Assembly (NCBI RefSeq): GCF_016106035.1
Contig: NZ_JADKPZ010000006.1
Coordinates: 1-64,000, forward strand
Source: Arcobacter vandammei
GTDB taxonomy: Bacteria > Campylobacterota > Campylobacteria > Campylobacterales > Arcobacteraceae
DNA length: 64,000 nt
Direction: 5' to 3'
Below the pieces are notes generated by a model that saw nothing but the letters and a program-made list of their open reading frames with translations, ran no database searches and had not been told where the DNA came from. This document shows, one piece after another, positions 1 through 64,000 of this stretch. Numbering within the stretch: the stretch's first letter is position 1; every line of letters starts with the position of its first letter. A program made the translations under genes and the position numbers.

Positions 1-87
1 TTCTTTTATTATTCTTTACGAATTTTTAAAATAAGATTAACATATTCAGTTTACAAAGATTACTCTTCTTAACAAACCAAATCTTAG

Positions 88-99
88 ATTTTAAAGAAC
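88..99 (-). promoter_or_regulatory. boxA-like antitermination element in a putative rRNA leader
   Basis: On the minus strand the sequence reads GTTCTTTAAAAT, close to the bacterial rRNA boxA consensus. It lies about 30 nt downstream of the predicted start of the leftward transcript. BoxA recruits NusB/S10 for antitermination in rRNA leaders. The call rests on similarity and position only; the 16S gene itself would lie left of base 1. Confidence 0.4.
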
Positions 100-134
100 T
101 TAATTTTAAACCGTATCGGTCAAATTGGACGGGA

Positions 135-163
135 ATTATAATAGGATTTTTTAGCTTTGTCAA
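135..163 (-). promoter_or_regulatory. strong sigma-70 promoter reading leftward, rRNA type
   Basis: On the minus strand there is a perfect -35 TTGACA (163-158), a 17 bp spacer and a perfect -10 TATAAT (140-135), followed by a C/G-rich discriminator (TCCCGTCC). Full -35 boxes are uncommon in Campylobacterota, and a GC-rich discriminator is typical of stringently controlled stable RNA promoters. The downstream 128 nt have no ORF and hold a boxA-like element, so an rRNA operon left of the window is the likely target. Confidence 0.6.
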
Positions 164-257
164 GAGGTTTAACTTAAATTTAGCTTAAATTTTGGGATTT
201 ATTGTAATTGTTCGATTTCTTGGGGTTTGTAAGATGTTTATTTATTTTTTATCAAGG

Positions 258-285
258 TAAATTTAGGGTTTATACCCTAAATTTA
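258..285 (-). terminator. stem-loop after the cytochrome c gene
   Basis: A perfect 12 bp inverted repeat (258-269 with 274-285, loop of 4) directly abuts the stop codon of the cytochrome c gene. There is no good U-tract on the minus strand, so it may stabilise the 3' end rather than act as a classical terminator. It also separates this gene from the leftward rRNA-type promoter. Confidence 0.45.
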
Positions 286-726
286 TTATAATTTTGAGAT
301 AAATTCAGCTAAAGCAGAAATTTGTTCTGGAGTTTTTGTCTCTACATGAGTTTTCATTATGCCTTTCATAACACCTCCGTAACTTCCGTCTTTATAACCA
401 TTTAAAGCTTTAATAACTCTATCTTTATCCCAACCTGCAATAACTTGAGATTTTCCTAAAGCTTCTTTCTCACCTTTTTGTCCATGACATGATGTACATG
501 TTTTAAACAAAGCCTCGGCATTAACTTCATTTTCAACTACATTTTTTGCTACTTCTTCAGTTTTAGGTGCTTCTACTTTTACATCTTCATTTTTTTGTTC
601 AACAACTTTAGCAACTTCTTGTTTTACTTGCTCAACTGCACTTTTTGTTTCAGTTTTTTTATTATCATCAGTACAACCTGTCAGTAATGCAAGTGCAACT
701 GATGCTACGATTAAACTTTTTTTCAT
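286..726 (-). CDS. monohaem class I cytochrome c, predicted lipoprotein
   Basis: A 146-residue protein that starts with a lipoprotein signal (lipobox LTGC, Cys at about residue 18). A charged, Lys/Glu/Val-rich linker of about 50 residues follows. The C-terminal cytochrome domain has the haem motif CTSCH and a later methionine-containing stretch (GIMKTH) that can supply the distal ligand. The build resembles small cytochrome c553-type electron carriers tethered to the periplasmic face of a membrane. It is a single gene with its own probable promoter. The electron donor and acceptor cannot be told from the sequence. Confidence 0.85.
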   Translation of the reverse strand: MKKSLIVASVALALLTGCTDDNKKTETKSAVEQVKQEVAKVVEQKNEDVKVEAPKTEEVAKNVVENEVNAEALFKTCTSCHGQKGEKEALGKSQVIAGWDKDRVIKALNGYKDGSYGGVMKGIMKTHVETKTPEQISALAEFISKL

Positions 727-749
727 TTTTTCCCTTTATTTTTATTTAA

Positions 750-777
750 TTTATAATTGTATCAAAGTGATTGTAAA
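750..777 (-). promoter_or_regulatory. possible promoter of the cytochrome c gene
   Basis: Minus strand TTTACA (777-772), 16 bp spacer, TATAAA (755-750), about 25 nt upstream of the start codon. It lies in the gap after the end of clpA, so the cytochrome gene need not depend on clpA transcription. Confidence 0.4.
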
Positions 778-788
778 AGAATTGTGTT

Positions 789-2984
789 TTAGAAACTATA
801 TTCAAAAACAAATTCGTCTTTATAATCAATTTTAACTACTCCACCTTTTTTAAGTTTTCCAAATAAAATCTCATCTGTTAAAGGATTTTTGATTTTATCA
901 CTTATTACTCTATTAAGTGGTCTAGCTCCCATAGCTTTATCGTATCCTAGCCTAGCTAATTCATCTTTTGCTTTTTTACTAATTTCAATTTTTATCTTTT
1001 TACTTTCAAGCTGTTTTTCTAAATCTTCTATAAACTTACCTGCAACTTTAGAGACAATATCTAAACTTAAACTATCGAAACTAACAACACTATCAAGTCT
1101 ATTTCTAAACTCAGGAGCAAAAAATCTGTTTATAGCTCTGTTTTCATTTAGTTTCTCATTTTTTGCAAATCCCATAACATTTGCTTCAGCAACACCTAAA
1201 TTTGAAGTCATTATTAATATAACATTTTGAAAATCTGCTTTGTTTCCACTATTATCAGTTAATTCTGCATTATCCATAACTTGAAGTAAAATTGACATTA
1301 AATCTGGATGTGCTTTTTCTATCTCATCAAGTAGTAAAACTGTATGTGGATGTTTTCTAATACTTTCTGTTAAAAGTCCACCTTGCTCAAATCCAACATA
1401 TCCTGCAGGTGCTCCTATAAGTCTTGAAACGGCATGTGCTTCCATATATTCACTCATATCAAATCTTTCAAAATGTATTCCCATTTGAAGTGATATCTCA
1501 CGTGCAACTTCTGTTTTTCCAACACCTGTTGGACCAGTAAATAAAAAACTTCCTATTGGTTTTTTATCAAGACCTAATCCCGCTTTATTTCTTTTTATTG
1601 CTTGAACTATTGTAGAAATTGCCTTATCTTGCCCAAAAACTCTTTTTTGCATATTTTTTTCTAAGTTTTTTAATAGTGATAAATCAGATTTTGTAGCACT
1701 TCGTGCTGGAATATGTGCCATTTTTGAAATAGTTGCTTCTACATCTTTTTCATTTATAGTATTGTTTGTTTCAAGGCTATTTTGAATAGCTATTTTTTTA
1801 CTAGCACCAACTTCATCTATTACATCTATCGCACAATCAGGTAAAAATCTATCTTGAATATATTTTTTGCTAAGTTCAACTGCACTAATAATTGCATTTT
1901 TAGTATATTTTACCTTGTGATAATCTTCATATTTATCTTTTAAACCTTCTAAAATAGTGATTGAATCTTCAATGCTTGGCTCATTTATATCAACTTTTGC
2001 AAATCTTCGACTTAGTGCCTTATCTTTTGCAAAATCATTTCTAAACTCTGCAAATGTTGTAGCTCCAATGCACTTTAATTTTCCATCTGCTAAAAGTGGT
2101 TTTAATATATTTGAAGCATCCATAGCACTTCCACCAACACTTCCAGCTCCTACAATTGTGTGGATTTCATCTATAAATAAAATTGCATTTGGAATTTTAC
2201 TAATTTCACTTAGAAGAGATTTTAATTTTTTCTCAAAATCTCCTCTATATTTTGTTCCAGCTAACATTGAGCCCATATCAAGCGAGAAAACTTTTGCTTC
2301 TTGCAAAAACTCTGGAACTTCTTTTTTTGATATTTTTAAAGCTAAGCCCTCAGCAATTGCTGTTTTTCCAACTCCAGGTTCTCCTACAAGAAGTGGATTA
2401 TTTTTCTTTCTTCTTCCTAAAATCTCAATAACTCTTGAAATTTCGCTATCCCTTGCTATTACTGGGTCTATTCGTGATTTTTTAGCAATTCCTACAAGCT
2501 CACTAGAGTTTTGCTCTAAAACTTTATCGTTTTTATCCTCTTTTTCTTCACTATTTTGCTCATCTTTATGCGAAATCTCTTCTAAAATATCAACTCTTTG
2601 AATACCCAATTTTTTCAGTAAATATGTAGCATAAGCTTTTTCATCTTTTAAAATTGCTACAAACATATCTTCAACATTTGCTTTAGTTTTTCCACTACTT
2701 TGAGTGTGAGCTACCATATATTCAATAGTTGAAGACAAAGCCAAAGTCTCAATTGGTTCATCTATTATTCCGTCTGGAAGTTTTGGTGTATTTGCATCTA
2801 TATATGTTTTTAAATCTTCAAATAAACTATTTGTATTTACACCTAAATCAATGAACATATCTTCAATTGTTGCATCATTTATAAGCATCAAAAAAATATG
2901 TTCTAAAGTCAAATATTCATGTTTACTTGTCTTTGCATAAGCAATTGCTTGTGCAAAAATATGTCTTAACTCTTTACTAATCAT
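789..2984 (-). CDS. clpA: ATP-dependent Clp protease ATP-binding subunit ClpA
   Basis: A 731-residue class I Clp/Hsp100 ATPase that unfolds substrates and feeds them to ClpP. It has an N-terminal Clp repeat domain (start MISKELRHIFAQA), a first AAA+ module with Walker A GEPGVGKT and Walker B LFIDEIH, and a second AAA+ module with GPTGVGKT and LLLDEIEKAH. The C-terminal D2-small domain carries the RPLNR segment. The length is typical of ClpA, and there is no long middle domain as in ClpB. clpS lies 3 nt upstream, the usual adaptor/unfoldase operon. The C-terminus is short and has no clear further domain. Confidence 0.95.
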   Translation of the reverse strand: MISKELRHIFAQAIAYAKTSKHEYLTLEHIFLMLINDATIEDMFIDLGVNTNSLFEDLKTYIDANTPKLPDGIIDEPIETLALSSTIEYMVAHTQSSGKTKANVEDMFVAILKDEKAYATYLLKKLGIQRVDILEEISHKDEQNSEEKEDKNDKVLEQNSSELVGIAKKSRIDPVIARDSEISRVIEILGRRKKNNPLLVGEPGVGKTAIAEGLALKISKKEVPEFLQEAKVFSLDMGSMLAGTKYRGDFEKKLKSLLSEISKIPNAILFIDEIHTIVGAGSVGGSAMDASNILKPLLADGKLKCIGATTFAEFRNDFAKDKALSRRFAKVDINEPSIEDSITILEGLKDKYEDYHKVKYTKNAIISAVELSKKYIQDRFLPDCAIDVIDEVGASKKIAIQNSLETNNTINEKDVEATISKMAHIPARSATKSDLSLLKNLEKNMQKRVFGQDKAISTIVQAIKRNKAGLGLDKKPIGSFLFTGPTGVGKTEVAREISLQMGIHFERFDMSEYMEAHAVSRLIGAPAGYVGFEQGGLLTESIRKHPHTVLLLDEIEKAHPDLMSILLQVMDNAELTDNSGNKADFQNVILIMTSNLGVAEANVMGFAKNEKLNENRAINRFFAPEFRNRLDSVVSFDSLSLDIVSKVAGKFIEDLEKQLESKKIKIEISKKAKDELARLGYDKAMGARPLNRVISDKIKNPLTDEILFGKLKKGGVVKIDYKDEFVFEYSF

Positions 2985-2987
2985 TTT

Positions 2988-3287
2988 TTACTCTTCTTCC
3001 ATAATAGCTTTTAGTGGAAAGCCCTTATCTCTTGCTAAACTCTTTACTTGTGCAACTTTTGTACTTGCAATTTCAAAGCTATAAACTCCACAAAGACCCT
3101 TTCCATTATTATGAACACTAAGCATAATTGTTTCAGCTTCATTTATATTCTTTCTAAATACTTTTACTAACACATCAATTACAAAATCCATAGTAGAATA
3201 ATCATCATTTAATAAAAAAACATTGTATCTTTTTGGCTCTTCTACTTCTAAATCTTCATTTAACTCTATTTCTATATCATTACTCAC
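2988..3287 (-). CDS. clpS: ClpA adaptor protein ClpS
   Basis: A 99-residue N-recognin adaptor that delivers N-degron substrates to ClpA. After an acidic N-terminal tail the core carries the family motif YNVFLLNDDYSTMDFV (substrate pocket around the ND pair) and the later VHNNGKG segment that helps bind the ClpA N-domain. It is first gene of a clpS-clpA operon and diverges from bioD over 77 bp. Confidence 0.95.
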   Translation of the reverse strand: MSNDIEIELNEDLEVEEPKRYNVFLLNDDYSTMDFVIDVLVKVFRKNINEAETIMLSVHNNGKGLCGVYSFEIASTKVAQVKSLARDKGFPLKAIMEEE

Positions 3288-3309
3288 ATAAAACCCTTAT
3301 TATTTTTAC

Positions 3310-3324
3310 TATGATAAAATCATA
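3310..3324. promoter_or_regulatory. inverted repeat in the clpS/bioD divergent promoter region
   Basis: TATGAT-AAA-ATCATA, a perfect 6 bp inverted repeat around 3 bases, sits in the middle of the 77 bp between clpS and bioD. It could be a dimeric repressor site or simply overlapping AT-rich -10 elements of both promoters. I know of no matching regulator. Confidence 0.3.
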
Positions 3325-3364
3325 TTTTTAAAAAGCTAGAAATTATAACAAAAAAGAGATTATT

Positions 3365-4003
3365 ATGAAAATTGACCCAAAAGAGTACATAGGAAAAGCA
3401 ATATTTGTAACAGCTACAAATACAGATGTAGGAAAAACTTATGCTTGTGAAAAACTTTTAAATTACTTTGCAAATGCAAATTTAAAAGTTGGATATTTTA
3501 AACCAATAGAAACAGGAGTAAAAAACAACACTCCAGCTGATGGTTCAAAGATGTTTGAGCTAGTAAAAAAACTAAATAAGGAGTTTGAAAAGCTATCAAT
3601 TGATGATATTGTTCCATATCAATTTACTCTTCCTGCTTCGCCTTATGTTGCAAAAGGGAACAAATATATAGAAATAGAGTTTTTAAAAGAGAAAAAAGAG
3701 TATTTACAAACTTTTTGTGATGTTTTAATAATTGAAGGAGCTGGAGGGCTTATGGTTCCAATTAAAAAAGATTTTTTTATAATAGACTTAATAAAAGAGT
3801 TTAAATCTAAAGCTTTTTTGATAACTCCTTCAAAACTAGGAAGTATAAATGATACCCTACTTTCAATTGAAGCTTTAAAAAATAGAAATTTAGATTTTGA
3901 ATTTTTTATAAATTTATATGAAGATATAGAAAACTTTGAAAAAATATCAAAACCATTTTTAGAGAAGTACTTTTTAGAGCTTAATTTTTTACAAGATTTA
4001 TAA
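3365..4003 (+). CDS. bioD: dethiobiotin synthetase BioD
   Basis: A 212-residue ATP-dependent enzyme that closes the ureido ring of dethiobiotin in biotin synthesis. Visible motifs are the P-loop-like TNTDVGKTY, the substrate lysine segment FKPIETG, and EGAGGLMVPI, all hallmarks of BioD. The length is normal. It stands alone, with no other bio gene in the window, and is divergent from clpS. A weak terminator follows. Confidence 0.93.
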   Translation: MKIDPKEYIGKAIFVTATNTDVGKTYACEKLLNYFANANLKVGYFKPIETGVKNNTPADGSKMFELVKKLNKEFEKLSIDDIVPYQFTLPASPYVAKGNKYIEIEFLKEKKEYLQTFCDVLIIEGAGGLMVPIKKDFFIIDLIKEFKSKAFLITPSKLGSINDTLLSIEALKNRNLDFEFFINLYEDIENFEKISKPFLEKYFLELNFLQDL

Positions 4004-4007
4004 AAAA

Positions 4008-4027
4008 GAGAAAAAAACTCTCCTTTT
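4008..4027 (+). terminator. weak terminator after bioD
   Basis: A short hairpin (GAG, seven A, CTC) in A-rich and T-rich flanks, followed by a run of six T, starts five bases after the bioD stop. The stem is short, so termination is uncertain. Confidence 0.4.
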
Positions 4028-4122
4028 TTATAAAATAATTTGTTTCTTATCTTAATTTTTAATTTTATTTTATTCAAAATTATCACTTTTTATAATATTT
4101 TTTAAGTTTACTTTCCCTAAAA

Positions 4123-4150
4123 TTGGTAGTTGTACTGCATTTATTATAAT
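4123..4150 (+). promoter_or_regulatory. possible promoter of the CitE/MaoC cluster
   Basis: TTGGTA (4123-4128), 16 bp, TATAAT (4145-4150) in the 282 bp gap between bioD and the first lyase gene. It would give a 5' leader of about 130 nt. A second AT-rich -10-like sequence lies nearer the gene (TAATAAAAT near 4235), so the start is uncertain. The rest of the gap shows nothing else clear. Confidence 0.4.
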
Positions 4151-4285
4151 AAACTTAAATTTATTTACTATATTAAAAGATATAAAATTTATTCATTTTA
4201 ATTTGTGTATAAATTCCTTGTTAGTTTTTATGTGTAATAAAATCTTTGTACATAAAGCAAGTAAAAAAATATGAAAGGTTTAAAT

Positions 4286-5419
4286 ATGATGACTTCTGCG
4301 ATAGATTTATCTAAATTAACAGCAAATGACGATTTAACACCAGTTCTTGGTGGTTATTGGCCAGGTATTCAAATTTACTATCCACCAATTAAATATAACC
4401 CACTAGATGGTTCTTATGAAACGATGGAACAAGCTAAATTAAGATTACAAAAACATGCTTATAAAACAAAGGCTCACACAGTTTTATTCGACTTAGAAGA
4501 TGGATGTAGACAAAAAGCTATGAGTAGAGAGCTTTTAATTCAAGAGTTACCAAAATTTCCTGAAAGAGATTTTCAAATAGCTATTAGAATAAATCCATTT
4601 AGAACAGAAGAGTATGAAGAAGATTTAAAAATGTTAAAACAAATTCACCAATATATTGATGTTATTGTTTTAGCTAAAGCTGGAGAAGTTTATGGAAGTG
4701 CTGAAATTAGAGATTTAAGCTCTTGGTTAATTTCTATTGGAAGTAAATTAACAATTCAACCAATTGTTGAACACCCAAAATCTCTTCAAATTGCAGATAG
4801 ATTGATGGAACACTCAACAGTAAAACATATAGTTTTTGGAATTCACGATTTTTCAAAAGCAATGGCTTATAAAATCACTCCAAAAGGGTGGATTGATGAA
4901 CTTGAAACATTCTTTAATATTCTTACAATGGAAGCAAGAATAAAAGGTAAAGGAGTTATTGGAGGAGTTGAAGTTCTTTTAACACCGCACTCTTTACCTG
5001 ATAATTGTGTTGAGAAAAAAGATATTAGAAGATGGTTAGATTTACATGGTGATGAAGCAAGTAAACATGTTTATGCTCATGCTTTAAGAGAAAATGCTAT
5101 GGGATTAACAGGAAAACAAGTAATCACTCCAAATCATATTAATATTTGTAAAGTTGCATTTACACCATCTCCTATTGAAATAGAAAAAGATGTATCTATC
5201 TTAAAAGCTGCTATTGAAGCTGATGCTCTACTAAGTGGTGCGATTAGATATGAAGGTGAAATGCTTGATCCTCCAATGTTTGGTAAATCTTTACAAAATA
5301 TTTTAAGAGCTTATGCCCTAAATAGTTTATCAAAAGAGGATGAGTTATTTGCTCTTTCTGTATTAAACAAAATGCCTCTTCATACATTTAAAGAAAACTG
5401 GCCATACGGTCAATTGTAA
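4286..5419 (+). CDS. CitE/HpcH-family CoA-ester lyase (first copy)
   Basis: A 377-residue member of the HpcH/HpaI aldolase-citrate lyase beta family. These enzymes cleave or form CoA esters such as malyl-, beta-methylmalyl- or citramalyl-CoA. The family landmarks are intact: FDLEDG near residue 68, the arginine strand AIRINPF, the metal-ligand glutamate in IVEHP and the metal-ligand aspartate in GIHDFS. I start it at 4286, since GAAAGG lies 7 nt upstream; the earlier in-frame ATG at 4271 has no ribosome binding site. It heads a cluster with the acyl-CoA synthetase fusion 17 bp downstream. The exact substrate is not decided by sequence. Confidence 0.8.
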   Translation: MMTSAIDLSKLTANDDLTPVLGGYWPGIQIYYPPIKYNPLDGSYETMEQAKLRLQKHAYKTKAHTVLFDLEDGCRQKAMSRELLIQELPKFPERDFQIAIRINPFRTEEYEEDLKMLKQIHQYIDVIVLAKAGEVYGSAEIRDLSSWLISIGSKLTIQPIVEHPKSLQIADRLMEHSTVKHIVFGIHDFSKAMAYKITPKGWIDELETFFNILTMEARIKGKGVIGGVEVLLTPHSLPDNCVEKKDIRRWLDLHGDEASKHVYAHALRENAMGLTGKQVITPNHINICKVAFTPSPIEIEKDVSILKAAIEADALLSGAIRYEGEMLDPPMFGKSLQNILRAYALNSLSKEDELFALSVLNKMPLHTFKENWPYGQL

Positions 5420-5436
5420 TATCCAAGGAGATTAAT

Positions 5437-7956
5437 ATGAGTCAAACAGTAAAATTAGAAGTACCTGAATTTTTAAATATTGGTATTGCTTGTACAACTA
5501 AACATGTTGGGACAAACAAAGAGAACAATGTTGCTATGATAATTGAAGATGACAAACTTGGAACGGATACAATAACTTATAAAGAGTTAGCAACAAAATC
5601 TGACCAAGTATCAAATTTCTTTAGAGGAATTGGTTTAGAGCCAAGAGATAGAGTTTTAGTTTGTTTAAAAAACTCTTTAGCTTACCCTATTTCATTCTTT
5701 GGAGTTATGAAAGGTGGAATGATAGCAGTTCCAACTTCAACACTTTTAAGTGGTAGTGAAGTTAAATATTTAGCTGAAGATTCTCAAGCAAAAGCTATGG
5801 TTATGTCTGCTTCTATGTATGAAAATTTAATTCCATATTTAGAAAATCTTGACAATTTAAAAACAATTGTTGTTGCTGGAGTTGATAGTGTTGATAATTT
5901 AAAAGTTCCAGAAGGAATGCAAGTATTTTCTTTAAACCAAATTTTTAAAGATACAAGCACAACAGCAAATCACTATAACTCAAAATCAGGAGAACCAGCA
6001 TATTTAGTATATACATCTGGAACAACTGGATATCCAAAAGGAGTTTTACACTCTCATAGATCATTAGTAGGAAGAAAACCAGCAACTGATTATTGGTTTG
6101 ATTTTAAAGAAAACGATAGAATTATGCACTCTGGTAAATTTAACTGGACTTATGTTTTAGGTTCTGCACTTATGGATCCATTATACAACGGTCATACAGT
6201 TATTGCTTATGAGGGTTCAAATGATGCTTCAACATGGATTAATTTAATTAAAAAACACCAATGTACAATTTTCATTGGAGTTCCAACAATTTATAGACAA
6301 ATTATCCAAAAAACAGATTTTTCTTTAGATGATTGCCCATCTTTAAGATATTGTATGAGTGCTGGAGAGCATTTATCTGATGAGATGTTAGGACTTTGGA
6401 GAGATAGATTTAAACAAGATATTTATGAAGCAATTGGGATGAGTGAGTGTTCATACTATATTTCACACTCAAAATATAATCCAATAAGACCAGGAAGTGC
6501 TGGTTTCCCACAACCAGGACATATTGTAAAACTTCTTGATCCTGAAACTTTGAAAGAAGTTGGTGTTGAAGAAGAAGGAATGATTTGTATAGGTGAAGAT
6601 GATCCAGGACTTTTCTTAGAGTATTGGCAACTTGAAGATGAAACAGCAAAATCAAGACATGATGGATACTTCTTTACAGGAGATTATGCAAGAAAAGATA
6701 AAGATGGATATATCTGGTTTATTGGTAGAAAAGATGATATTATCAACACTTTTGGATTTAGAGTAAGTCCACATGAAATTGAGAGAGTTGTAAAAACTCA
6801 CCCAGATGTTGCTGATTGTGTTGCTTTTGGACTTGATATTGAGAAAGAGAAAACTATTGTTGCTATTGCTGTTGTTGGACATTCTCCACTAAGTAAAGAA
6901 AAAGAGCAAGAGATTTTAAAATTCTCTCAAAATAATCTAGCAAAATATAAAGCTCCTAAAGAGATTTTTGGAATGCTTGATTATCCACGAACAAAAAATG
7001 GAAAAGTTCTTAGAAAACAATTAGTAAAAGATTTACATGAACAATATTTTGCTATTGCAAAAGGTGAAGAAATTGTTGAGTACAAAGCTAGAAGATCAAT
7101 GCTTTTAGTTCCTTCTTACAATAAACACAATGTAGAAAAAGCAAAAACAGTTTTAGCTGACACAGTTATTTTTGATCTTGAAGCTATTTTAGCAGAGCAA
7201 AGAGAAGCAGGTAGAGAAACTATCAAAGCTGTTTATAATGAGCAAGGTCCTAAATTTGGTGATAGTGAAAGAGTTTTAAGAATCAATAATCTTGGAAGTG
7301 AAGATCTTAAAAAAGATTTAGCTTTAGCAAAAGAGATTGAATTAGATGGTTTACTATTCTCTAAAATTGATTCAAAAGAGGATGTTTTAGAAGCTGTTAA
7401 GTTAATAAATGAAGTAAATCCAAATTTAACTCTTATGATTATGATTGAAACTCCTATGGCTGTTTTAAATATTCAAGAGATTTGTGCAGCTAGTTCAAAA
7501 GTTGAAGTTGTTGTTGTTGGTTCAAATAAACTAGCAAATAGACTTCAAATAGATATAAAAAGAGGTTCAAAAGCTATTGTTACTTATTTAGCTCAAATTG
7601 CACTTGCAGCAAAAGCTTATAATAAAACAGTAATAGATGGTCCTCACTTTGATGTTTTAGATGAGTTTGCTTGTGAAGACTCTACAAAAGATGCCTTTAA
7701 TCTTGGATTTGATGGTAAATCTCTTATTCATCCAATTCAAATTGAGTATATCAATGATATTTTCACTCCAAAACAGTCTGAAGTTGAAGATTATGAAGAT
7801 ATGATTGCAAAATATGAAGAAGCTTCAAGAGATGGTAAAGAGGTAATTTTACATAATAATAAACTTGTTGATTCTTCAAGAATTAAATGGGCAAGAAAAA
7901 TGATTAAGTTGTATGAGACTTATAAATCTCTAGGTCAAAATCTATTTAATAAATAA
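5437..7956 (+). CDS. acyl-CoA synthetase fused to a CitE-like domain
   Basis: An 839-residue fusion. Residues 1 to about 540 are an AMP-forming acyl-CoA synthetase of the benzoate/acetate-CoA ligase type: P-loop YTSGTTGYPKG near 191, GMSE, TGD, the hinge FIGRKDD and the catalytic lysine in RTKNGKVLRK. From about residue 550 a CitE/HpcH lyase-like domain follows, with IHPIQ and the arginine strand RVLRIN kept. In this second domain the usual LED reads LEA (residue 583), and the metal-binding aspartate of the GxxDL loop is replaced by lysine (GSNKL, near 697), so lyase activity may be lost or changed. The fusion suggests CoA activation coupled to binding or cleavage of the CoA ester. The reading frame is clean across the junction. 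Confidence 0.85.
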   Translation: MSQTVKLEVPEFLNIGIACTTKHVGTNKENNVAMIIEDDKLGTDTITYKELATKSDQVSNFFRGIGLEPRDRVLVCLKNSLAYPISFFGVMKGGMIAVPTSTLLSGSEVKYLAEDSQAKAMVMSASMYENLIPYLENLDNLKTIVVAGVDSVDNLKVPEGMQVFSLNQIFKDTSTTANHYNSKSGEPAYLVYTSGTTGYPKGVLHSHRSLVGRKPATDYWFDFKENDRIMHSGKFNWTYVLGSALMDPLYNGHTVIAYEGSNDASTWINLIKKHQCTIFIGVPTIYRQIIQKTDFSLDDCPSLRYCMSAGEHLSDEMLGLWRDRFKQDIYEAIGMSECSYYISHSKYNPIRPGSAGFPQPGHIVKLLDPETLKEVGVEEEGMICIGEDDPGLFLEYWQLEDETAKSRHDGYFFTGDYARKDKDGYIWFIGRKDDIINTFGFRVSPHEIERVVKTHPDVADCVAFGLDIEKEKTIVAIAVVGHSPLSKEKEQEILKFSQNNLAKYKAPKEIFGMLDYPRTKNGKVLRKQLVKDLHEQYFAIAKGEEIVEYKARRSMLLVPSYNKHNVEKAKTVLADTVIFDLEAILAEQREAGRETIKAVYNEQGPKFGDSERVLRINNLGSEDLKKDLALAKEIELDGLLFSKIDSKEDVLEAVKLINEVNPNLTLMIMIETPMAVLNIQEICAASSKVEVVVVGSNKLANRLQIDIKRGSKAIVTYLAQIALAAKAYNKTVIDGPHFDVLDEFACEDSTKDAFNLGFDGKSLIHPIQIEYINDIFTPKQSEVEDYEDMIAKYEEASRDGKEVILHNNKLVDSSRIKWARKMIKLYETYKSLGQNLFNK

Positions 7957-7966
7957 GGAGTTTTGT

Positions 7967-9025
7967 TTGTCAAAAATAAATTATGGTAACTACTTTGAAG
8001 ATTTTAAAATTGGTCAAAAAATAGTTCATCCACTTCCAAGAACAATTAGTGATGGTGATGTATCTTTATATATCGCCTTTACTGGAAGTAGATTTTCTTT
8101 ACACTCTAGTGATATAGTGGCGAAAGAGATTGGATATGAAAAAAGACCAATTGATGATATTTTAATGTTTCACTTAACATTTGGAAAAAGTGTTCAAGAT
8201 ATATCTTTAAATGCTATTGCAAATTTAGGATATGCTGAAATCTCTTTTCCTAATCCAGTTTTTACAGGCGATACTGTATCAATGACTTCACAGGTTATTG
8301 GATTAAAAGAGAACTCAAATGGTAAAAGTGGAGTTGTTTATGTTCACTCAATTGGTGTAAATCAAAGTGGAAATGAAGTTTTAAATTTCAAAAGATGGGT
8401 AATGGTTCATAAAAAAGACCATTCAACTTTAAGTGGTATAAATGAAGTTCCTAGTTTTGCTAAAACAACACCAATAAGTGATGAAATTTCTATTCCAAAA
8501 ATTGGAAAAATTGATACAAATTCTAGTGGTGGAGAGTTTTTCTTTGAAGATTATGAAGTTGGAGAAAGATTAAATCATCCAGAGGGAATTACTGTTGATA
8601 ATAGTGATCATACTTTGGCAACAAAACTGTATCAGAACAATGCAAAAGTACATTTCAACGACCATATGATGAAGAGTTCTCCTATGGGTCAAAGACTTAT
8701 GTATGGTGGAATTGTTATATCAATGGCAAGAGCAATATCTTTTAATGGGCTACAAAATGCTCAATGGGTATATGCAATAAATAGTGGAAGCCACTGTAAT
8801 CCTACTTATGCAGGAGATACAATTTATGCTTATACAGAAATTTTAGAAAAAATTGATCATAAAAGAGAAGATATTGGTCTTTTAAGATTAAGAACTATTG
8901 CACTTAAAAATCTAACTCCAAGTGAGATTGAGAATGCAAAAGATGAAGATGGAAAATATCTTCCAAATGTTGTTTTAGATTTGGATTATACAGTAGTAAT
9001 TCCAAAAAAAGTTACAAAAAAATAA
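7967..9025 (+). CDS. MaoC-type double hot-dog hydratase, mesaconyl-CoA hydratase-like
   Basis: A 352-residue protein with two MaoC/hot-dog halves (NYFEDFKIGQ near residue 6 and FFFEDYEVGE near 189). The N-terminal half has the patterns TGSRFSLHSSD, FGKSVQDISLNA and LKENSNGKSGVVYV, which I recognise from mesaconyl-CoA (beta-methylmalyl-CoA) hydratase, Mch, of the ethylmalonyl-CoA and 3-hydroxypropionate pathways. The length also fits Mch. The start is TTG at 7967, set by AAGGAG at 7955-7960; the gap from the fusion gene is 10 bp. It would interconvert beta-methylmalyl-CoA and mesaconyl-CoA. An itaconyl-CoA hydratase is the main alternative. Confidence 0.8.
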   Translation: MSKINYGNYFEDFKIGQKIVHPLPRTISDGDVSLYIAFTGSRFSLHSSDIVAKEIGYEKRPIDDILMFHLTFGKSVQDISLNAIANLGYAEISFPNPVFTGDTVSMTSQVIGLKENSNGKSGVVYVHSIGVNQSGNEVLNFKRWVMVHKKDHSTLSGINEVPSFAKTTPISDEISIPKIGKIDTNSSGGEFFFEDYEVGERLNHPEGITVDNSDHTLATKLYQNNAKVHFNDHMMKSSPMGQRLMYGGIVISMARAISFNGLQNAQWVYAINSGSHCNPTYAGDTIYAYTEILEKIDHKREDIGLLRLRTIALKNLTPSEIENAKDEDGKYLPNVVLDLDYTVVIPKKVTKK

Positions 9026-9044
9026 ATAACGGTTAATTAAGTTA

Positions 9045-9062
9045 GAGGCAACTCGTTGCCTC
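9045..9062 (+). terminator. stem-loop after the MaoC gene
   Basis: GAGGCAAC-TC-GTTGCCTC, an 8 bp perfect inverted repeat with a very tight loop (effective tetraloop CTCG), 20 nt after the MaoC stop. The following T-tract is interrupted, so termination may be partial. It opens a 147 nt structured leader ahead of the third lyase gene. Confidence 0.45.
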
Positions 9063-9097
9063 CTTTAGGTTTTTCTCGAAGAGAGTTTAACAACAGG

Positions 9098-9115
9098 CTA
9101 CTTTTTAAAAAGTAG
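9098..9115 (+). promoter_or_regulatory. 18 bp perfect palindrome in the leader of the third lyase gene
   Basis: CTACTTTTTAAAAAGTAG is fully self-complementary. It can be a protein operator or, in the transcript, one stem of a series. It lies about 60 nt upstream of the start codon, between the first stem-loop and the SD-sequestering hairpin. Confidence 0.4.
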
Positions 9116-9130
9116 TCAAATATGAAAAAA

Positions 9131-9166
9131 GGTTCCCTTAAAATTTGGGAACCAAATTTTAAGGAG
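9131..9166 (+). promoter_or_regulatory. two mutually exclusive hairpins, one hiding the Shine-Dalgarno
   Basis: A perfect 13 bp stem pairs 9136-9148 with 9152-9164 around a 3 nt GAA loop. Its right arm contains the first bases of AAGGAG (9161-9166), the ribosome binding site of the lyase starting at 9173. A second stem, GGTTCCC (9131-9137) with GGGAACC (9147-9153), uses overlapping bases, so only one can form, and forming it frees the Shine-Dalgarno. This is the layout of a translational switch. The trigger is unknown. Confidence 0.55.
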
Positions 9167-9172
9167 ATTATT

Positions 9173-10156
9173 ATGACACACCCAAAAGAAGCTTTATTTG
9201 AATCTGGTAAATCTTTACCAATTATCCCAACTTGTGAACACTTTGCAGGAAGCGAAAAGCTAATCCTAAAAGGTTTTGAAATGCAAAAAAAACTAGGACC
9301 AGTTTTTGATATTACTTGTGATTGTGAAGATGGTGCTGAAACAGGAAAAGAAGTTGAACATGCAAATATGATAGTAAGAGTTGTAAACTCTGCTGAAAAC
9401 CCATATAAAATGGCAGGAACAAGAATTCATGACCACTCTCACCCAGATTGGAGACAAGATGTTGATATTTTAGTATCTGGTGCTGGAGAAAATCTAGCAT
9501 ATATTACTTTACCAAAATCAACTTGTTATGAAGATGCAAAAACTCAAATTGAGTATATTCAAGAAGTTGCAAAAAAAGCTGGAATTAAAAGAGAGATTCC
9601 AATTCACGTGCTTATTGAAACTCACGGTGCTTTACAAGATGTTGAAAAAATCGCAACTTTACCATGGTTACAAGTTTTAGATTTTGGTTTAATGGACTTT
9701 GTAAGTGGATACCAAGGAGCAATTCCTGCAATAAATATGAGAAGCCCAGGTCAATTTGATCATAGATTAATCGGAGCTGCAAAAGCTAGAGTTGCACAAG
9801 CTGCTATTCAAAATTGTGTAATTCCTTGCCACAATGTAACTTTAGATTTAAAAAATCCATACCAAACATACAAAGATGCTGAAAGAGCTAGAAATGAGTT
9901 CGGATTTATGAGAATGTGGTCAATTTACCCAACACAAGTTCAAGCAATCGTTGATGCTATGAGACCAGATTTTACAGAACTTGAAGCTGCTCAAAATATC
10001 TTAATCAAAGCTCAAGATGCTGAGTGGGGACCAATTCAATATGATGGTGAACTACACGATAGAGCAACATATAGATATTTTTGGGAATTAGTTCAAAGAG
10101 CTAAATATTCTGGTGTAAAACTACAAGATGAAGCAGAAAAAAGATTTTTTGCTTAA
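9173..10156 (+). CDS. CitE/HpcH-family CoA-ester lyase (third CitE domain of the cluster)
   Basis: A 327-residue lyase-like protein of a different subfamily from the first copy. The active-site elements look intact: CDCEDGAE, the arginine in TRIHDH, the metal glutamate in VLIETHG and the aspartate in GLMDF. I start it at 9173 (MTHPKEALFE), 6 nt after AAGGAG. The in-frame ATG at 9122 lies inside leader hairpins and would code for the hairpin sequence. Likely substrates are malyl-, methylmalyl- or citramalyl-CoA. It follows the Mch-like gene by 147 bp and ends in a strong terminator, so it closes the first transcription unit. Confidence 0.82.
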   Translation: MTHPKEALFESGKSLPIIPTCEHFAGSEKLILKGFEMQKKLGPVFDITCDCEDGAETGKEVEHANMIVRVVNSAENPYKMAGTRIHDHSHPDWRQDVDILVSGAGENLAYITLPKSTCYEDAKTQIEYIQEVAKKAGIKREIPIHVLIETHGALQDVEKIATLPWLQVLDFGLMDFVSGYQGAIPAINMRSPGQFDHRLIGAAKARVAQAAIQNCVIPCHNVTLDLKNPYQTYKDAERARNEFGFMRMWSIYPTQVQAIVDAMRPDFTELEAAQNILIKAQDAEWGPIQYDGELHDRATYRYFWELVQRAKYSGVKLQDEAEKRFFA

Positions 10157-10171
10157 TCTTTGATTGATTTT

Positions 10172-10203
10172 AAAGCTACTCTTTTTTAAGGGTAGCTTTT
10201 TTT
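10172..10203 (+). terminator. rho-independent terminator
   Basis: Stem AAAGCTAC (10172-10179) with GTAGCTTT (10192-10199) and a run of seven T (10197-10203). A convincing intrinsic terminator that separates the lyase gene from the fumarase. Confidence 0.8.
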
Positions 10204-10270
10204 ATTTAAAAAGCTATTTCTAAACTAAACATTTTTATGAAAAACAGAAAAATTTGGCTTAAAAAAGGGT

Positions 10271-10295
10271 AGTTTTAAAACTGCATTGATATAAT
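10271..10295 (+). promoter_or_regulatory. fumarase promoter with an operator-like palindrome
   Basis: A -10 TATAAT at 10290-10295 lies 35 nt before the start codon. The -35 region is occupied by the palindrome AGTTTTAAAACT (10271-10282). A repressor bound there would block polymerase. No regulator gene is nearby. Confidence 0.5.
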
Positions 10296-10329
10296 TTTAA
10301 GATTTCTAAATAAACAAAAGGAAAAATTT

Positions 10330-11829
10330 ATGAGCAAAAAAATCACAGAACAAGATATTATAGACTCGGTTGCAAATGCCTGTCAATACATTTCATTTTA
10401 TCATCCTGAGGATTTCGTAAAAGGTATGGTTGAGGCATATGAAAAAGAGCAAAGTGAATCTGCAAAAAATGCTATTGGACAAATTTTAATTAACTCAAAA
10501 ATGTGTGCTATGGGTCATAGACCCCTATGTCAAGATACAGGAAGTGTAAATATTTTTGTAAAAATAGGTCTTAAAGCAAACTTAGAGTTAAGTAGAAACT
10601 TAGAAGATGTTTTAAATGAAGGTGTTGCAAAAGGTTATACAGACCCTGATAATACTTTAAGATTTTCAGTTGTAAGTGACCCTGCTGGAAAAAGAACAAA
10701 TACAAAAAATAACACTCCAGCTGTTATTCATATCTCAACAGATAACTCTGATACATTAGATATTACAGTTGCTGCAAAAGGTGGAGGAAGTGAAAACAAA
10801 TCTAAATTTACAGTTTTAAATCCAAGTGATAGCATTTATGACTGGGTTATGTCAAATGTTAAAGATATGGGTGCTGGATGGTGTCCTCCAGGGATTTTAG
10901 GAATTGGAATTGGTGGAAACCCTGAGAAATCAATGCTTTTAGCAAAAGAGTCTTTAATGGGTCATGTTGATATTCACGAATTAAAAGCTAGAGGTCCACA
11001 AACTCCACTAGAAGAACTAAGACTTAAACTTTATGAAGATATAAACAAACTAGGAATTGGAGCTCAAGGTCTTGGTGGATTAACAACTGTTTTAGATGTT
11101 AAAATCTTAGATTACCCATGTCATGCTGCATCACTTCCAGTTGCTATGATTCCAAACTGTGCAGCAACTAGACATATTCACTTTGAACTAGACGGAAATG
11201 GAGCAGCTAAATTTGATAAACCAGATTTAGATTTATGGCCAGATATTGAACTTCCAATGGATACTATTAAAAGAGTAAATATTGATGATTTAACAAAAGA
11301 GAACTTATCTCAATTTAAATCAGGAGATACTCTTTTACTATCAGGAAAAATTTTAACTGCAAGAGATGCTGCTCATAAAAAAATAGTTGAGTACAAAAAT
11401 GCTGGAACTCCACTTCCAAATGGAGTAGATTTAAAAGATAGATTTATCTACTATGTAGGACCAGTTGATCCTGTACGAGATGAAGTAGTAGGACCTGCAG
11501 GTCCAACAACATCTACAAGAATGGATAAATTCACAAAAGATATGATGGAAATTGGAATTATGGGAATGATTGGTAAAGGTGAAAGAAAACAACCAACAAT
11601 TGATTTAATAAAAGAGTACAAATCTATTTACTTAATTGCAACTGGTGGGGCTGCATATTTAATCGCTCAATCAATCAAAGGTGCAAAAACTTTAGCTTTT
11701 GAAGAGCTTGGAATGGAAGCTATTTATGAGTTTGAAGTAAAAGATATGCCTGTAACTGTTGCTGTTGATACTGAAGGAAATTCTATTCATACAACAGGTC
11801 CAGCAAAATGGAGAACTATAAATAAATAA
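10330..11829 (+). CDS. class I (iron-sulfur) fumarate hydratase, possible mesaconase
   Basis: A 499-residue [4Fe-4S] hydro-lyase interconverting fumarate and malate. Alpha and beta parts are in one chain, as in FumA-type enzymes. Probable cluster cysteines lie in PLCQDTG, GAGWCPPG and IPNCAATRH. The C-terminal half has the VGPAGPTT and TGGAAYL segments of the beta domain. AAAGGA precedes the ATG. It is a single-gene unit between two terminators. Some class I fumarases also hydrate mesaconate to citramalate, which is of interest next to an Mch-like gene, but sequence alone cannot separate the two roles. Confidence 0.9.
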   Translation: MSKKITEQDIIDSVANACQYISFYHPEDFVKGMVEAYEKEQSESAKNAIGQILINSKMCAMGHRPLCQDTGSVNIFVKIGLKANLELSRNLEDVLNEGVAKGYTDPDNTLRFSVVSDPAGKRTNTKNNTPAVIHISTDNSDTLDITVAAKGGGSENKSKFTVLNPSDSIYDWVMSNVKDMGAGWCPPGILGIGIGGNPEKSMLLAKESLMGHVDIHELKARGPQTPLEELRLKLYEDINKLGIGAQGLGGLTTVLDVKILDYPCHAASLPVAMIPNCAATRHIHFELDGNGAAKFDKPDLDLWPDIELPMDTIKRVNIDDLTKENLSQFKSGDTLLLSGKILTARDAAHKKIVEYKNAGTPLPNGVDLKDRFIYYVGPVDPVRDEVVGPAGPTTSTRMDKFTKDMMEIGIMGMIGKGERKQPTIDLIKEYKSIYLIATGGAAYLIAQSIKGAKTLAFEELGMEAIYEFEVKDMPVTVAVDTEGNSIHTTGPAKWRTINK

Positions 11830-11836
11830 TTCTTAT

Positions 11837-11874
11837 TTAACAAAGAGTCATAAATACTTGTGACTCTTTGTTAA
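11837..11874 (+). terminator. stem-loop terminator after fumarase
   Basis: A perfect 14 bp stem (11837-11850 with 11861-11874) and a 10 nt loop, 7 nt after the fumarase stop. The 3' flank is T-rich but broken. Confidence 0.65.
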
Positions 11875-11919
11875 TATCTTTCTTAAATAACCCTTAAATA
11901 CACAAACTATATTCCTTTT

Positions 11920-11949
11920 TTGACTTTTTTAATAAATTTTTTTGATAAT
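11920..11949 (+). promoter_or_regulatory. possible promoter of the DUF5718-like gene
   Basis: TTGACT (11920-11925), 18 bp, GATAAT (11944-11949), 34 nt before the ATG. A closer TATAAT near 11963 lies too near the start codon to be useful. Confidence 0.45.
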
Positions 11950-11983
11950 ATTTCACTTCAAAATATAATAGGAATTAATAATT

Positions 11984-12823
11984 ATGAACTTAATAGAAGA
12001 TTTAAAAGATTATTTAGGATTTGCAGTTGCAGGTAATTTTGCAAGTCACTTAAGTGAAGCTGGTGAAGCCGATGAGTTCTCTGTTATTCAAACTACAGAA
12101 AAAGATGCACCAAAAGGGATGTTTCCATTTTATATAAAAGGTCATGATAGCTTTTTAGGAACTTATCCAATTTGCGATGAAACAATACTAACACATGGTA
12201 GAGAGTGCGACAATCTGCAAGTTGAAGCAGAAGTTGCACTTATTTGTGATTTTGTTTATGAAGATGAAAAAGTTATAGATATTATCCCAAAATACTTTAC
12301 AGCTTTTAACGATTGTTCAATTCGTGTTCAAGACGGAAATAAATTAAGCACAAAGAAAAACTGGGGACCAAATACAAAAGGGATTTCTCAAGATTTAATT
12401 CCAATAGATGACTTCACAGAAAATGGAATTTTAAGCAAATATCATATCTCTTCATTTATAAAAAGAGATGGAATTGTATGCGATTATGGAACTACAAGTG
12501 CAGTAAAATCTTATTCTTACTTTTTTGAGAAATTGAAAAATTGGATGATTGATATTTTAAATTGTCAAGAAGATTGTGGACCACTTGAAGAGTTGGGACA
12601 ATTTTTAAGAGTTGCAGCAAAAGATGCAAAAGGTATTTTAATAGCAGCAGGTGCAACAGCTTATACAGATTTTGGAAAGAAAAATTTCTTGAAAAAAGGT
12701 GATGAAATTTTTGTATATGTTTACAATGCTCATGCTCATAGTTTCCAAGATATTATGAATGATATGTGTGGAATGGATACATATTTAGGACAATGTTCAA
12801 AGCTTCATCAAATTGTTCAATAA
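11984..12823 (+). CDS. DUF5718-type protein with fumarylacetoacetate-hydrolase-like features
   Basis: A 279-residue cytosolic protein, which I place in the DUF5718 family from memory. No signal or membrane segment is seen. The middle contains QVEAEVALICDF, AFNDCSIR, and a lysine followed by NWGPNTKG. These resemble the metal-binding glutamates and the substrate loop of fumarylacetoacetate hydrolase (FAH) enzymes, which act on 2-oxo and acylpyruvate-type acids. Substrate unknown. It stands directly after the fumarase with its own promoter, so a link to organic-acid metabolism is possible but inferred. Confidence 0.65.
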   Translation: MNLIEDLKDYLGFAVAGNFASHLSEAGEADEFSVIQTTEKDAPKGMFPFYIKGHDSFLGTYPICDETILTHGRECDNLQVEAEVALICDFVYEDEKVIDIIPKYFTAFNDCSIRVQDGNKLSTKKNWGPNTKGISQDLIPIDDFTENGILSKYHISSFIKRDGIVCDYGTTSAVKSYSYFFEKLKNWMIDILNCQEDCGPLEELGQFLRVAAKDAKGILIAAGATAYTDFGKKNFLKKGDEIFVYVYNAHAHSFQDIMNDMCGMDTYLGQCSKLHQIVQ

Positions 12824-12838
12824 AAAATCTTGCTAAGG

Positions 12839-12856
12839 ACTAGGCTAAAGCCTAGT
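12839..12856. terminator. stem-loop between convergent genes
   Basis: ACTAGGCT-AA-AGCCTAGT, an 8 bp inverted repeat with a tight loop in the 64 bp between the DUF5718-like gene (+) and the methyltransferase (-). It could end both transcripts. There is no long T-run on either side. Confidence 0.4.
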
Positions 12857-12887
12857 TTCCGAATTTTACCAACATTGGAAATATTTC

Positions 12888-14171
12888 TTATGATAGTGCA
12901 GTTGCACATTTAGGTAAGAGTTTTAAATTTACTCCATCTTTTTTCATAATCTCATCAAATTTTTTTACAAAACTCTTATCTACATTTTTTGCTTCATTTG
13001 AAACTATTTGCAAATAGTTTTCATTCATAAGTAAAAATATTGTTTCTATTAAAAACATTGGATTATCTTTAAAGCTAGGCAAAGACAACAACTCTTCAAA
13101 ACTCATATCTTTTTTTGACAATTTTTCCAACATTTGCGAAATTACTTCTTTTGGTGCTTCTATATCTCCTATTGGAGTATGAAAAGTTACTGCTCCTTTT
13201 TTTGGAGAATTTGGAAGAAGTTTAAACAACATTTTATCTATTGTTTCTTTATGTTCACTAGCTTCAAACTTTTGTGGAGTTTTTTGGAAAATATCAACTC
13301 TTTGTTTTGAATTTCTTGCTAAATCTTTTAAATACTCTTTTAATGCTGGTGATTTCATATTTTTTATAATACTTTGAAGTTTTGCAGGAATTGAGATATT
13401 ATCAATATTATCAATAATATTTGCACTTCCTAAAAATGTAGCTTTTGTATTTTCAAAAACCATTTTATGCACATCAACACTAAACAAAGGATTCCAAAAA
13501 TCTGTCAAAAATTCATGAGCAAGATATGAACTATCTTGATTCAAAGATTTTTCTATTGCTTCAAGTCTTGGATTATCAACAAATGCACCTGCACTATTTA
13601 AATCATCAAACAAACTTTTTCCTATTTTTATACTATCAATAGAAGAGTTATTTGTATGATTATCAACCAAACTTAGCAACTTTTGAACAGGAAGCAAAGA
13701 AGCACTTGCAGGATAACACATGTAATGAAGATAAAATATTCCAAAATCATTTAAAAAGTTTGAAACAATATCTAAAATATCTTTTTGAACTGTTGGAGAA
13801 ACCCAAGAAAAAGTACCATGATTTACTATAAAATCAAACTTTTGCACATTTTCTTTAAAAAATGTAGCAAAATCACAACAGATAAACTCTATATTATTAA
13901 GCCCTATTTCATTTGCTTTTTTCTTGGCTATTTCTATATGCTCTTTATTAAAATCAACTCCTATAAAATGCCCATTTGGATTATTTATAGCATTTACTAT
14001 TATGTTTATTCCTGTTGCACAAGCTAGTTCTAAATATGAAAAGTTTTGTGAAATATTTGGAGTTTTAAAACCTAAAAAATTCAAAGTACTATTTAACCAT
14101 AATGGTGTCATCTCTTTGTAAAAAAATATTGGGTAAGTCGTATCTAAAATATATCCATCTTGTTTTTTCAT
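12888..14171 (-). CDS. SAM-dependent methyltransferase with methyltransferase regulatory domain
   Basis: A 427-residue protein. The N-terminal part (about 40-200) is a class I methyltransferase: motif I YLELACATGIN with a bound-acid strand FIGVDFN, then ICCDFATF. The middle (about 220-330) looks like the regulatory domain found in a family of bacterial methyltransferases, and the C-terminal 90 residues look like a small helical domain. The target (protein, lipid or small molecule) is not indicated. It lies 34 bp downstream of the RhuM-like gene on the same strand, so they may be cotranscribed. It is convergent with the DUF5718-like gene. Confidence 0.75.
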   Translation of the reverse strand: MKKQDGYILDTTYPIFFYKEMTPLWLNSTLNFLGFKTPNISQNFSYLELACATGINIIVNAINNPNGHFIGVDFNKEHIEIAKKKANEIGLNNIEFICCDFATFFKENVQKFDFIVNHGTFSWVSPTVQKDILDIVSNFLNDFGIFYLHYMCYPASASLLPVQKLLSLVDNHTNNSSIDSIKIGKSLFDDLNSAGAFVDNPRLEAIEKSLNQDSSYLAHEFLTDFWNPLFSVDVHKMVFENTKATFLGSANIIDNIDNISIPAKLQSIIKNMKSPALKEYLKDLARNSKQRVDIFQKTPQKFEASEHKETIDKMLFKLLPNSPKKGAVTFHTPIGDIEAPKEVISQMLEKLSKKDMSFEELLSLPSFKDNPMFLIETIFLLMNENYLQIVSNEAKNVDKSFVKKFDEIMKKDGVNLKLLPKCATALS

Positions 14172-14205
14172 TTATTGCCTTTTTTTTAAGTCCAGTTTCT
14201 AAAAA

Positions 14206-15069
14206 CTATAACTTATTTAAAATTTCATTTATATCTAAGTTCATTTTTGAAAAAGCGAACCATTTTTTACCCAAATCTTTCAAACTTGCTCCAATATGAT
14301 AAATCTCTTTTTTATCTAAAATTAAAAATCTATCATGAGAGTTTTTAAAAGTTTTTAGAGTTATATTTGAATATTGTTTTTGATACTTTTCAAAATCCAA
14401 TTTTAACTGTTTTGTTATTGCATTTGTATAAATCATAAAGTTTATATTTGGATACTTAGAAAACATAGTAAAAACCGTATCATCTATATAGTTATCTATA
14501 AGTACAACTTCTTTTCTTGCCAGTTTTAATAAATCATTTATAAAGGAGTAGCTATCAAAAATTTCTCCTTCAAAAAAGATATTCTTTTTTAAAACTAAAC
14601 TATCATTTACAATTTTACTCTCAATATTTTCTATCTTATTTCTTAAAGTATCTACACTATTTTCCAAAGATACAAATCTTTCATTTGTGATTTTATCTGC
14701 ATTTATCACATAGCCATTTTGTATATAATTTTTAAGTATCGTTGTAGCCCACTGCCTGAATTTTGTAGCTCTTGCTGAACTTACTCTGTATCCAACACAA
14801 ATAACTGCATCCAAATTGTAGTGTAAAATATTTCTTTTTACAGTTCTATTTCCTTCTGTTTGAACTACCGAGAAATTCTCGGTAGTTGAATTTTCTTTCA
14901 ACTCTTTTTCAAAATATATATTTTTTAAGTGCAAACCAATGTTATCTGTACTTGTACCAAAAAGAACTGACATTTGCTTTTGTGTGAGCCAAATTGTTTC
15001 ACTATTTACAGAAACTTTGAGTTCTAGTTCTCCATCATTATAAACTACTAAATTTGATAGATTTTCCAT
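14206..15069 (-). CDS. RhuM-family protein with C-terminal PLD-like domain
   Basis: A 287-residue two-part protein. The N-terminal half is RhuM-like, with WLTQKQMSVLFG, FSVVQTEGNRTVKR and ATKFRQWATTILKNYI, a module often found in mobile or accessory regions. A short coiled coil (NERFVSLENSVDTLRNKIE) leads to a phospholipase D-like C-terminus with SHDRFLILD and IGASLKDLGKKW. In it, Arg stands where many HKD enzymes have Lys. I choose the ATG at 15069 because GGAG lies 6 nt upstream; a TTG 12 bases earlier is also open. Nuclease or defence activity is possible but unproven. Confidence 0.7.
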   Translation of the reverse strand: MENLSNLVVYNDGELELKVSVNSETIWLTQKQMSVLFGTSTDNIGLHLKNIYFEKELKENSTTENFSVVQTEGNRTVKRNILHYNLDAVICVGYRVSSARATKFRQWATTILKNYIQNGYVINADKITNERFVSLENSVDTLRNKIENIESKIVNDSLVLKKNIFFEGEIFDSYSFINDLLKLARKEVVLIDNYIDDTVFTMFSKYPNINFMIYTNAITKQLKLDFEKYQKQYSNITLKTFKNSHDRFLILDKKEIYHIGASLKDLGKKWFAFSKMNLDINEILNKL

Positions 15070-15253
15070 TTTCCACTCCAAGATAAGAAATATTTAAAAT
15101 TCTATCATAAAAAGAAATGAAATATAAGAAATATTACAAAATGAAAGATTTTGGAACTAAATTGAATTATACTTTAATATGAACTTTAATTAAAAAAGAC
15201 CATATCAAAATATATTGAAACCAAGGATAAATCCTTAGTTTGAAAAAGAAGAG

Positions 15254-15272
15254 CTGGGACTAAAAGTCCCAG
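15254..15272 (-). terminator. terminator of the TonB-dependent receptor gene
   Basis: An 8 bp GC-containing stem (CTGGGACT with AGTCCCAG, loop AAA), 13 nt after the receptor stop. On the minus strand it is followed by a T-rich tract (CTCTTCTTTTTC). A second, imperfect hairpin lies at 15218-15241. The rest of the 216 bp gap shows nothing else. Confidence 0.7.
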
Positions 15273-15285
15273 TTCCGAAAAAGTT

Positions 15286-17535
15286 TTAGAATTTCATATT
15301 CATAGCAACACTATATCTTCTACCATCTAAAACATTTGAGTTACCATCATCTGTAACATCTTTATTTGCTATATTATAAATACCAGCATTAAAACTTAGA
15401 TTTTTATCATATTTATAAACAGCACCTAAATCAACAAATGTATAAGAAGGTGTTTTTGTAGTTTTAATTTTACCTGTTTTTACACTACTTCTTTCAGTTC
15501 CATTATTTCTATATATATATGTTGTATCTTCTGAGTTAGAACCAGCCGTTTCACTTCTATAATTTACTTGTGTCCATAATAATAGTTTAGAAGTAGCATC
15601 AAAATCAATTCCAGCATTAAACATATGTTTAGATAGATTATTTAATGCATATCCTTTATAAATACCAGTTTTTTGTTCACTGTCTGTATATGTATATGAG
15701 TGTCTATATTTTAGATTTTCTAAAATATACCAATCTGTTGTAAGTTCTATACCTTTGATTTCTGCTTTATCAACATTTTCGTAAAATTTCACCCCACCTG
15801 GATAATTTTCACCTTTATAATCATACATTCTAGTTCCATCTGAATTATATGCATCTGTTGTTTGAACTTTATTTTTATAGTTTGTTTGGAATAACATCAA
15901 ACTTCCACCAAGTCCTAAATCAGAATTATCATAAGCAATTCCTGCTTCATAGTTTACAGATTTTTCTGGTTTTAAATCAGGATTTCCAACCATAGCAATA
16001 GCAGGACCTCCACCACCAGAAATTCCAGCAAAATTAGAAGCAGCTTGTCTTAAGCTAGGTGCTTTATATCCAGTTGTTACTCCACCTTTTAAGTTTAAGT
16101 TATCTGTTAAACTATAAACAGCATAAGCTTTTGGAGTAAATTCACTACCAAAATCCTCATTTTTATCATATCTACCACTTAAAGTTAAAGCTAAATCATC
16201 AGTTACACTCCAAGTATCTTCAGCAAATAAAGCCCATTGGTATCTATCCATTTTAGTAATTGAAGTATCTGTTACACCATTTACTTTAATAGCATTTGTT
16301 GCACCATCTTCAAGATTCTCTTTTTTATAATTTGCACCAACAGTTAAAGAGTTTGTATCAAAAAAGTAAGTCCCTTGAGTATTTAGAGTCAAGGTATCCA
16401 TTTCTATACTATTTCCTGTTGTTGCATTTGCTCTAGTCGGATTTTTTGATTTTTCATAAGTTAAATATGAATTTACTAATACTTTATCATATTTTGCTTC
16501 ATGAGCAATATTATAATCATAGTTTATTGATTTTTGATATGATTTTGTATTATCAGTTTGTGCATAATGTGTCAATACTTGTTTAGACCAACCATTAACT
16601 GCTCTTCCCCAAGCCATTTCAGATCTATCAACAAGATAATAATTATCACCACTTTTAATATAATCTTTTCCACCAATTGATGTAGTAGTTGTGCCACTTA
16701 TTTCATTCTTTGCTGCTATACTTTTACCAGGATTTGAAGTTCTTTCTTGAACTTTATAGTTGTATCCTGCTGTTATAGTGTTATGTTCATCAGGAGTTAA
16801 TATAACTTTCCCACCAACATTTGTTCTTTTATAATCTGGGTCTGAACCAGCTTTTAAAGCTCCACTACTTTTATAATCACTCTCATCTGTATTTAAAAGA
16901 CCAGCTGTTAATTGAACTGATAATAAATCTTTTACTACTGGAACATTTACAAATGCACTAACATTTTGTGAGTCATTATTTACTTTATTTGAAGAGTCTG
17001 CTTTTAAATACTCCAAATTTATATTTGCAGTTACTTTATCTGAGTGTTTTTTTGTAATAATATTTATAACTCCACCCATTGCATTACTTCCATAAAGAGC
17101 AGATGCAGGTCCTCTAATAACCTCTATTCTCTCAATAGCTTCAAGTGGTGGCAGGAAATTTATAGGATTTCCTGCATGGCTTCCATTCGGACTAAATGCT
17201 TGATTATCTTGCATTGGTTTTCCATCAACCATATATAAAGTATAATCAGCACTCATACCTCTTATAGAGATAGATTGATTTGAACCACCACCATTTACAT
17301 AAACACCTGGTACATTCTTAAGTACATCTGTTACATCTGTATATGATTTTTTTTCGATTTCTTCAGCTGTAATAACTGAAATTGAAGCAGCAGCATCTGC
17401 AATATTTTGCTCATATCCACCAGCAGTAGTTACAACTTGAACTTCATCAAGTTTTGTAGTTTCATTGGCACTTAGAAGTGTACCCCCCCCCGCAAGTAAA
17501 ATTGCAGAAACAGACATCGCTAGTCTTATTTTCAT
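15286..17535 (-). CDS. TonB-dependent outer-membrane receptor, probably phase-variable
   Basis: A 749-residue outer-membrane transporter of the FepA/CirA siderophore type. A signal peptide ends near LLSANE, and a TonB-box-like segment (LDEVQVVTTA) follows. The plug domain has SISIRGM and RGPASALYGSNAMGGVINI, then comes a beta-barrel ending in the terminal phenylalanine MNMKF. The ligand is unknown; iron-siderophore uptake is likely because a Fur-like site lies upstream. I prefer the ATG at 17535, 9 nt after AGGA, over the ATG at 17541. Nine consecutive G bases lie in the signal-peptide codons (LLAGGGT), so slipped-strand frameshifting could switch the gene off. In this sequence the frame is open. 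Confidence 0.92.
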   Translation of the reverse strand: MKIRLAMSVSAILLAGGGTLLSANETTKLDEVQVVTTAGGYEQNIADAAASISVITAEEIEKKSYTDVTDVLKNVPGVYVNGGGSNQSISIRGMSADYTLYMVDGKPMQDNQAFSPNGSHAGNPINFLPPLEAIERIEVIRGPASALYGSNAMGGVINIITKKHSDKVTANINLEYLKADSSNKVNNDSQNVSAFVNVPVVKDLLSVQLTAGLLNTDESDYKSSGALKAGSDPDYKRTNVGGKVILTPDEHNTITAGYNYKVQERTSNPGKSIAAKNEISGTTTTSIGGKDYIKSGDNYYLVDRSEMAWGRAVNGWSKQVLTHYAQTDNTKSYQKSINYDYNIAHEAKYDKVLVNSYLTYEKSKNPTRANATTGNSIEMDTLTLNTQGTYFFDTNSLTVGANYKKENLEDGATNAIKVNGVTDTSITKMDRYQWALFAEDTWSVTDDLALTLSGRYDKNEDFGSEFTPKAYAVYSLTDNLNLKGGVTTGYKAPSLRQAASNFAGISGGGGPAIAMVGNPDLKPEKSVNYEAGIAYDNSDLGLGGSLMLFQTNYKNKVQTTDAYNSDGTRMYDYKGENYPGGVKFYENVDKAEIKGIELTTDWYILENLKYRHSYTYTDSEQKTGIYKGYALNNLSKHMFNAGIDFDATSKLLLWTQVNYRSETAGSNSEDTTYIYRNNGTERSSVKTGKIKTTKTPSYTFVDLGAVYKYDKNLSFNAGIYNIANKDVTDDGNSNVLDGRRYSVAMNMKF
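17483..17491. repeat. homopolymeric C9/G9 tract in the receptor signal-peptide codons
   Basis: Nine C on the plus strand (nine G in the gene), the only G/C homopolymer of this length I saw in this very AT-rich window. Long G tracts are the classical contingency loci of Campylobacterota. A change of one base would frameshift the gene about 17 codons after the start. Confidence 0.9.
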
Positions 17536-17582
17536 ATCCATTCTTCCTTTTTTTTGTTTTTTTAATTTCGAATAAAATTTCT

Positions 17583-17608
17583 AAATAGTTTTAGGAGAAA
17601 AACTATTT
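17583..17608 (-). promoter_or_regulatory. stem-loop in the 5' leader of the receptor gene
   Basis: AAATAGTTTT with AAAACTATTT, a perfect 10 bp stem around 6 nt, between the Fur-like site and the ribosome binding site. It would be in the mRNA leader and may affect stability or translation. Confidence 0.4.
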
Positions 17609-17631
17609 AATAATTATTATCAATATTGATA
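17609..17631 (-). promoter_or_regulatory. Fur-box-like operator
   Basis: Two abutting palindromes, AATAATTATT (17609-17618) and TATCAATATTGATA (17618-17631), together look like the GATAAT-type Fur hexamer array. The position upstream of a TonB-dependent receptor supports iron regulation. The AT-rich background makes chance matches possible. Confidence 0.45.
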
Positions 17632-17763
17632 AAAATTGATGGAATGTTAATAAAATAAACTTAAAATTAAGTAAAACCGATAACAATTATTAAAATTTAT
17701 TAGAATTTTCTCTTTAATACTTGTAATATAACCTAACTTATTACTTCTAAATATTATTTTATA

Positions 17764-17769
17764 TATAAT
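17764..17769 (+). promoter_or_regulatory. -10 box of mscL
   Basis: TATAAT 26 nt before the mscL ATG at 17796, after an AT-rich region with no clear -35, as is usual in Campylobacterota. Its place rules out the TTG at 17769 as the start codon. Confidence 0.5.
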
Positions 17770-17795
17770 TGCAAAAAAATTTGAAAGGAAAATTT

Positions 17796-18227
17796 ATGTT
17801 AAAAGAGTTTAAAAAATTCTTGATTTCAGGAAATGTTGTTGATATGGCAGTTGGATTTATATTTGGAGCAGCTTTTGCTACATTTGTAAAATCTCTTGTT
17901 GAAAATGTTGTAATGCCTCCAATTGGGCTTTTACTTGGAAGAGTTGATTTTTCTCAACTATTTATTCCATTAGATGGAAACTCTTATGATAATTTAGCTG
18001 CTCTTGAGGCTACTGGAGCACCTGCTATTAAATTTGGTGTATTTATGAATGATACAATCTCATTTTTAATTTTAGGTTTTGTTGTATTTATGTTTATAAA
18101 ATCTTATAACAAATTAAAAGGTGAGCAAGTAGAAGCACCTACAACAAAGGTTTGTAATGATTGTGCTATGGATATTCCAGTAGCTGCAAAAAAATGTGGA
18201 CACTGCGGAAATTGTGAATTAAAATAA
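17796..18227 (+). CDS. mscL: large-conductance mechanosensitive channel MscL with zinc-ribbon-like tail
   Basis: A 143-residue inner-membrane channel that opens under hypo-osmotic stress. It has the family N-terminus FKKFLISGNVVDMAVGFIFG, the first membrane helix and the PPIG loop. A second helix (ISFLILGFVVFMFI) follows. The C-terminal 30 residues carry CNDCAMD and KKCGHCGNC, a CxxC-CxxC pair that looks like a zinc ribbon. Such tails occur in some MscL homologues but not in E. coli MscL. The start at 17796 is set by AAAGGAAA and by the -10 box. A bidirectional terminator follows. Confidence 0.93.
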   Translation: MLKEFKKFLISGNVVDMAVGFIFGAAFATFVKSLVENVVMPPIGLLLGRVDFSQLFIPLDGNSYDNLAALEATGAPAIKFGVFMNDTISFLILGFVVFMFIKSYNKLKGEQVEAPTTKVCNDCAMDIPVAAKKCGHCGNCELK

Positions 18228-18253
18228 TAAAATAGGAAATTTTTCCTATTTTA
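18228..18253. terminator. bidirectional terminator between mscL and the flavin reductase gene
   Basis: TAAAATAGGAAA with TTTCCTATTTTA, a perfect 12 bp stem with a two-base centre, flanked by A/T runs on both sides. It fills the 30 bp gap between two convergent genes. Confidence 0.75.
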
Positions 18254-18257
18254 TATC

Positions 18258-18821
18258 TTACAAATCAACCATAGCTTTAAAAGTAACCCCTACTCTTCCT
18301 AAGCTTTCTATTTTTGTATGATTTCTCTCATTTATTCTATCATCTTCTATATATTGATGATTAATCTTTAAAATAATAGGTGTTGTATCCCCATCTACTT
18401 TGTAAGTATCAAAATATTCACAAAAAAGTGCTGTTTGAGTTGAACAAATCATTGGTGGATAAGTTTCAAGTTCTTTTCTTACTTCTATTTCAAACTTATC
18501 TATTTCACTTTGTTCTTTTGGAAGTTGAACCGCACACTTTTGAACTTGTTCATAATTTGTAATATTTGGAAAGCAAATTGTTGCTTTCTTATTTTTTAGA
18601 ATATTTGCTAAAGTATCTTTTGGGCTTCCATCATCTTTTTTTCCAATTGCTACGATTACCAGTGCTGGATTTGTTGAAATTGGAATAAAATAAGAAAAAG
18701 GAGCGGCATTTAAAACTCCATCATCTTCACTTACTATCCAAGCTATTGGTCTTGGAACTATACTTCCTGACATTATTTTGTATCTATCTAAATCATTTAT
18801 ATCTTTATAATCTAAAATCAT
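18258..18821 (-). CDS. flavin reductase-like FMN-binding protein
   Basis: A 187-residue split-barrel flavoprotein of the flavin reductase/NTAB family. MSGSIVPRPIAWIVSEDDGVLNAAPFSYF contains the typical PRPIAWI and NAAPFS elements that bind FMN, here quoted only as a landmark. Then come GSPKDTLANI and a C-terminal LGRVG segment. Members reduce flavins with NAD(P)H or act as FMN oxidoreductases of unknown substrate. The gene follows the MFS transporter by 18 bp on the same strand, so they form a pair. Confidence 0.8.
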   Translation of the reverse strand: MILDYKDINDLDRYKIMSGSIVPRPIAWIVSEDDGVLNAAPFSYFIPISTNPALVIVAIGKKDDGSPKDTLANILKNKKATICFPNITNYEQVQKCAVQLPKEQSEIDKFEIEVRKELETYPPMICSTQTALFCEYFDTYKVDGDTTPIILKINHQYIEDDRINERNHTKIESLGRVGVTFKAMVDL

Positions 18822-18839
18822 TATTTCTCCTTTTAAATT

Positions 18840-20027
18840 CTATTCTATCAAAGTTTTTATTCTAGTATAGTAAAGAGCAAAAAGTAAAAATGCAACACCT
18901 AAGCATATTGTAATTATAGTTGTAGTTGTAATATGTGCCATACTTCCTATAAATAAGGTTGTTAAAACATTTGCCAACATAAAAAACATATCATTATAAG
19001 ATATTACTCTTCCTATATATTTTTTATCACATCTATTTTGTAAAAGTGCATAAGTATATGACCAAAGAAAAGCTGTACTAAATCCTACAAAAAACAAAGC
19101 CACCAAAGAGGCATAAAAATTACTTTGAGCAAATGCCCAAACTATTATTGTAAGACCTTGAAAAGTTAAAAGATAGTGCAAATTATCTTTTGTTACTATT
19201 TTATTTAAAATCATTGGTCCAATTGCAAGTGCGACCGCTCTTACACTATTTGACAAACCAATTGCAAGAGGAACAGCTATTAGTTCTTTATACTCATTTT
19301 TAGCCAAAATTGTAATCAAAGCATCATAAGATGTAAGCCCTACACTTGCATGAAGGAAAATTAAGTGTAAGATGATTTTGTTATTTTTGATATATCTTAA
19401 TCCATCTAGCATCAACTCTAGGATTTTCTCTTCAACTTTTTTGTATTCGAGATCTATTTTTATTTGAACAAAAACCATAAAAGCAAGTACAAAAATAATA
19501 ACATCAATCAAAATTGCTGTTTTTGCTCCATATAAATTTACAACAAAACCACTTATTGCCATTCCAACTGCATAGGTAAATGACCAAATTATCGATTGAA
19601 TTTCATTTGCCATTTGAAGCTCTTTCCCACTAGATAATTTTGCTAAAAGAGACATTTCACTTGAAAAAAACATAGATGCTGCACTCATTCGAATAAAAAT
19701 AAAGATTAAAAGCATCCATAAATCACTAGCATTTGAAACCAATAAAAAACAAGCTGTCATAGATAATTCTATAAAAAGTAAAGTTACCATAAGAGGTTTT
19801 ATCTTAACTCTATCAATAATTGCTCCGCTCAAAGGAGATATAAGAATTGCTGGTAAAAAGTGCATAGCTGTAACAATAGCAATTGCTAACTCACTTGAAC
19901 CAAAATCAACAACCATAGTATAAATAGCAACAGTAGAAAACCAAGCACCAAAAGATGCTATAAAATTAACCAAAGATAAACCTCTTATAATTGGTTTATC
20001 TTTCAAAAAATCAATATAATTTTTCAA
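18840..20027 (-). CDS. MFS transporter
   Basis: A 395-residue inner-membrane protein with about 12 predicted membrane segments. It has the cytoplasmic loop between helices 2 and 3 (GAIIDRVKIKP), a long central loop and a second-half equivalent (NRCDKKYIGRV). It resembles the multidrug/enterobactin exporter-like branch of MFS, but the substrate cannot be named. It starts 66 bp after flhA on the same strand and precedes the flavin reductase gene. I see no clear terminator between flhA and it, so read-through from the flagellar operon is possible. Confidence 0.8.
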   Translation of the reverse strand: MKNYIDFLKDKPIIRGLSLVNFIASFGAWFSTVAIYTMVVDFGSSELAIAIVTAMHFLPAILISPLSGAIIDRVKIKPLMVTLLFIELSMTACFLLVSNASDLWMLLIFIFIRMSAASMFFSSEMSLLAKLSSGKELQMANEIQSIIWSFTYAVGMAISGFVVNLYGAKTAILIDVIIFVLAFMVFVQIKIDLEYKKVEEKILELMLDGLRYIKNNKIILHLIFLHASVGLTSYDALITILAKNEYKELIAVPLAIGLSNSVRAVALAIGPMILNKIVTKDNLHYLLTFQGLTIIVWAFAQSNFYASLVALFFVGFSTAFLWSYTYALLQNRCDKKYIGRVISYNDMFFMLANVLTTLFIGSMAHITTTTIITICLGVAFLLFALYYTRIKTLIE

Positions 20028-20093
20028 AAAAATCCTTAAAAATTTGTATAAATATTTAGTTTAAATAGAGTATAAAAAAGTATAAATTAAATT

Positions 20094-22208
20094 TTAGAAC
20101 TCTAAAGTTCCTTCAATAGCAAAATTTGCTTTTGAATCAAGTTCAGCATGAGATAAAACAGGAATAGAAAGACCAAATTTTTCATAAATTTCAGAAACTC
20201 TTTTTCTTAAAACTGGATCAACAACCATTGCAACTTTTGTAAATCCTTTTTTCTCAACTTCATCTAAAAGCTGTTTTGTTTTTGTTACAAGATTATTAAT
20301 TTCAGAAATACTAAGCATTAGTTGAGAAACTCCGTGATGTTCTTGAAGTTTACTAATAAATTGTTGTTCAAGCTCTGGTTTTATTGTAACTATATGTAAA
20401 ACTCCATCTATATCTTTGAATTTTTGAGTAATAAGTCTATATAGTTTTGACCTTACATGTTCTAGCAATATTTCTGGTACTTTTGTAAACTCTGCAATAT
20501 CTGCAATTGCTTCAATGATTGTTAGCATATCAACAATTGGAATTTTTTCATGAAGTAAATCTTTACAAACTTTTAACAAGCTTCCATAAGATGTAACTTT
20601 CATAGCCTCTTCAACAACAATTGGGAAATCTTTTTTCAATCTATCAACAATATCAACAATATCTTGTCTTGTAATTATATCTTCAGCATGTCTTCTTATA
20701 ATCTCTGATATATGAGTTGAGATAATTGAAGGAACATCAACAACTGTGAAACCTTTCATCAAAGCATCATCTTTTTGATCAGAATTTATCCAAATTGCAT
20801 CAATATTAAATACAGGTTCTTTTACTTTTTGACCTGCTAAATTTTCTCCTAAACCACCCATAGCAAGGAGTTTATCTACTTCAACTCTTCCTCTTGCTAT
20901 TGGAATTCTTTTTAGATTAAATACATACTCATTTGCACCTAAAGTTGAATCGTCTGAAATTCTAATTTGTGGAATAATAAATCCAAGTTCAGCTGCAATT
21001 GTTTTTCTTATAGCTTTAATCTTATCAAGAAGCTCAGAATTTCCTTGAACAAGTTGTAAAAGTCTAATTCCTAGTTTAAGCTCAAGAACTTCCATTCTCA
21101 TAATATTTTCAATATTTTGGCTCTCATCAGGAACAGTAGCAGCTTTTTTCTTCTCTCTTAAATCTTCTGGTTTTCCACTTACTTTTGGTTTTGCATCTTT
21201 TGATTTGAACATTCTTGTAATTGAATTATCATCACCTTTTTCTATCATAACAATTGTATATCCCATAGCAATCATCATAATACCCATTGTTGATAAAATT
21301 CCAGTAGGGAAACCTGGAACAAATCCAAATAAAATTAATCCAACACCAACTAAAATTAAAGATTTACTATCTTTGATTAACTGATTAACAGCTTTTGAAG
21401 CAAATTTCTCTTCATCTGTATTTGACCTTGTAATAATAATTGCTGTTGCTGTTGATGTTAAAAGTGCTGGAATTTGAGTTACAAGACCATCTCCAATAGT
21501 TAAAATTGTATAAATCTCTCCAGCTTCATCTATTGATAAATCGTGTTGAAAAATACCTACCATTAGCCCACCAATGATATTTACAACTGTAATAATAATA
21601 CCTGCAATTGCATCACCTTTTACAAACTTAGATGACCCATCCATTGCTCCATAGAAATTTGCTTCAGTAATAAGTGCTTTTCTTCTTTCTTGTGCCTCTT
21701 TATCATCAATAAATCCAGCATTTAAATCAGCATCAATTGCCATTTGTTTACCAGGCATAGAATCAAGTGTAAACCTTGCAGTTACCTCAGCAACCCTTGT
21801 AGCACCTTTTGTTACAACCATAAAGTTAATAAGAACTAAAATAATAAATATAATAACTCCAATAACCATATTTCCACCAACAACAAACTCCCCAAATGCA
21901 GAGATTATAGTACTAACAGCATCAGGACCATTATGTCCTTCACTCAAAATTGACCTTGTTGTGGCAATACTAAGTGATAATCTAAAAATAACAAGGATTA
22001 AAAGTAAGGTTGGGAATGTGGTTAAATCTGCTGGTTTTTGTATATAAAGTGAAATTAAAAGTATTAAAAACGAAATAGCAAGAGAAAGTGATATAAAAAA
22101 GTCAATTGCTGTTTGATTTAAAGGAACTATGATAATAGCAAGCATTGATAAAAACAATGCAACTGCTATTAAATCCCTAGAGAAAAAGCTCCTTAAATCA
22201 AACTTCAT
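20094..22208 (-). CDS. flhA: flagellar export apparatus protein FlhA
   Basis: A 704-residue component of the flagellar type III export gate. The N-terminal half has about eight membrane helices and the conserved FHIPEP-family loop (ARFTLDSMPGKQMAIDADL within it). The C-terminal half, from about residue 340, is the cytosolic ring domain that docks chaperone-substrate complexes (RDIVDIVDRL-like region, TIKPELEQ). The length is normal. It is the last gene of the long flagellar run, 17 bp after flgL. Confidence 0.95.
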   Translation of the reverse strand: MKFDLRSFFSRDLIAVALFLSMLAIIIVPLNQTAIDFFISLSLAISFLILLISLYIQKPADLTTFPTLLLILVIFRLSLSIATTRSILSEGHNGPDAVSTIISAFGEFVVGGNMVIGVIIFIILVLINFMVVTKGATRVAEVTARFTLDSMPGKQMAIDADLNAGFIDDKEAQERRKALITEANFYGAMDGSSKFVKGDAIAGIIITVVNIIGGLMVGIFQHDLSIDEAGEIYTILTIGDGLVTQIPALLTSTATAIIITRSNTDEEKFASKAVNQLIKDSKSLILVGVGLILFGFVPGFPTGILSTMGIMMIAMGYTIVMIEKGDDNSITRMFKSKDAKPKVSGKPEDLREKKKAATVPDESQNIENIMRMEVLELKLGIRLLQLVQGNSELLDKIKAIRKTIAAELGFIIPQIRISDDSTLGANEYVFNLKRIPIARGRVEVDKLLAMGGLGENLAGQKVKEPVFNIDAIWINSDQKDDALMKGFTVVDVPSIISTHISEIIRRHAEDIITRQDIVDIVDRLKKDFPIVVEEAMKVTSYGSLLKVCKDLLHEKIPIVDMLTIIEAIADIAEFTKVPEILLEHVRSKLYRLITQKFKDIDGVLHIVTIKPELEQQFISKLQEHHGVSQLMLSISEINNLVTKTKQLLDEVEKKGFTKVAMVVDPVLRKRVSEIYEKFGLSIPVLSHAELDSKANFAIEGTLEF

Positions 22209-22224
22209 AGATTACTTAAATTAT

Positions 22225-23358
22225 CTATCTCATAAAATTAACTAATGATAGTTCATTAGTTCTTGCAACAGTTGAATACATAGCTGTATATGTAAGTTCC
22301 AAAGCTTTAATTTTGATTGAAACTTCTGTTAAATCTGCACTACTTAATGCCTCTTCAAGTTTTTTATATTGATTCAATTTAGATGTAACAGATTCCAAAG
22401 CTGTTTCAAATACTTTATTTTTTGCTCCTAAATCTGCATGAGTTACATTTAAACTATCAAAAGTTTTGTCAATAGAATCAATTTGTTTTGTTAAATTTGC
22501 TCTTACATCTTCTCTTGAAATTGGATTTCCTGTCTCATCAACCATATTTAAAGTATTTATAACATCTGTCATTAAATCAAAAATATTTGTTTTTGCTTCA
22601 AACATTGTTCCATTTGTATTTGGAGTTGTAAAACTATATGTTTTTGTTGTTGCATCATAAGTTGCCGAAATTGTATCACTTGTAATATTTCCATCTAAAT
22701 CATACTTAGTTAAAATATTTGTCGCAGTATCAAGCTTCCACTCATTTCCATCTTGGTCTAAAATTCTATCTTTTGCACCAAAAGTTAAAGTCGAATTTTG
22801 ATATGCAACCGAAGATGTAAACATCATAGCATCAAAACCATTTACACCTCTTTCTCTATAAGAACCCTCTTCAACTGCTATTTTTCTTAATTTATTATCA
22901 CCAACATAAGATATATTTCCAGCAGCATCTTTCACAAAAGGTTTAATACTTGAATCACTTCCACTAAATAGATATTCACCTTCAACTTGAGTATTTGCTA
23001 AAGTAAATAAGTTCTCTCTAGTTCCTGCAAGTGCAACTGCTATTGATTTAAGGCCAGCATCACCTGTTGTATCAGTATTTGCTTTCATAAGTTCTGATTT
23101 AACATAAGTTAAAAGATTTTTTACCTCTTTTAAACTAGAATCTGACATATTATTTTGCACTTCAGTTCTTTCAACTAAAGTTTTAATTCCATCAAAAGTT
23201 CTAACTTTATTTTGAGCAGAAGTTATTCTTCCAAATAAAACGGAATCATCACTACCATTTTCCAACTGTTGTTTTGTACCTAATTGGTAATTTAATTTTT
23301 GTTGAGTTTTATCAAGATTATTTATTCTGTATATTGTTTGTTCAACTTGACTAATCAT
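22225..23358 (-). CDS. flgL: flagellar hook-filament junction protein FlgL
   Basis: A 377-residue hook-associated protein 3. The N-terminus has the flagellin-like coiled coil (TIYRINNLDKTQQKL, FGRITSAQNKV), and the VEGEYLFSGSD stretch is typical of FlgL. The C-terminus is again helical (LKALELTYTAMYSTVARTNEL lies near the end, ending LVNFMR). The start overlaps the end of fliI by 4 bp. The partner FlgK is not in the window. Confidence 0.85.
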   Translation of the reverse strand: MISQVEQTIYRINNLDKTQQKLNYQLGTKQQLENGSDDSVLFGRITSAQNKVRTFDGIKTLVERTEVQNNMSDSSLKEVKNLLTYVKSELMKANTDTTGDAGLKSIAVALAGTRENLFTLANTQVEGEYLFSGSDSSIKPFVKDAAGNISYVGDNKLRKIAVEEGSYRERGVNGFDAMMFTSSVAYQNSTLTFGAKDRILDQDGNEWKLDTATNILTKYDLDGNITSDTISATYDATTKTYSFTTPNTNGTMFEAKTNIFDLMTDVINTLNMVDETGNPISREDVRANLTKQIDSIDKTFDSLNVTHADLGAKNKVFETALESVTSKLNQYKKLEEALSSADLTEVSIKIKALELTYTAMYSTVARTNELSLVNFMR

Positions 23359-24659
23359 TCTAAAGCCTTTTTAAATTTTTGCAACATATCATCATAAGAT
23401 ACTATCTCTTGAGAACCTTGTGTTAAGAACTCTCTAATCTTATCTTTTTTTGACATTGCAGCATCTAGTTCTAAATCCATACCTGGTTTGTATGCACCAA
23501 CTCTTACTAAAACTTCATTCTCTTTTATTAATGATAATACTCTTTTTAACTTTAAAAAATCATTATATTGGTCTTTTGTAATAACTTTATCTATTACCCT
23601 TGATGCCGATTTTAAGATATTTACAGGTGGATAGAAACCTTGCTCTGTTAAATCTCGTGTTAAAACAATATGACCATCTAAAATAGACCTACTTTGGTCT
23701 GCAATTGGGTCATTTAAATCATCTCCATCAACCAAAACTGTAAAAAATGCAGTAATTGAACCTAATTGATTATTTCCAGCTCTCTCCATAAGTTGTGGCA
23801 AAAGAGCAAAAACTGAAGGTGGATAACCACGACTAACTGGTGGTTCTCCTGTGCTTAATCCTATTTCTCTTTGAGCCATTGCAAATCTTGTAACACTATC
23901 CATCATAAGTAGTACATCATGCCCTTTATCCCTAAAATATTCTGCAATACTCATAGCTGTAAATGCTCCATATTTTCTCATTAAAGCTGATTCATCAGAA
24001 GTTGCTGTTACTAAAACTGTATTTTCCAAATTTCCACCAAGATTATAGTGGATAAACTCAGGGATTTCTCTTCCTCTTTCTCCAATTAGTGCTACAACTT
24101 TTATAGTAGCTTCGCAACCTTTTACAATCATTCCCATTAGTGTTGATTTTCCAACTCCACTTCCTGCAAAAATACCAACTTTTTGACCTTTTCCACAAGT
24201 TAGCATTGAATCTATTGGTTTAACACCTGTTGCAAATTTTTTATCTATTATTCCTCTATCCAAAGGCGACATTGAAACTTTGTTGATTGGTTCATTGCTA
24301 TCAACATCTCTTATTTTTCCTTTTCCGTCTATTGGTTCACCTAAAGCATTTACAACTCTACCTAAAAGACCATTTCCACACTTAATAGTCAAGCCATCTC
24401 TTTGCAAAAATATTTTGTCATTTATTTTAAATCCATCAATAAAAGAAAATGGAACTATAATAAAATTTGACTCTTCAATAACAGTAACCATTCCTAAAAC
24501 ACTATAAAGTTTTTGAACTGATTCTATTCTTACAATATCTCCAACAGCTACTTCAAGCCCTGTTCCTGTTAAAGTAATTGATGAAATATGAGTAATTCTT
24601 CCAAAAGCAATTGTAAGTTTTGTTGGGTCTATTTTATTTAAAATATCATCTATATTCAT
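23355..24659 (-). CDS. fliI: flagellum-specific ATPase FliI
   Basis: A 434-residue ATPase of the F1-beta type that powers and regulates flagellar export. It has Walker A GIFAGSGVGKST, the ALIGERGREIPEF segment, Walker B VLLMMDSVTRFA and the motif GEPPVSRGYPPSVF. Its usual partners FliH and the export gate are in the same run. It overlaps flgL by 4 bp and the upstream TPR gene by 4 bp, so translation is probably coupled. Confidence 0.95.
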   Translation of the reverse strand: MNIDDILNKIDPTKLTIAFGRITHISSITLTGTGLEVAVGDIVRIESVQKLYSVLGMVTVIEESNFIIVPFSFIDGFKINDKIFLQRDGLTIKCGNGLLGRVVNALGEPIDGKGKIRDVDSNEPINKVSMSPLDRGIIDKKFATGVKPIDSMLTCGKGQKVGIFAGSGVGKSTLMGMIVKGCEATIKVVALIGERGREIPEFIHYNLGGNLENTVLVTATSDESALMRKYGAFTAMSIAEYFRDKGHDVLLMMDSVTRFAMAQREIGLSTGEPPVSRGYPPSVFALLPQLMERAGNNQLGSITAFFTVLVDGDDLNDPIADQSRSILDGHIVLTRDLTEQGFYPPVNILKSASRVIDKVITKDQYNDFLKLKRVLSLIKENEVLVRVGAYKPGMDLELDAAMSKKDKIREFLTQGSQEIVSYDDMLQKFKKALE

Positions 24660-26653
24660 TTCATCTCATCACACATTTTTTTATAAAGACTATCTTGTGT
24701 ATTTTCTACTTTTTTACATTTTTTCAAATACTCTTCTTTCTTTGATTTATTTCCCAAATTATCATATAAACTCAAAATATCATAATATATTTTAACTTCA
24801 TCATTTGGAAGAATTTTTCTAGCATTTTCTAAAGCTCCTAAAAGTAGCTCTAATGCACGATTTTTATTATCATTTTCTTTAGAAATTCTTGCTAGTTCCA
24901 TCTCTACAAAAGGAGAATACACAAAAGCTTTAAAATCTTTTTGTTTAAAATATAGCTTTTCTAAAATATCATTTGCCTCTTTTATCTTATTTTTTGATGT
25001 TAAATACAAATAATAATCATGATAAAAATCTATAAGAGCTGGACTATTCTCACTTTGTTTTATATATTCTGGATTATAATTTGCATAAATAAAAAATTTC
25101 TCCATAAAATTTGGATTATCTTTTGCCTTATTTATTTGGTATCTTATTATAAACTCATTTGCCAAAGCTTTTTTGTCATTTAGCATTTCAACTTTTGCAG
25201 AAAAATCAAATGCCTCATCCAATTTATCCAAAGAAAGTGCCATTTTTTCAAGATATAAATATATATTTGCATCTTTACTTGTATTAAAAATATCTTTTAA
25301 CTGATAAAAAGTTTTGTCATTTGATGTTTCAACCAAACACTCAAAAAAGCTATATTTTAGTGTTTCATCTTCAATAATTTTTTCAAAAGTCTCATTCTTT
25401 GCATTTTGTAAAATTGTACTTAACTCTGAGCATTCTCCTCTTTGTATCTTATCTTTTATAATTTCTAAATCAATCTCACTAAAAATTTCATCCATATTTT
25501 TGTAGCCAAATCTTTTTGCTATTTCATTTGATATTTTTTTATAAACTGCTTGAGTTTTTAAGATATTTTCATACTTCTTATCTCTTTTATCAATCATCAA
25601 CTCTTGTAATAAAGCCTTTTGTTGCATCTCTTCACTATCTTCATATTTTTGAGCAATAACATTTGGTGCAATAACACCTTGTCTCATTAAAATTTCATCT
25701 AAATACATAGCTGAATTTTTTGAGTATAAACCATTTTCATAATCATTTATAATCTCTTTATATAGCTCTTTTGCCTTTTCTAAATAGTAGTTTGTCTTAT
25801 CATACATTCGCATATATGTATTTGCCAATTTATACTTATAATCTTCTATTTGCTCTTCTTGTGTTGTTGTATTTAAAAGCTCAATTAAAATTTCAGAAGC
25901 ATGTTCTGGCATATTTGCTTTTAAAAGTTTATTTATTTTTTTATTTGCTAAATATGTATCAACTGCATAAAATTCTACATTTGTCTTTAAAACTTGGCTT
26001 ATAAGTTCATTTGCTTTTTTCATATCACCTGATAAAACATATACATCAAAAAGTTCATCAGCAACCAAAGTAGCAATAGTTTTATCTTTTGTTGTTGATA
26101 AAATTTCATATAAATAAGATGCTGATCTTCCATAATCTTTTTGATATTTAAAAACTTTTGCCAGTGCTATTTTTCCATAAGTTTTTGTAAAATTATTATC
26201 AAAATTATCTATTATTATTTGTGCAAAATATTTAGCATTATCAATTTTATTTACAGATAATTTTAAATCAACCAAAAGCATATAAGCATGTGGTAAATCA
26301 GCTTCATTTATTTGAGAAGAGTTTATAGCTTTTTCTAGCTCATCACTTGCATCAAGCAAAAGTCTTTTATTATCTTTTTTTAAAGCTAATTCTGAGTATA
26401 AAACAATAATATCTGAAGTTAAAATTTTAAGCTTATTTTTCTCTTTTAACTCTTTTATTTGTGTAAATGCTTCTTCTATTTTATCATTTCTTGAAAGGTA
26501 TCTAATATTTTCCAAAATATCAAAACCATCTCTTATTGTCTGTTTCGTCTCTTCTGAGATTTGTTTTCCATTTGAATCAATAAAACTATAATAGAAATCT
26601 TTTTGTGCATTTAAAAGATTTAAAAAAATAAATAAACCTAATAATATTTTCAA
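24656..26653 (-). CDS. exported TPR-like protein of the flagellar operon
   Basis: A 665-residue protein that starts with a signal peptide (MKILLGLFIFLNLLNAQ). The rest is helical, with repeated 30-40 residue units of the TPR/Sel1-like type, for example near residues 140-250 and 560-640. No catalytic motif is seen. It is tightly packed between flhB and fliI. By analogy, C. jejuni PflA and PflB are periplasmic TPR proteins that build the motor scaffold for the stators. This protein is a candidate for such a role, on context and architecture only. Confidence 0.6.
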   Translation of the reverse strand: MKILLGLFIFLNLLNAQKDFYYSFIDSNGKQISEETKQTIRDGFDILENIRYLSRNDKIEEAFTQIKELKEKNKLKILTSDIIVLYSELALKKDNKRLLLDASDELEKAINSSQINEADLPHAYMLLVDLKLSVNKIDNAKYFAQIIIDNFDNNFTKTYGKIALAKVFKYQKDYGRSASYLYEILSTTKDKTIATLVADELFDVYVLSGDMKKANELISQVLKTNVEFYAVDTYLANKKINKLLKANMPEHASEILIELLNTTTQEEQIEDYKYKLANTYMRMYDKTNYYLEKAKELYKEIINDYENGLYSKNSAMYLDEILMRQGVIAPNVIAQKYEDSEEMQQKALLQELMIDKRDKKYENILKTQAVYKKISNEIAKRFGYKNMDEIFSEIDLEIIKDKIQRGECSELSTILQNAKNETFEKIIEDETLKYSFFECLVETSNDKTFYQLKDIFNTSKDANIYLYLEKMALSLDKLDEAFDFSAKVEMLNDKKALANEFIIRYQINKAKDNPNFMEKFFIYANYNPEYIKQSENSPALIDFYHDYYLYLTSKNKIKEANDILEKLYFKQKDFKAFVYSPFVEMELARISKENDNKNRALELLLGALENARKILPNDEVKIYYDILSLYDNLGNKSKKEEYLKKCKKVENTQDSLYKKMCDEMK

Positions 26654-26656
26654 ATT

Positions 26657-27706
26657 TTACCTTTTTCTTTTTAATTCATAAACATAAGAGAAAATTTCAG
26701 CCATAGCTTTATAAAAATCACTAGGTATCTCTTTATCTACTTCAATTTGTTCAAATAAACTTCTAGCAAGTGCAGGATTTTCAATAATTGGAATATCATT
26801 TTCCCTTGCTATCTCTTTTATTCTTAAAGCTATAAAATCTATCCCTTTTGCAACAACTAAAGGGGCTTTATTTTTTGTATTATCATAATTTAAAGCAACA
26901 GCATAATGTGTTGGATTTGTGATAATAACATCAGCACTAGGAACACTACTCATCATCCTTTTTTGTGCCATTTGCATCTGAATTCTTCTAATTCTTCCCT
27001 TTACTTGAGGATCTCCCTCCATATTTTTATACTCATCTTTAATCTCTTGTTTGCTCATTTTTAAGGATTTCATATAATAAAATTTTGTAAAGTAAAAATC
27101 CATTATAGCAAAAATAATAATAATAAAAAGAATTGTCATAATAAAAATTATGCTTAGGTTTACTATTGTTTGTAAGGTTGCATTAGTATCTTGATTCATC
27201 ATATATAAAATATCTTTATAGGTTAAAGAAAACAGTAAAAACATAACAGCTACAATAATTGTCAATTTAGCTGTTAATTTCAAGGCTTCCAAAAGTTTTT
27301 TTAGACTGAAAATATTTTTAAAACCTTTTATAGGGTCAAGTTTTTGTAAGTCAAACTTCAAAGGAACAGATACAAAACCAAATTGCATCCAATTTCCAGC
27401 TAAAACTAAAATAAAAACTAATAAAAATATTGGTGCTAAAGCCTTTAATAGTGTCATTCCTATTGTAAATACAATAACATAATATAAATTCCCATCAATT
27501 TCGCTTCCAATAAAGCTATATGAAAAAAGCATTAGTTTTTTAATCTCTATTAGAGAAAAAGTTGAGAAAAATAACAAATAAACAGAACCAAAAAGTAAAA
27601 TAGCAGCTCCAACAACTTCTGTTGATTTACCTACATTCCCCTCTTTTTTGGCATCCTCTATCTTTTTGGATGTGGGTTCTTCGGTTTTTTCTTCATCATC
27701 TGCCAT
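26657..27706 (-). CDS. flhB: flagellar export switch protein FlhB
   Basis: A 349-residue membrane protein of the export gate that switches substrate class from hook to filament. It has the acidic N-terminus with EEPTSKKIEDAKKEG, four membrane helices, and the autocleavage motif NPTH at residues 264-267 in the cytosolic domain. It lies 10 bp downstream of fliR and 3 bp upstream of the TPR gene. Confidence 0.95.
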   Translation of the reverse strand: MADDEEKTEEPTSKKIEDAKKEGNVGKSTEVVGAAILLFGSVYLLFFSTFSLIEIKKLMLFSYSFIGSEIDGNLYYVIVFTIGMTLLKALAPIFLLVFILVLAGNWMQFGFVSVPLKFDLQKLDPIKGFKNIFSLKKLLEALKLTAKLTIIVAVMFLLFSLTYKDILYMMNQDTNATLQTIVNLSIIFIMTILFIIIIFAIMDFYFTKFYYMKSLKMSKQEIKDEYKNMEGDPQVKGRIRRIQMQMAQKRMMSSVPSADVIITNPTHYAVALNYDNTKNKAPLVVAKGIDFIALRIKEIARENDIPIIENPALARSLFEQIEVDKEIPSDFYKAMAEIFSYVYELKRKR

Positions 27707-27716
27707 AAACTAAGCC

Positions 27717-28466
27717 TTATTGAAATTTATCTATAAAATAGTTTGTAAAAGCATCTGCAAAAATTTCCATTCCTAAAATTAAGAATACAAAAATTAGTGC
27801 AAATTTAAGTTGAAAAGTGATTATAAAAGGTGAAAATGCTGGCATTGATTTTGTACCATAACCATAATAAACATCCATAATAAAACCAATAAAAAACAGT
27901 GGTAAAGCAAAGGCAAAAGAAAAAGCGAACATTCTTTTTATCTCATCAATAGCTAATTGAATACCATTGTAAGAGAAAATATCAAAACTACCTAGATGTA
28001 TCATTGAAAAACTTTTTACTAAAATAACTAAAGTCATCTCATACATTCCTGTTTGAAAAAATAAAACTATTGCTATCCAAGAGAGCATTTTTGAAACTAA
28101 ACCCTCTTGTCCACCAGTTGCTGGGTCAAACATCATAGCCATTGATAGTGCTGTTGAATACTCGACAAACTCTCCAATAATTCTAACTGCAGAAAAAATA
28201 ATATTTATAAACATAGCAGCAACTAAACCTAGAGTAATTTCTGAAAATAGTGAAAGTAAGAAATTATCTTGATTAATATTTCCTTGTATTTCAACCAAAG
28301 GATAGATAAAAAATGTAATATATAAAGCTAAAGAGACTCGAATTCTAGCACTAACAGCAGTATGTCCAAAAATTGGCATAAATGCTGTAAAGGATAGAAC
28401 TCTTGCAAATAAAAGTAGAAACTGAAAAAGTACAGTTTCATCCAATAAAGATATTAATGCTTCCAT
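27717..28466 (-). CDS. fliR: flagellar export protein FliR
   Basis: A 249-residue integral membrane protein of the FliPQR export channel. It has about six helices and the family segments FARVLSFTAFMPIFG and FDPATGGQEG. The end of fliK overlaps its start by one base. FliP and FliQ are not in the window. Confidence 0.92.
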   Translation of the reverse strand: MEALISLLDETVLFQFLLLFARVLSFTAFMPIFGHTAVSARIRVSLALYITFFIYPLVEIQGNINQDNFLLSLFSEITLGLVAAMFINIIFSAVRIIGEFVEYSTALSMAMMFDPATGGQEGLVSKMLSWIAIVLFFQTGMYEMTLVILVKSFSMIHLGSFDIFSYNGIQLAIDEIKRMFAFSFAFALPLFFIGFIMDVYYGYGTKSMPAFSPFIITFQLKFALIFVFLILGMEIFADAFTNYFIDKFQ

Positions 28467-30508
28467 TACATATAATCAAATTTATCATCAATTTCTTTAT
28501 TCTCTTCTTGAAGTTTCAAAATTGTTTGTGTATCAATATGTTCATCTTGATTTCTTTGTTCTTCTTGTTTTTGTTGTTGATTTCCATCTTGATTTTTCTC
28601 TCCAGAATTAAAATCAAGATTAAACTTTGTATTTTCATCAAAAGTTTTATTTAGTGAATTTCTAAGTAGATTTTGATTTTCCATTAAAGCATCTAATGTA
28701 GCTTGACTACTAACACTCATACTAATAGAAACATCACTATTTCTTTCACTTTTCATCATAATAGCAATAGTTCCTAAATGTTCAGGATGAAGATTAATTC
28801 TAAAAACAGTAACAGGTGGTTTATAATTTTCATACATTTGTCTTGCAATATCTGACATCATATTTGTCATCTGCTGTCTTGCACCAATAATTTTTGTTTG
28901 AATATTAAACGATAATGGAGAGTTTACATTTACTAGCTTATCTTCTTCAATATTTAAGCTATTTTCAAGTAAAGCTGCACTTGCTTCCACTGATTTTGTG
29001 ATTAAATTTCTTACATCAACACTTCTAATATTTTTTTCATTTAATAAACTATCTAAAATAATTTTTTTATCACTTAAATCTCTTAAATTATTTTTCTTAA
29101 TTACTTCATCTAAGCTTGTAGTTTGTTCAACATCAACTCCATTTGCATCTAAATCTAAAATAGCTGCACTTTTTTGAATATCTTCTAAACTAGCACCATC
29201 TTTTAAAAGCTTCATAGCTTCTGTTTTATTAAAATTTAGTTGTGTATTTATTTGGTTTTTTTGTTCACCTAAATAGATATTTGAAACAACTTCTTTTGAT
29301 TGCTTATCAACTTGTGTTAAGTCAATATTTTTATTTACAAACTCCTCTTGCTTTTTCATACTATTTTGAATTAAAGCATCCATAAGAGATTTTGGTTTTT
29401 GTTCTTCTACTTGCTCAATAATATTATTTTCTACACCATTTAAAACTTCTATTGGTTTTGTATTTAAAATGATAACTTTTTCATCATTTTTTATTGTTGC
29501 TTCATTTTTTATAACACCATTTGCTTCATCAAGTACAATATCACTTTGTATAGTTGTTGTTGAAACTATCTCTTTATCTCCTACATCAACAATAACTTGC
29601 GAAGTTTGTGTAGTTTTTTGCTCATTTAGATTATTCTTATCTTCAACTATTTTGTTTTTTGCATCACTAATTAATTTATCAAGAAGAGCTGTTGGAGAAT
29701 TCTCAACTTTAACAACCTCATCTTTTACATTCGTTTGAATAATAGTAGCTTCTTGTTCTAAAGTTTCTTGTACTATTTGAATTGATTGATTTGGAGTATT
29801 ATTTGTATCTTTTACCAAAATATCTTTTTTTGCATCACTTACTAATTTATCCAAAAGAGAGCTTGAACTATCTGTTTGTAGTTTTAGTTCTGATTTATCT
29901 TCTATCTTTATTTCAGACTTAATCTCTTCACTTAATAAATTCTTATTTTCACTTACTAAAGAGTTATTTGTATCTTTTACTAAAATATCTTTTTTTGCAT
30001 CACTTACTAATTTATCCAAAAGAGAGCTTGAACTATCTGTTTGAGGTTTTAAATCTTGAGTTAAATCTACTTTTGAATCTGTTTTAATTTCAGCTTTAGT
30101 TTCAGTTTTTAAAATAACTTCTTTACTTTCATCTAAATCTAAAATAGCATCTTTTAAACTATCTAAAAATTTTGGATTGCTTTGTGTACTTTCATCTATA
30201 TTTTCTTTAGTTGTATCAACAACTTCACCATTTGATATTAACTCTTTTGCTTCAATTAACATCTTATCCAAAAGAGAACTAGAACCTATAGTTGTAGTTA
30301 TATTTTCCATACCATTTGTTACCATTTTTAAATTATTTGAAGATTTAGTCTCAATATTTATATCTAATTGTGCTTTTGTATCTATACTACTTTTTAAAAT
30401 AGAATCAAAAAGAGACATACCTGTTTTTTCATCTTTTTGACCACCTAAAAGAGAAGATCCACTATCTAAACTAGTTCCTTCTTGTATAAAAATATCTATA
30501 GCATTCAT
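28466..30508 (-). CDS. fliK: FliK-type hook-length control protein with internal repeats
   Basis: A 680-residue protein. The C-terminal 110 residues fit the FliK substrate-switching domain (RINLHPEHLGTIAIMM, then a Gln-rich tail). The long N-terminal ruler is low-complexity and built from repeats of the form SSLLDKLxxDAKxxI. Two copies, each 80 bp of DNA with one mismatch, lie 165 bp (55 codons) apart. It follows flgC and precedes fliR, the expected neighbourhood. FliK measures the hook during export and signals FlhB to switch. Repeat gain or loss would change the ruler length in frame. Confidence 0.8.
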   Translation of the reverse strand: MNAIDIFIQEGTSLDSGSSLLGGQKDEKTGMSLFDSILKSSIDTKAQLDINIETKSSNNLKMVTNGMENITTTIGSSSLLDKMLIEAKELISNGEVVDTTKENIDESTQSNPKFLDSLKDAILDLDESKEVILKTETKAEIKTDSKVDLTQDLKPQTDSSSSLLDKLVSDAKKDILVKDTNNSLVSENKNLLSEEIKSEIKIEDKSELKLQTDSSSSLLDKLVSDAKKDILVKDTNNTPNQSIQIVQETLEQEATIIQTNVKDEVVKVENSPTALLDKLISDAKNKIVEDKNNLNEQKTTQTSQVIVDVGDKEIVSTTTIQSDIVLDEANGVIKNEATIKNDEKVIILNTKPIEVLNGVENNIIEQVEEQKPKSLMDALIQNSMKKQEEFVNKNIDLTQVDKQSKEVVSNIYLGEQKNQINTQLNFNKTEAMKLLKDGASLEDIQKSAAILDLDANGVDVEQTTSLDEVIKKNNLRDLSDKKIILDSLLNEKNIRSVDVRNLITKSVEASAALLENSLNIEEDKLVNVNSPLSFNIQTKIIGARQQMTNMMSDIARQMYENYKPPVTVFRINLHPEHLGTIAIMMKSERNSDVSISMSVSSQATLDALMENQNLLRNSLNKTFDENTKFNLDFNSGEKNQDGNQQQKQEEQRNQDEHIDTQTILKLQEENKEIDDKFDYM
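29799..29878. repeat. 80 bp direct repeat, copy A, within fliK
   Basis: It is identical to 29964-30043 except for one base (C versus T about 18 bases in). It encodes a SSLLDKLVSDAKKDILVKD-type unit on the minus strand. The distance between copies is 165 bp, a multiple of three. Confidence 0.92.
29964..30043. repeat. 80 bp direct repeat, copy B, within fliK
   Basis: Second copy of the repeat at 29799-29878. More divergent units of the same protein motif occur elsewhere in the gene (around 29690 and 30260). Recombination between A and B would remove exactly 55 codons and keep the frame. Confidence 0.92.
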
Positions 30509-30517
30509 TTTTTACTC

Positions 30518-30982
30518 TTATGCATTTAATATCTCTAAAGTTTTAGAGTCAATTGACTTATGAGTATTAAATGCACTTACATTAGCCTCATAAGACCTCA
30601 TAGCTTCGATTAAATCAACCATTTCAATAACTGGATTTATATCAGGATATGCAACATAACCTTTTTCATCTGCATCTGGGTGAGTTGGATCATACCTTAA
30701 AACTGGTTTTGCATCACTTTGAACGATTGATTTAACACCAACTCCTCTTAAAGCTATATCCGAATTCTTATCATTTGTTATTTCAACTTCATTTGAGTTT
30801 GTTTTTTTATTAGAATTTGAAAGTAAAATATCATGAAAAACAACTTGTTGTTTTTTATAAGGACCACCCTCTTGCGTATGAGTTGTTTTTGCATTTGCAA
30901 TATTTGCACTTACTACATTTATTCTAGTTCTTTGAGCTGACATTCCAGAGCTTGAAACATTATATCCATCAAAAAAACCCAT
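30518..30982 (-). CDS. flgC: flagellar proximal rod protein FlgC
   Basis: A 154-residue rod protein with the N-terminal rod motif (GMSAQRTRINVVSANIANA), the FlgC-type PYKKQQVVF segment and the C-terminal DLIEAMRSYEANVSAFN helix. Exported and part of the proximal rod with FlgB, FlgF and FliE. It lies 15 bp after fliE. Unlike in most species it is far from flgB, which is at the other end of the cluster. Confidence 0.94.
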   Translation of the reverse strand: MGFFDGYNVSSSGMSAQRTRINVVSANIANAKTTHTQEGGPYKKQQVVFHDILLSNSNKKTNSNEVEITNDKNSDIALRGVGVKSIVQSDAKPVLRYDPTHPDADEKGYVAYPDINPVIEMVDLIEAMRSYEANVSAFNTHKSIDSKTLEILNA

Positions 30983-30997
30983 AATTTACCCCTTTTA

Positions 30998-31303
30998 CTA
31001 AATTTGCATTCTTGTAATTTCTCTATATGCACTAATTGCTTTATTTTTTACTTCTAGTGCTAATTTTAGAGATAATTCAGCCTCTTCAATTCTTTGAACT
31101 GCTTCTTGAAGATTCGAAACTTTTCCTGTTGCTATACCTTCCATTGCTTTGTAACCTTCAATTTGTTCGCTATTTAACTCTTCTAGTGAATCATTTAGCA
31201 TCTCTTGAAAAGAGATTGAATTATTTGAAACTTCTTGTTGATTTAATTGTGATTGGTTAAGTTTTACATCATTTAAAGAGTTTATAATTGATGATATATT
31301 CAT
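30998..31303 (-). CDS. fliE: flagellar hook-basal body protein FliE
   Basis: A 101-residue protein linking the MS ring to the rod. The NNSISFQEMLNDSLEELN and VQRIEEAELSLKLALEVKNKAI helices are typical, with the usual C-terminal AYREITRMQI. It is between the small membrane protein and flgC. Confidence 0.93.
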   Translation of the reverse strand: MNISSIINSLNDVKLNQSQLNQQEVSNNSISFQEMLNDSLEELNSEQIEGYKAMEGIATGKVSNLQEAVQRIEEAELSLKLALEVKNKAISAYREITRMQI

Positions 31304-31312
31304 ATTTTACTC

Positions 31313-31642
31313 CTAATTTTTACTTTCTTTATCGTTTGAATCGATAACATCTTTAACTACAAGTTCGTTTAACATAGAATTTATTTTATCTTCATTATAT
31401 TTAAAATCAAACTCTTTTCTTTTATTTTCTAAACTAAATAGGCTAATAATTAATGATACCATAATATTGCTCAAACCTTTCAAAAGTAAGGTAAAGAATA
31501 CAACTCCAACTAGCATTTCCATTGGAGTAAATAGTTCAGAATTAAATAAAAAAAACAGTAATGTCCCAAAAAAACCAGTAGCAATATAGGTTTTGAATAG
31601 TCCACTATTCATTAAATTTTGCGAAAATCTCTCTATTACCAT
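31313..31642 (-). CDS. small membrane protein following flhG
   Basis: A 109-residue protein with two hydrophobic helices (about 18-37 and 43-66) and a charged cytosolic C-terminal tail. I do not recognise a named family. In C. jejuni and H. pylori a small uncharacterised membrane protein gene (Cj0062c/HP1033 position) also follows flhG, ahead of fliA. Here the same position is kept but fliA is replaced by fliE-flgC. A role in flagellar placement with FlhF/FlhG is possible from context only. Confidence 0.6.
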   Translation of the reverse strand: MVIERFSQNLMNSGLFKTYIATGFFGTLLFFLFNSELFTPMEMLVGVVFFTLLLKGLSNIMVSLIISLFSLENKRKEFDFKYNEDKINSMLNELVVKDVIDSNDKESKN

Positions 31643-31695
31643 TTCTTACCAACAACAAAAAGATAACAAAAAAATAGTTTTTGCAAAATAGCCCT

Positions 31696-32532
31696 TTACT
31701 CTATATTTAATAATAAATTTCTAAGCACCAATTCCATTTGCAAAGTAATTTCATCATTTTTAAATTCATTTGCAAATACTCTTCTAAGCCTACTTGTTGT
31801 TGCAATATTTGAACAACTTGAAATATTTCCTAAATATTTTACCATAAAATCTGATTTTAAACTATTTTTTTTCGCTAAAGATATTAAAGAGTTAGAAATA
31901 TTCTCTCCACTTTGGTATGTTTTCGTATGATTAAAACATAACATTAATTTAGATTTATTCAAAGATAACATTTTCATCAAAGCATAAACATCAGTTAATG
32001 CACTAGGGTCCATTGAAGTAATCGCTAAAATATTATCTGAAATAGCTAGAAACTCTTTTACATAATCATTTAATCCAGCTCCAGTATCAACTAGCAAAAA
32101 ATCAAAACTATTTAAAGCTAAAATATCATCTATAAAATTTGAAAAAACAAAGCTATTTTTAAATGAGCTATATGAAGAGGAGCTAACACCTGCAAATAAA
32201 GAGATATTATTATAAGGTGTTTTTGTTATTGTCTCTTTTAAACTAATTTTTCCTTCAATATAATCAAAAAAGCTATATTGTGGCTTTACATCAAATAAAA
32301 CTTGCATATTTGCTAAACCAATATCAGCATCTAAAACAGCAACTTTATAATCTTTTTGACTCAATAAAAGTGCCAAATTTGATGTAATTGTAGATTTTCC
32401 AACTCCACCTTTTCCAGAAGTTATTGTTATTAATTTTGTTTTATAAGAGTTTTTTTTTACTCTACTTGCCATTTCCACAAGTTTACTTGCTTGTGATGAA
32501 ATATTATTATACAAATCTATCTTCTTATACAT
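31696..32532 (-). CDS. flhG: flagellar number regulator FlhG (MinD/ParA-like ATPase)
   Basis: A 278-residue ATPase that limits flagellar number. It has the deviant Walker A TSGKGGVGKST near residue 38, AVLDADIGLANMQ, the switch region VDTGAGL and a C-terminal amphipathic helix for membrane binding. The N-terminal QASKLVEMA resembles the DQAxxLR peptide by which FlhG stimulates the FlhF GTPase. The gene overlaps flhF by 16 bp, so the pair is translationally coupled. Confidence 0.93.
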   Translation of the reverse strand: MYKKIDLYNNISSQASKLVEMASRVKKNSYKTKLITITSGKGGVGKSTITSNLALLLSQKDYKVAVLDADIGLANMQVLFDVKPQYSFFDYIEGKISLKETITKTPYNNISLFAGVSSSSYSSFKNSFVFSNFIDDILALNSFDFLLVDTGAGLNDYVKEFLAISDNILAITSMDPSALTDVYALMKMLSLNKSKLMLCFNHTKTYQSGENISNSLISLAKKNSLKSDFMVKYLGNISSCSNIATTSRLRRVFANEFKNDEITLQMELVLRNLLLNIE

Positions 32533-33659
32533 CTATTATTCATAAAACAATCGATCAAAAAATTTGAATCAGAAACAATCAAATCATCTGGAACATTTTG
32601 TCCAATAGAAAAATATGTAATAGATTTCTTTGTTTTATGTGAAAATGAGATTAAATTACCAAAACTTTTTGTTTCATCAAGTTTTGTAAAAGTCAAATAA
32701 TCAATTCCTAATCTTGTATAAGTCTTATATATTTCTAATAAATCACTATATTTTACATTTGCAGGAAGAACCAACACTTTTTCAATATTTAGCTCTTCAA
32801 CTCTTTTTTGGTACTCATTTATAAGCTCAATTTTATCAATATCGTATTGGCTAGAACCTGCTGTATCAATAAAAATATAGTTACAATCTTTTAATCTTAA
32901 TAAAGCTTCTGAAAAATCTTCAGGATTTCTTACAATCTCCAAAGGAAGCCTCATAATATTTGTATATGCTTGAAGCTGTTCTATTGCTCCAACTCTATAT
33001 GAATCAAGAGTAATAACTCCAACTTTATAATTTTGATTTAATTTATAAGCATATCGTGCTGCTAGTTTTGAAATAGTTGTAGTTTTTCCAACTCCTGTTG
33101 GTCCTACCATCATAATAACTTTTCTTTGAAATCTTCTTAGAGGAACTTCATGTTTTATAGGAATTACTCTTCTTAAAATTAATCTAAAAAAGTCATCTAT
33201 TTTTTTTGGGTTTGATTTAAAAGCCAAAGGAAGTTGCTTTATAGTTTTTTTCATAATAGTATAAGTCATCTCAGCATCGAACTCATTTTGTTCAAAAATA
33301 TTATACATAGAGGCAAATTCAGGAGGAATTGTTAAATCATAAAGTTGGCTTTTAGGATTCCAAAGAGATTTTTGAACCTGCTCTAGTGCAGATTGCATTT
33401 TTAAAATCTCCTCTTTAAAATCGTAAGTTTTTGCTCCACCATAAGTTTCAACAGCTTTTTTACTAATTAATGGCTTATCTTTCTCTTTAGTTTTACTATT
33501 TTCTTCAACAGCAACAACAATTTCATACATATCTTTCCCATTTTCCAGGGCATTTGATACTTTTTTTGTTGATATTACAATAGCATCTTCACCACACTCT
33601 TTTTGAGCCAATGCTAGTGCGATTGTAGGTGTTTCTCCTAAGAAAGAGAGCATATTCAT
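32517..33659 (-). CDS. flhF: flagellar placement GTPase FlhF
   Basis: A 380-residue SRP-type GTPase that sets the polar site of the flagellum. It has the start MNMLSFLGETPTIALALAQ, a charged linker, and from about residue 180 the NG domain with MVGPTGVGKTTT, DSYRVGAIEQL, DTAGSSQYD and TKLDE. It is shorter than many FlhF proteins because the N-terminal/linker part is reduced. It overlaps flgA (4 bp) and flhG (16 bp). Confidence 0.93.
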   Translation of the reverse strand: MNMLSFLGETPTIALALAQKECGEDAIVISTKKVSNALENGKDMYEIVVAVEENSKTKEKDKPLISKKAVETYGGAKTYDFKEEILKMQSALEQVQKSLWNPKSQLYDLTIPPEFASMYNIFEQNEFDAEMTYTIMKKTIKQLPLAFKSNPKKIDDFFRLILRRVIPIKHEVPLRRFQRKVIMMVGPTGVGKTTTISKLAARYAYKLNQNYKVGVITLDSYRVGAIEQLQAYTNIMRLPLEIVRNPEDFSEALLRLKDCNYIFIDTAGSSQYDIDKIELINEYQKRVEELNIEKVLVLPANVKYSDLLEIYKTYTRLGIDYLTFTKLDETKSFGNLISFSHKTKKSITYFSIGQNVPDDLIVSDSNFLIDCFMNNRCIRR

Positions 33660-34051
33660 TTTAATCTTCCATCTTTATATATTTGCTCAATTGTTCCATC
33701 AAGGTTTTTAAATCTAATAAACTCACTATTTTCATAGATTATTTTCCCTTTTTTCTCTATTTCAAGACCACCAAAATTAAAAACTATTGTTTCATCTTGA
33801 AATTTCTTTATATCTTTTTTACAAATTACCGTATTTTTATTTATATAGTGTGTAGTAATATAAATTTCATTCGATATGTCATTTAATGTTACTATTTCAC
33901 AAGATTTATTTACATTTGAAATATCTTTTGAAATAAGTTTTGAAGAAGTAACTTGTTCATTTAATTTAATAGGACTTTTTGCAACTAAAACATTTTGTGC
34001 AAAAAGTGTAATATTTAATAAAATACTTAAAAAACTAAGCTTTAATATCAA
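33656..34051 (-). CDS. flgA: FlgA-like P-ring assembly protein
   Basis: A 131-residue exported protein. With the TTG start at 34051 it begins with a neat signal peptide (MILKLSFLSILLNITLFAQ). The strong GGAGGA (34064-34059) lies 7 nt upstream, while the in-frame ATG at 34066 is part of that ribosome binding site. The C-terminal 50 residues look like a SAF/FlgA domain (GLEIEKKGKII, FIRFKNLDGTIEQIYKDG). FlgA chaperones FlgI in the periplasm. It overlaps the upstream FlgN-like gene by 17 bp. The family call is moderate because the protein is short. Confidence 0.6.
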   Translation of the reverse strand: MILKLSFLSILLNITLFAQNVLVAKSPIKLNEQVTSSKLISKDISNVNKSCEIVTLNDISNEIYITTHYINKNTVICKKDIKKFQDETIVFNFGGLEIEKKGKIIYENSEFIRFKNLDGTIEQIYKDGRLK

Positions 34052-34412
34052 ATATTCTTCCTCCATTTACACTACTAAACTCAGTTACTAACTCTTTATA
34101 CATATTTTGAATAGGTAAAACTATATTAGATAATTTCTTATTTAACTCATATAGCTCTTTTAAATTATTTTCTAAATAATCTACTTTTGATCTATAAATA
34201 TTTACATCAACACCTTTTTCAATCTCTTTTATTAACTCTTTATTTAATTCTGCTTTACTTAAAATAATATCTTCTATTAATCTTTGTTTCATATCGTTTC
34301 TTTTTAATAAACTCTCATGATTAGCAACTTTTATATCAGAAATATCTTCATTTATAGAATTTTTTAAACTATCAATTTTTAAATTCATTTGCAAAATAAC
34401 ATTTTCAATCAT
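34035..34412 (-). CDS. FlgN-like export chaperone
   Basis: A 125-residue, almost wholly helical protein with coiled-coil character (heptads over about 15-100) and no signal peptide. NHESLLKRNDMKQRLI resembles the central pattern of FlgN, the chaperone of hook-filament junction proteins. The gene is between flgJ and flgA, a place where small chaperones are common. It could also be another FliJ-like or FliT-like export factor. Confidence 0.5.
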   Translation of the reverse strand: MIENVILQMNLKIDSLKNSINEDISDIKVANHESLLKRNDMKQRLIEDIILSKAELNKELIKEIEKGVDVNIYRSKVDYLENNLKELYELNKKLSNIVLPIQNMYKELVTEFSSVNGGRIFDIKA

Positions 34413-34415
34413 TAT

Positions 34416-34718
34416 TTATCCTTTGTTGTTTTTACTTAAAAAATCAAATAGCATATCACTAATTCCAAAAGTACCAGAAGAATTATCTGCAATAGCTTGA
34501 ATGTACATACTTTTTACAATATCGCTACCAGCTTCTTCTCCTGCTATATTTGTATTTCTTAAAGATACATCCATAATTTGGTTTAGAAAGAATGATTCAA
34601 AATCATTACTTATTTCTCTTAATTTTTGTTCATCTTCGATATTATCTGTTTTTAATCCATCAAATTTTTTTGTATTTAAAATATCTTTGTTGATTAAATT
34701 ATTGCTACTTATTTCCAT
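34416..34718 (-). CDS. flgJ: rod-binding protein (FlgJ N-terminal domain only)
   Basis: A 100-residue protein matching the rod-binding part of FlgJ: LREISNDFESFFLNQIMDVS, then a DIVKSMYIQAIAD-type helix and GISDMLFDFL. It lacks the C-terminal muramidase domain, as in other Campylobacterota, so the peptidoglycan cut must come from a separate enzyme. It follows fliY by 1 bp. Confidence 0.85.
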   Translation of the reverse strand: MEISSNNLINKDILNTKKFDGLKTDNIEDEQKLREISNDFESFFLNQIMDVSLRNTNIAGEEAGSDIVKSMYIQAIADNSSGTFGISDMLFDFLSKNNKG

Positions 34719-34719
34719 T

Positions 34720-35586
34720 TTACAATCCTATTTGAGCTAGTTTTAACTCTTCATTTCCAATTCGTTTTATTTTTAAACCAAACTTTCCTTCAACAATAAC
34801 AGCCTCACCCTCACCAATTTTTACACCATTTACTAAAACTTCTAAAGGTTCATTCACCATCTGTTCAAGCTCTATAATCTCTCCCACATCCCATCTTAAA
34901 ATATCTTTTAATAAAACTACTTTTGTGCCTAATCTTACACTTAATTTTAGTTTTACACTTTGTAAAAGTTCTAAATTCTTAGGAACATAATGAACAGAAC
35001 TAGATGCTTGTATCATAGGTGCTATTTGTTTTGGCTTTGGCTCTTCTTCTACTAAACTAGCCTTTGATGTTGCACCTGTTATTTGAGAAAAATATGGCGA
35101 TATTTCATCTGTAAAAGATACTATAATAGGATAATTTGAGCCATCTAAATCAACACCAAATTCATAACTATTTTGCTTTGAAACATTGGCTATATCTGAA
35201 ATATTTTTATCTTTTATTTCAAATTTCACACTTCCAATATCAGAAAATCCTTGTGCATTTGAAACTGTACAAAAACTTCCACAAACATTTGAAACAATCT
35301 CATTTAAAGCATCTAAAGTTTCATCATCTAAAGTATCTTTTAAATCGCCCATTCCACCAAGCATTAAAAATTCAAAATTTGTAGCACTTTTTGTTGGAAT
35401 ATAAAATTTGATAGAAGAAGATATATTTTTAAAATCAAACTTTGATTCACAAAATATTACTTGTTCCCCTTCAAACTTTGAGGCTTCAAAAGGGTTTACA
35501 CTATCAACTTTTGCTTTTTTCCCTAAAAGTTGCTCTAATGTATTTGCTAACTCTTCTTTTAAAATATTAGATAAATCTGATGCCAA
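34720..35586 (-). CDS. fliY: flagellar motor switch phosphatase/C-ring protein FliY
   Basis: A 288-residue C-ring protein. The N-terminal part is CheC/CheX-like, with the helix DETLDALNEIVSNVCGSF near 88 that carries the E-x3-N pattern of CheY-P phosphatases. The C-terminal 80 residues are a FliN/SpoA domain (KLKLSVRLGTKVVLLKDIL, GIDEPLEVLVNG-like end). fliN is a separate gene in the same run, and fliM is not here. FliY and FliN side by side is the Campylobacter pattern. Confidence 0.88.
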   Translation of the reverse strand: MASDLSNILKEELANTLEQLLGKKAKVDSVNPFEASKFEGEQVIFCESKFDFKNISSSIKFYIPTKSATNFEFLMLGGMGDLKDTLDDETLDALNEIVSNVCGSFCTVSNAQGFSDIGSVKFEIKDKNISDIANVSKQNSYEFGVDLDGSNYPIIVSFTDEISPYFSQITGATSKASLVEEEPKPKQIAPMIQASSSVHYVPKNLELLQSVKLKLSVRLGTKVVLLKDILRWDVGEIIELEQMVNEPLEVLVNGVKIGEGEAVIVEGKFGLKIKRIGNEELKLAQIGL

Positions 35587-35595
35587 GTTTTTGCC

Positions 35596-35907
35596 TTATA
35601 TATTATTATTTTTTTCTAGCTCTTCTAGTAAATAAGCTTTTAATCTCATCATATCTTCTGTTGGGAATTTTCTTTCAATATCCCCCCTTGTTACTTTTAC
35701 AAAAAAATCTCTTGAGCTTTTATTGTAACCAAAAGTGATATTATCCAAAATAACTTCATTTTTATCAGCTATCTCTTCATTTAAACTTTTTTTATATTCG
35801 TCTTTATTGATTATTTTTGACTCTGTTTTAGTTTCTTGTAATTTCTGATTTTTTTCTAACACATTTTCTCTTGCATTATCTATATTTGCTATCTTACTAA
35901 TTTGCAT
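35596..35907 (-). CDS. FlaG-like protein
   Basis: A 103-residue protein with a charged N-terminal half. The C-terminal domain ITFGYNKSSRDFFVKV, RKFPTEDMMRLKAYL fits the FlaG pattern (strand, short loop, then the RQIPxEExL-like motif). FlaG affects filament length in several bacteria. It is 9 bp upstream of fliY. The fit is moderate because the E-V-I segment before the R-x-P motif is altered. Confidence 0.65.
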   Translation of the reverse strand: MQISKIANIDNARENVLEKNQKLQETKTESKIINKDEYKKSLNEEIADKNEVILDNITFGYNKSSRDFFVKVTRGDIERKFPTEDMMRLKAYLLEELEKNNNI

Positions 35908-35973
35908 AATAATCCTCCAAAAATATCTATTGTAGATTATTATATCTAAAAATTATTAAATAAATTAGCTATT

Positions 35974-37971
35974 TTATAAAGATTCTAAATACTCATCAAA
36001 GCCAACAAGTCTAAAATCTATAAGAGAGTCTAAATAGGGTCTATTTAAAAACTGTTTAGCAGCAAATATCTTTAAATCTTGAATTAGTTGAATGGCTGTT
36101 AAAAAATCAGCATCATGGTCATTTAAAAGCGATTTTATAAGTGTTATTTGAATTGAAGCATCATTGTATCTCCCAGCTTCAAGAAGTGCTGCAACAATTA
36201 AATACATAGTATATTTATCTTCTAAATTATACTCATTTTGTAGGTATTCCAAAGTCTTAATTGTCTCATTTGGAAGATTATAGTGCAAATCTCTAATAGC
36301 CTTTGTTCTAAGATAAGATGGAGATTTTCCACCTATTATTTTCATATCAGCTTTATTAAATATTCCCAAAGATTTCAAAATATCTATATAATATTTTGTA
36401 ACAACCAAAGGACCTTCCAAAAAATAGTTATTTAAAGTTAAAGGTATTGTATCTTGAAGCCTTGCATAATAATCAAAATCACTCTCTTTTGCTTTTCTTT
36501 GAACAAGTCTAATTAAAAGTGTAAATGGGTCTTTTATATACTCATTTAAAAGAGGATGAGCAACTAAATTTTTTTTCTCTTCCATTGCTTTTAAGAAATC
36601 CATTGCTTGAAAAAAGATTGTATTTTCAAAATTTTCTGGCTTATCAGTAAAAATAAATTGAGAATTTACAAACTGTTTATATACTTCTTTTCCAAAATAA
36701 TTGTACATCCCTAGATTAGATTTCATTGAATTTTCAATATAATCTTTATCTCTTATTGTTGCATTTACTTTATTTGCAGAGACTAAATATAAAGCTAAAT
36801 ATAGCTTATTTCCTGGATGAAGTTTATATGCTTTTTCAAAATATTTATAAGCATTGTTATAGTCATTTATTTGGGCATATGATAGAGCTAAATTATAATA
36901 AATATAGGATTTTGTATCATCTTTCAACATCTCTTTTAGCTTTGCAACCCTTAAAATTGGATCACCTTTTACCAAAGCTAAAAACTTTGCATTATACTCA
37001 ACCATTCCTTCTAAATTTAGAATATTATCCTTATCACTATAGATAAAACCTTTTATACTATCATAAATAATTTCTTGAGAATCAGAAAAAACAAATGGAG
37101 CAAAATAGAAAAGAAAATCAATTTTTCTATCACTATCAAAATTCAAAACAGAGTTTAGATACTCACTTGATGTAAATTTACTTTGGTTAAAATACATCTC
37201 CAAAGGTAACTCTTGATTTGATTTAAAAGTTAATTTTCTTTTATTTATCTCATCTAAAGTCTCTTTTAATTTATCTAGCTTATTTAATTTCAAATCTACA
37301 AAAGCATTAAACCACAAAATTTTATCTATTGTATTTGGGTTTTGAGTACTATTTTTTGCTTGATTTAAAAGCAAAGATGCTTTTTCATAATTTTTAAGTT
37401 TTATATTTAAAAGTGCTTTTTTTAAATCAACATTAAAATCTATTGTATTTAAAACTTCTAAAGCTGCTTCATAATCTTTTAAAATCACATAAGTATCAGC
37501 TAACATTCGCTTTGAATTACTAGATAAATTTTTATCCTTTCGTGCAACTCTTACAATTGTGTCTAAGTATTTATTATCTTTTGAAATTTGATACAAATAA
37601 TAACAAGCAGATAAATATGAGTAACTTTGAGTTTTTGCAATATTTTCATTTTCATAAATCTTATTTAAATACAATATTGCTTTATCTATATGATTTAATT
37701 TATAATAAGCAATTCCCATATTAAGGTAAGATGGAACTTCAAGAATTTTAGCTGTTTTTAAAAAAAGCCTAATTGCCTCTTCATACTTTTTTTTATTCAA
37801 GTGAAGTACAGCTTTATTAAAATCAACTTGTAAAGCTAAATTTTCTTGAGATTTTTTTAATTTTTCAAACTGAAATAGTATCTCTGGTTGAGACTCTATT
37901 AAATCATTATTTGCATATAAAATATTTATAAATAAGAAAAAACCTAAAACTATTTTATATATAAATTTCAT
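35974..37971 (-). CDS. second exported TPR protein of the flagellar operon
   Basis: A 665-residue protein with a signal peptide (IVLGFFLFINILYAN). TPR units are clear (for example EEAIRLFLKTAKILEVPSY near 68, NNAYKYFEKAYKLHPGNKLY near 400), followed by a helical C-terminus. No enzyme motif is seen. Its twin architecture and identical length to the protein at 24656-26653 are notable, although the sequences are not obviously alike. It could be a periplasmic motor-scaffold protein of the PflA/PflB kind. The inference rests on context. Confidence 0.6.
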   Translation of the reverse strand: MKFIYKIVLGFFLFINILYANNDLIESQPEILFQFEKLKKSQENLALQVDFNKAVLHLNKKKYEEAIRLFLKTAKILEVPSYLNMGIAYYKLNHIDKAILYLNKIYENENIAKTQSYSYLSACYYLYQISKDNKYLDTIVRVARKDKNLSSNSKRMLADTYVILKDYEAALEVLNTIDFNVDLKKALLNIKLKNYEKASLLLNQAKNSTQNPNTIDKILWFNAFVDLKLNKLDKLKETLDEINKRKLTFKSNQELPLEMYFNQSKFTSSEYLNSVLNFDSDRKIDFLFYFAPFVFSDSQEIIYDSIKGFIYSDKDNILNLEGMVEYNAKFLALVKGDPILRVAKLKEMLKDDTKSYIYYNLALSYAQINDYNNAYKYFEKAYKLHPGNKLYLALYLVSANKVNATIRDKDYIENSMKSNLGMYNYFGKEVYKQFVNSQFIFTDKPENFENTIFFQAMDFLKAMEEKKNLVAHPLLNEYIKDPFTLLIRLVQRKAKESDFDYYARLQDTIPLTLNNYFLEGPLVVTKYYIDILKSLGIFNKADMKIIGGKSPSYLRTKAIRDLHYNLPNETIKTLEYLQNEYNLEDKYTMYLIVAALLEAGRYNDASIQITLIKSLLNDHDADFLTAIQLIQDLKIFAAKQFLNRPYLDSLIDFRLVGFDEYLESL

Positions 37972-37982
37972 ATAATCAAAAC

Positions 37983-38312
37983 CTAAACCATTACATTTAC
38001 TTGAGCATATAGCTCTTCATTTCGTCTTTCTAGCTCTTCTACTCTATTTTTTAGATTCATATTTTCAACTCTTACTTCTTGTAAATCATTTCTTGCAACT
38101 TCCAAATTTCCTTGATTTGTTTTTAAAGTATTAGCACTAATTTTTACTTGTTTTTCATATCTATCAATAATGCTTTCAAGTCTTGCCATATCTTCTTGTA
38201 TAATATTTTTTTCTTCATTTACTTTTTTATATAAAGATTTATAAATACTTGCTGTTGAGAAAAAGTAGAGTAAGAATATACCTAAAACGGCTATTAATAA
38301 AAAATTCTCCAA
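37983..38312 (-). CDS. membrane-anchored coiled-coil protein of unknown function
   Basis: A 109-residue protein with an N-terminal membrane helix (about 3-22) and an almost continuous coiled coil from about 28 to 105 (EEKNIIQEDMARLESIIDR, NLKNRVEELERRNEELY). I do not recognise a family. It sits between the hook gene and the second TPR gene, 11 bp upstream of the latter, and looks cotranscribed. A structural role at the motor is a guess from position. Confidence 0.6.
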   Translation of the reverse strand: MENFLLIAVLGIFLLYFFSTASIYKSLYKKVNEEKNIIQEDMARLESIIDRYEKQVKISANTLKTNQGNLEVARNDLQEVRVENMNLKNRVEELERRNEELYAQVNVMV

Positions 38313-38335
38313 AAATAATTTCCTAAATTAATTTT

Positions 38336-38363
38336 TTAATAGAAGAGCTAACTCTTCTATTAA
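38336..38363 (-). other. stem-loop after the first hook gene
   Basis: A perfect 12 bp stem (38336-38347 with 38352-38363, loop CTAA) immediately downstream of the 690-residue hook gene. There is no U-run on the minus strand, so it more likely protects the 3' end or partly attenuates transcription into the next genes. Confidence 0.5.
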
Positions 38364-38371
38364 ATTTTTAA

Positions 38372-40444
38372 CTATCTTTTCAAGTTAATAAGTGTATTTA
38401 ACAACTCATCTGAAGTTGTTATTGATTTTGCATTTGCTTCAAATGCTCTTTGGAATATCATTAAATTTACCAAGCTTTCACTTAAATCTGCATTTGAAAG
38501 CTCTAGTGCTGATCCTCTTACTTCTGCCATCTTATTATTATTTATATTATAGATTGCATCACCTGATTCACTTGTTTTTGCAAAAAGGTTATTTCCTTGT
38601 GGCTCTAGCCCTCTGTTATTATTAAATCTTGCAATTGCAACTTGTCCTATAGCATATTCTGCACCATCTTGTTTCATAGTAATTAATCCTGTACTATCAA
38701 CAGAGAACTCACCAAATGGAGAATCAGAGATATTTAAAGTATCTAGTCTTAATTGAATACTATCTTTTGATGCTGTTTGATCTACTTTTGTTTTTATCTC
38801 TAAAAACTCAGCCCCTGCCCCTTCTCTTCCTGAATAATCTTTATTTACTTCTATTGGAGTTGGAGTTGCTGGAGTTGTAGTAATCATATTTCCACTAAAC
38901 TCTACATCATAGTTACTATCTTTTGTTTGAATTACTAAGTTTCCATTTACATTTCTAGCTTCTATATGTTTTGATATTTCAGGGTCTAAATTTATTTGTG
39001 TAACTGCATCATCAATACTTGTAATACCAGTAAGAGTTACAGGAACAACTTGTGGTGGATTAGCATTATCATTTGGAATTGGTATATTTAAACCTTTTTC
39101 TTTATCATAAATATTAATAGAGTAGTTAAATGCTGTATTTGTACCAATCCCTAAATCAATAGGAGTATAAACATCTTGCTGTTTACCAGTAATTAATTTT
39201 GATAATGCATCTTTTGATGTATTTAATGCTGCTATTCCTGAACCTTTTGAAGCCAAAGATGTTGATTGATAATTCCCTTGTACTATTTGATTTCCACTTT
39301 GTTCACTTACTTCTGTTATTTTAAACTCTGTCCCTGGTATCAAAGATTTTATATTTATTATACCTTTCATCATATCTTTTAGGTATGTTGAGCTTTTATA
39401 AGACTCATTTATATTAAATGCTCCTGTCTCCCCTCCATCTATTGCCATTGTTGCTTCTACTGGCAAAGAATTTGAGATTAAATCTGCTAATGCTTTATAT
39501 GTCTCTATTTTCCCTGCTGCTTTATCATATGCAGCTATTTCAGCAGCACTCAATGTTCCTGTTGGGTCTACTAATCCTTCTGCTGTTCTTTCAGCAGCAG
39601 TTAATCCAGCATAAAGCTCTTCCATAAATCCTTGAGTAGCTTTTGTTACAATAAAGTTTTGAGATATTGTTTGTCCATCTATTACTACTTTTACTCTATC
39701 TCCATCTTTACCGATTACTGAATCTGTACCACTTTTAAAATCTATTTGTGATATTTGAGCTATTGAGTTTGCAGAACTTGCATCTGGCTCTTCTTTTAAT
39801 TTTTGAAGCCAAGAGTTATAATCTTTTATTGCTGCTTCTATATCTGATACTTTTGAAGATTTACTTTTTGCTCCATCTCCGCTAAACACTGTTGTTGAAT
39901 CTGTTTTTGCTGTTGTATTATAATCTGTAGATTTTGCTGTTATTGTCTCTACATAAGTTCCATGTCTAATGATTTTTGAACCCAACATTTTATTATATTC
40001 ATTTGTGAAAACACTTGTATTTGGGTTTGTGCTTGTTACATCTTTTGTGGCATCTATTGGACTCATTATCCAACCTTGTATTTCATTCCCACCAGCATCT
40101 TGAAGAGTTCCATTATCACCCATTCTTAGGTTTCCAGCTCTTGTATAAAAACTTTCAGCAGTTCCCAGTGTATTTTTATTTATTACTGTAAAAAATCCAT
40201 CACCTTCAAGCATCATATCATACTCTACACCTGTGATTTTTGTATTCCCTTGAACAAATAGTTTTTCAGCATCTTGTACTATTGATCCTTTTCCTATTTT
40301 ATTCTGATACATCTGATCTGCAAATGAGATTCTTGACGATTTATAACCAACTGTATTTACGTTTGCTATATTATTTGATTCATTATCCAAAGCTTTTTGT
40401 TGTGAAGACAATCCTGAAATTCCTGTCCATAATGCTCCGATCAT
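38372..40444 (-). CDS. flgE: flagellar hook protein FlgE, long paralogue
   Basis: A 690-residue rod/hook-family protein with the N-terminal signature MIGALWTGISGLSSQQKALD and SNNIANVNTVGYKSSR, FlgE-type domains (DGFFTV, FYTRAGN), and the C-terminal LMIFQRAFEANAKSITTSD helix. It shares a specific insert with its neighbour, seen as SSKVSDIEAAIKDYNSWL against SSKVNDVEATLSDYNQKL. It is the larger of two tandem hook-like genes and the better candidate for the bulk hook subunit. Confidence 0.88.
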   Translation of the reverse strand: MIGALWTGISGLSSQQKALDNESNNIANVNTVGYKSSRISFADQMYQNKIGKGSIVQDAEKLFVQGNTKITGVEYDMMLEGDGFFTVINKNTLGTAESFYTRAGNLRMGDNGTLQDAGGNEIQGWIMSPIDATKDVTSTNPNTSVFTNEYNKMLGSKIIRHGTYVETITAKSTDYNTTAKTDSTTVFSGDGAKSKSSKVSDIEAAIKDYNSWLQKLKEEPDASSANSIAQISQIDFKSGTDSVIGKDGDRVKVVIDGQTISQNFIVTKATQGFMEELYAGLTAAERTAEGLVDPTGTLSAAEIAAYDKAAGKIETYKALADLISNSLPVEATMAIDGGETGAFNINESYKSSTYLKDMMKGIINIKSLIPGTEFKITEVSEQSGNQIVQGNYQSTSLASKGSGIAALNTSKDALSKLITGKQQDVYTPIDLGIGTNTAFNYSINIYDKEKGLNIPIPNDNANPPQVVPVTLTGITSIDDAVTQINLDPEISKHIEARNVNGNLVIQTKDSNYDVEFSGNMITTTPATPTPIEVNKDYSGREGAGAEFLEIKTKVDQTASKDSIQLRLDTLNISDSPFGEFSVDSTGLITMKQDGAEYAIGQVAIARFNNNRGLEPQGNNLFAKTSESGDAIYNINNNKMAEVRGSALELSNADLSESLVNLMIFQRAFEANAKSITTSDELLNTLINLKR

Positions 40445-40468
40445 GTTGTGTCCTTTATTTTAAGGTTA

Positions 40469-40515
40469 ATGAACTTAAAGTTCATATATTTATACTAATT
40501 TTAGTACAAATATAT
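40469..40515 (-). other. two stem-loops between the tandem hook genes
   Basis: ATGAACT-TAA-AGTTCAT (40469-40485) and a longer hairpin built from ATATATTT and AAATATAT (40484-40515) fill most of the 76 bp between the two flgE-like genes. Neither has a terminator U-tract. RNA processing or stability control of the hook mRNA is plausible. Confidence 0.5.
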
Positions 40516-40520
40516 AAACT

Positions 40521-41996
40521 CTATTTAATCATATTCATAGCTGTTTGTAAAAAATCATCAGATGTTGTAATAGATTTTGAATTTGCCTCATAAGCTTTTT
40601 GATATGCCATAAGTAAAGTTAGTGTATCTGTATAATTAACATTTGCATTTTCCAAATATTTTGAAACCACATTATTTGAACCATCTGCATTTGTAGGAAG
40701 CCCTGATTCTCTTGTAGCTGAATATAAATTTCCACCTTCAGCTCTTAAACCACCTTCATTTATAAAGCCTACTGTTCCTATTCTACTTACTAAGAAATCA
40801 TTTCCTTCAATACTTACAAACATAAAACCATCATCATTTATACTAATAGTACCTTTTGCATCTTCTACCAAGCTTAAAGAACTTAATAAAGTATCTATTG
40901 TACTTGTAGGCATAGAATTTCCACCATATGATAATACATTAGTAATCTCCATAAACTTTGCATCTGCATTTTCTAAGGTTTTTTTAAGTGCATCTCTTGA
41001 AGATTCAACCATTCCTAAACCTGTTCCTTGTTTTGCTACTTCTACTGTAGTAGTATTAACTTCACTTTTACTTATATTGTCATTTATCATAGCATCATAA
41101 ATTTTAAACTCTTTACCAGGAATTAAACTTTCAATAGTAAAAACACCCGTTGCTGTATCTACACTTGACGAAAAACCTTGCATATTGGAAATTCTATCTG
41201 ATAAATTATTTAAAGTTGTAGCTATATCTTTATCAAAATTCTCTCTAATTACATAATTATCTATACTAATACTTATAAAGTCATTTTCATCTTGTAAATC
41301 ATTTACTACTCTTGAATAATCTACATTTGAGATTTGACTTGTTGAATTACTAGAAACTGCATTTGGATTTGTTTGAAAAAGTTTTAATTTTTGATTATAA
41401 TCACTTAAAGTTGCTTCTACATCATTTACTTTAGAACTAGAAGTTTTATAATTATTTCCGCTATTTAAAATATCATCACTTTTAGCACTATCAACATAGT
41501 TAGTTGTTCTTGCATTGATATTGTAAACTGTACTATTTGAGCTTATACTTATAGAATTTATATTTTTTAAATACTCATTTGTAAACATTTGTTCAGAAGA
41601 ATCTGAACTTATTACCCTCTTTTCTTGTGGATTAATTCCTAAAACATTCAAGCCATCATGATTTTTTAGTAAACCATCTTCTGCTTGAATAAAATTTCCA
41701 GCTCTTGTATAAAATTTTTGTCCTGTACTATCTTGAACTACAAAAAATCCTTTTCCATACATAGCTACATCAGTAGATGACTTTGTAGGTTGTAAATTTC
41801 CTTGTTCAAACTGTTTTGAAATATTGCTTGTTGATACACCTTTACCATATCTTTGTGTATATAAAACATCTTCGAAAGTTATAGTATCTTTTTTAAAGCC
41901 TAATGTATTAGCATTACTTACATTATTTGCTTCAACATTAATACCTTTTTCATAAGATATAATTCCAGACATTCCATTCCACAAAGCACCTATCAT
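40521..41996 (-). CDS. flagellar hook protein FlgE-like, short paralogue
   Basis: A 491-residue protein clearly related to the 690-residue neighbour. The ends match closely: start MIGALWNGMSGIISYEKGIN, SNANTLGFKKDT, and C-terminus AYQKAYEANSKSITTSDDFL. It also has the shared middle insert. The long extra central domains of the neighbour are shorter here. It follows flgD by 10 bp. It may be a minor hook subunit, a distal or proximal hook segment, or the remnant of a duplication. All reading-frame features look healthy. Confidence 0.82.
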   Translation of the reverse strand: MIGALWNGMSGIISYEKGINVEANNVSNANTLGFKKDTITFEDVLYTQRYGKGVSTSNISKQFEQGNLQPTKSSTDVAMYGKGFFVVQDSTGQKFYTRAGNFIQAEDGLLKNHDGLNVLGINPQEKRVISSDSSEQMFTNEYLKNINSISISSNSTVYNINARTTNYVDSAKSDDILNSGNNYKTSSSKVNDVEATLSDYNQKLKLFQTNPNAVSSNSTSQISNVDYSRVVNDLQDENDFISISIDNYVIRENFDKDIATTLNNLSDRISNMQGFSSSVDTATGVFTIESLIPGKEFKIYDAMINDNISKSEVNTTTVEVAKQGTGLGMVESSRDALKKTLENADAKFMEITNVLSYGGNSMPTSTIDTLLSSLSLVEDAKGTISINDDGFMFVSIEGNDFLVSRIGTVGFINEGGLRAEGGNLYSATRESGLPTNADGSNNVVSKYLENANVNYTDTLTLLMAYQKAYEANSKSITTSDDFLQTAMNMIK

Positions 41997-42006
41997 CTTT
42001 TATCCT

Positions 42007-42696
42007 TTATAGTGTAAAGATTTTAGTAATTGATGAGAAAGATATTTTTTCAACACTGTCTGAATAAACAGGGATTGAACTTCCAGTTAATGCAAAACTA
42101 TGATTTGCTACTTCATTTCCATCTGCATCTAATATAACAGGTTTCCCATCTTTCAATAATGGAGAACCAGGATTTGATAAAGCAATTGTTTGTCCAGTTT
42201 TTTGCCCTTTATCATCGTAAATATAACCAGCTACATCATAATTTACCATTTTTGTTTTACTTGCATCGTCTGGATCAGCCATTGTTACAATATCTTCAAG
42301 ATACAACATTCTTTGAACTGTTGCTAAGATATTTCCTTCTTCATTTTCTATTGATTTTACAATAAATGCTTTATTAACTCCATCTTCTCCAACAGAGCCA
42401 TTTTCAACATGTTTTCCAATTATTCCTGTTGCAGTTGAAAGTGATGATTGGTTAAAAGCTTGTTGGATTGATTCAAGAGTTTTTACCATCGTAAGATTAG
42501 AATTTAATGTACTCATTTGCATTTGTGTTTGAAGCATTTTTGCTGAGTCCATAGGTTTTGTTGGGTCTTGAAGCTTCAACTCTTCAATCATAAGCTTTAA
42601 AAAATCATTTGTCGTTAATGAATCATTACTAACACTATTTGTATATGTGCTACCGTCAATTCCTGTACCTGTATTAACTCCACTTATTGTTGCCAT
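42007..42696 (-). CDS. flgD: hook assembly cap protein FlgD
   Basis: A 229-residue scaffold that caps the growing hook. The conserved N-terminal segment is present (TNDFLKLMIEELKLQDPTKP, then AKMLQTQMQMSTLNSN). The rest is a divergent beta-rich domain. It directly precedes the two hook genes. Confidence 0.92.
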   Translation of the reverse strand: MATISGVNTGTGIDGSTYTNSVSNDSLTTNDFLKLMIEELKLQDPTKPMDSAKMLQTQMQMSTLNSNLTMVKTLESIQQAFNQSSLSTATGIIGKHVENGSVGEDGVNKAFIVKSIENEEGNILATVQRMLYLEDIVTMADPDDASKTKMVNYDVAGYIYDDKGQKTGQTIALSNPGSPLLKDGKPVILDADGNEVANHSFALTGSSIPVYSDSVEKISFSSITKIFTL

Positions 42697-42706
42697 TTTA
42701 TTCTCC

Positions 42707-42994
42707 TTAAATTATATGCTCTTCAAAGAAATATCGAACCACATTATCTGAATCCATAGCATCTTGAACTCTAACTGCTAATTTATCATCCATAACAATT
42801 ATATCACCAGTTCCAATAATTCTTGAATTTACATAAATCTCACCACCAGAACCACCTGGTTTATGCAATGAAACTATGTCACCTTCAACTAGCCTTATAA
42901 ATTCTCCAATACTTATATTTGTACTTCCTAGCATAACATCTACAACTATTTCAGTATCTACAAGTAAATCATAATCTCTTTCGCTAATTTCCAT
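42707..42994 (-). CDS. fliN: flagellar motor switch protein FliN
   Basis: A 95-residue SpoA-domain C-ring protein (VDVMLGSTNISIGEFIRL, GGEIYVNSRIIGTGDIIVMDD within the fold). It is the minimal FliN domain without the CheC-like part found in FliY. It lies 10 bp upstream of flgD. Confidence 0.9.
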   Translation of the reverse strand: MEISERDYDLLVDTEIVVDVMLGSTNISIGEFIRLVEGDIVSLHKPGGSGGEIYVNSRIIGTGDIIVMDDKLAVRVQDAMDSDNVVRYFFEEHII

Positions 42995-43052
42995 CTAAAC
43001 TCTTTATAAGCAATTTTTACATTATATCATAAATTTTATTATTAAGTAAATT

Positions 43053-43712
43053 CTATATTACCAAATCTAAAGTCTCAAGCATTGAAGCAACTTTTGATTC
43101 TACACTACCATCAAAATTTCCCAAATCACTAGCTATTACAACACCACCAGCTATTACATTTGGGTCTTTTAATAACTCTATAAAAGGTTGTAAATTTAAC
43201 TCATTTTTTAATATTTCATAATCTTTTGGATTTAAATGAACTTGAACTTTTGAAGCTGTTTTTATCTTTTCAAGTAAAAAACCTATAGTTTGTTTTGCTA
43301 TTTTTGCTGAATTTTCACCAACTTCTATAGATATAATTTTTTGAGCTAAAGCTACTGAGGTTTTTAAAAGTTTTGTTTCCATTTGAAATGTTGCTTGTTC
43401 AAAAAAAGCAGCATATTGTTTTAAATCTTTTATTGCTTGAACAACTTGTGCATCTATATCTCTACCTTTTATTCCATCATTTTCAATATTTATAACTTTT
43501 TGTGAAATTTGGCTTATTTGTTGTTGTAAATTTCTAATTTCTATTAAAACAGGATCAACTCGTCCATTTATATCTCTATCATTTAATACAGCACTTGAAT
43601 TTTCAACAACATTTGTATCTGTGCTATTATTTATAAAATTTCCCAATTCAAATTTTTGAATATTTTCATCACCACTTAAAACTTTTGCATTTGAATATAC
43701 ATTATCAGCCAT
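43053..43712 (-). CDS. fliH: flagellar export ATPase regulator FliH
   Basis: A 219-residue protein that holds FliI at the export gate and C-ring. An extended N-terminal part is followed by a coiled coil (about 60-110) and the C-terminal domain (SVALAQKIISIEV, VQVHLNPKDYEIL, GGVVIASDLGNFDGSVES-like end). It overlaps the end of fliG by one base, the usual fliF-fliG-fliH order. Confidence 0.88.
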   Translation of the reverse strand: MADNVYSNAKVLSGDENIQKFELGNFINNSTDTNVVENSSAVLNDRDINGRVDPVLIEIRNLQQQISQISQKVINIENDGIKGRDIDAQVVQAIKDLKQYAAFFEQATFQMETKLLKTSVALAQKIISIEVGENSAKIAKQTIGFLLEKIKTASKVQVHLNPKDYEILKNELNLQPFIELLKDPNVIAGGVVIASDLGNFDGSVESKVASMLETLDLVI

Positions 43713-44707
43713 TAATTACTCTCTCTTTCAATAACACCCTCTTCAATCATCTTTTGAGCAATATCTAGCATTTTTCTTTGAGCTGCTTCAATATCTTTTA
43801 TTTTTACTTTCGTAAGCATTTCACTCTCTTCAACAAATCTCTCTTTAACCCTTTGACTCATAGCACTTGTAACTTTTTCAATTTGTTCTTCAGTTGTATT
43901 TTTCATAGCAATTGCAACTTCTGTTGATTCAACACCTTGTAAAATTTTCATAATATATTCTGAATCTAAGTTTAATAAATCCTCAAATACAAACATATTA
44001 TCCTTTATTTTACTTGCTAAAACTGTATCAATACCATTTATATTTTTAAGTATATCTTGTGCTTTTGGTCCCATTTTATTTAGCATATCAGCAACAACTC
44101 TAACACCACCAACATCAACAATAGAAGATAATAATGACTCCAATTTTTTCTCTAAAACAGATGAAATTGTTCTTACAACATCGGGAGAAACATCTTTTAT
44201 TGTTGCAACTTGAATTGTTACTTTTACTCTTACTTCTTCATCAAGTTGCATTAAAACATCTGAAGCCTTAGAAGGATCCATATGTGCTAAAATTACGGCA
44301 ATTGTATGAGGAGATTCATCTTTTATAAAGTCACTTAACTGTTTTGGATTTATTCCATCAAGATAAGCAAAAGCTTGAGAGGCTAACTTCATTCTTGAAA
44401 GTTTTGCTAAAACCTCATCGGCTTCTTCTTTACCCAAAGATTTATATAAAATATCTTTTGCAAAATCATATCCGCCAGAACTGATAAAACTCTTACTTCT
44501 AGTATATAAATGAAACTCTTCTAAAACGGCTAATGATACATCTTTATTTATTGATGCTATTTGAGTAATTCCAGTTGATATAGCCTCAACTAGCTCTTTT
44601 GGTAAATGTTGAAAGATTTTTACAGTAGAATCTTCTCCAATTAGGACAAAGAATCTCGAAACTTTTTCCAACATTGACATACCTTTTAGAACATCATCAT
44701 CTATCAT
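43712..44707 (-). CDS. fliG: flagellar motor switch protein FliG
   Basis: A 331-residue rotor protein that converts stator force into rotation. It has the armadillo-like middle domain (ESPHTIAVILAHMDPSKASDVLMQL; EHPQ motif replaced by ESPH), the GG loop region (SGGYDFA), and the C-terminal torque domain with charged residues (FVFEDLLNLDSEYIMKIL, SAMSQRVKERF). It lies 9 bp after fliF. Confidence 0.94.
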   Translation of the reverse strand: MIDDDVLKGMSMLEKVSRFFVLIGEDSTVKIFQHLPKELVEAISTGITQIASINKDVSLAVLEEFHLYTRSKSFISSGGYDFAKDILYKSLGKEEADEVLAKLSRMKLASQAFAYLDGINPKQLSDFIKDESPHTIAVILAHMDPSKASDVLMQLDEEVRVKVTIQVATIKDVSPDVVRTISSVLEKKLESLLSSIVDVGGVRVVADMLNKMGPKAQDILKNINGIDTVLASKIKDNMFVFEDLLNLDSEYIMKILQGVESTEVAIAMKNTTEEQIEKVTSAMSQRVKERFVEESEMLTKVKIKDIEAAQRKMLDIAQKMIEEGVIERESN

Positions 44708-44716
44708 TTTTGATAC

Positions 44717-46468
44717 CTATGACCTTTTTTTAAAATTATTATTTCCTTCAGTTAATAGCAATTCTATCATTCTTGCAATCTCCGCTGGATTATTATTTAT
44801 CTCTTTATCAAGTTCTTCAATAAATACCTCATATTTTGCAGCTGATTCCTCATCAAGACCATCAATATTGTTTAAAATCTGACTTTTTACTTTTGACTTT
44901 AATCTTCCTTGAGCACTACTTACTTCAAATTCATGTTCCAAGTTTGATAACATATCATCAACCAAACCTTCATCATTACTAGCAGCTCTTTTTTGATTAG
45001 CTTTTCCTTTTGAATTTGAAGTTCCATCACCTAAAACAACTATTTCATTTGAAGCTATAAATTTTTTATAGAATACAAATAATAAAATAGCTGCTATTAA
45101 ATATTGAATATAATCTCCAAACTCTTGTATAAAGGCTTTTATTTGTGTTGCTGTATCAAATGAACTAGACTCTTTTAATACAACATTTCCATTTTCATCA
45201 ATAATTTGTTCAACTTCTTCAAGAGGTTTAACTCCAATAAATTTAAAGTCTTTAACGGTAACTTGATCTCCTCTTGCCTTATCATAACCTATTGTATTTT
45301 GAACAATAGATTCTAAAGAAGCAATAAACTCATCTTTATTTGGAACATCTTTTAGTACACTAGAATCAAAGGTAACAGCTGCTGTTATTCTTTTTATGTT
45401 TGTATAGTTATAATCTTTTTGTGAAACTAATTTTCTTGAAATTTCATAATTTGTTACAGTGTTTGTACCTTCACTATTTGAAGAGATATTTCCACTTCCA
45501 CTGCTAGAGCTTGGTTCTTGAATATTATTATCAACTCCAGCAACACCTCCACTATTATTTGGCATTCCTTGGGATTGGTTTGTATTTTCTATTACTTGCT
45601 GAGATCTTATTGTTCCTTCTGGATTATAAATCTCCTCTTCAATATCTTTTTTAATAAAATCTAAATTTAAAGTAACTTTTGCAATAACTCTTCCAACACC
45701 AACAAAAGGCTCAAGAAGTGCAACTATTTTTTTTGAGTAATCTTCTTCTAAACTATCTTTATATTTTGTTTGAGTAACAGATTTTTGGTTACTCTCATCT
45801 TCACTAGAAAGCTCCAATAAACTTCCATCTTGGTCAATTAATTGAATATTCTCTTGTTTTAAATCTGGAACAGCTGAAGCTATAAAGTTCTTAATTCCAT
45901 CTATTTGCTTTTGAGTTAGAAATATTCCAGGCTTAACAGATAAAATTGCCGAAGCTGTTGTTTGACCTTTTTTTTCTGTAAAAATAGTATCTTTTGGAAT
46001 AGCAATTTTAACACTTGCTTTTAAAACACCATTTAAAGCTTCCAAAGCTCGGCTTAATTCACCTTCTAAAGCTCTTAAATATTTTACTTTATTCTCAAAA
46101 TTTGTAGTTCCTAAAGATGATTTTTCAAATATTTCCCAACCAACATGCTTACTTGTTGCTGCTTCACTTGTTACTAGTTTAATTTTTGCAACATTTACAA
46201 ACTCTTTTGAAGTTTTTAGGGTTAAATTATTTCCACTTCCAATAACTGAAAATTGAATTCCTGAAGCTTCAAGCTCTTCACTTGCTAACATAACTTGAGA
46301 TTTTGTAAGATTTGAAGCTATTGTATAGTTTAATTTTTTATCTTCAGCTTTTATATTTGAATATATCAAAAAACCAACTAAAACGACAAATAATATAGAG
46401 AAGCCTCCAATTATTACTGCTCTTTGAGCTGTATTTAGATTATTTACGAACTTTAAAAGTTGATCCAT
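44717..46468 (-). CDS. fliF: flagellar MS-ring protein FliF
   Basis: A 583-residue inner-membrane ring protein. It has an N-terminal membrane helix (about 18-36), periplasmic ring-building motifs (ELSRALEALNGVLKASVKIAIP), a long Gly/Ser/Asn-rich loop (about 290-335), a second membrane helix (about 455-472) and a C-terminal tail that binds FliG. It is first of the fliF-fliG-fliH set, 17 bp after flgB. Confidence 0.94.
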   Translation of the reverse strand: MDQLLKFVNNLNTAQRAVIIGGFSILFVVLVGFLIYSNIKAEDKKLNYTIASNLTKSQVMLASEELEASGIQFSVIGSGNNLTLKTSKEFVNVAKIKLVTSEAATSKHVGWEIFEKSSLGTTNFENKVKYLRALEGELSRALEALNGVLKASVKIAIPKDTIFTEKKGQTTASAILSVKPGIFLTQKQIDGIKNFIASAVPDLKQENIQLIDQDGSLLELSSEDESNQKSVTQTKYKDSLEEDYSKKIVALLEPFVGVGRVIAKVTLNLDFIKKDIEEEIYNPEGTIRSQQVIENTNQSQGMPNNSGGVAGVDNNIQEPSSSSGSGNISSNSEGTNTVTNYEISRKLVSQKDYNYTNIKRITAAVTFDSSVLKDVPNKDEFIASLESIVQNTIGYDKARGDQVTVKDFKFIGVKPLEEVEQIIDENGNVVLKESSSFDTATQIKAFIQEFGDYIQYLIAAILLFVFYKKFIASNEIVVLGDGTSNSKGKANQKRAASNDEGLVDDMLSNLEHEFEVSSAQGRLKSKVKSQILNNIDGLDEESAAKYEVFIEELDKEINNNPAEIARMIELLLTEGNNNFKKRS

Positions 46469-46485
46469 TATTGCCCTATATTAAA

Positions 46486-46890
46486 TTAAATTTTTGAAGA
46501 TGAATCAATCATATTTCTAAATAATCTTGAATCTCTTCTTATTGAAGATTGAATTGCATCAACAATAACTTTATTCTTAGATTGCTCACTTATTTGGGCA
46601 TCTAAATTTACATTATTCCCATCATTTTGTTCTTGTAATCCTTTTACTTCTACTAATCTTGGGTTTGATAAATGTGAAGTTGAATCAATATTTTTCATAT
46701 GTTTTGAGTTTGTCTGCTTCATTTGTAAAGAGTTTTTTAAAGAAGAATTTAATTCATCTTCAAAAACTAACTCTTTTGTTTTGTAGTTTGGAGTATTTAT
46801 ATTTGCTATATTACTTGAAATTACTTTTTGTCTTTCTGCTCTAAAGTTTAAGTGTTCAAAAAGAGCATTTGATACATTACTTGCGTGCAT
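46486..46890 (-). CDS. flgB: flagellar proximal rod protein FlgB
   Basis: A 134-residue rod protein with the HLNFRAERQKVISSNIANINTPNYK type N-terminus and a C-terminal helix with the RDSRLFRNMI region. It shares one base with flgF. flgC and fliE lie 15 kb away at the other end of the cluster, which splits the usual flgBC-fliE unit. Confidence 0.92.
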   Translation of the reverse strand: MHASNVSNALFEHLNFRAERQKVISSNIANINTPNYKTKELVFEDELNSSLKNSLQMKQTNSKHMKNIDSTSHLSNPRLVEVKGLQEQNDGNNVNLDAQISEQSKNKVIVDAIQSSIRRDSRLFRNMIDSSSKI

Positions 46891-47609
46891 TATCTAGTAT
46901 TTCCTCCAATTTTTTCAATCAATCCAGCATTTATCTCATCTATACTTTTAATAGCTCTTTGAGATTGATCAAATCTTCTATGAGCATCTATTAACTCAAC
47001 CATAGCTGCTACAGAATTTACATTTGAGCTTTCAACAGCACCTTGAACAATCATATTATCATTATTATCAATAACTTCCAAATCAGCTTGATTTTTTGGA
47101 AGATAGGTATTATTTCCTATTTTTTCTAAATTTGTATATGGTGTTCTTGTTACTCCTATTTGTGAAGCAAAGCCATCTTCAACAACAACTGGTTCATTAT
47201 CTTGATTTAATATACTATTTCCATTTCCATCAACTAAAAAACCATCAAGATTTTTAAATGATCCATCTCTTGTATAAACTATATCACCATTTTCGTTTTG
47301 GATTTTGAAAAAAGTATCTGGATTGCTTAGAGCAAAATCCAAATTATTTCCAGTCATAACAATTGGTCCCATTTCTCCATTTATATATTTAGAATCTATT
47401 TTTGGAATATTATTTGTTACAACATTTATCTTAGTAGGAGTTTCATTTGCCTCTTGAACTCTTTTTAAATAGTAATTAAAAGTAGTTTCAGTAGTTCCTT
47501 CTTGTTTAAAACCAAAAGTATTTGCATTTGCTAAATTATTACTTATTTGATCAAGTCTATTGATTTGATTAATCATTGAAGCCACTAACGGATAAACACC
47601 TTGATTCAT
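46890..47609 (-). CDS. flgF: flagellar rod protein FlgF
   Basis: A 239-residue rod/hook-family protein with the start MNQGVYPLVASMINQINRLDQ, NNLANANTFGFKQE, the domain GNNLDFALSNPDTFFKIQ, and the C-terminal AAMVELIDAHRRFDQSQRAIKS. It is shorter and more divergent than the separate FlgG at 49076, so I call it FlgF. It lies 13 bp after the CheZ-like gene. Confidence 0.85.
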   Translation of the reverse strand: MNQGVYPLVASMINQINRLDQISNNLANANTFGFKQEGTTETTFNYYLKRVQEANETPTKINVVTNNIPKIDSKYINGEMGPIVMTGNNLDFALSNPDTFFKIQNENGDIVYTRDGSFKNLDGFLVDGNGNSILNQDNEPVVVEDGFASQIGVTRTPYTNLEKIGNNTYLPKNQADLEVIDNNDNMIVQGAVESSNVNSVAAMVELIDAHRRFDQSQRAIKSIDEINAGLIEKIGGNTR

Positions 47610-47622
47610 AATATTCTCCTAC

Positions 47623-48525
47623 TTATTTTTTAGAAAATTCTTCTATTAATTTATCTAAATCATCTCCAGCTAAATCATCATTATCATCACCATGAATATG
47701 TTTTGCAACTGCTATCTCTTTTGAATTCTCATCATCTTCAAAAAGATTATTTAAATACAGTGATAACTTTCTAATAACAAACATTACTCTCTCGATTTTT
47801 TGTCTGTTTATATCATTGAATTGCATCAATTCCATTGCTTGAAAAATAGAGTTATCTTCTTCATTTAAAATATTTGTTAAATTTTTAATAGACGAATTCA
47901 TCTTATTTATATTTTCTAAATGTTCAGAAAAAACTTTTATATTTGGGAACTTCTGACTTAGACTATTTAATAGAGCCTTTTGAGATTCCAAAGATTTTTC
48001 ACAATCTTTAAAACTATCTCTAATAATTCCATTATTATCCAAGGCTAGACTTAAAACATCAAATATTTTTGAAACTTTCTCTTCTGAATCATTTGCCACT
48101 TGAGTTAATTGACTAACAACCTTTGTATCACTTTGTGCAGGAGTTGGTATTATCCCCTCATTTATTTTAGATGATGTCCAATTTTTCACAATATCATCCT
48201 CATTGATTTGATTTTCTTGTTCTACTAAACTATCTAAGTTCAAATCTGCATCAAAATTATCAAGCTCTTCAATCTCTTCTTCTTTCTCTTCAAAACTAGG
48301 AGTTGATTCAATATCTTTTAAAAGATTTTCTATCTCATCTGCTTTAGATAAGATTTTAGTATCTTCAATACCTTCTATCTCTTTTGTCTGAGAAATAAGC
48401 TCTTCAATCTCTTTTGTATCAACTTTTACAGGCTCTTCAATTTCAACTTCAGGTTCTGGCTTATCATCATCAACAATGTCTAAACCATTCATTAAAGCTT
48501 CAATCTCTTCTTGACTCATACTCAT
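47623..48525 (-). CDS. cheZ: CheZ-like CheY-P phosphatase with FliM-like N-terminal peptide
   Basis: A 300-residue acidic protein. The C-terminal half is helical and contains AMELMQFNDINRQKIERV; D238 and Q242 match the D-x3-Q catalytic pair of CheZ. The end DDLDKLIEEF resembles the CheY-binding tail of CheZ. Residues 3-16, MSQEEIEALMNGLD, look like the N-terminal CheY-P-binding peptide of FliM. A very acidic linker (about 20-110) joins the two. It is 13 bp downstream of cheY, which supports the role. The CheZ call is by remote motif similarity. Confidence 0.72.
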   Translation of the reverse strand: MSMSQEEIEALMNGLDIVDDDKPEPEVEIEEPVKVDTKEIEELISQTKEIEGIEDTKILSKADEIENLLKDIESTPSFEEKEEEIEELDNFDADLNLDSLVEQENQINEDDIVKNWTSSKINEGIIPTPAQSDTKVVSQLTQVANDSEEKVSKIFDVLSLALDNNGIIRDSFKDCEKSLESQKALLNSLSQKFPNIKVFSEHLENINKMNSSIKNLTNILNEEDNSIFQAMELMQFNDINRQKIERVMFVIRKLSLYLNNLFEDDENSKEIAVAKHIHGDDNDDLAGDDLDKLIEEFSKK

Positions 48526-48538
48526 AATAAAACCTTAA

Positions 48539-48910
48539 TTATTTTTTTAAAACCCCATCTAATTTCTCTTTTAGAACTTCAGCACTAAATGGCTTAACAA
48601 TATAGTTATTAACTCCTGCTTTTAAAGCTGTAATAACTTCACTTTTTCCACCTTCAGTTGTAATCATAATAATTGGAGTTTTTTGGTGTGTCCCTTCTCC
48701 TCTTACTTTTTTTACAAGTTCTAAACCATTCATATTTGGCATATTCCAATCTGTTAAAATAACATCATAATGAGCTTCACTAAGAAGTTTCCAAGCTTTT
48801 ACACCATCTTCTGCTTCGTCGAAATTATCTTTTCCAAATCCTAATTGCATAACTACATTTCCGATAATTCTTCTCATTGTAGAGCTATCATCAACTATTA
48901 GAATCTTCAT
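48539..48910 (-). CDS. cheY: chemotaxis response regulator CheY
   Basis: A 123-residue single receiver domain. The acid pocket D7/D8, phospho-acceptor D54 (ILTDWNMPNMNG), T84 and K106 are all present, and there is no output domain. It signals from the chemoreceptor array to the motor switch. It is the first gene of the long flagellar run and diverges from flgG. Confidence 0.95.
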   Translation of the reverse strand: MKILIVDDSSTMRRIIGNVVMQLGFGKDNFDEAEDGVKAWKLLSEAHYDVILTDWNMPNMNGLELVKKVRGEGTHQKTPIIMITTEGGKSEVITALKAGVNNYIVKPFSAEVLKEKLDGVLKK

Positions 48911-48956
48911 TCGTTTTTCCTCTGTTTATTTTAAATATAAATTTCAATAAGTATGC

Positions 48957-48962
48957 ATTATA
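48957..48962 (-). promoter_or_regulatory. -10 box of the cheY-flhA flagellar run
   Basis: TATAAT on the minus strand 47 nt before the cheY start, without a -35 match, as usual for sigma-70 promoters in Campylobacterota. I looked for the GG-N10-GC pattern of sigma-54 and for a sigma-28 pattern in this 165 bp gap and did not see either. Confidence 0.4.
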
Positions 48963-49039
48963 TAGAATTTGTTTTAAATTTTTACTTAATATTATTTAAA
49001 ATAATTTATCGCTTTATCAACTTTTAAACATTGCTAAAA

Positions 49040-49045
49040 TATAAT
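49040..49045 (+). promoter_or_regulatory. -10 box of the flgG operon
   Basis: TATAAT 30 nt before the flgG ATG, after a TGCTAAAA stretch. With the minus-strand box at 48957 it forms a divergent promoter pair for the two flagellar transcription units. Confidence 0.45.
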
Positions 49046-49075
49046 TAAATAATTATGTAACAAAAAGGATTGTAA

Positions 49076-49864
49076 ATGATTAGAGGATTATACACAGCTG
49101 CCACAGGGATGAACTCTATGCAACATCAAATCGATGTTACATCAAACAATATTGCGAATGTTAATACAACTGGATTTAAGCAAGATAGAGCTGAATTTCA
49201 AGATTTAATATACGAAACTTTAAACTATACAGCTGGTCAAACAACACAAACAACACTAAATCCTACTGGAATTGATGTTGGACTTGGAGTAAGAATTTCA
49301 AATATTCAAAAGAACTTTACAACTGGAGATATGAAATTAACTTCTGGAACACTTGACATTGCTATTCAAGGAAAAGGTTTTTTTCAAATTACTCTTCCTA
49401 GTGGAGAGACAGCTTATACAAAGAATGGAAGTTTTAAATTAGATCCAGATGGTACTATAGTAAATGGGAATGGATATGCTTTAGCTCCAGAAATTGTTGT
49501 TCCTGATAATGTAAGAGATTTAACAATTGGAAAAGATGGGCTTGTAACTGCAACAGATGCTCAAACTGGAGATACAGTTGAATTAGGTCAAATTACATTG
49601 GCTGATTTTATAAATCCTCCTGGATTAATTCCTCTTGGTGAGTCTTTATTTATGCAAAGTGATGCTTCTGGAGATGTTTTAGAAGGAAACCCAACTGAAG
49701 AGCAATTTGGGAGTTTACAACAAGGAATGCTTGAAGGTTCAAATGTTAAACTTGTAAATGAGATGGTTGATTTAATTACAGCTCAAAGGGCTTATGAAGC
49801 AAACTCTAAAGCAATTACAACAGCTGATAATATGCTTGATATTGTTAATAGGTTAAAAAATTAA
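49076..49864 (+). CDS. flgG: flagellar distal rod protein FlgG
   Basis: A 262-residue distal rod protein of standard length. It starts MIRGLYTAATGMNSMQHQID, then NNIANVNTTGFKQDRAEFQDL, GLGVRISNIQKNFTTGD and the C-terminal NEMVDLITAQRAYEANSKAITT. AAGGAT precedes the start by 6 nt. It heads a three-gene plus-strand operon, divergent from cheY. Confidence 0.95.
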   Translation: MIRGLYTAATGMNSMQHQIDVTSNNIANVNTTGFKQDRAEFQDLIYETLNYTAGQTTQTTLNPTGIDVGLGVRISNIQKNFTTGDMKLTSGTLDIAIQGKGFFQITLPSGETAYTKNGSFKLDPDGTIVNGNGYALAPEIVVPDNVRDLTIGKDGLVTATDAQTGDTVELGQITLADFINPPGLIPLGESLFMQSDASGDVLEGNPTEEQFGSLQQGMLEGSNVKLVNEMVDLITAQRAYEANSKAITTADNMLDIVNRLKN

Positions 49865-49878
49865 TTTAGTTTTATAAG

Positions 49879-50253
49879 ATGAATTTAGAAGAGTTAAAAA
49901 GAAGAAGAGAAGAGAATTTCCTAGCTCATAAAAAAAAGAAAAAAGCCTACTACCAAAAGAGTAAAGTAAAAAAACAGGTTTTTGATTATGAAGCTGAGTT
50001 TAATAGTGATAATTTTTTTGATAAAATCAAAGAAATTGCACATAAACAAAAAAAGTATGTTGATACAAGAAAAGAGTCAATAACAAAAAAAATTGCACTG
50101 TATAAAGAAGAGAAAAAAGAGTATTACGAACAAAATCGAGAGAAAAGATTACAGTACGATAAGGAATATAGAGAAAAAAATAAAGAAGAACTAAAAGCCT
50201 ATAGAAAAGAGTATTATAAAAAGATGAAAGAAAATAAGAAAAAAAGCGAGTAA
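49879..50253 (+). CDS. highly charged Lys/Glu-rich protein of unknown function
   Basis: A 124-residue protein, very rich in Lys, Glu, Arg and Tyr, with no hydrophobic segment and likely long helices. The C-terminal half has repeated YRxKNKEELKAYRKEYYKK-like units. I do not recognise a family. It is 14 bp after flgG and 2 bp before the next gene, so it is part of the flgG operon. The ribosome binding site is weak. The function may be structural or RNA-binding, but nothing decides this. Confidence 0.55.
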   Translation: MNLEELKRRREENFLAHKKKKKAYYQKSKVKKQVFDYEAEFNSDNFFDKIKEIAHKQKKYVDTRKESITKKIALYKEEKKEYYEQNREKRLQYDKEYREKNKEELKAYRKEYYKKMKENKKKSE

Positions 50254-50255
50254 AA

Positions 50256-51149
50256 ATGTCTCAAGAAAACATAGAAGTAAAAGAATCAGAACAATCAATA
50301 CCTGTCTTAGATGAAAAGAAAAAATTTAAAAAACCTCAATTAAAAACTATTCTTATTTCAATTATCGCTTTTTTAGTTGTAATTTTAGTTATTGGTATTT
50401 TAATAATTATTTTTTCTCCAAAAGAAGAACCTGTTGTAGAAAATATTGAACCAGTAGTTCAAGAAGAGATAATAGAAGAAAAAGAACCTGAAGTAAAATT
50501 TGACCTTAGTAGTATTAATTCTCAAAAATTAAATGAACAATTAGCAGCTCTTACAAATAAGAATATTCAAAAAGAGCAAGAGCCTGTAATTGAAGATGAA
50601 GAGAGCAGAAGAGTTTTAGAAGAGCAAAAAAGAATAGAAGAAGAATCATTAAGAATTGAAGAAGATTTAGTTCTTAGACAAAAAGAGTCATTAGAAGAGA
50701 AAAAAGCTGAATTAGAAAGTGAAATGCAAAAACTTGAAGCTTTAAAACAAGAAGCAATTATGGCAAAAGAAGAGCTTCAAAGAGCAAAAATAACAAATAC
50801 ATTTAATGAAGTTAAAGATAATCAAGTAGAAGAAGATAACACAAAAGAAGAAGTTAATAATGTTCAAGAAAAAGAACCTATTGTAGATAATGAAGATTTC
50901 CTAAAGCTTATAAATGTAGCAAAAATAAAAGGTGTTTTATATAAAAAATATCTTGATAAAGCAACAAATCTTGACCCAAATATTCTTCTTTGTAGAGATG
51001 ATTCAAATAGAATTGAGTTATATTATGGTCCTTTTACAAGTAATGAATTAAGAGAAAATTTATTGAATAGATTATTAAAAAATGGTTTTTCTCAAGCTTA
51101 TGAATTAGAAATGACTAAAGAGGAATTTAATAAAAGATGTAACTATTAG
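50256..51149 (+). CDS. membrane-anchored coiled-coil protein with SPOR-like C-terminus
   Basis: A 297-residue protein: a charged N-terminal tail, one membrane helix (about 31-53), a Glu-rich region and long coiled coil (about 110-190), then a C-terminal fold of about 80 residues. That fold contains IELYYGPFTSNELRENLL, the kind of strand-loop-helix seen in SPOR domains. This suggests an inner-membrane protein whose C-terminus reaches peptidoglycan. As last gene of the flgG operon it is a candidate motor or cell-envelope accessory factor. The SPOR call is tentative. Confidence 0.55.
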   Translation: MSQENIEVKESEQSIPVLDEKKKFKKPQLKTILISIIAFLVVILVIGILIIIFSPKEEPVVENIEPVVQEEIIEEKEPEVKFDLSSINSQKLNEQLAALTNKNIQKEQEPVIEDEESRRVLEEQKRIEEESLRIEEDLVLRQKESLEEKKAELESEMQKLEALKQEAIMAKEELQRAKITNTFNEVKDNQVEEDNTKEEVNNVQEKEPIVDNEDFLKLINVAKIKGVLYKKYLDKATNLDPNILLCRDDSNRIELYYGPFTSNELRENLLNRLLKNGFSQAYELEMTKEEFNKRCNY

Positions 51150-51168
51150 AAAATTAAGAATTTTCTAA
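51146..51168. terminator. shared terminator made of two overlapping gene ends
   Basis: TTAGAAAATT-AAG-AATTTTCTAA, a perfect 10 bp inverted repeat. It contains the stop codon of the plus-strand gene (51147-51149) and the stop of rimM on the minus strand (51154-51156). The convergent genes are only 4 bp apart, so the hairpin would serve both. Confidence 0.6.
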
Positions 51169-51681
51169 TATATCAAAAGCATTTTTTACAAATATTTTTT
51201 TATTCTCTATCTCTATTTTTTGGATAAAACTATCAAAAATATGTGGTACTAAAAAAGTTTTTGGTAAACCTTTTTCTATAAGTTCTTTAGAAGTTTGTAC
51301 TTCTAAATAATCATTTAATGGGTATCTGTGAATATCTTTTACACAACCTAAAAGTAGCTCATCTTCATAAATTTCACAAGAGATTAAATCAAACCAAAAA
51401 TGTTCATTTTCTTTTAGTTTACAAAACTCTTTTGTAGCTTCTTCGGTAGTAAATAGTTCACTATTTGTAAGTTTTTTTGCTAAATCTATATCCAAATACT
51501 CTTCAAATCTAACCAAATCTTTATTTGCATTATATTCAAGAACTTTTAGAGTCAAACCTCTATTTGTAGTAAAAATAGCACCTTTTTTAAACTGCTCTGG
51601 AAAATCAGAGTCAATAAAAAGTCTTAAATGACCTTGAAGACCTACTGCTTTTCCAAGCTTTGCAACATAAACTTTATTCAT
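51154..51681 (-). CDS. rimM: 16S rRNA processing protein RimM
   Basis: A 175-residue 30S maturation factor. The N-terminal barrel starts VYVAKLGKAVGLQGHLRLF (YVAKLGKAVGLQG motif), and the C-terminal PRC-barrel contains NEHFWFDLISCEIYED and TFLVPHIF. It binds S19. The rpsP-khpA-rimM order is standard, but trmD and rplS, which normally follow, are absent. Confidence 0.93.
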   Translation of the reverse strand: MNKVYVAKLGKAVGLQGHLRLFIDSDFPEQFKKGAIFTTNRGLTLKVLEYNANKDLVRFEEYLDIDLAKKLTNSELFTTEEATKEFCKLKENEHFWFDLISCEIYEDELLLGCVKDIHRYPLNDYLEVQTSKELIEKGLPKTFLVPHIFDSFIQKIEIENKKIFVKNAFDILENS

Positions 51682-51921
51682 CTATTTTGTAACTACTTGT
51701 ATTTTATAAGATATTCCATCTTTTGCTTTACAACCATTTGCTATTGTTTTAAGAGCATTAATCATATTTCCATTCTTTCCAATAAGTTTTCCTATATCAA
51801 CACTATTTACACTTATTGTAACTTCAACAAAATTTTCATCTATTTGCTCTTTTGTAACAACAATATCTTCAGGAACTGCAACAATTAGTTTTGCATAGTT
51901 TTCTATAAAATTTATTATCAT
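51682..51921 (-). CDS. khpA: KH-domain RNA-binding protein KhpA
   Basis: A 79-residue single KH domain with the RNA-binding loop IGKNGNMINAL (GxxG as GKNG). It sits in its usual place between rpsP and rimM and abuts rimM without a gap. It is thought to act in RNA metabolism and cell-division control in other bacteria. Confidence 0.9.
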   Translation of the reverse strand: MIINFIENYAKLIVAVPEDIVVTKEQIDENFVEVTISVNSVDIGKLIGKNGNMINALKTIANGCKAKDGISYKIQVVTK

Positions 51922-51936
51922 ATTTTTTCTAAAATA

Positions 51937-52164
51937 TTATTTTGAAGCTAATTTTTTAACTTTTTCAGATGGTTTAGCACCAACACTTAACCAATAGTTA
52001 TATCTCTCTTCATCAATTTTTAAAACTTGTGGTTCAACAACTGGGTTAAAATAACCAATTGATTCAATCCATCCTGAATCTCTTCTTTTTCTTGAGTCTG
52101 TTACAACTATTCTGTAAAATGGTTTTTTGTTTCTTCCCATTCTTGTTAATCTGATAACTGTCAT
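51937..52164 (-). CDS. rpsP: 30S ribosomal protein S16
   Basis: A 75-residue ribosomal protein with the canonical start [21 protein letters not shown] and the [14 protein letters not shown] segment. A long stem-loop separates it from ffh upstream. Confidence 0.97.
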
Positions 52165-52187
52165 ATTTTCTTTCCTTTTTTAAATTT

Positions 52188-52233
52188 ATAGTATTGAGCT
52201 TTAAACTCCAATAAGTTTATAGCTCAATACTAT
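52188..52233 (-). other. long stem-loop between ffh and rpsP
   Basis: A 13 bp outer stem (ATAGTATTGAGCT with AGCTCAATACTAT) plus an inner pairing of AAACT with AGTTT gives a hairpin of 46 nt, 10 bp after the ffh stop. On the minus strand it is followed by TATAAATTT rather than a strong U-run. It may attenuate ffh read-through or protect the rpsP mRNA end. Confidence 0.5.
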
Positions 52234-52243
52234 TTGATATTTT

Positions 52244-53596
52244 TTATCTTGGAATTTTTGGCATTCCATTTGGTCCCATTTGAGACAACATATTTTGTAA
52301 ACCTTTCATTCCACCTTTGCTCGATAGCTGTTTTGCCATTTTTGAAGCATTTTTGAACTGTTTTAAAATCTTATTTACTTGAACTTCACTAAGCCCAGAT
52401 CCTAGTGCAATTCTCTTTTTTCTACTAGGATTTAGTAAATCTGGATTTTCTCTCTCTTTTAGAGTCATAGAACTAATTAAAGCTTTTATTCTAATAATCT
52501 CTTTTGAATTTTCAAAATCCATATCTTTAAGTGCTGGTGCCATAGCTGACATTCCAGGTATCATTCCAATAATTGATTTTAAACTTCCAAGTTTACTCAT
52601 CATAGAAAGTTGTTCTAAAAAGTCATTAAAGTTAAATTCACCTTTTTTAATTTTTTTGCTAACTTCTTTTGCTTTTTTCTCATCAATAATACTTGCAGTT
52701 TTTTCAGCAAGTCCTGCAATATCTCCAAGTCCAAGAAGTCTTGAAACAATTCTATCTGGAATAAAAACTTCCAAATCTGGCATTTTTTCACCAAGCCCTA
52801 TAAATCTTAAAGGAACTTCAACTTGATTTGCAATACTTAAAGCAACTCCACCTTTTGTATCTCCATCATATTTTGATAAAATAACACCATCTATTCCAAT
52901 TTTTTCTTTAAATGTTGTTGCTGTTTTAGTTGCATCATGCCCTGTTAGTGCATCTGCAACATAGAAAATTTCATTTGGATTTATTGCATTTTTAATATCT
53001 TTTAATTGAAGCATTAACTCTTCATCAATAGCAAGTCGTCCTGCAGTATCAACTAAAACTACATCATAAAGTTCTTTTTTTGCTTTAAGAACAGCACTTT
53101 TTGCGATTTTAATTGGGTCTTTTTCATTGTCATCAAAATATATATCAACATCAATTTGTGCTGATATTTGTTTTAATTGCTCAACGGCTGCAAGTCTTTG
53201 TAAGTCACAAGCAACAACTAAAACTTTTTTCTTTCTTTGCTTTAAATAGTTTGCTAGTTTCCCTGTTGTTGTTGTTTTACCACTTCCTTGAAGCCCTGTC
53301 ATTAAAATAACAGTTGGAGGCGTATTAGAAAATATGAAACCTTGATTTCCATTTGCAGTTAAAACTTTTTCTAGCTCTTGTCTTAAAACTTTTATGAAGT
53401 TATCTTGTCCAATTCCTATTTTTTTTGTTTCTGTTTCAATAGCAGTTAATAACTCTTTTGTAGTTTTATGATGAACATCAGCTTTTAAAAATGCTTTTTT
53501 TAGCTCAGATATAGCACGAGAAAGTGAAGCTACATCATCTTGATGTCTAATTTTTCCTATTATTCCTCTAAGTGAGCCTGTTATTGAATCAAACAA
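52244..53596 (-). CDS. ffh: signal recognition particle protein Ffh
   Basis: A 450-residue SRP54 GTPase that targets nascent membrane proteins with 4.5S RNA. It has an N domain, the G domain with GLQGSGKTTTTGKLA, DTAGRLAIDEEL and SKYDGDTKGG, and a Met-rich M domain at the C-terminus (KNASKMAKQLSSKGGMKG, ending MPKIPR). A promoter and an upstream terminator isolate it from rluA. Confidence 0.97.
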   Translation of the reverse strand: MFDSITGSLRGIIGKIRHQDDVASLSRAISELKKAFLKADVHHKTTKELLTAIETETKKIGIGQDNFIKVLRQELEKVLTANGNQGFIFSNTPPTVILMTGLQGSGKTTTTGKLANYLKQRKKKVLVVACDLQRLAAVEQLKQISAQIDVDIYFDDNEKDPIKIAKSAVLKAKKELYDVVLVDTAGRLAIDEELMLQLKDIKNAINPNEIFYVADALTGHDATKTATTFKEKIGIDGVILSKYDGDTKGGVALSIANQVEVPLRFIGLGEKMPDLEVFIPDRIVSRLLGLGDIAGLAEKTASIIDEKKAKEVSKKIKKGEFNFNDFLEQLSMMSKLGSLKSIIGMIPGMSAMAPALKDMDFENSKEIIRIKALISSMTLKERENPDLLNPSRKKRIALGSGLSEVQVNKILKQFKNASKMAKQLSSKGGMKGLQNMLSQMGPNGMPKIPR

Positions 53597-53657
53597 AATA
53601 TTTCTCCATATTTTTAATTTTGGGATTTTATATAAATTTTACTTTAAAGAAGATTAA

Positions 53658-53663
53658 ATTATA
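53658..53663 (-). promoter_or_regulatory. -10 box of ffh
   Basis: TATAAT on the minus strand 62 nt before the ffh start. A second AT-rich -10-like box (TATAAAAT) lies closer to the gene. No clear -35. Confidence 0.4.
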
Positions 53664-53700
53664 TTCTTATCTTTAAGTATTTTTTTAGTTTTCTATTTTT

Positions 53701-53725
53701 TAAAAGCCCATATTTTAGGCTTTTA
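53701..53725 (-). terminator. terminator after the rluA-family gene
   Basis: An 8 bp stem TAAAAGCC with GGCTTTTA and a 9 nt loop, 20 nt after the pseudouridine synthase stop. The U-tract on the minus strand is short. It probably ends the U32-to-rluA operon before ffh. Confidence 0.6.
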
Positions 53726-53744
53726 TATTTTTATTAGCTTAATT

Positions 53745-54497
53745 TTAGCTAAAATCATACACTTTAAACTCTTTTGGTTCATTTGAAATAAACTCATAAT
53801 CAAAAATTTTAGTAACTTTTGAATGAAGCAAAACTCTATTTACATTTGAAGCTGTTCTTCCATAAATAGCATCTCCAATTATTGGTAATCCAACAGAGTT
53901 TAAATGAACTCTAATTTGATGAGTTCTTCCACTTTCAATTACTAGTTTTATTTTTGATTTATTTCCTTCTACTAGAAGTGGATAAACTGTAGTTTTTGCA
54001 CTTTTTCCATTTTTATCAACTTTAGATTTTGCGACACCTTTATCTTTTATAGTAATAATTGGCTTATCAATAACTATCTCTTCAATTACTTTTCCCTCAA
54101 CAATAGCCACATACTCTTTATAAACTCTATTTTGTGAAAACTCTTTTATAGCTTTTTTTTGAAACTCTTCATTTTTTGCAAACATCATAACACCACTTGT
54201 CTCTTTATCAAGTCTATTTAAAAGTATTGCATTTGGGAATTTAATTGCTACTTCATCAGCTGTTATAAATGCTGGTTTATCAACAACTAAAATATTATCA
54301 TCTTCAAAAATAACTTTTGTTTTTGCTAGTTCTTTTACATTAAATTTTGTACCAACTTTAATTTCACCTCTTGCTATCATAACCTTTTTATCGCCAACTT
54401 TTACTAAACCTCTATCTATTAAATCTTTTGCTTTTGCATTTGAGATTTTCTCTTGCATAGCAAGAAGTTTATAAGCTTTATCAAACTCTACAGCCAT
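53745..54497 (-). CDS. RluA-family RNA pseudouridine synthase
   Basis: A 250-residue enzyme with an N-terminal S4-like domain (about 1-60) and the catalytic domain. The RluA motif is LLNRLDKETSGVMMFAK, with the catalytic Asp in RLDKETSG, followed by SGRTHQIRVHL. Which rRNA or tRNA uridine it modifies is not clear. It overlaps waaA by 10 bp, as in the H. pylori/C. jejuni arrangement. Confidence 0.9.
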   Translation of the reverse strand: MAVEFDKAYKLLAMQEKISNAKAKDLIDRGLVKVGDKKVMIARGEIKVGTKFNVKELAKTKVIFEDDNILVVDKPAFITADEVAIKFPNAILLNRLDKETSGVMMFAKNEEFQKKAIKEFSQNRVYKEYVAIVEGKVIEEIVIDKPIITIKDKGVAKSKVDKNGKSAKTTVYPLLVEGNKSKIKLVIESGRTHQIRVHLNSVGLPIIGDAIYGRTASNVNRVLLHSKVTKIFDYEFISNEPKEFKVYDFS

Positions 54498-55636
54498 TTT
54501 TTTATCTCCTTAATTATTGGTTCAAATGAACCCTCTTTTGTTAATTCTGGTTTTAAAAGAGTATCTGCCTTTTCTAAATACTCTTGTAATTCATCGTTTT
54601 CTATTAAATAGTAATTTCTTATACACTCAAAAAGTGATTTTTGATTAAAAATATTTTTTCCACTAATTATTACATTTCCAAAAAATGCTGGTTCTATTGG
54701 ATTATGTCCACCAATATTTGCAAATGCTCCACCTAAAATTGCAATATCAGAAATTCCATAAATATCATTTAGAATTCCCATTTTATCAACTAGAACTATA
54801 TCGCTTGAAAAATCCTCTTGCTTTGTAAATCTATGAAAGCTATAGCTATTTTCTTGTGCAAATTTTTGAACTAGTTCAAAAACTTTTTCAAACCTCTCTG
54901 GGTGTCGTGGAACGATTATTAGTTTTCCAAACTCTTTTTTATATGAATTTAAAATTAATTCCTCTTCATTTTCGTGTGTACTAGCTGCTACAATTACTCT
55001 TGTTTTCAACTTTTCAAACTTCTCTTTTTTTTGTGGAAGTTGTGCTAGTTTTATATTTCCAATAACTTCGACATTTGTAGCACCAAGTTCTTGCAATCTA
55101 ATTTTATCAACTTCACTTTGTGCAAACACTTTATCAATATTTGCAAATATTTTTTTATAAAAAAAACTAAATCTAAGATAAGATTTATATGATTTATCAG
55201 AAATTCTTGCATTTATTAAAAAAGTTTTTGCACCTTTATTTTTTGCCATTAAAAAAAGCATATACCAAAGCTCTGCTTCCATAACTACCAAAACTTTCTG
55301 TTTTGTTACCCAAAATGGTAGAAAAATCTCGAAAGGTAAAAATCGTACATTTTTTGAGAAACTTTTTGCTTCATCAAAACCTGTATTTGTAATCACAGAT
55401 ATATTTGCACTATCTTCAAACTCTTTGATAAGTGGTTTTATAGCCCTTACCTCACCCATAGAGCAAGAGTGAAACCAAACACCAGAAAAATTGAATTTTG
55501 GATTGTTTTTTAGAAAAAATTTTGCAGGAACTGCATCTTTGTATTTTTTTGTTCTAGCTTTATAAAATAAGTAAGGTGTTAAAAGTATATAAACTATACT
55601 TAAAACAAAGTTATAAAAAAGAGCAAAGAGGCTCAA
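54488..55636 (-). CDS. waaA: 3-deoxy-D-manno-octulosonic acid (Kdo) transferase WaaA
   Basis: A 382-residue GT30 enzyme that adds Kdo to lipid A precursors. It has an N-terminal membrane anchor (about 5-23), the FHSCSMGEVRA acceptor region, VVMEAELWY, and the donor site in the C-terminal half (IVPRHPERFEK, GGAFANIGGHNPIEPA). It is 1 bp downstream of flgZ. Confidence 0.93.
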   Translation of the reverse strand: MSLFALFYNFVLSIVYILLTPYLFYKARTKKYKDAVPAKFFLKNNPKFNFSGVWFHSCSMGEVRAIKPLIKEFEDSANISVITNTGFDEAKSFSKNVRFLPFEIFLPFWVTKQKVLVVMEAELWYMLFLMAKNKGAKTFLINARISDKSYKSYLRFSFFYKKIFANIDKVFAQSEVDKIRLQELGATNVEVIGNIKLAQLPQKKEKFEKLKTRVIVAASTHENEEELILNSYKKEFGKLIIVPRHPERFEKVFELVQKFAQENSYSFHRFTKQEDFSSDIVLVDKMGILNDIYGISDIAILGGAFANIGGHNPIEPAFFGNVIISGKNIFNQKSLFECIRNYYLIENDELQEYLEKADTLLKPELTKEGSFEPIIKEIKKWL

Positions 55637-55637
55637 A

Positions 55638-56366
55638 TTAAGCCTCTTGTGTAGCTAGTTCTTCTTCACCTTTATAAAGAATTCTTCCACAGTGAAGACA
55701 ATTTACAATCTCTTCACCTTTTATAACTTCAGCATAAGTTTTATCATTTATCTTCATAAAACATCCATAACATGCTTGTTTTTTTACAGGAACAACCGCT
55801 GTATCTTTTGCCCATCTTTTGATTTTTTCATAGAAAGTTAAAATTTTATTATCAAATTGACCTAAAAGTTCACTTCTTTTTGCATAAACTTCATTTCTTT
55901 CATCATTTATTTGTGCTATTGAATCTTCTACAACAACTTTAATCTCTTTTATATCTTCTTCTTCAGTTTTTAATTTTTCTTGAAGCTCTTTTAATTTATC
56001 TTCTTTTGCAACAGTTAATTTATCAAGTCTTTCAATCTCTTCATTTGCAAAGCTTACTTGCTCTTTTGCAATCTCTTCTTCAAGTTGTAAAGCTTTTAAC
56101 TCTTTTTCATTTGTTACATCTTTATTCTTTTTAGCAATTGAATCTAATTTTGTTTTTAACTCACTTAAGTGAATATTATTTTTTGTTCTTTTTGATTTTA
56201 AATCATCAATTTCTAAATAAGTTGAGTTTATTGAAACTTTAATAGCCTCTGCTGTTTCAACAAAAGTTGCTAATTTTGCTTTTTGATTCTCAATTTTTGG
56301 CTCAAATTGACTAATACTTGTATCATATTTTGATAACTTAATTAAATCCTCTAAATACTTATTCAA
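55638..56366 (-). CDS. flgZ: FlgZ-like C4 zinc-ribbon coiled-coil protein (HP0958 type)
   Basis: A 242-residue protein with a long antiparallel-type coiled coil (about 1-175) and a C-terminal zinc ribbon with CYGC and CLHC. Family and synteny (between waaA and the Nif3-like gene, then glyQ) match H. pylori HP0958/FlgZ. There it stabilises sigma-54 (RpoN) and binds flaA mRNA. Here no sigma-54-type promoter is visible in the flagellar region, so its role may be mainly RNA-related. The start overlaps the end of the Nif3-like gene by 8 bp. Confidence 0.82.
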   Translation of the reverse strand: MNKYLEDLIKLSKYDTSISQFEPKIENQKAKLATFVETAEAIKVSINSTYLEIDDLKSKRTKNNIHLSELKTKLDSIAKKNKDVTNEKELKALQLEEEIAKEQVSFANEEIERLDKLTVAKEDKLKELQEKLKTEEEDIKEIKVVVEDSIAQINDERNEVYAKRSELLGQFDNKILTFYEKIKRWAKDTAVVPVKKQACYGCFMKINDKTYAEVIKGEEIVNCLHCGRILYKGEEELATQEA

Positions 56367-57114
56367 TGTTTTCTCCTTCTATAAAAAACTCAAATGGATT
56401 TTGTGAAGCTGTTATTATAGCTTTTAATTTATTTTTTTTCAAATACTCTTTTAATAAACCTTCTAAAAGTATATTAAAATAGTTTTCACTCTCATAATGT
56501 CTTATATCAATTAAAGACAAACCTCGTGCTTTTGCCTCCATAGCATCGTGATATTTTATATCTCCTGTTATGAAACAATCGGCTTTTACCTCATCTATTA
56601 AACTCATAGCACTACCTGTACAAATTGCTAGAGTTTTAATACTATTTTTTGTTTTTACAAACTTTATATTTTTTAAATTTAACTTTTTATTTAAATGCTT
56701 TAAAAGATTTTCAAAACTCATATCTACTTTTGCATTTGCAATAAACTCATTTTGATTATCTATTGTGAATCCTAAAATATCTTCAACAACAAATCTATTT
56801 AGATGAGTTTTATCTATATTTGTATGCATTGAAATCAAACTTATATCTTTTTTTATAAGCTCTTTTAGGATTTTTGTAGAATATGTATCATAATTTACTC
56901 TTTTCAGACCACTAAAAATAAGTGGATGATGAGTAATTACAAGTGAATTTGGCTTTAAAGTTTTTACTAACTCTAAATCCAAATCCATACTTAAATATAA
57001 ATTCTCAAAACTATCATCCATATTTCCAACAAGAAGTCCTGAATTATCCCATTTTTCTTGAAGTTCAAAAGGTGAAAGTTCATTTAAGTAGTTATAAATA
57101 TCTTTTATTTTCAA
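56359..57114 (-). CDS. Nif3-like (DUF34) dinuclear metal centre protein
   Basis: A 251-residue member of the Nif3/YbgI family, with the metal ligands in LVITHHPLIFSGLKRV, SMHTNIDKTHLN and DIRHYESEN. The biochemical role is unsettled in the family (GTP cyclohydrolase I type 2-like). It lies 1 bp after glyQ and overlaps flgZ. Confidence 0.9.
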   Translation of the reverse strand: MKIKDIYNYLNELSPFELQEKWDNSGLLVGNMDDSFENLYLSMDLDLELVKTLKPNSLVITHHPLIFSGLKRVNYDTYSTKILKELIKKDISLISMHTNIDKTHLNRFVVEDILGFTIDNQNEFIANAKVDMSFENLLKHLNKKLNLKNIKFVKTKNSIKTLAICTGSAMSLIDEVKADCFITGDIKYHDAMEAKARGLSLIDIRHYESENYFNILLEGLLKEYLKKNKLKAIITASQNPFEFFIEGENIE

Positions 57115-57115
57115 A

Positions 57116-57997
57116 CTATCCTCTAACTCTTTTTAATCTATTTTCTTCCTGACTCTTGTACATAACAGCACAAGCTTGTGCTAACTCTCTAACTCTTAAA
57201 ATATAGTTTTGTCTTTGAGTTACACTAATTGCTTTTCTTGCATCAAGAGTGTTAAAAGTGTGACTTGCCAACATACAATAATCATATGCAGGAAGTGGAA
57301 GTTCGGCTTCTAAACAAGCTTTGCATTCATCGAAATATTCATCAAAATGTTTAAAAAGCATAGCTGTATTTGCTACTTCAAAATTATATTTTGAAAACTC
57401 ATATTCAGCTTCTTTATGTACATCAGCATAAGTTGTTTTTCCAAACTTATTTTCATTCCAAACAATATCAAATACACTATCAACACTTTGTAAATACATA
57501 GCAAGTCGCTCTGTTCCATAAGTTATTTCAACTGCAACAGGATCACAAGAAATTCCTCCAACTTGTTGAAAATATGTAAACTGTGTAACTTCCATTCCAT
57601 CAAGCCAAACTTCCCAACCAAGTCCCCAAGCTCCTAAAGTTGGAGATTCCCAGTTGTCTTCTACAAATCTAATATCATGACGACTCAAATCAAGTCCTAA
57701 ATACTCTAAAGATTTTAAGTATAAATCTTGAATATTATCAGGGCTTGGTTTTATTAATACTTGAAATTGATAGTAGCTTCCTAACCTATTTGGATTTTCT
57801 CCATATCTTCCATCCGTTGGTCTTCTACTTGGTGCTACATAAGCTGTACTCCAAGGAGTGCTGTCAAGACTTCTTAAAAGTGTTGCAGGATGAAAAGTTC
57901 CTGCACCTGCAGGTATATCATAAGGTTGCACAATATTGCAACCCTCATTTGCCCAGAATTCTTGAAGTTTTAATAACATTTGTGAAAAAGTAAGCAT
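57116..57997 (-). CDS. glyQ: glycyl-tRNA synthetase alpha subunit
   Basis: A 293-residue class II synthetase alpha chain. [21 protein letters not shown] is the start region, then the [16 protein letters not shown] and [18 protein letters not shown] segments of the active site. The beta subunit glyS is not in the window, so the two are encoded apart. Confidence 0.96.
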
Positions 57998-57998
57998 T

Positions 57999-58229
57999 TT
58001 ATTTTATTCCTAACTCTTTATTTAATTTCTCTTTGTCAAAACCACAAATCCAAGAATTTCCAACTAAAAAAACTGGAGCACCTGAACATCTTTTTTGACA
58101 ATCTCTTAAAGCATTTTTGTCTTTTGTTAAATCTATTTGATTAAATTTTAGTTTTTTACTTTTTAAGTAGATAATTGCCTCTTTGCACCATTTACAATTT
58201 GGCAAAGTAAATAGTGCAATTGGCTTCAT
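57999..58229 (-). CDS. glutaredoxin-like protein
   Basis: A 76-residue thioredoxin-fold protein with an N-terminal CKWC redox motif ([11 protein letters not shown]) and the cis-Pro region GAPVFLVG. It overlaps purE by one base. A disulfide or mixed-disulfide reductase role is inferred. Confidence 0.78.
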
Positions 58230-58723
58230 TATAGAATTACTTCAATATCTTTAGAATCACTCTCAACAGCTTTAGCTTTAACCATTCTATCTTCTTTTAG
58301 TTTTACAGCTAAATCTTTATCGCTTATTGCTAAAATTTGCATTGCTAAATAAGCTGCATTTATAGCTCCTGCTTTTCCTAATGCAACAGTAGCAACAGGC
58401 ATACCCGCTGGCATTTGAACAGTTGAAAGCATAGCATCCATACCGTCCATTGCACCACCTTTCATTGGAACTCCAATAATCGGTTTTGTTGTAGTTGCTG
58501 CTAATGCACCTGCAAGGTGTGCAGCCATACCAGCAGCAGCAATAAATGCAACAGCACCTTTTTCTTCAGCTTCTTTTACATACTCTTTTGTTCTTTCAGG
58601 ACTTCTATGTGCTGAAGAGATAATTAACTCATATTTTACATTAAACTGCTCAAAAGTATCAGCACAGTTTTTCATAATTTCATAATCAGATTTACTACCC
58701 ATAATAATAGAAACAAATTTCAT
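58229..58723 (-). CDS. purE: N5-carboxyaminoimidazole ribonucleotide mutase PurE
   Basis: A 164-residue purine biosynthesis enzyme (class I PurE). It has GSKSDYEIMKNC, SSAHRSPERTKEYV and the AAGMAAHLAGALAA stretch with the PVGVPMKGG-type loop (PIIGVPMKGGAMDGMDA). It is followed by the glutaredoxin-like gene and glyQ, as in C. jejuni. Confidence 0.96.
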   Translation of the reverse strand: MKFVSIIMGSKSDYEIMKNCADTFEQFNVKYELIISSAHRSPERTKEYVKEAEEKGAVAFIAAAGMAAHLAGALAATTTKPIIGVPMKGGAMDGMDAMLSTVQMPAGMPVATVALGKAGAINAAYLAMQILAISDKDLAVKLKEDRMVKAKAVESDSKDIEVIL

Positions 58724-58760
58724 TTTTTACCTTTTTTATTTTAAATAATTCAAGATTGTA

Positions 58761-60017
58761 TCAAATTTTTTCTAATAACTTTATAATCTTCGATACTTTC
58801 AAGCTTTTCCAAGCTTCTAACTTATAAATTGTTAAGGCTTCATTTTCATAAATAAATTTAGATAAATTCTTTGATTTATCTTTTAAATATATAGATTTAT
58901 TGTATCTATAATATTTACTTAAAGTTTCAAAATTATCTTCAACAAAAAATGTAATTGTTGGTATCATAAAAGCATCACTTATATGAAATGCTGAAGTATT
59001 TGTTGTAATAATTTTATCCATAGAAGAGATAATATAGATAAAATCATTTATACTTCTTGACTCTTTTGATAAATCAAGTAGATTATCTCCTTTTATTTTT
59101 GGGTCTATATGCAAAGTCGTAACAATAGTATAATCTTCAAGTTTTAATAATAAATCTTTTAATAAATCACTAGCTATTGTTTGAGGAATAGACTTATTTA
59201 TATTTGCACTATATGGATGAAAGAGTAAAAGTTTGCCTCTTTTTTTTGCTTCAGAAATCTTATTTTGCAAGTTTTTATCTATATTAAAATGCTCTGTATC
59301 TAAAGAGTTATATTTTTCTTGAGCATCTATTTTTTTGTAATCAATTCCAAATTTATATAGCCAAGCATCAACATAATTCAAATCTAAAAGTTTTGTGAAA
59401 TCTACACTATTATCTATAAAATAGTCATATTCACTTAACTGCTTTGTATTTAATCCCAAAGGTAGTATATCGTTTAAATATCCTTGAGTTTTATAAATAT
59501 CTTTATCTCTTGTAAAATAACTATTATTTGAAGCACTAATATAAATATCTATTTTCACACTTTTAAACATTTCACTAAGTTTTTGATGCAAAATTCTTAA
59601 AGCAGTGCAAGATGCAATAGTTTTTCCAATTCCAGATGACATTCCACCAATAATTGCAATTTTTATATTATCTTTATTTAGATATTTAACTTGTTTGTAT
59701 AAATCAACAGGAGTTAAATCAATAAACTCTTCAGCCCTTTGATTTCTATCTTTATCAAATTCAAACTTTGTAGAAACTCCAAGCTCTATTGGAAAATCTT
59801 TTCCTTGTCTTACATTCTCTTCATTTAAAATTTTTGTAAAATATTTACTTCCATCTATTCTTGCAAAAACACCATTTAAATCACTATAATCATCAAAAGT
59901 TGAAATATAAACAGTCTCATTTGGTAAACTAGCAGGTGCTTTAAATCTAAAATATTTTACTAAAGTTCCATCTGTTGTTTTAATATTTATATTATTTGTT
60001 ACCCTAAAAAATATCAT
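58761..60017 (-). CDS. glycosyltransferase-like protein (GT9/heptosyltransferase-like fold)
   Basis: A 418-residue protein. After about 110 residues of unclear origin it has the pattern of a GT-B enzyme: IIGGMSSGIGKTIASCTAL near 125, and a C-terminal half with LLLFHPYSAN, IISSMDKIITTNTSAFHISDAF and IPTITFFVED. These resemble the nucleotide-sugar site of ADP-heptosyltransferases. The N-terminal part is unusual for GT9. It follows the U32 gene by 3 bp and precedes purE by 37 bp. A cell-envelope sugar transferase is likely; the substrate is unknown. Confidence 0.6.
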   Translation of the reverse strand: MIFFRVTNNINIKTTDGTLVKYFRFKAPASLPNETVYISTFDDYSDLNGVFARIDGSKYFTKILNEENVRQGKDFPIELGVSTKFEFDKDRNQRAEEFIDLTPVDLYKQVKYLNKDNIKIAIIGGMSSGIGKTIASCTALRILHQKLSEMFKSVKIDIYISASNNSYFTRDKDIYKTQGYLNDILPLGLNTKQLSEYDYFIDNSVDFTKLLDLNYVDAWLYKFGIDYKKIDAQEKYNSLDTEHFNIDKNLQNKISEAKKRGKLLLFHPYSANINKSIPQTIASDLLKDLLLKLEDYTIVTTLHIDPKIKGDNLLDLSKESRSINDFIYIISSMDKIITTNTSAFHISDAFMIPTITFFVEDNFETLSKYYRYNKSIYLKDKSKNLSKFIYENEALTIYKLEAWKSLKVSKIIKLLEKI

Positions 60018-60020
60018 ATT

Positions 60021-61310
60021 TTATTCTATATTCTCTTCTATATTTTTTACTCTAAACATTGTTAAATATGGCAATTTACAAGGTAGTTTAATTTTATTTA
60101 CATTTCCACTATGTACACTTTCAAGCTCTTTATTTGTATCTGTTAATATTTTTTTGAAATTTATATAATAAAGCCCATCATCACCTAAAAAAAGTTTTCC
60201 TATCTCATTATCACAAGGCTCTAAAATAGTATTGTGTGGAGTAAAAATCTCTATATCTTCATTTGGATAAACTTTGTATTTACATAAAAAGTGATTTTCA
60301 TCTTCTGTTACAAGTCCCGTTACTTCGTAAGATCCTTTGCTTAGTGCATAATCGTGGTTTTGTGAATCAGTTTTTTCAAATGGTCTATGAACTAAATAAG
60401 CATCTGTAAAACCTCTATTTTTTGTAGTATGAAGTTCTTTTTGATATTTATCTGCATCAAATTTATCACTAAAATAGTCATCTATTGCTTCTCTATAAGC
60501 TTTTGCTGTAACTGCTGCATAGTATGGAGATTTTGTTCTTCCTTCAATTTTTAGACTATCAACTGCTCCACTATCCAAAATCTCTTTTATATGAGATGCT
60601 AAGTTCATATCTTTTGAGTTAAAAATATATGTTCCAACACCTGGGTCTTCTTCAAGTCTAAACAAGCTTCCATGTTCATCATTTCCAGCATATAAAGTAT
60701 ATTCAAATCTGCAATCATTTGCACAAGAGCCTCTATTTGGAACTCTTCCCATTTGTACAGCACTTATTAAACATCTTCCAGAGTAAGCAAAACACATAGA
60801 GCCGTGTACAAAAATCTCTATTTCCATATCAGGTAAGTGTTTTTTAATCTCTACAACATCTTTTAAAGATATTTCTCTTGCTACAACTATTCTTTTTACT
60901 CCCATATCCCAAAAAACTTGGGCATCAAGGTAGTTTAAAACATTTGCTTGAGTTGATAAGTGAATATCAATTTGTGGTGCTAGTTCTCTACAAAGTCTTA
61001 CAACTCCAGGGGCTGCAACTATAAATGCATCTGGTTTTAACTCAGCCATAGCTAAAATATGTTTTTTTAATAATTCAATTTGAGAGTTAAAAGGGAAACC
61101 ATTTATTGTGGCATATACTTTTTTCCCTCTTTCGTGAGCATAATCAATACCTTCTTTAAAAGTTTCAAATGTAAACTCTTTTCCAGCTCGAATTCTTAAA
61201 CTAAAATGGCTAACACCACCATATACAGCATCTGCTCCATATTTTATAGCAATTTTTAACTTCTCTAAATTTCCAGCAGGGCTAAGCAACTCAACTTTTT
61301 GCTTACTCAT
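60021..61310 (-). CDS. peptidase U32 family protein, TrhP-like
   Basis: A 429-residue protein of the U32 family. Typical features are LSPAGNLEKLKIAIKYGADAVYGG, FVHGSMCFAYSGRCLIS and the cysteine-containing NRGSCANDCRFEY. E. coli relatives (TrhP, RlhA) make 5-hydroxyuridine in tRNA or hydroxycytidine in rRNA, probably with an iron-sulfur centre, rather than acting as peptidases. C. jejuni has the equivalent gene upstream of purE. Its own promoter lies just upstream. Confidence 0.85.
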   Translation of the reverse strand: MSKQKVELLSPAGNLEKLKIAIKYGADAVYGGVSHFSLRIRAGKEFTFETFKEGIDYAHERGKKVYATINGFPFNSQIELLKKHILAMAELKPDAFIVAAPGVVRLCRELAPQIDIHLSTQANVLNYLDAQVFWDMGVKRIVVAREISLKDVVEIKKHLPDMEIEIFVHGSMCFAYSGRCLISAVQMGRVPNRGSCANDCRFEYTLYAGNDEHGSLFRLEEDPGVGTYIFNSKDMNLASHIKEILDSGAVDSLKIEGRTKSPYYAAVTAKAYREAIDDYFSDKFDADKYQKELHTTKNRGFTDAYLVHRPFEKTDSQNHDYALSKGSYEVTGLVTEDENHFLCKYKVYPNEDIEIFTPHNTILEPCDNEIGKLFLGDDGLYYINFKKILTDTNKELESVHSGNVNKIKLPCKLPYLTMFRVKNIEENIE

Positions 61311-61363
61311 ATAAAATTCCTTTGATTATTTTTAATAATTATTTAATTTAAATTTAAGTGGAG

Positions 61364-61369
61364 ATTATA
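61364..61369 (-). promoter_or_regulatory. -10 box of the U32-purE-glyQ-waaA operon
   Basis: TATAAT on the minus strand 54 nt before the U32 start, with AAGGAA as ribosome binding site. No -35 match, as usual in this phylum. The following genes to rluA have small or no gaps, so one transcript may cover about 7.5 kb. Confidence 0.55.
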
Positions 61370-61420
61370 TCTATTTTTTAATAAATATTTAGTTTTTGGA
61401 TAGTTTAATAAGCTAATGAA

Positions 61421-61436
61421 AGAGCTTAAAAGCTCT
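61421..61436 (-). terminator. stem-loop overlapping the chemoreceptor stop codon
   Basis: AGAGCT-TAAA-AGCTCT. On the minus strand the stem begins in the last codons of the chemoreceptor and is followed by TTTCATT. The stop codon lies in the loop. It probably ends the chemoreceptor transcript. Confidence 0.5.
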
Positions 61437-64000
61437 CCCATTCATCATCTTTTGTTTGAGATACTACTTTTTTTATAGTAGCTTCTTTTACTTTTATTTC
61501 AGGTTTTACTTCACTAACAATATTTTGTTTAGAAATCTTATTTGTTGTGTTTACCTCAAATATATTATCTTTTTTCAATTGGTCTAAAGATTTAAATACC
61601 TCAAAAGTTGCTCTATCTAACTCTTTTGATAAACTATTTAATAATTCGTTATTTACAACTTCTTTGCAATCTTCATTAATATATGTTTGAACACTATTAT
61701 GAACACTATCATGATTTAATTTTAAATTCTTCCAATTTTGCGTTTTTGTAAATGGATTAGCTTTCGCCTCTTGCTCAACTATCCATTTTCCTAAATCACA
61801 ATCTGTTGGTTTTGTAACAACCCAAGGAGTTTTAGTTTGCCCAACTTTATCAAAGTTTACAAGCTTAAATCTAATATGATCATTTTTTAGTTTTGAAACT
61901 CTAAATACTAAATCAATATCCTCTATCTCTTTAGGACTAAACTCTTTAAATTTTGCTCTATCAGCAATTTTTAGAAGATTTGTAGATAAATTTGCAACTT
62001 CACTTGCTAAATCGCTAATAACTGTTGCAGAGTTCGCATTTACTTGAGTTGCTTTATCTAAAACATTTATTGTGTCATTGATTTGGATAATTCCCTTTTC
62101 TTCCTCTTTACTTCCTTGAGATACATCTTCTATTAAAACTATTGTATCATTGATTTTTGAGTTTAAAGTAGAATATCCATTTATCATCTCATTTGCAATA
62201 TCTTTTCCTTCATTTGCTTTTGAAGTTGCAATTTCAACTATATTTTTAATATCTTTTGCAGCTTCAGCACTTCTACTTGCTAGATTTCTTACCTCTTGAG
62301 CAACAACAGCAAATCCTTTTCCTGCTTCTCCAGCTGTTGCTGCTTCAACAGCTGCATTTAGACTTAAAATATTTGTTTGGAATGCAATTTGGTCAATTAT
62401 ACTTATTGCCTCATTTATTGATTTAACTTGTTTATCTATCTCTTCCATTGCTTGATTTGTTTTAGTTGCAAGAGCCTCTCCATCTTTTGATGATTGTTGA
62501 AGATGTTTTGCTAAAACTGACATTTGAGAAGTTTTTTGAACACTTGATTTTACAATAGAAGTAATCTCTTCAATTGCTGCTGCTGTCTCTTCAAGTGAAG
62601 CTGCTTGTTCATTTGCTGAAGATGATAATCTATTTGCAGCTTGAGAAAGAGTATTTGTATCACTACTTAATTGTCTTCCGCTTCCAATAATCATAGATAA
62701 GAACTCACTTACAGTAACACCAATTAACTGTGTACTAGCAGCCAAAGAAGAGATAATTCCATTTACTTTTGTTGTATCAATTTTTGAATCACTAATTGCA
62801 AAATTAGAATTTCCATACTCAATTAAAATATTATTTAATCCTACTAAATTTTGATTTGTTTTTTCAATCATTGTATTAATAGAATCTCTTAATTTTTTAA
62901 TTTGTGGATTTGAAGATGTAGCTTCAACTTTGTAAACATAGAAACCATTTATTACTTTTTCTATTACCTCTTCCACATTTGAAATAACTTTTGCATCTTC
63001 AATATATCCCTCTTTTAAAGAAGCTATATATTGGTTAAAGCTATCAACAACTTCACCAATCTCATCATTTGATTTTTTCTCTATATGATCAGTTGAAGAA
63101 TCACCGTCTTTTATTCTTACTATCGCCTCATTTAAATCCTCTAAAGGTTTAATTAAAGTTCGTTTTATAAAAATATTATAGATTATTGAAGCAATTAAAA
63201 TAGAGACAAAAGTAAAAATTGCAATACTAAAGATTATTTTATTTATCTCACTGTTTGTATTCTCTTCCATTGAAGCAATTTGTTCTTCAATATCATCAAC
63301 ATAAGCACCTGTTCCAATTATCCAATCCCAAGGACCAAATCTTTGAACATAAGAGAATTTCTCTTTTGGGTCATTTGGTTTATTTGGTTTATCCCAAAAA
63401 TATTTTACAAGCCCACCTTCAGCTTTTTCGTTAGAGATTTTTGACATCTCTACAAAAAGTTTTGTTCCATAAGGATCTGCATAAGTTGATAAATCTGTTC
63501 CATTTAATTTTGAGTTAGTAGGATGCATAATCATTTTTGGGTGAGAATCATTTATCCAAAAATAGTCATTATTTGCATATCTCATCTCTGATATAGTTTT
63601 TAATGCCTCTTCTTGTATTTTTGCTGTTAAATTATCAACATATTCTCCAGTTCCAATTACCCAATTATAAGGTTTAAAAAGTTTTACAAAAGATGCTTTT
63701 TCTTGAGGTTGTTCAAAACCTGGTTTTGGCCAAACATAATCAACAAAACCCTCTTTATCTTTTTTAGCAATATCTGCAAATTCTTTAAAAATCTGTTTTC
63801 CATTTGGGTCTTTATATGAATACATATTTTGATTATTTAACTTTGGATTTATAGGGTGGATTAAAACAACAGCATCAAAGTCATTTATCCAGAAATATCC
63901 ACTCTGTCCATATCTTGTAGCATTTACAATAGACTTTAATCTATCTTTTAAAGCCTCTTCAGAAAGTGAATTTTTATTTCTTTCATATTCAGATTCTAAA
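61426..64000 (-). CDS. methyl-accepting chemotaxis protein with Cache domains and CZB domain (5' end outside the window)
   Basis: The frame stays open from the ATG at 63825 to the window edge (codons encode [19 protein letters not shown]), so that ATG is internal and the true start lies beyond 64000. Two Cache-type sensor units are seen (YFWINDF... and [16 protein letters not shown]), then a membrane helix (about 200-222 from the internal Met). A HAMP-like region, the signalling hairpin core ([39 protein letters not shown] in part), and a chemoreceptor zinc-binding (CZB) domain with H, C and H residues ([22 protein letters not shown]) follow. The chain ends in WESF, a CheR/CheB docking-type pentapeptide. 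The ligand is unknown; organic acids are common for such Cache folds. Confidence 0.92.

Follow-up and report, generated by a model that had tools for sequence, protein, structure and literature searches.

The window analysed here, a stretch of 64,000 nucleotides from Arcobacter vandammei, carries on its minus strand (15286..17541) a gene for a CirA/IrgA-like TonB-dependent outer-membrane receptor of 751 amino acids, which is in frame with a run of nine G near its beginning and probably starts at its second ATG (17535). Pfam places the Plug domain at residues 48-158 (PF07715, 112.7 bits) and the barrel at residues 308-724 (PF00593, 198.2 bits), both far above cut-off, and the pair of domains that marks a TonB-dependent receptor is thus present; among solved structures, the colicin I receptor Cir comes closest (E = 6e-77). 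These domain and structure matches bear out the assignment made in an earlier note, which had read the gene as a TonB-dependent receptor. The best curated relatives are of the IrgA/CirA/CfrA type—the protein nevertheless stays below the curated equivalog cut-offs for catecholate siderophore receptors (CirA, CfrA, IreA, PRK13513; best 566 of 942 bits), with 294 of 745 bits against the CirA equivalog and 281 of 1200 bits against CfrA, and it is also under the cut-offs for haem/haemoglobin receptors of the HmbR type (TIGR01785 and TIGR01786, 235 of 317 and 236 of 324 bits). That phages or bacteriocins might use it as a receptor is something we infer only from its Cir-type relatives.

The plus strand reads A-CCCCCCCCC-G at 17482-17492, with a C run of exactly nine at 17483-17491, and hence G9 on the coding minus strand. 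The tract lies at the end of the hydrophobic stretch of the signal peptide (coding region MKIRLAMSVSAILLAGGGTLLSA, 17467..17535, minus strand; the cleavage site is putative), where it runs from the end of codon 17 to codon 20 and so spans the end of Ala17 to Gly20 (Ala-Gly-Gly-Gly) in MDMKIRLAMSVSAILLAGGGTLLSANETT. It is the sole run of at least seven G or C within the 64-kb window; 7-mer G/C matches number 3 there, against 0.15 expected from dinucleotide shuffles. First- to third-order Markov models predict only 0.0006-0.004 runs of at least nine per window and 0.02-0.13 per 2.2-Mb genome, and pattern searches found five in the genome to which the window belongs, plus one G8. Codon usage points the same way: GGG makes up just 6.3% of the glycine codons in the window, so a Gly-Gly-Gly written as GGG-GGG-GGT has a probability of about 0.0015. 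The repeat is therefore far longer than chance would give. The earlier note had placed nine G at these positions, inside a signal peptide, had thought them very unlikely by chance and had proposed a search for other G tracts in the genome; position, placement and rarity all stand, and the search yielded the further tracts just mentioned.

The consequences of a change in tract length were computed from the predicted frames, with residues counted from the likelier start, Met3. Among G7-G12, only G9 and G12 leave the gene open, giving 749 and 750 residues, and G7, G8, G10 and G11 lead to a stop after 23, 20, 24 and 21 residues—close to the figure of about 20 codons that the earlier note had anticipated. 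Because of where the tract lies, gain or loss of a single unit is thus predicted to switch expression. We propose that the run is a slippage site that would gain or lose a G during replication: with nine (or 12) G the receptor would be read through, with 8 or 10 it would be OFF, and at lengths other than the open ones translation would end within the signal peptide or shortly behind it, leaving the outer membrane with no receptor. Any one culture would then contain receptor-positive and receptor-negative cells side by side, and the benefit may be escape from phages, bacteriocins or antibodies, weighed against the cost of a lost iron source. For scale, a G9 tract of C. jejuni changes length about 1.2e-3 times per division (PMC8224891 Table 2), and in a model with C. 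jejuni rates the lengths would spread over 8-10. The G9 run in the receptor is very probably a random on/off switch.

Two elements of the leader deserve mention. A Fur-box-like sequence, TGATAATAATTATTA, lies upstream of the receptor on the minus strand (17608..17622) with one mismatch to TGATAATnATTATCA; the match is weak, as about two with at most two mismatches are expected per window, and a Fur box at this place is only suggestive. Beside it lies an inverted repeat, AAATAGTTTT-TCTCCT-AAAACTATTT (17583..17608, minus strand), with a similar loop upstream of many Aliarcobacter receptors. Inverted repeats whose CTCCTA loop is conserved while the stems differ occur upstream of receptors in L010-L013, L019, L021, L025, L026, L113, L124, L126 and L140. 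At first sight the leader repeat resembled a covarying RNA, and it is possibly a regulatory RNA hairpin; an Rfam search with it gave no match, and no convincing covariation was seen in a MAFFT alignment, in which the loops were misplaced.

Tracts at the same place as that of the window gene, which we call the short class, were found in nine receptors of two species. One is a second receptor of the same genome (G000:C3), with a near-identical signal peptide and a G8 at the same position; it is OFF, with a frameshift at residue 20 and 691 intact codons behind the tract. Another is the orthologue in A. vitoriensis (G030, so named because its locus sequence is identical to the Aliarcobacter vitoriensis CECT 9230 record), a species placed in the same genus as the window genome in the genome collection used; this gene has a G9 in a shifted register and is also OFF, with 702 codons intact behind the tract. 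In most of the OFF copies of the short class the frame stays open for 650-700 codons behind the tract, which is the only break. The homologue in a further genome (G012) has the same signal peptide, but an A interrupts the run (GGGAGGGGG), so that the tract would be stabilised, and the orthologues in G014, G027, G015, G003 and others are without a tract. Across 104 genomes of the family, the signal-peptide tract pattern of the window gene occurs only in its own genome and in A. vitoriensis, and it is thus not widely kept. Tract length differs among paralogues and orthologues of the receptor, that is, between genes and species. The earlier note had taken the tract as a signature of phase variation, a reading that is well supported by homologous tracts of differing lengths, in ON and OFF registers.

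The two tract-bearing receptors of the window genome are closely similar at their 5' ends only. Over positions -140 to +160 relative to the ATG at 17535 (17376..17675, minus strand), a stretch of about 300 bp that reaches from the promoter region to the TonB-box region, the window gene and its paralogue on C3 are 82-88% identical (84% overall); just outside, identity is 45-62%, and the receptor bodies have 30-39% of residues in common. These values come from strict alignments with shuffled baselines. Other receptor pairs of the same genome reach 46-57% over the same interval, so a common promoter and signal-peptide function alone does not give 84%. Comparison with the A. vitoriensis orthologue yields the opposite picture, 58% identity at -80..+39 and 77-92% from +40 on. 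The simplest reading is that receptors have exchanged the 5' switch or that it has been homogenised among them; purifying selection acting strongly on just the 5' part seems less likely, since the stretch includes intergenic bases and the orthologue differs there. The tract-bearing stretch looks like an interchangeable module that stands before quite different receptors.

A. vitoriensis has about 29 tract-bearing receptors. Its genome holds 33 G8-G10 tracts, 29 of them within receptor genes: seven belong to the short class and 22 to a second class, whose N-terminal part is longer and whose tract lies 61 codons into the gene. From its layout this N-terminal part was considered as an STN signalling domain—an idea that we dropped, as Pfam STN scored 13.6 of the 28.4 bits needed in one homologue. 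All 22 second-class receptors (in L104-L135) are headed by a cassette of their own, roughly 450 bp long and with a poly-G, which extends from the palindrome TTTTGTTACnAAAAGTAAC to the TonB box. Relative to the tract, 16 of these loci have an identity of 77-98% (medians of 60-bp steps) between about -300 and +120, and this falls to 43-52% farther out on both sides; for the class, the median amino-acid identity of the bodies is 26%, against 90% DNA identity in the module. Both the short and the second-class cassette stop near the TonB box, which was recognised by eye.

Where start and tract are both visible, as in 21 of the 22 second-class receptors of A. vitoriensis, the tract is a G9 in 20 and a G10 in one, and all 21 are OFF. 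Under independent slippage of the C. jejuni kind, the probability of 20 G9 in 21 would be about 5e-7 and that of all being OFF 0.0025. This uniformity could have arisen in the assembly, if cassettes that are nearly identical collapsed there, or it could reflect slower slippage or selection for the OFF state; the A. vitoriensis assembly is built from short reads, and several of its contigs end in second-class cassettes. In the closed genome G014, three second-class paralogues have a G10 (ON), a G8 (OFF) and an interrupted run, GGGGGAGGG (OFF); they are the clearest sign in our data that tract length changes and sets the frame. One intact second-class copy, in G003, is without a tract.

The remaining tracts of the window genome lie in varied surroundings. 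A G9 at G000:C5:6902-6910 (L136) lies between the formyltransferase-like part and the GNAT acetyltransferase part of a single open reading frame and connects the two in frame; the gene resembles one for the modification of surface sugars and is likely, from its sequence, another contingency gene of this genome. A G11 shortly precedes the start of a lipoprotein-like gene (G000:C15:9409, L137), a second G11 is found where a histidine kinase gene has its 3' end (G000:C26:6230, L138), and a further G9 has no obvious long gene around it (G000:C53:109626, L139). In other species of the genus, poly-G runs occur in or at the end of an OafA-type acyltransferase and a sugar acetyltransferase-like gene (L044 in G013 and L049 in G023; annotation by eye). 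In two other receptor genes of the window genome (G000:C1:172046-172380 and 174318-174649), frameshifts or stops interrupt the frame; these were considered as further switches and set aside, as the one break inspected has no repeat.

How else might the tract be explained? It could be a long glycine run that arose by chance or through codon usage, somewhat more mutable than its surroundings and with no selected role in switching, and it fits this account that the pattern is confined to two of the 104 family genomes and that most orthologues are without a tract. We nonetheless think it very unlikely: five runs in one genome stand against an expectation of 0.02-0.13, the glycine codons used are rare, and the position of the tract is repeated in nine short-class receptors of two species and in 22 of the second class. 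The differences in length might instead be marks of decay, with the OFF copies being pseudogenes and the ON copy simply a functional gene. The two broken receptors on C1 tell us that receptor decay does occur in this genome; the long intact frames behind most short-class OFF tracts, 650-700 codons with no other break, argue against simple pseudogenes, and we give this account just as little credence.

A programmed frameshift, in which the ribosome or the RNA polymerase slips on the G run, could express receptors with OFF-length tracts at a low level, and tract length would then be held constant. The single out-of-frame register of G9 in 20 of 21 A. vitoriensis receptors is what such an arrangement predicts and is unlike a free slippage equilibrium; however, this uniform length may be an effect of assembly, the tracts of the G014 paralogues differ (G10, G8 and interrupted) and one of these genes is in frame, and the window gene, already open with its nine G, requires no slippage. 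We hold this explanation to be extremely improbable. With a high degree of confidence, we regard the G9 as a slipped-strand phase-variation switch within a self-contained 5' cassette that would have been placed by recombination before different receptors. Slippage at the tract, reversible switching, its benefit and recombination as the route of spread are what we infer. Such a cassette would bring along the promoter region, the leader, the signal peptide, the tract and the TonB-box region, and receptors that acquired it by recombination would be switched independently of one another. Extending this to Aliarcobacter, we lean towards a picture in which portable cassettes (promoter, leader, export signal and poly-G switch) have been moved or homogenised by recombination before unrelated TonB receptors, which would create a random combinatorial repertoire with most receptors OFF at any time.

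Several known systems share features with the one proposed here. The opa genes of Neisseria and the hop genes of H. pylori carry repeats of CTCTT or CT units in the leader peptide, which head close paralogues; as is proposed here, a repeat in the signal peptide switches each copy of a multi-copy outer-membrane family, whereas the G runs described above stand before receptors with bodies that resemble one another by only about 26-39%. Another parallel is offered by HmbR and HpuA of Neisseria meningitidis, where a poly-G likewise lies in the reading frame of an outer-membrane receptor for an iron source (PMC3352162); hmbR is ON at 9G, and isolates carry 7-15 G according to the same source. These are haemoglobin receptors of another lineage, however, and the window protein is below the haem receptor family cut-off; in its available parts, the source describes no 5' cassette common to many receptors (PMC3352162). 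The poly-G contingency loci of C. jejuni belong to the same phylum, have the same kind of tract and come with measured slippage rates (PMC8224891), but many of their tracts lie in genes for surface sugars, the capsule and LOS (PMC8437040), and not in TonB-dependent receptors as here. Our literature search, which reached few subscription papers and is thus weak evidence, found no phase-variable TonB receptor in Campylobacterota.

Within the family, the window gene can be compared with irgA of A. butzleri (Abu_0726), also a CirA/IrgA-type receptor. The homologue in G003, a genome taken as A. butzleri from gene position, sits where irgA is expected, with 66% identity in the best-matching part, and is putatively irgA; unlike the window gene it has no tract, and the genome as a whole showed no G/C tract of nine or longer. 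This agrees with the A. butzleri RM4018 genome, which was reported to be without poly-GC tracts; the 2007 paper made this absence, and hence that of contingency genes, a distinguishing trait (PMC2147049). The sequences examined here would extend slipped-strand phase variation to Aliarcobacter, whose best-studied species was reported to lack such tracts, with the shared cassette as an added feature.

Close relatives of A. butzleri thus have poly-G tracts on surface receptors related to irgA. Surveys of Arcobacter score irgA as present or absent by PCR (PMC10336517, PMC9235176); if irgA-type receptors are switched, presence by PCR would say little about expression. As loci are generally investigated one by one, the spread of phase variability to new genes mostly escapes notice; a cassette with such sharp limits, present on divergent receptors, would make this process directly accessible.
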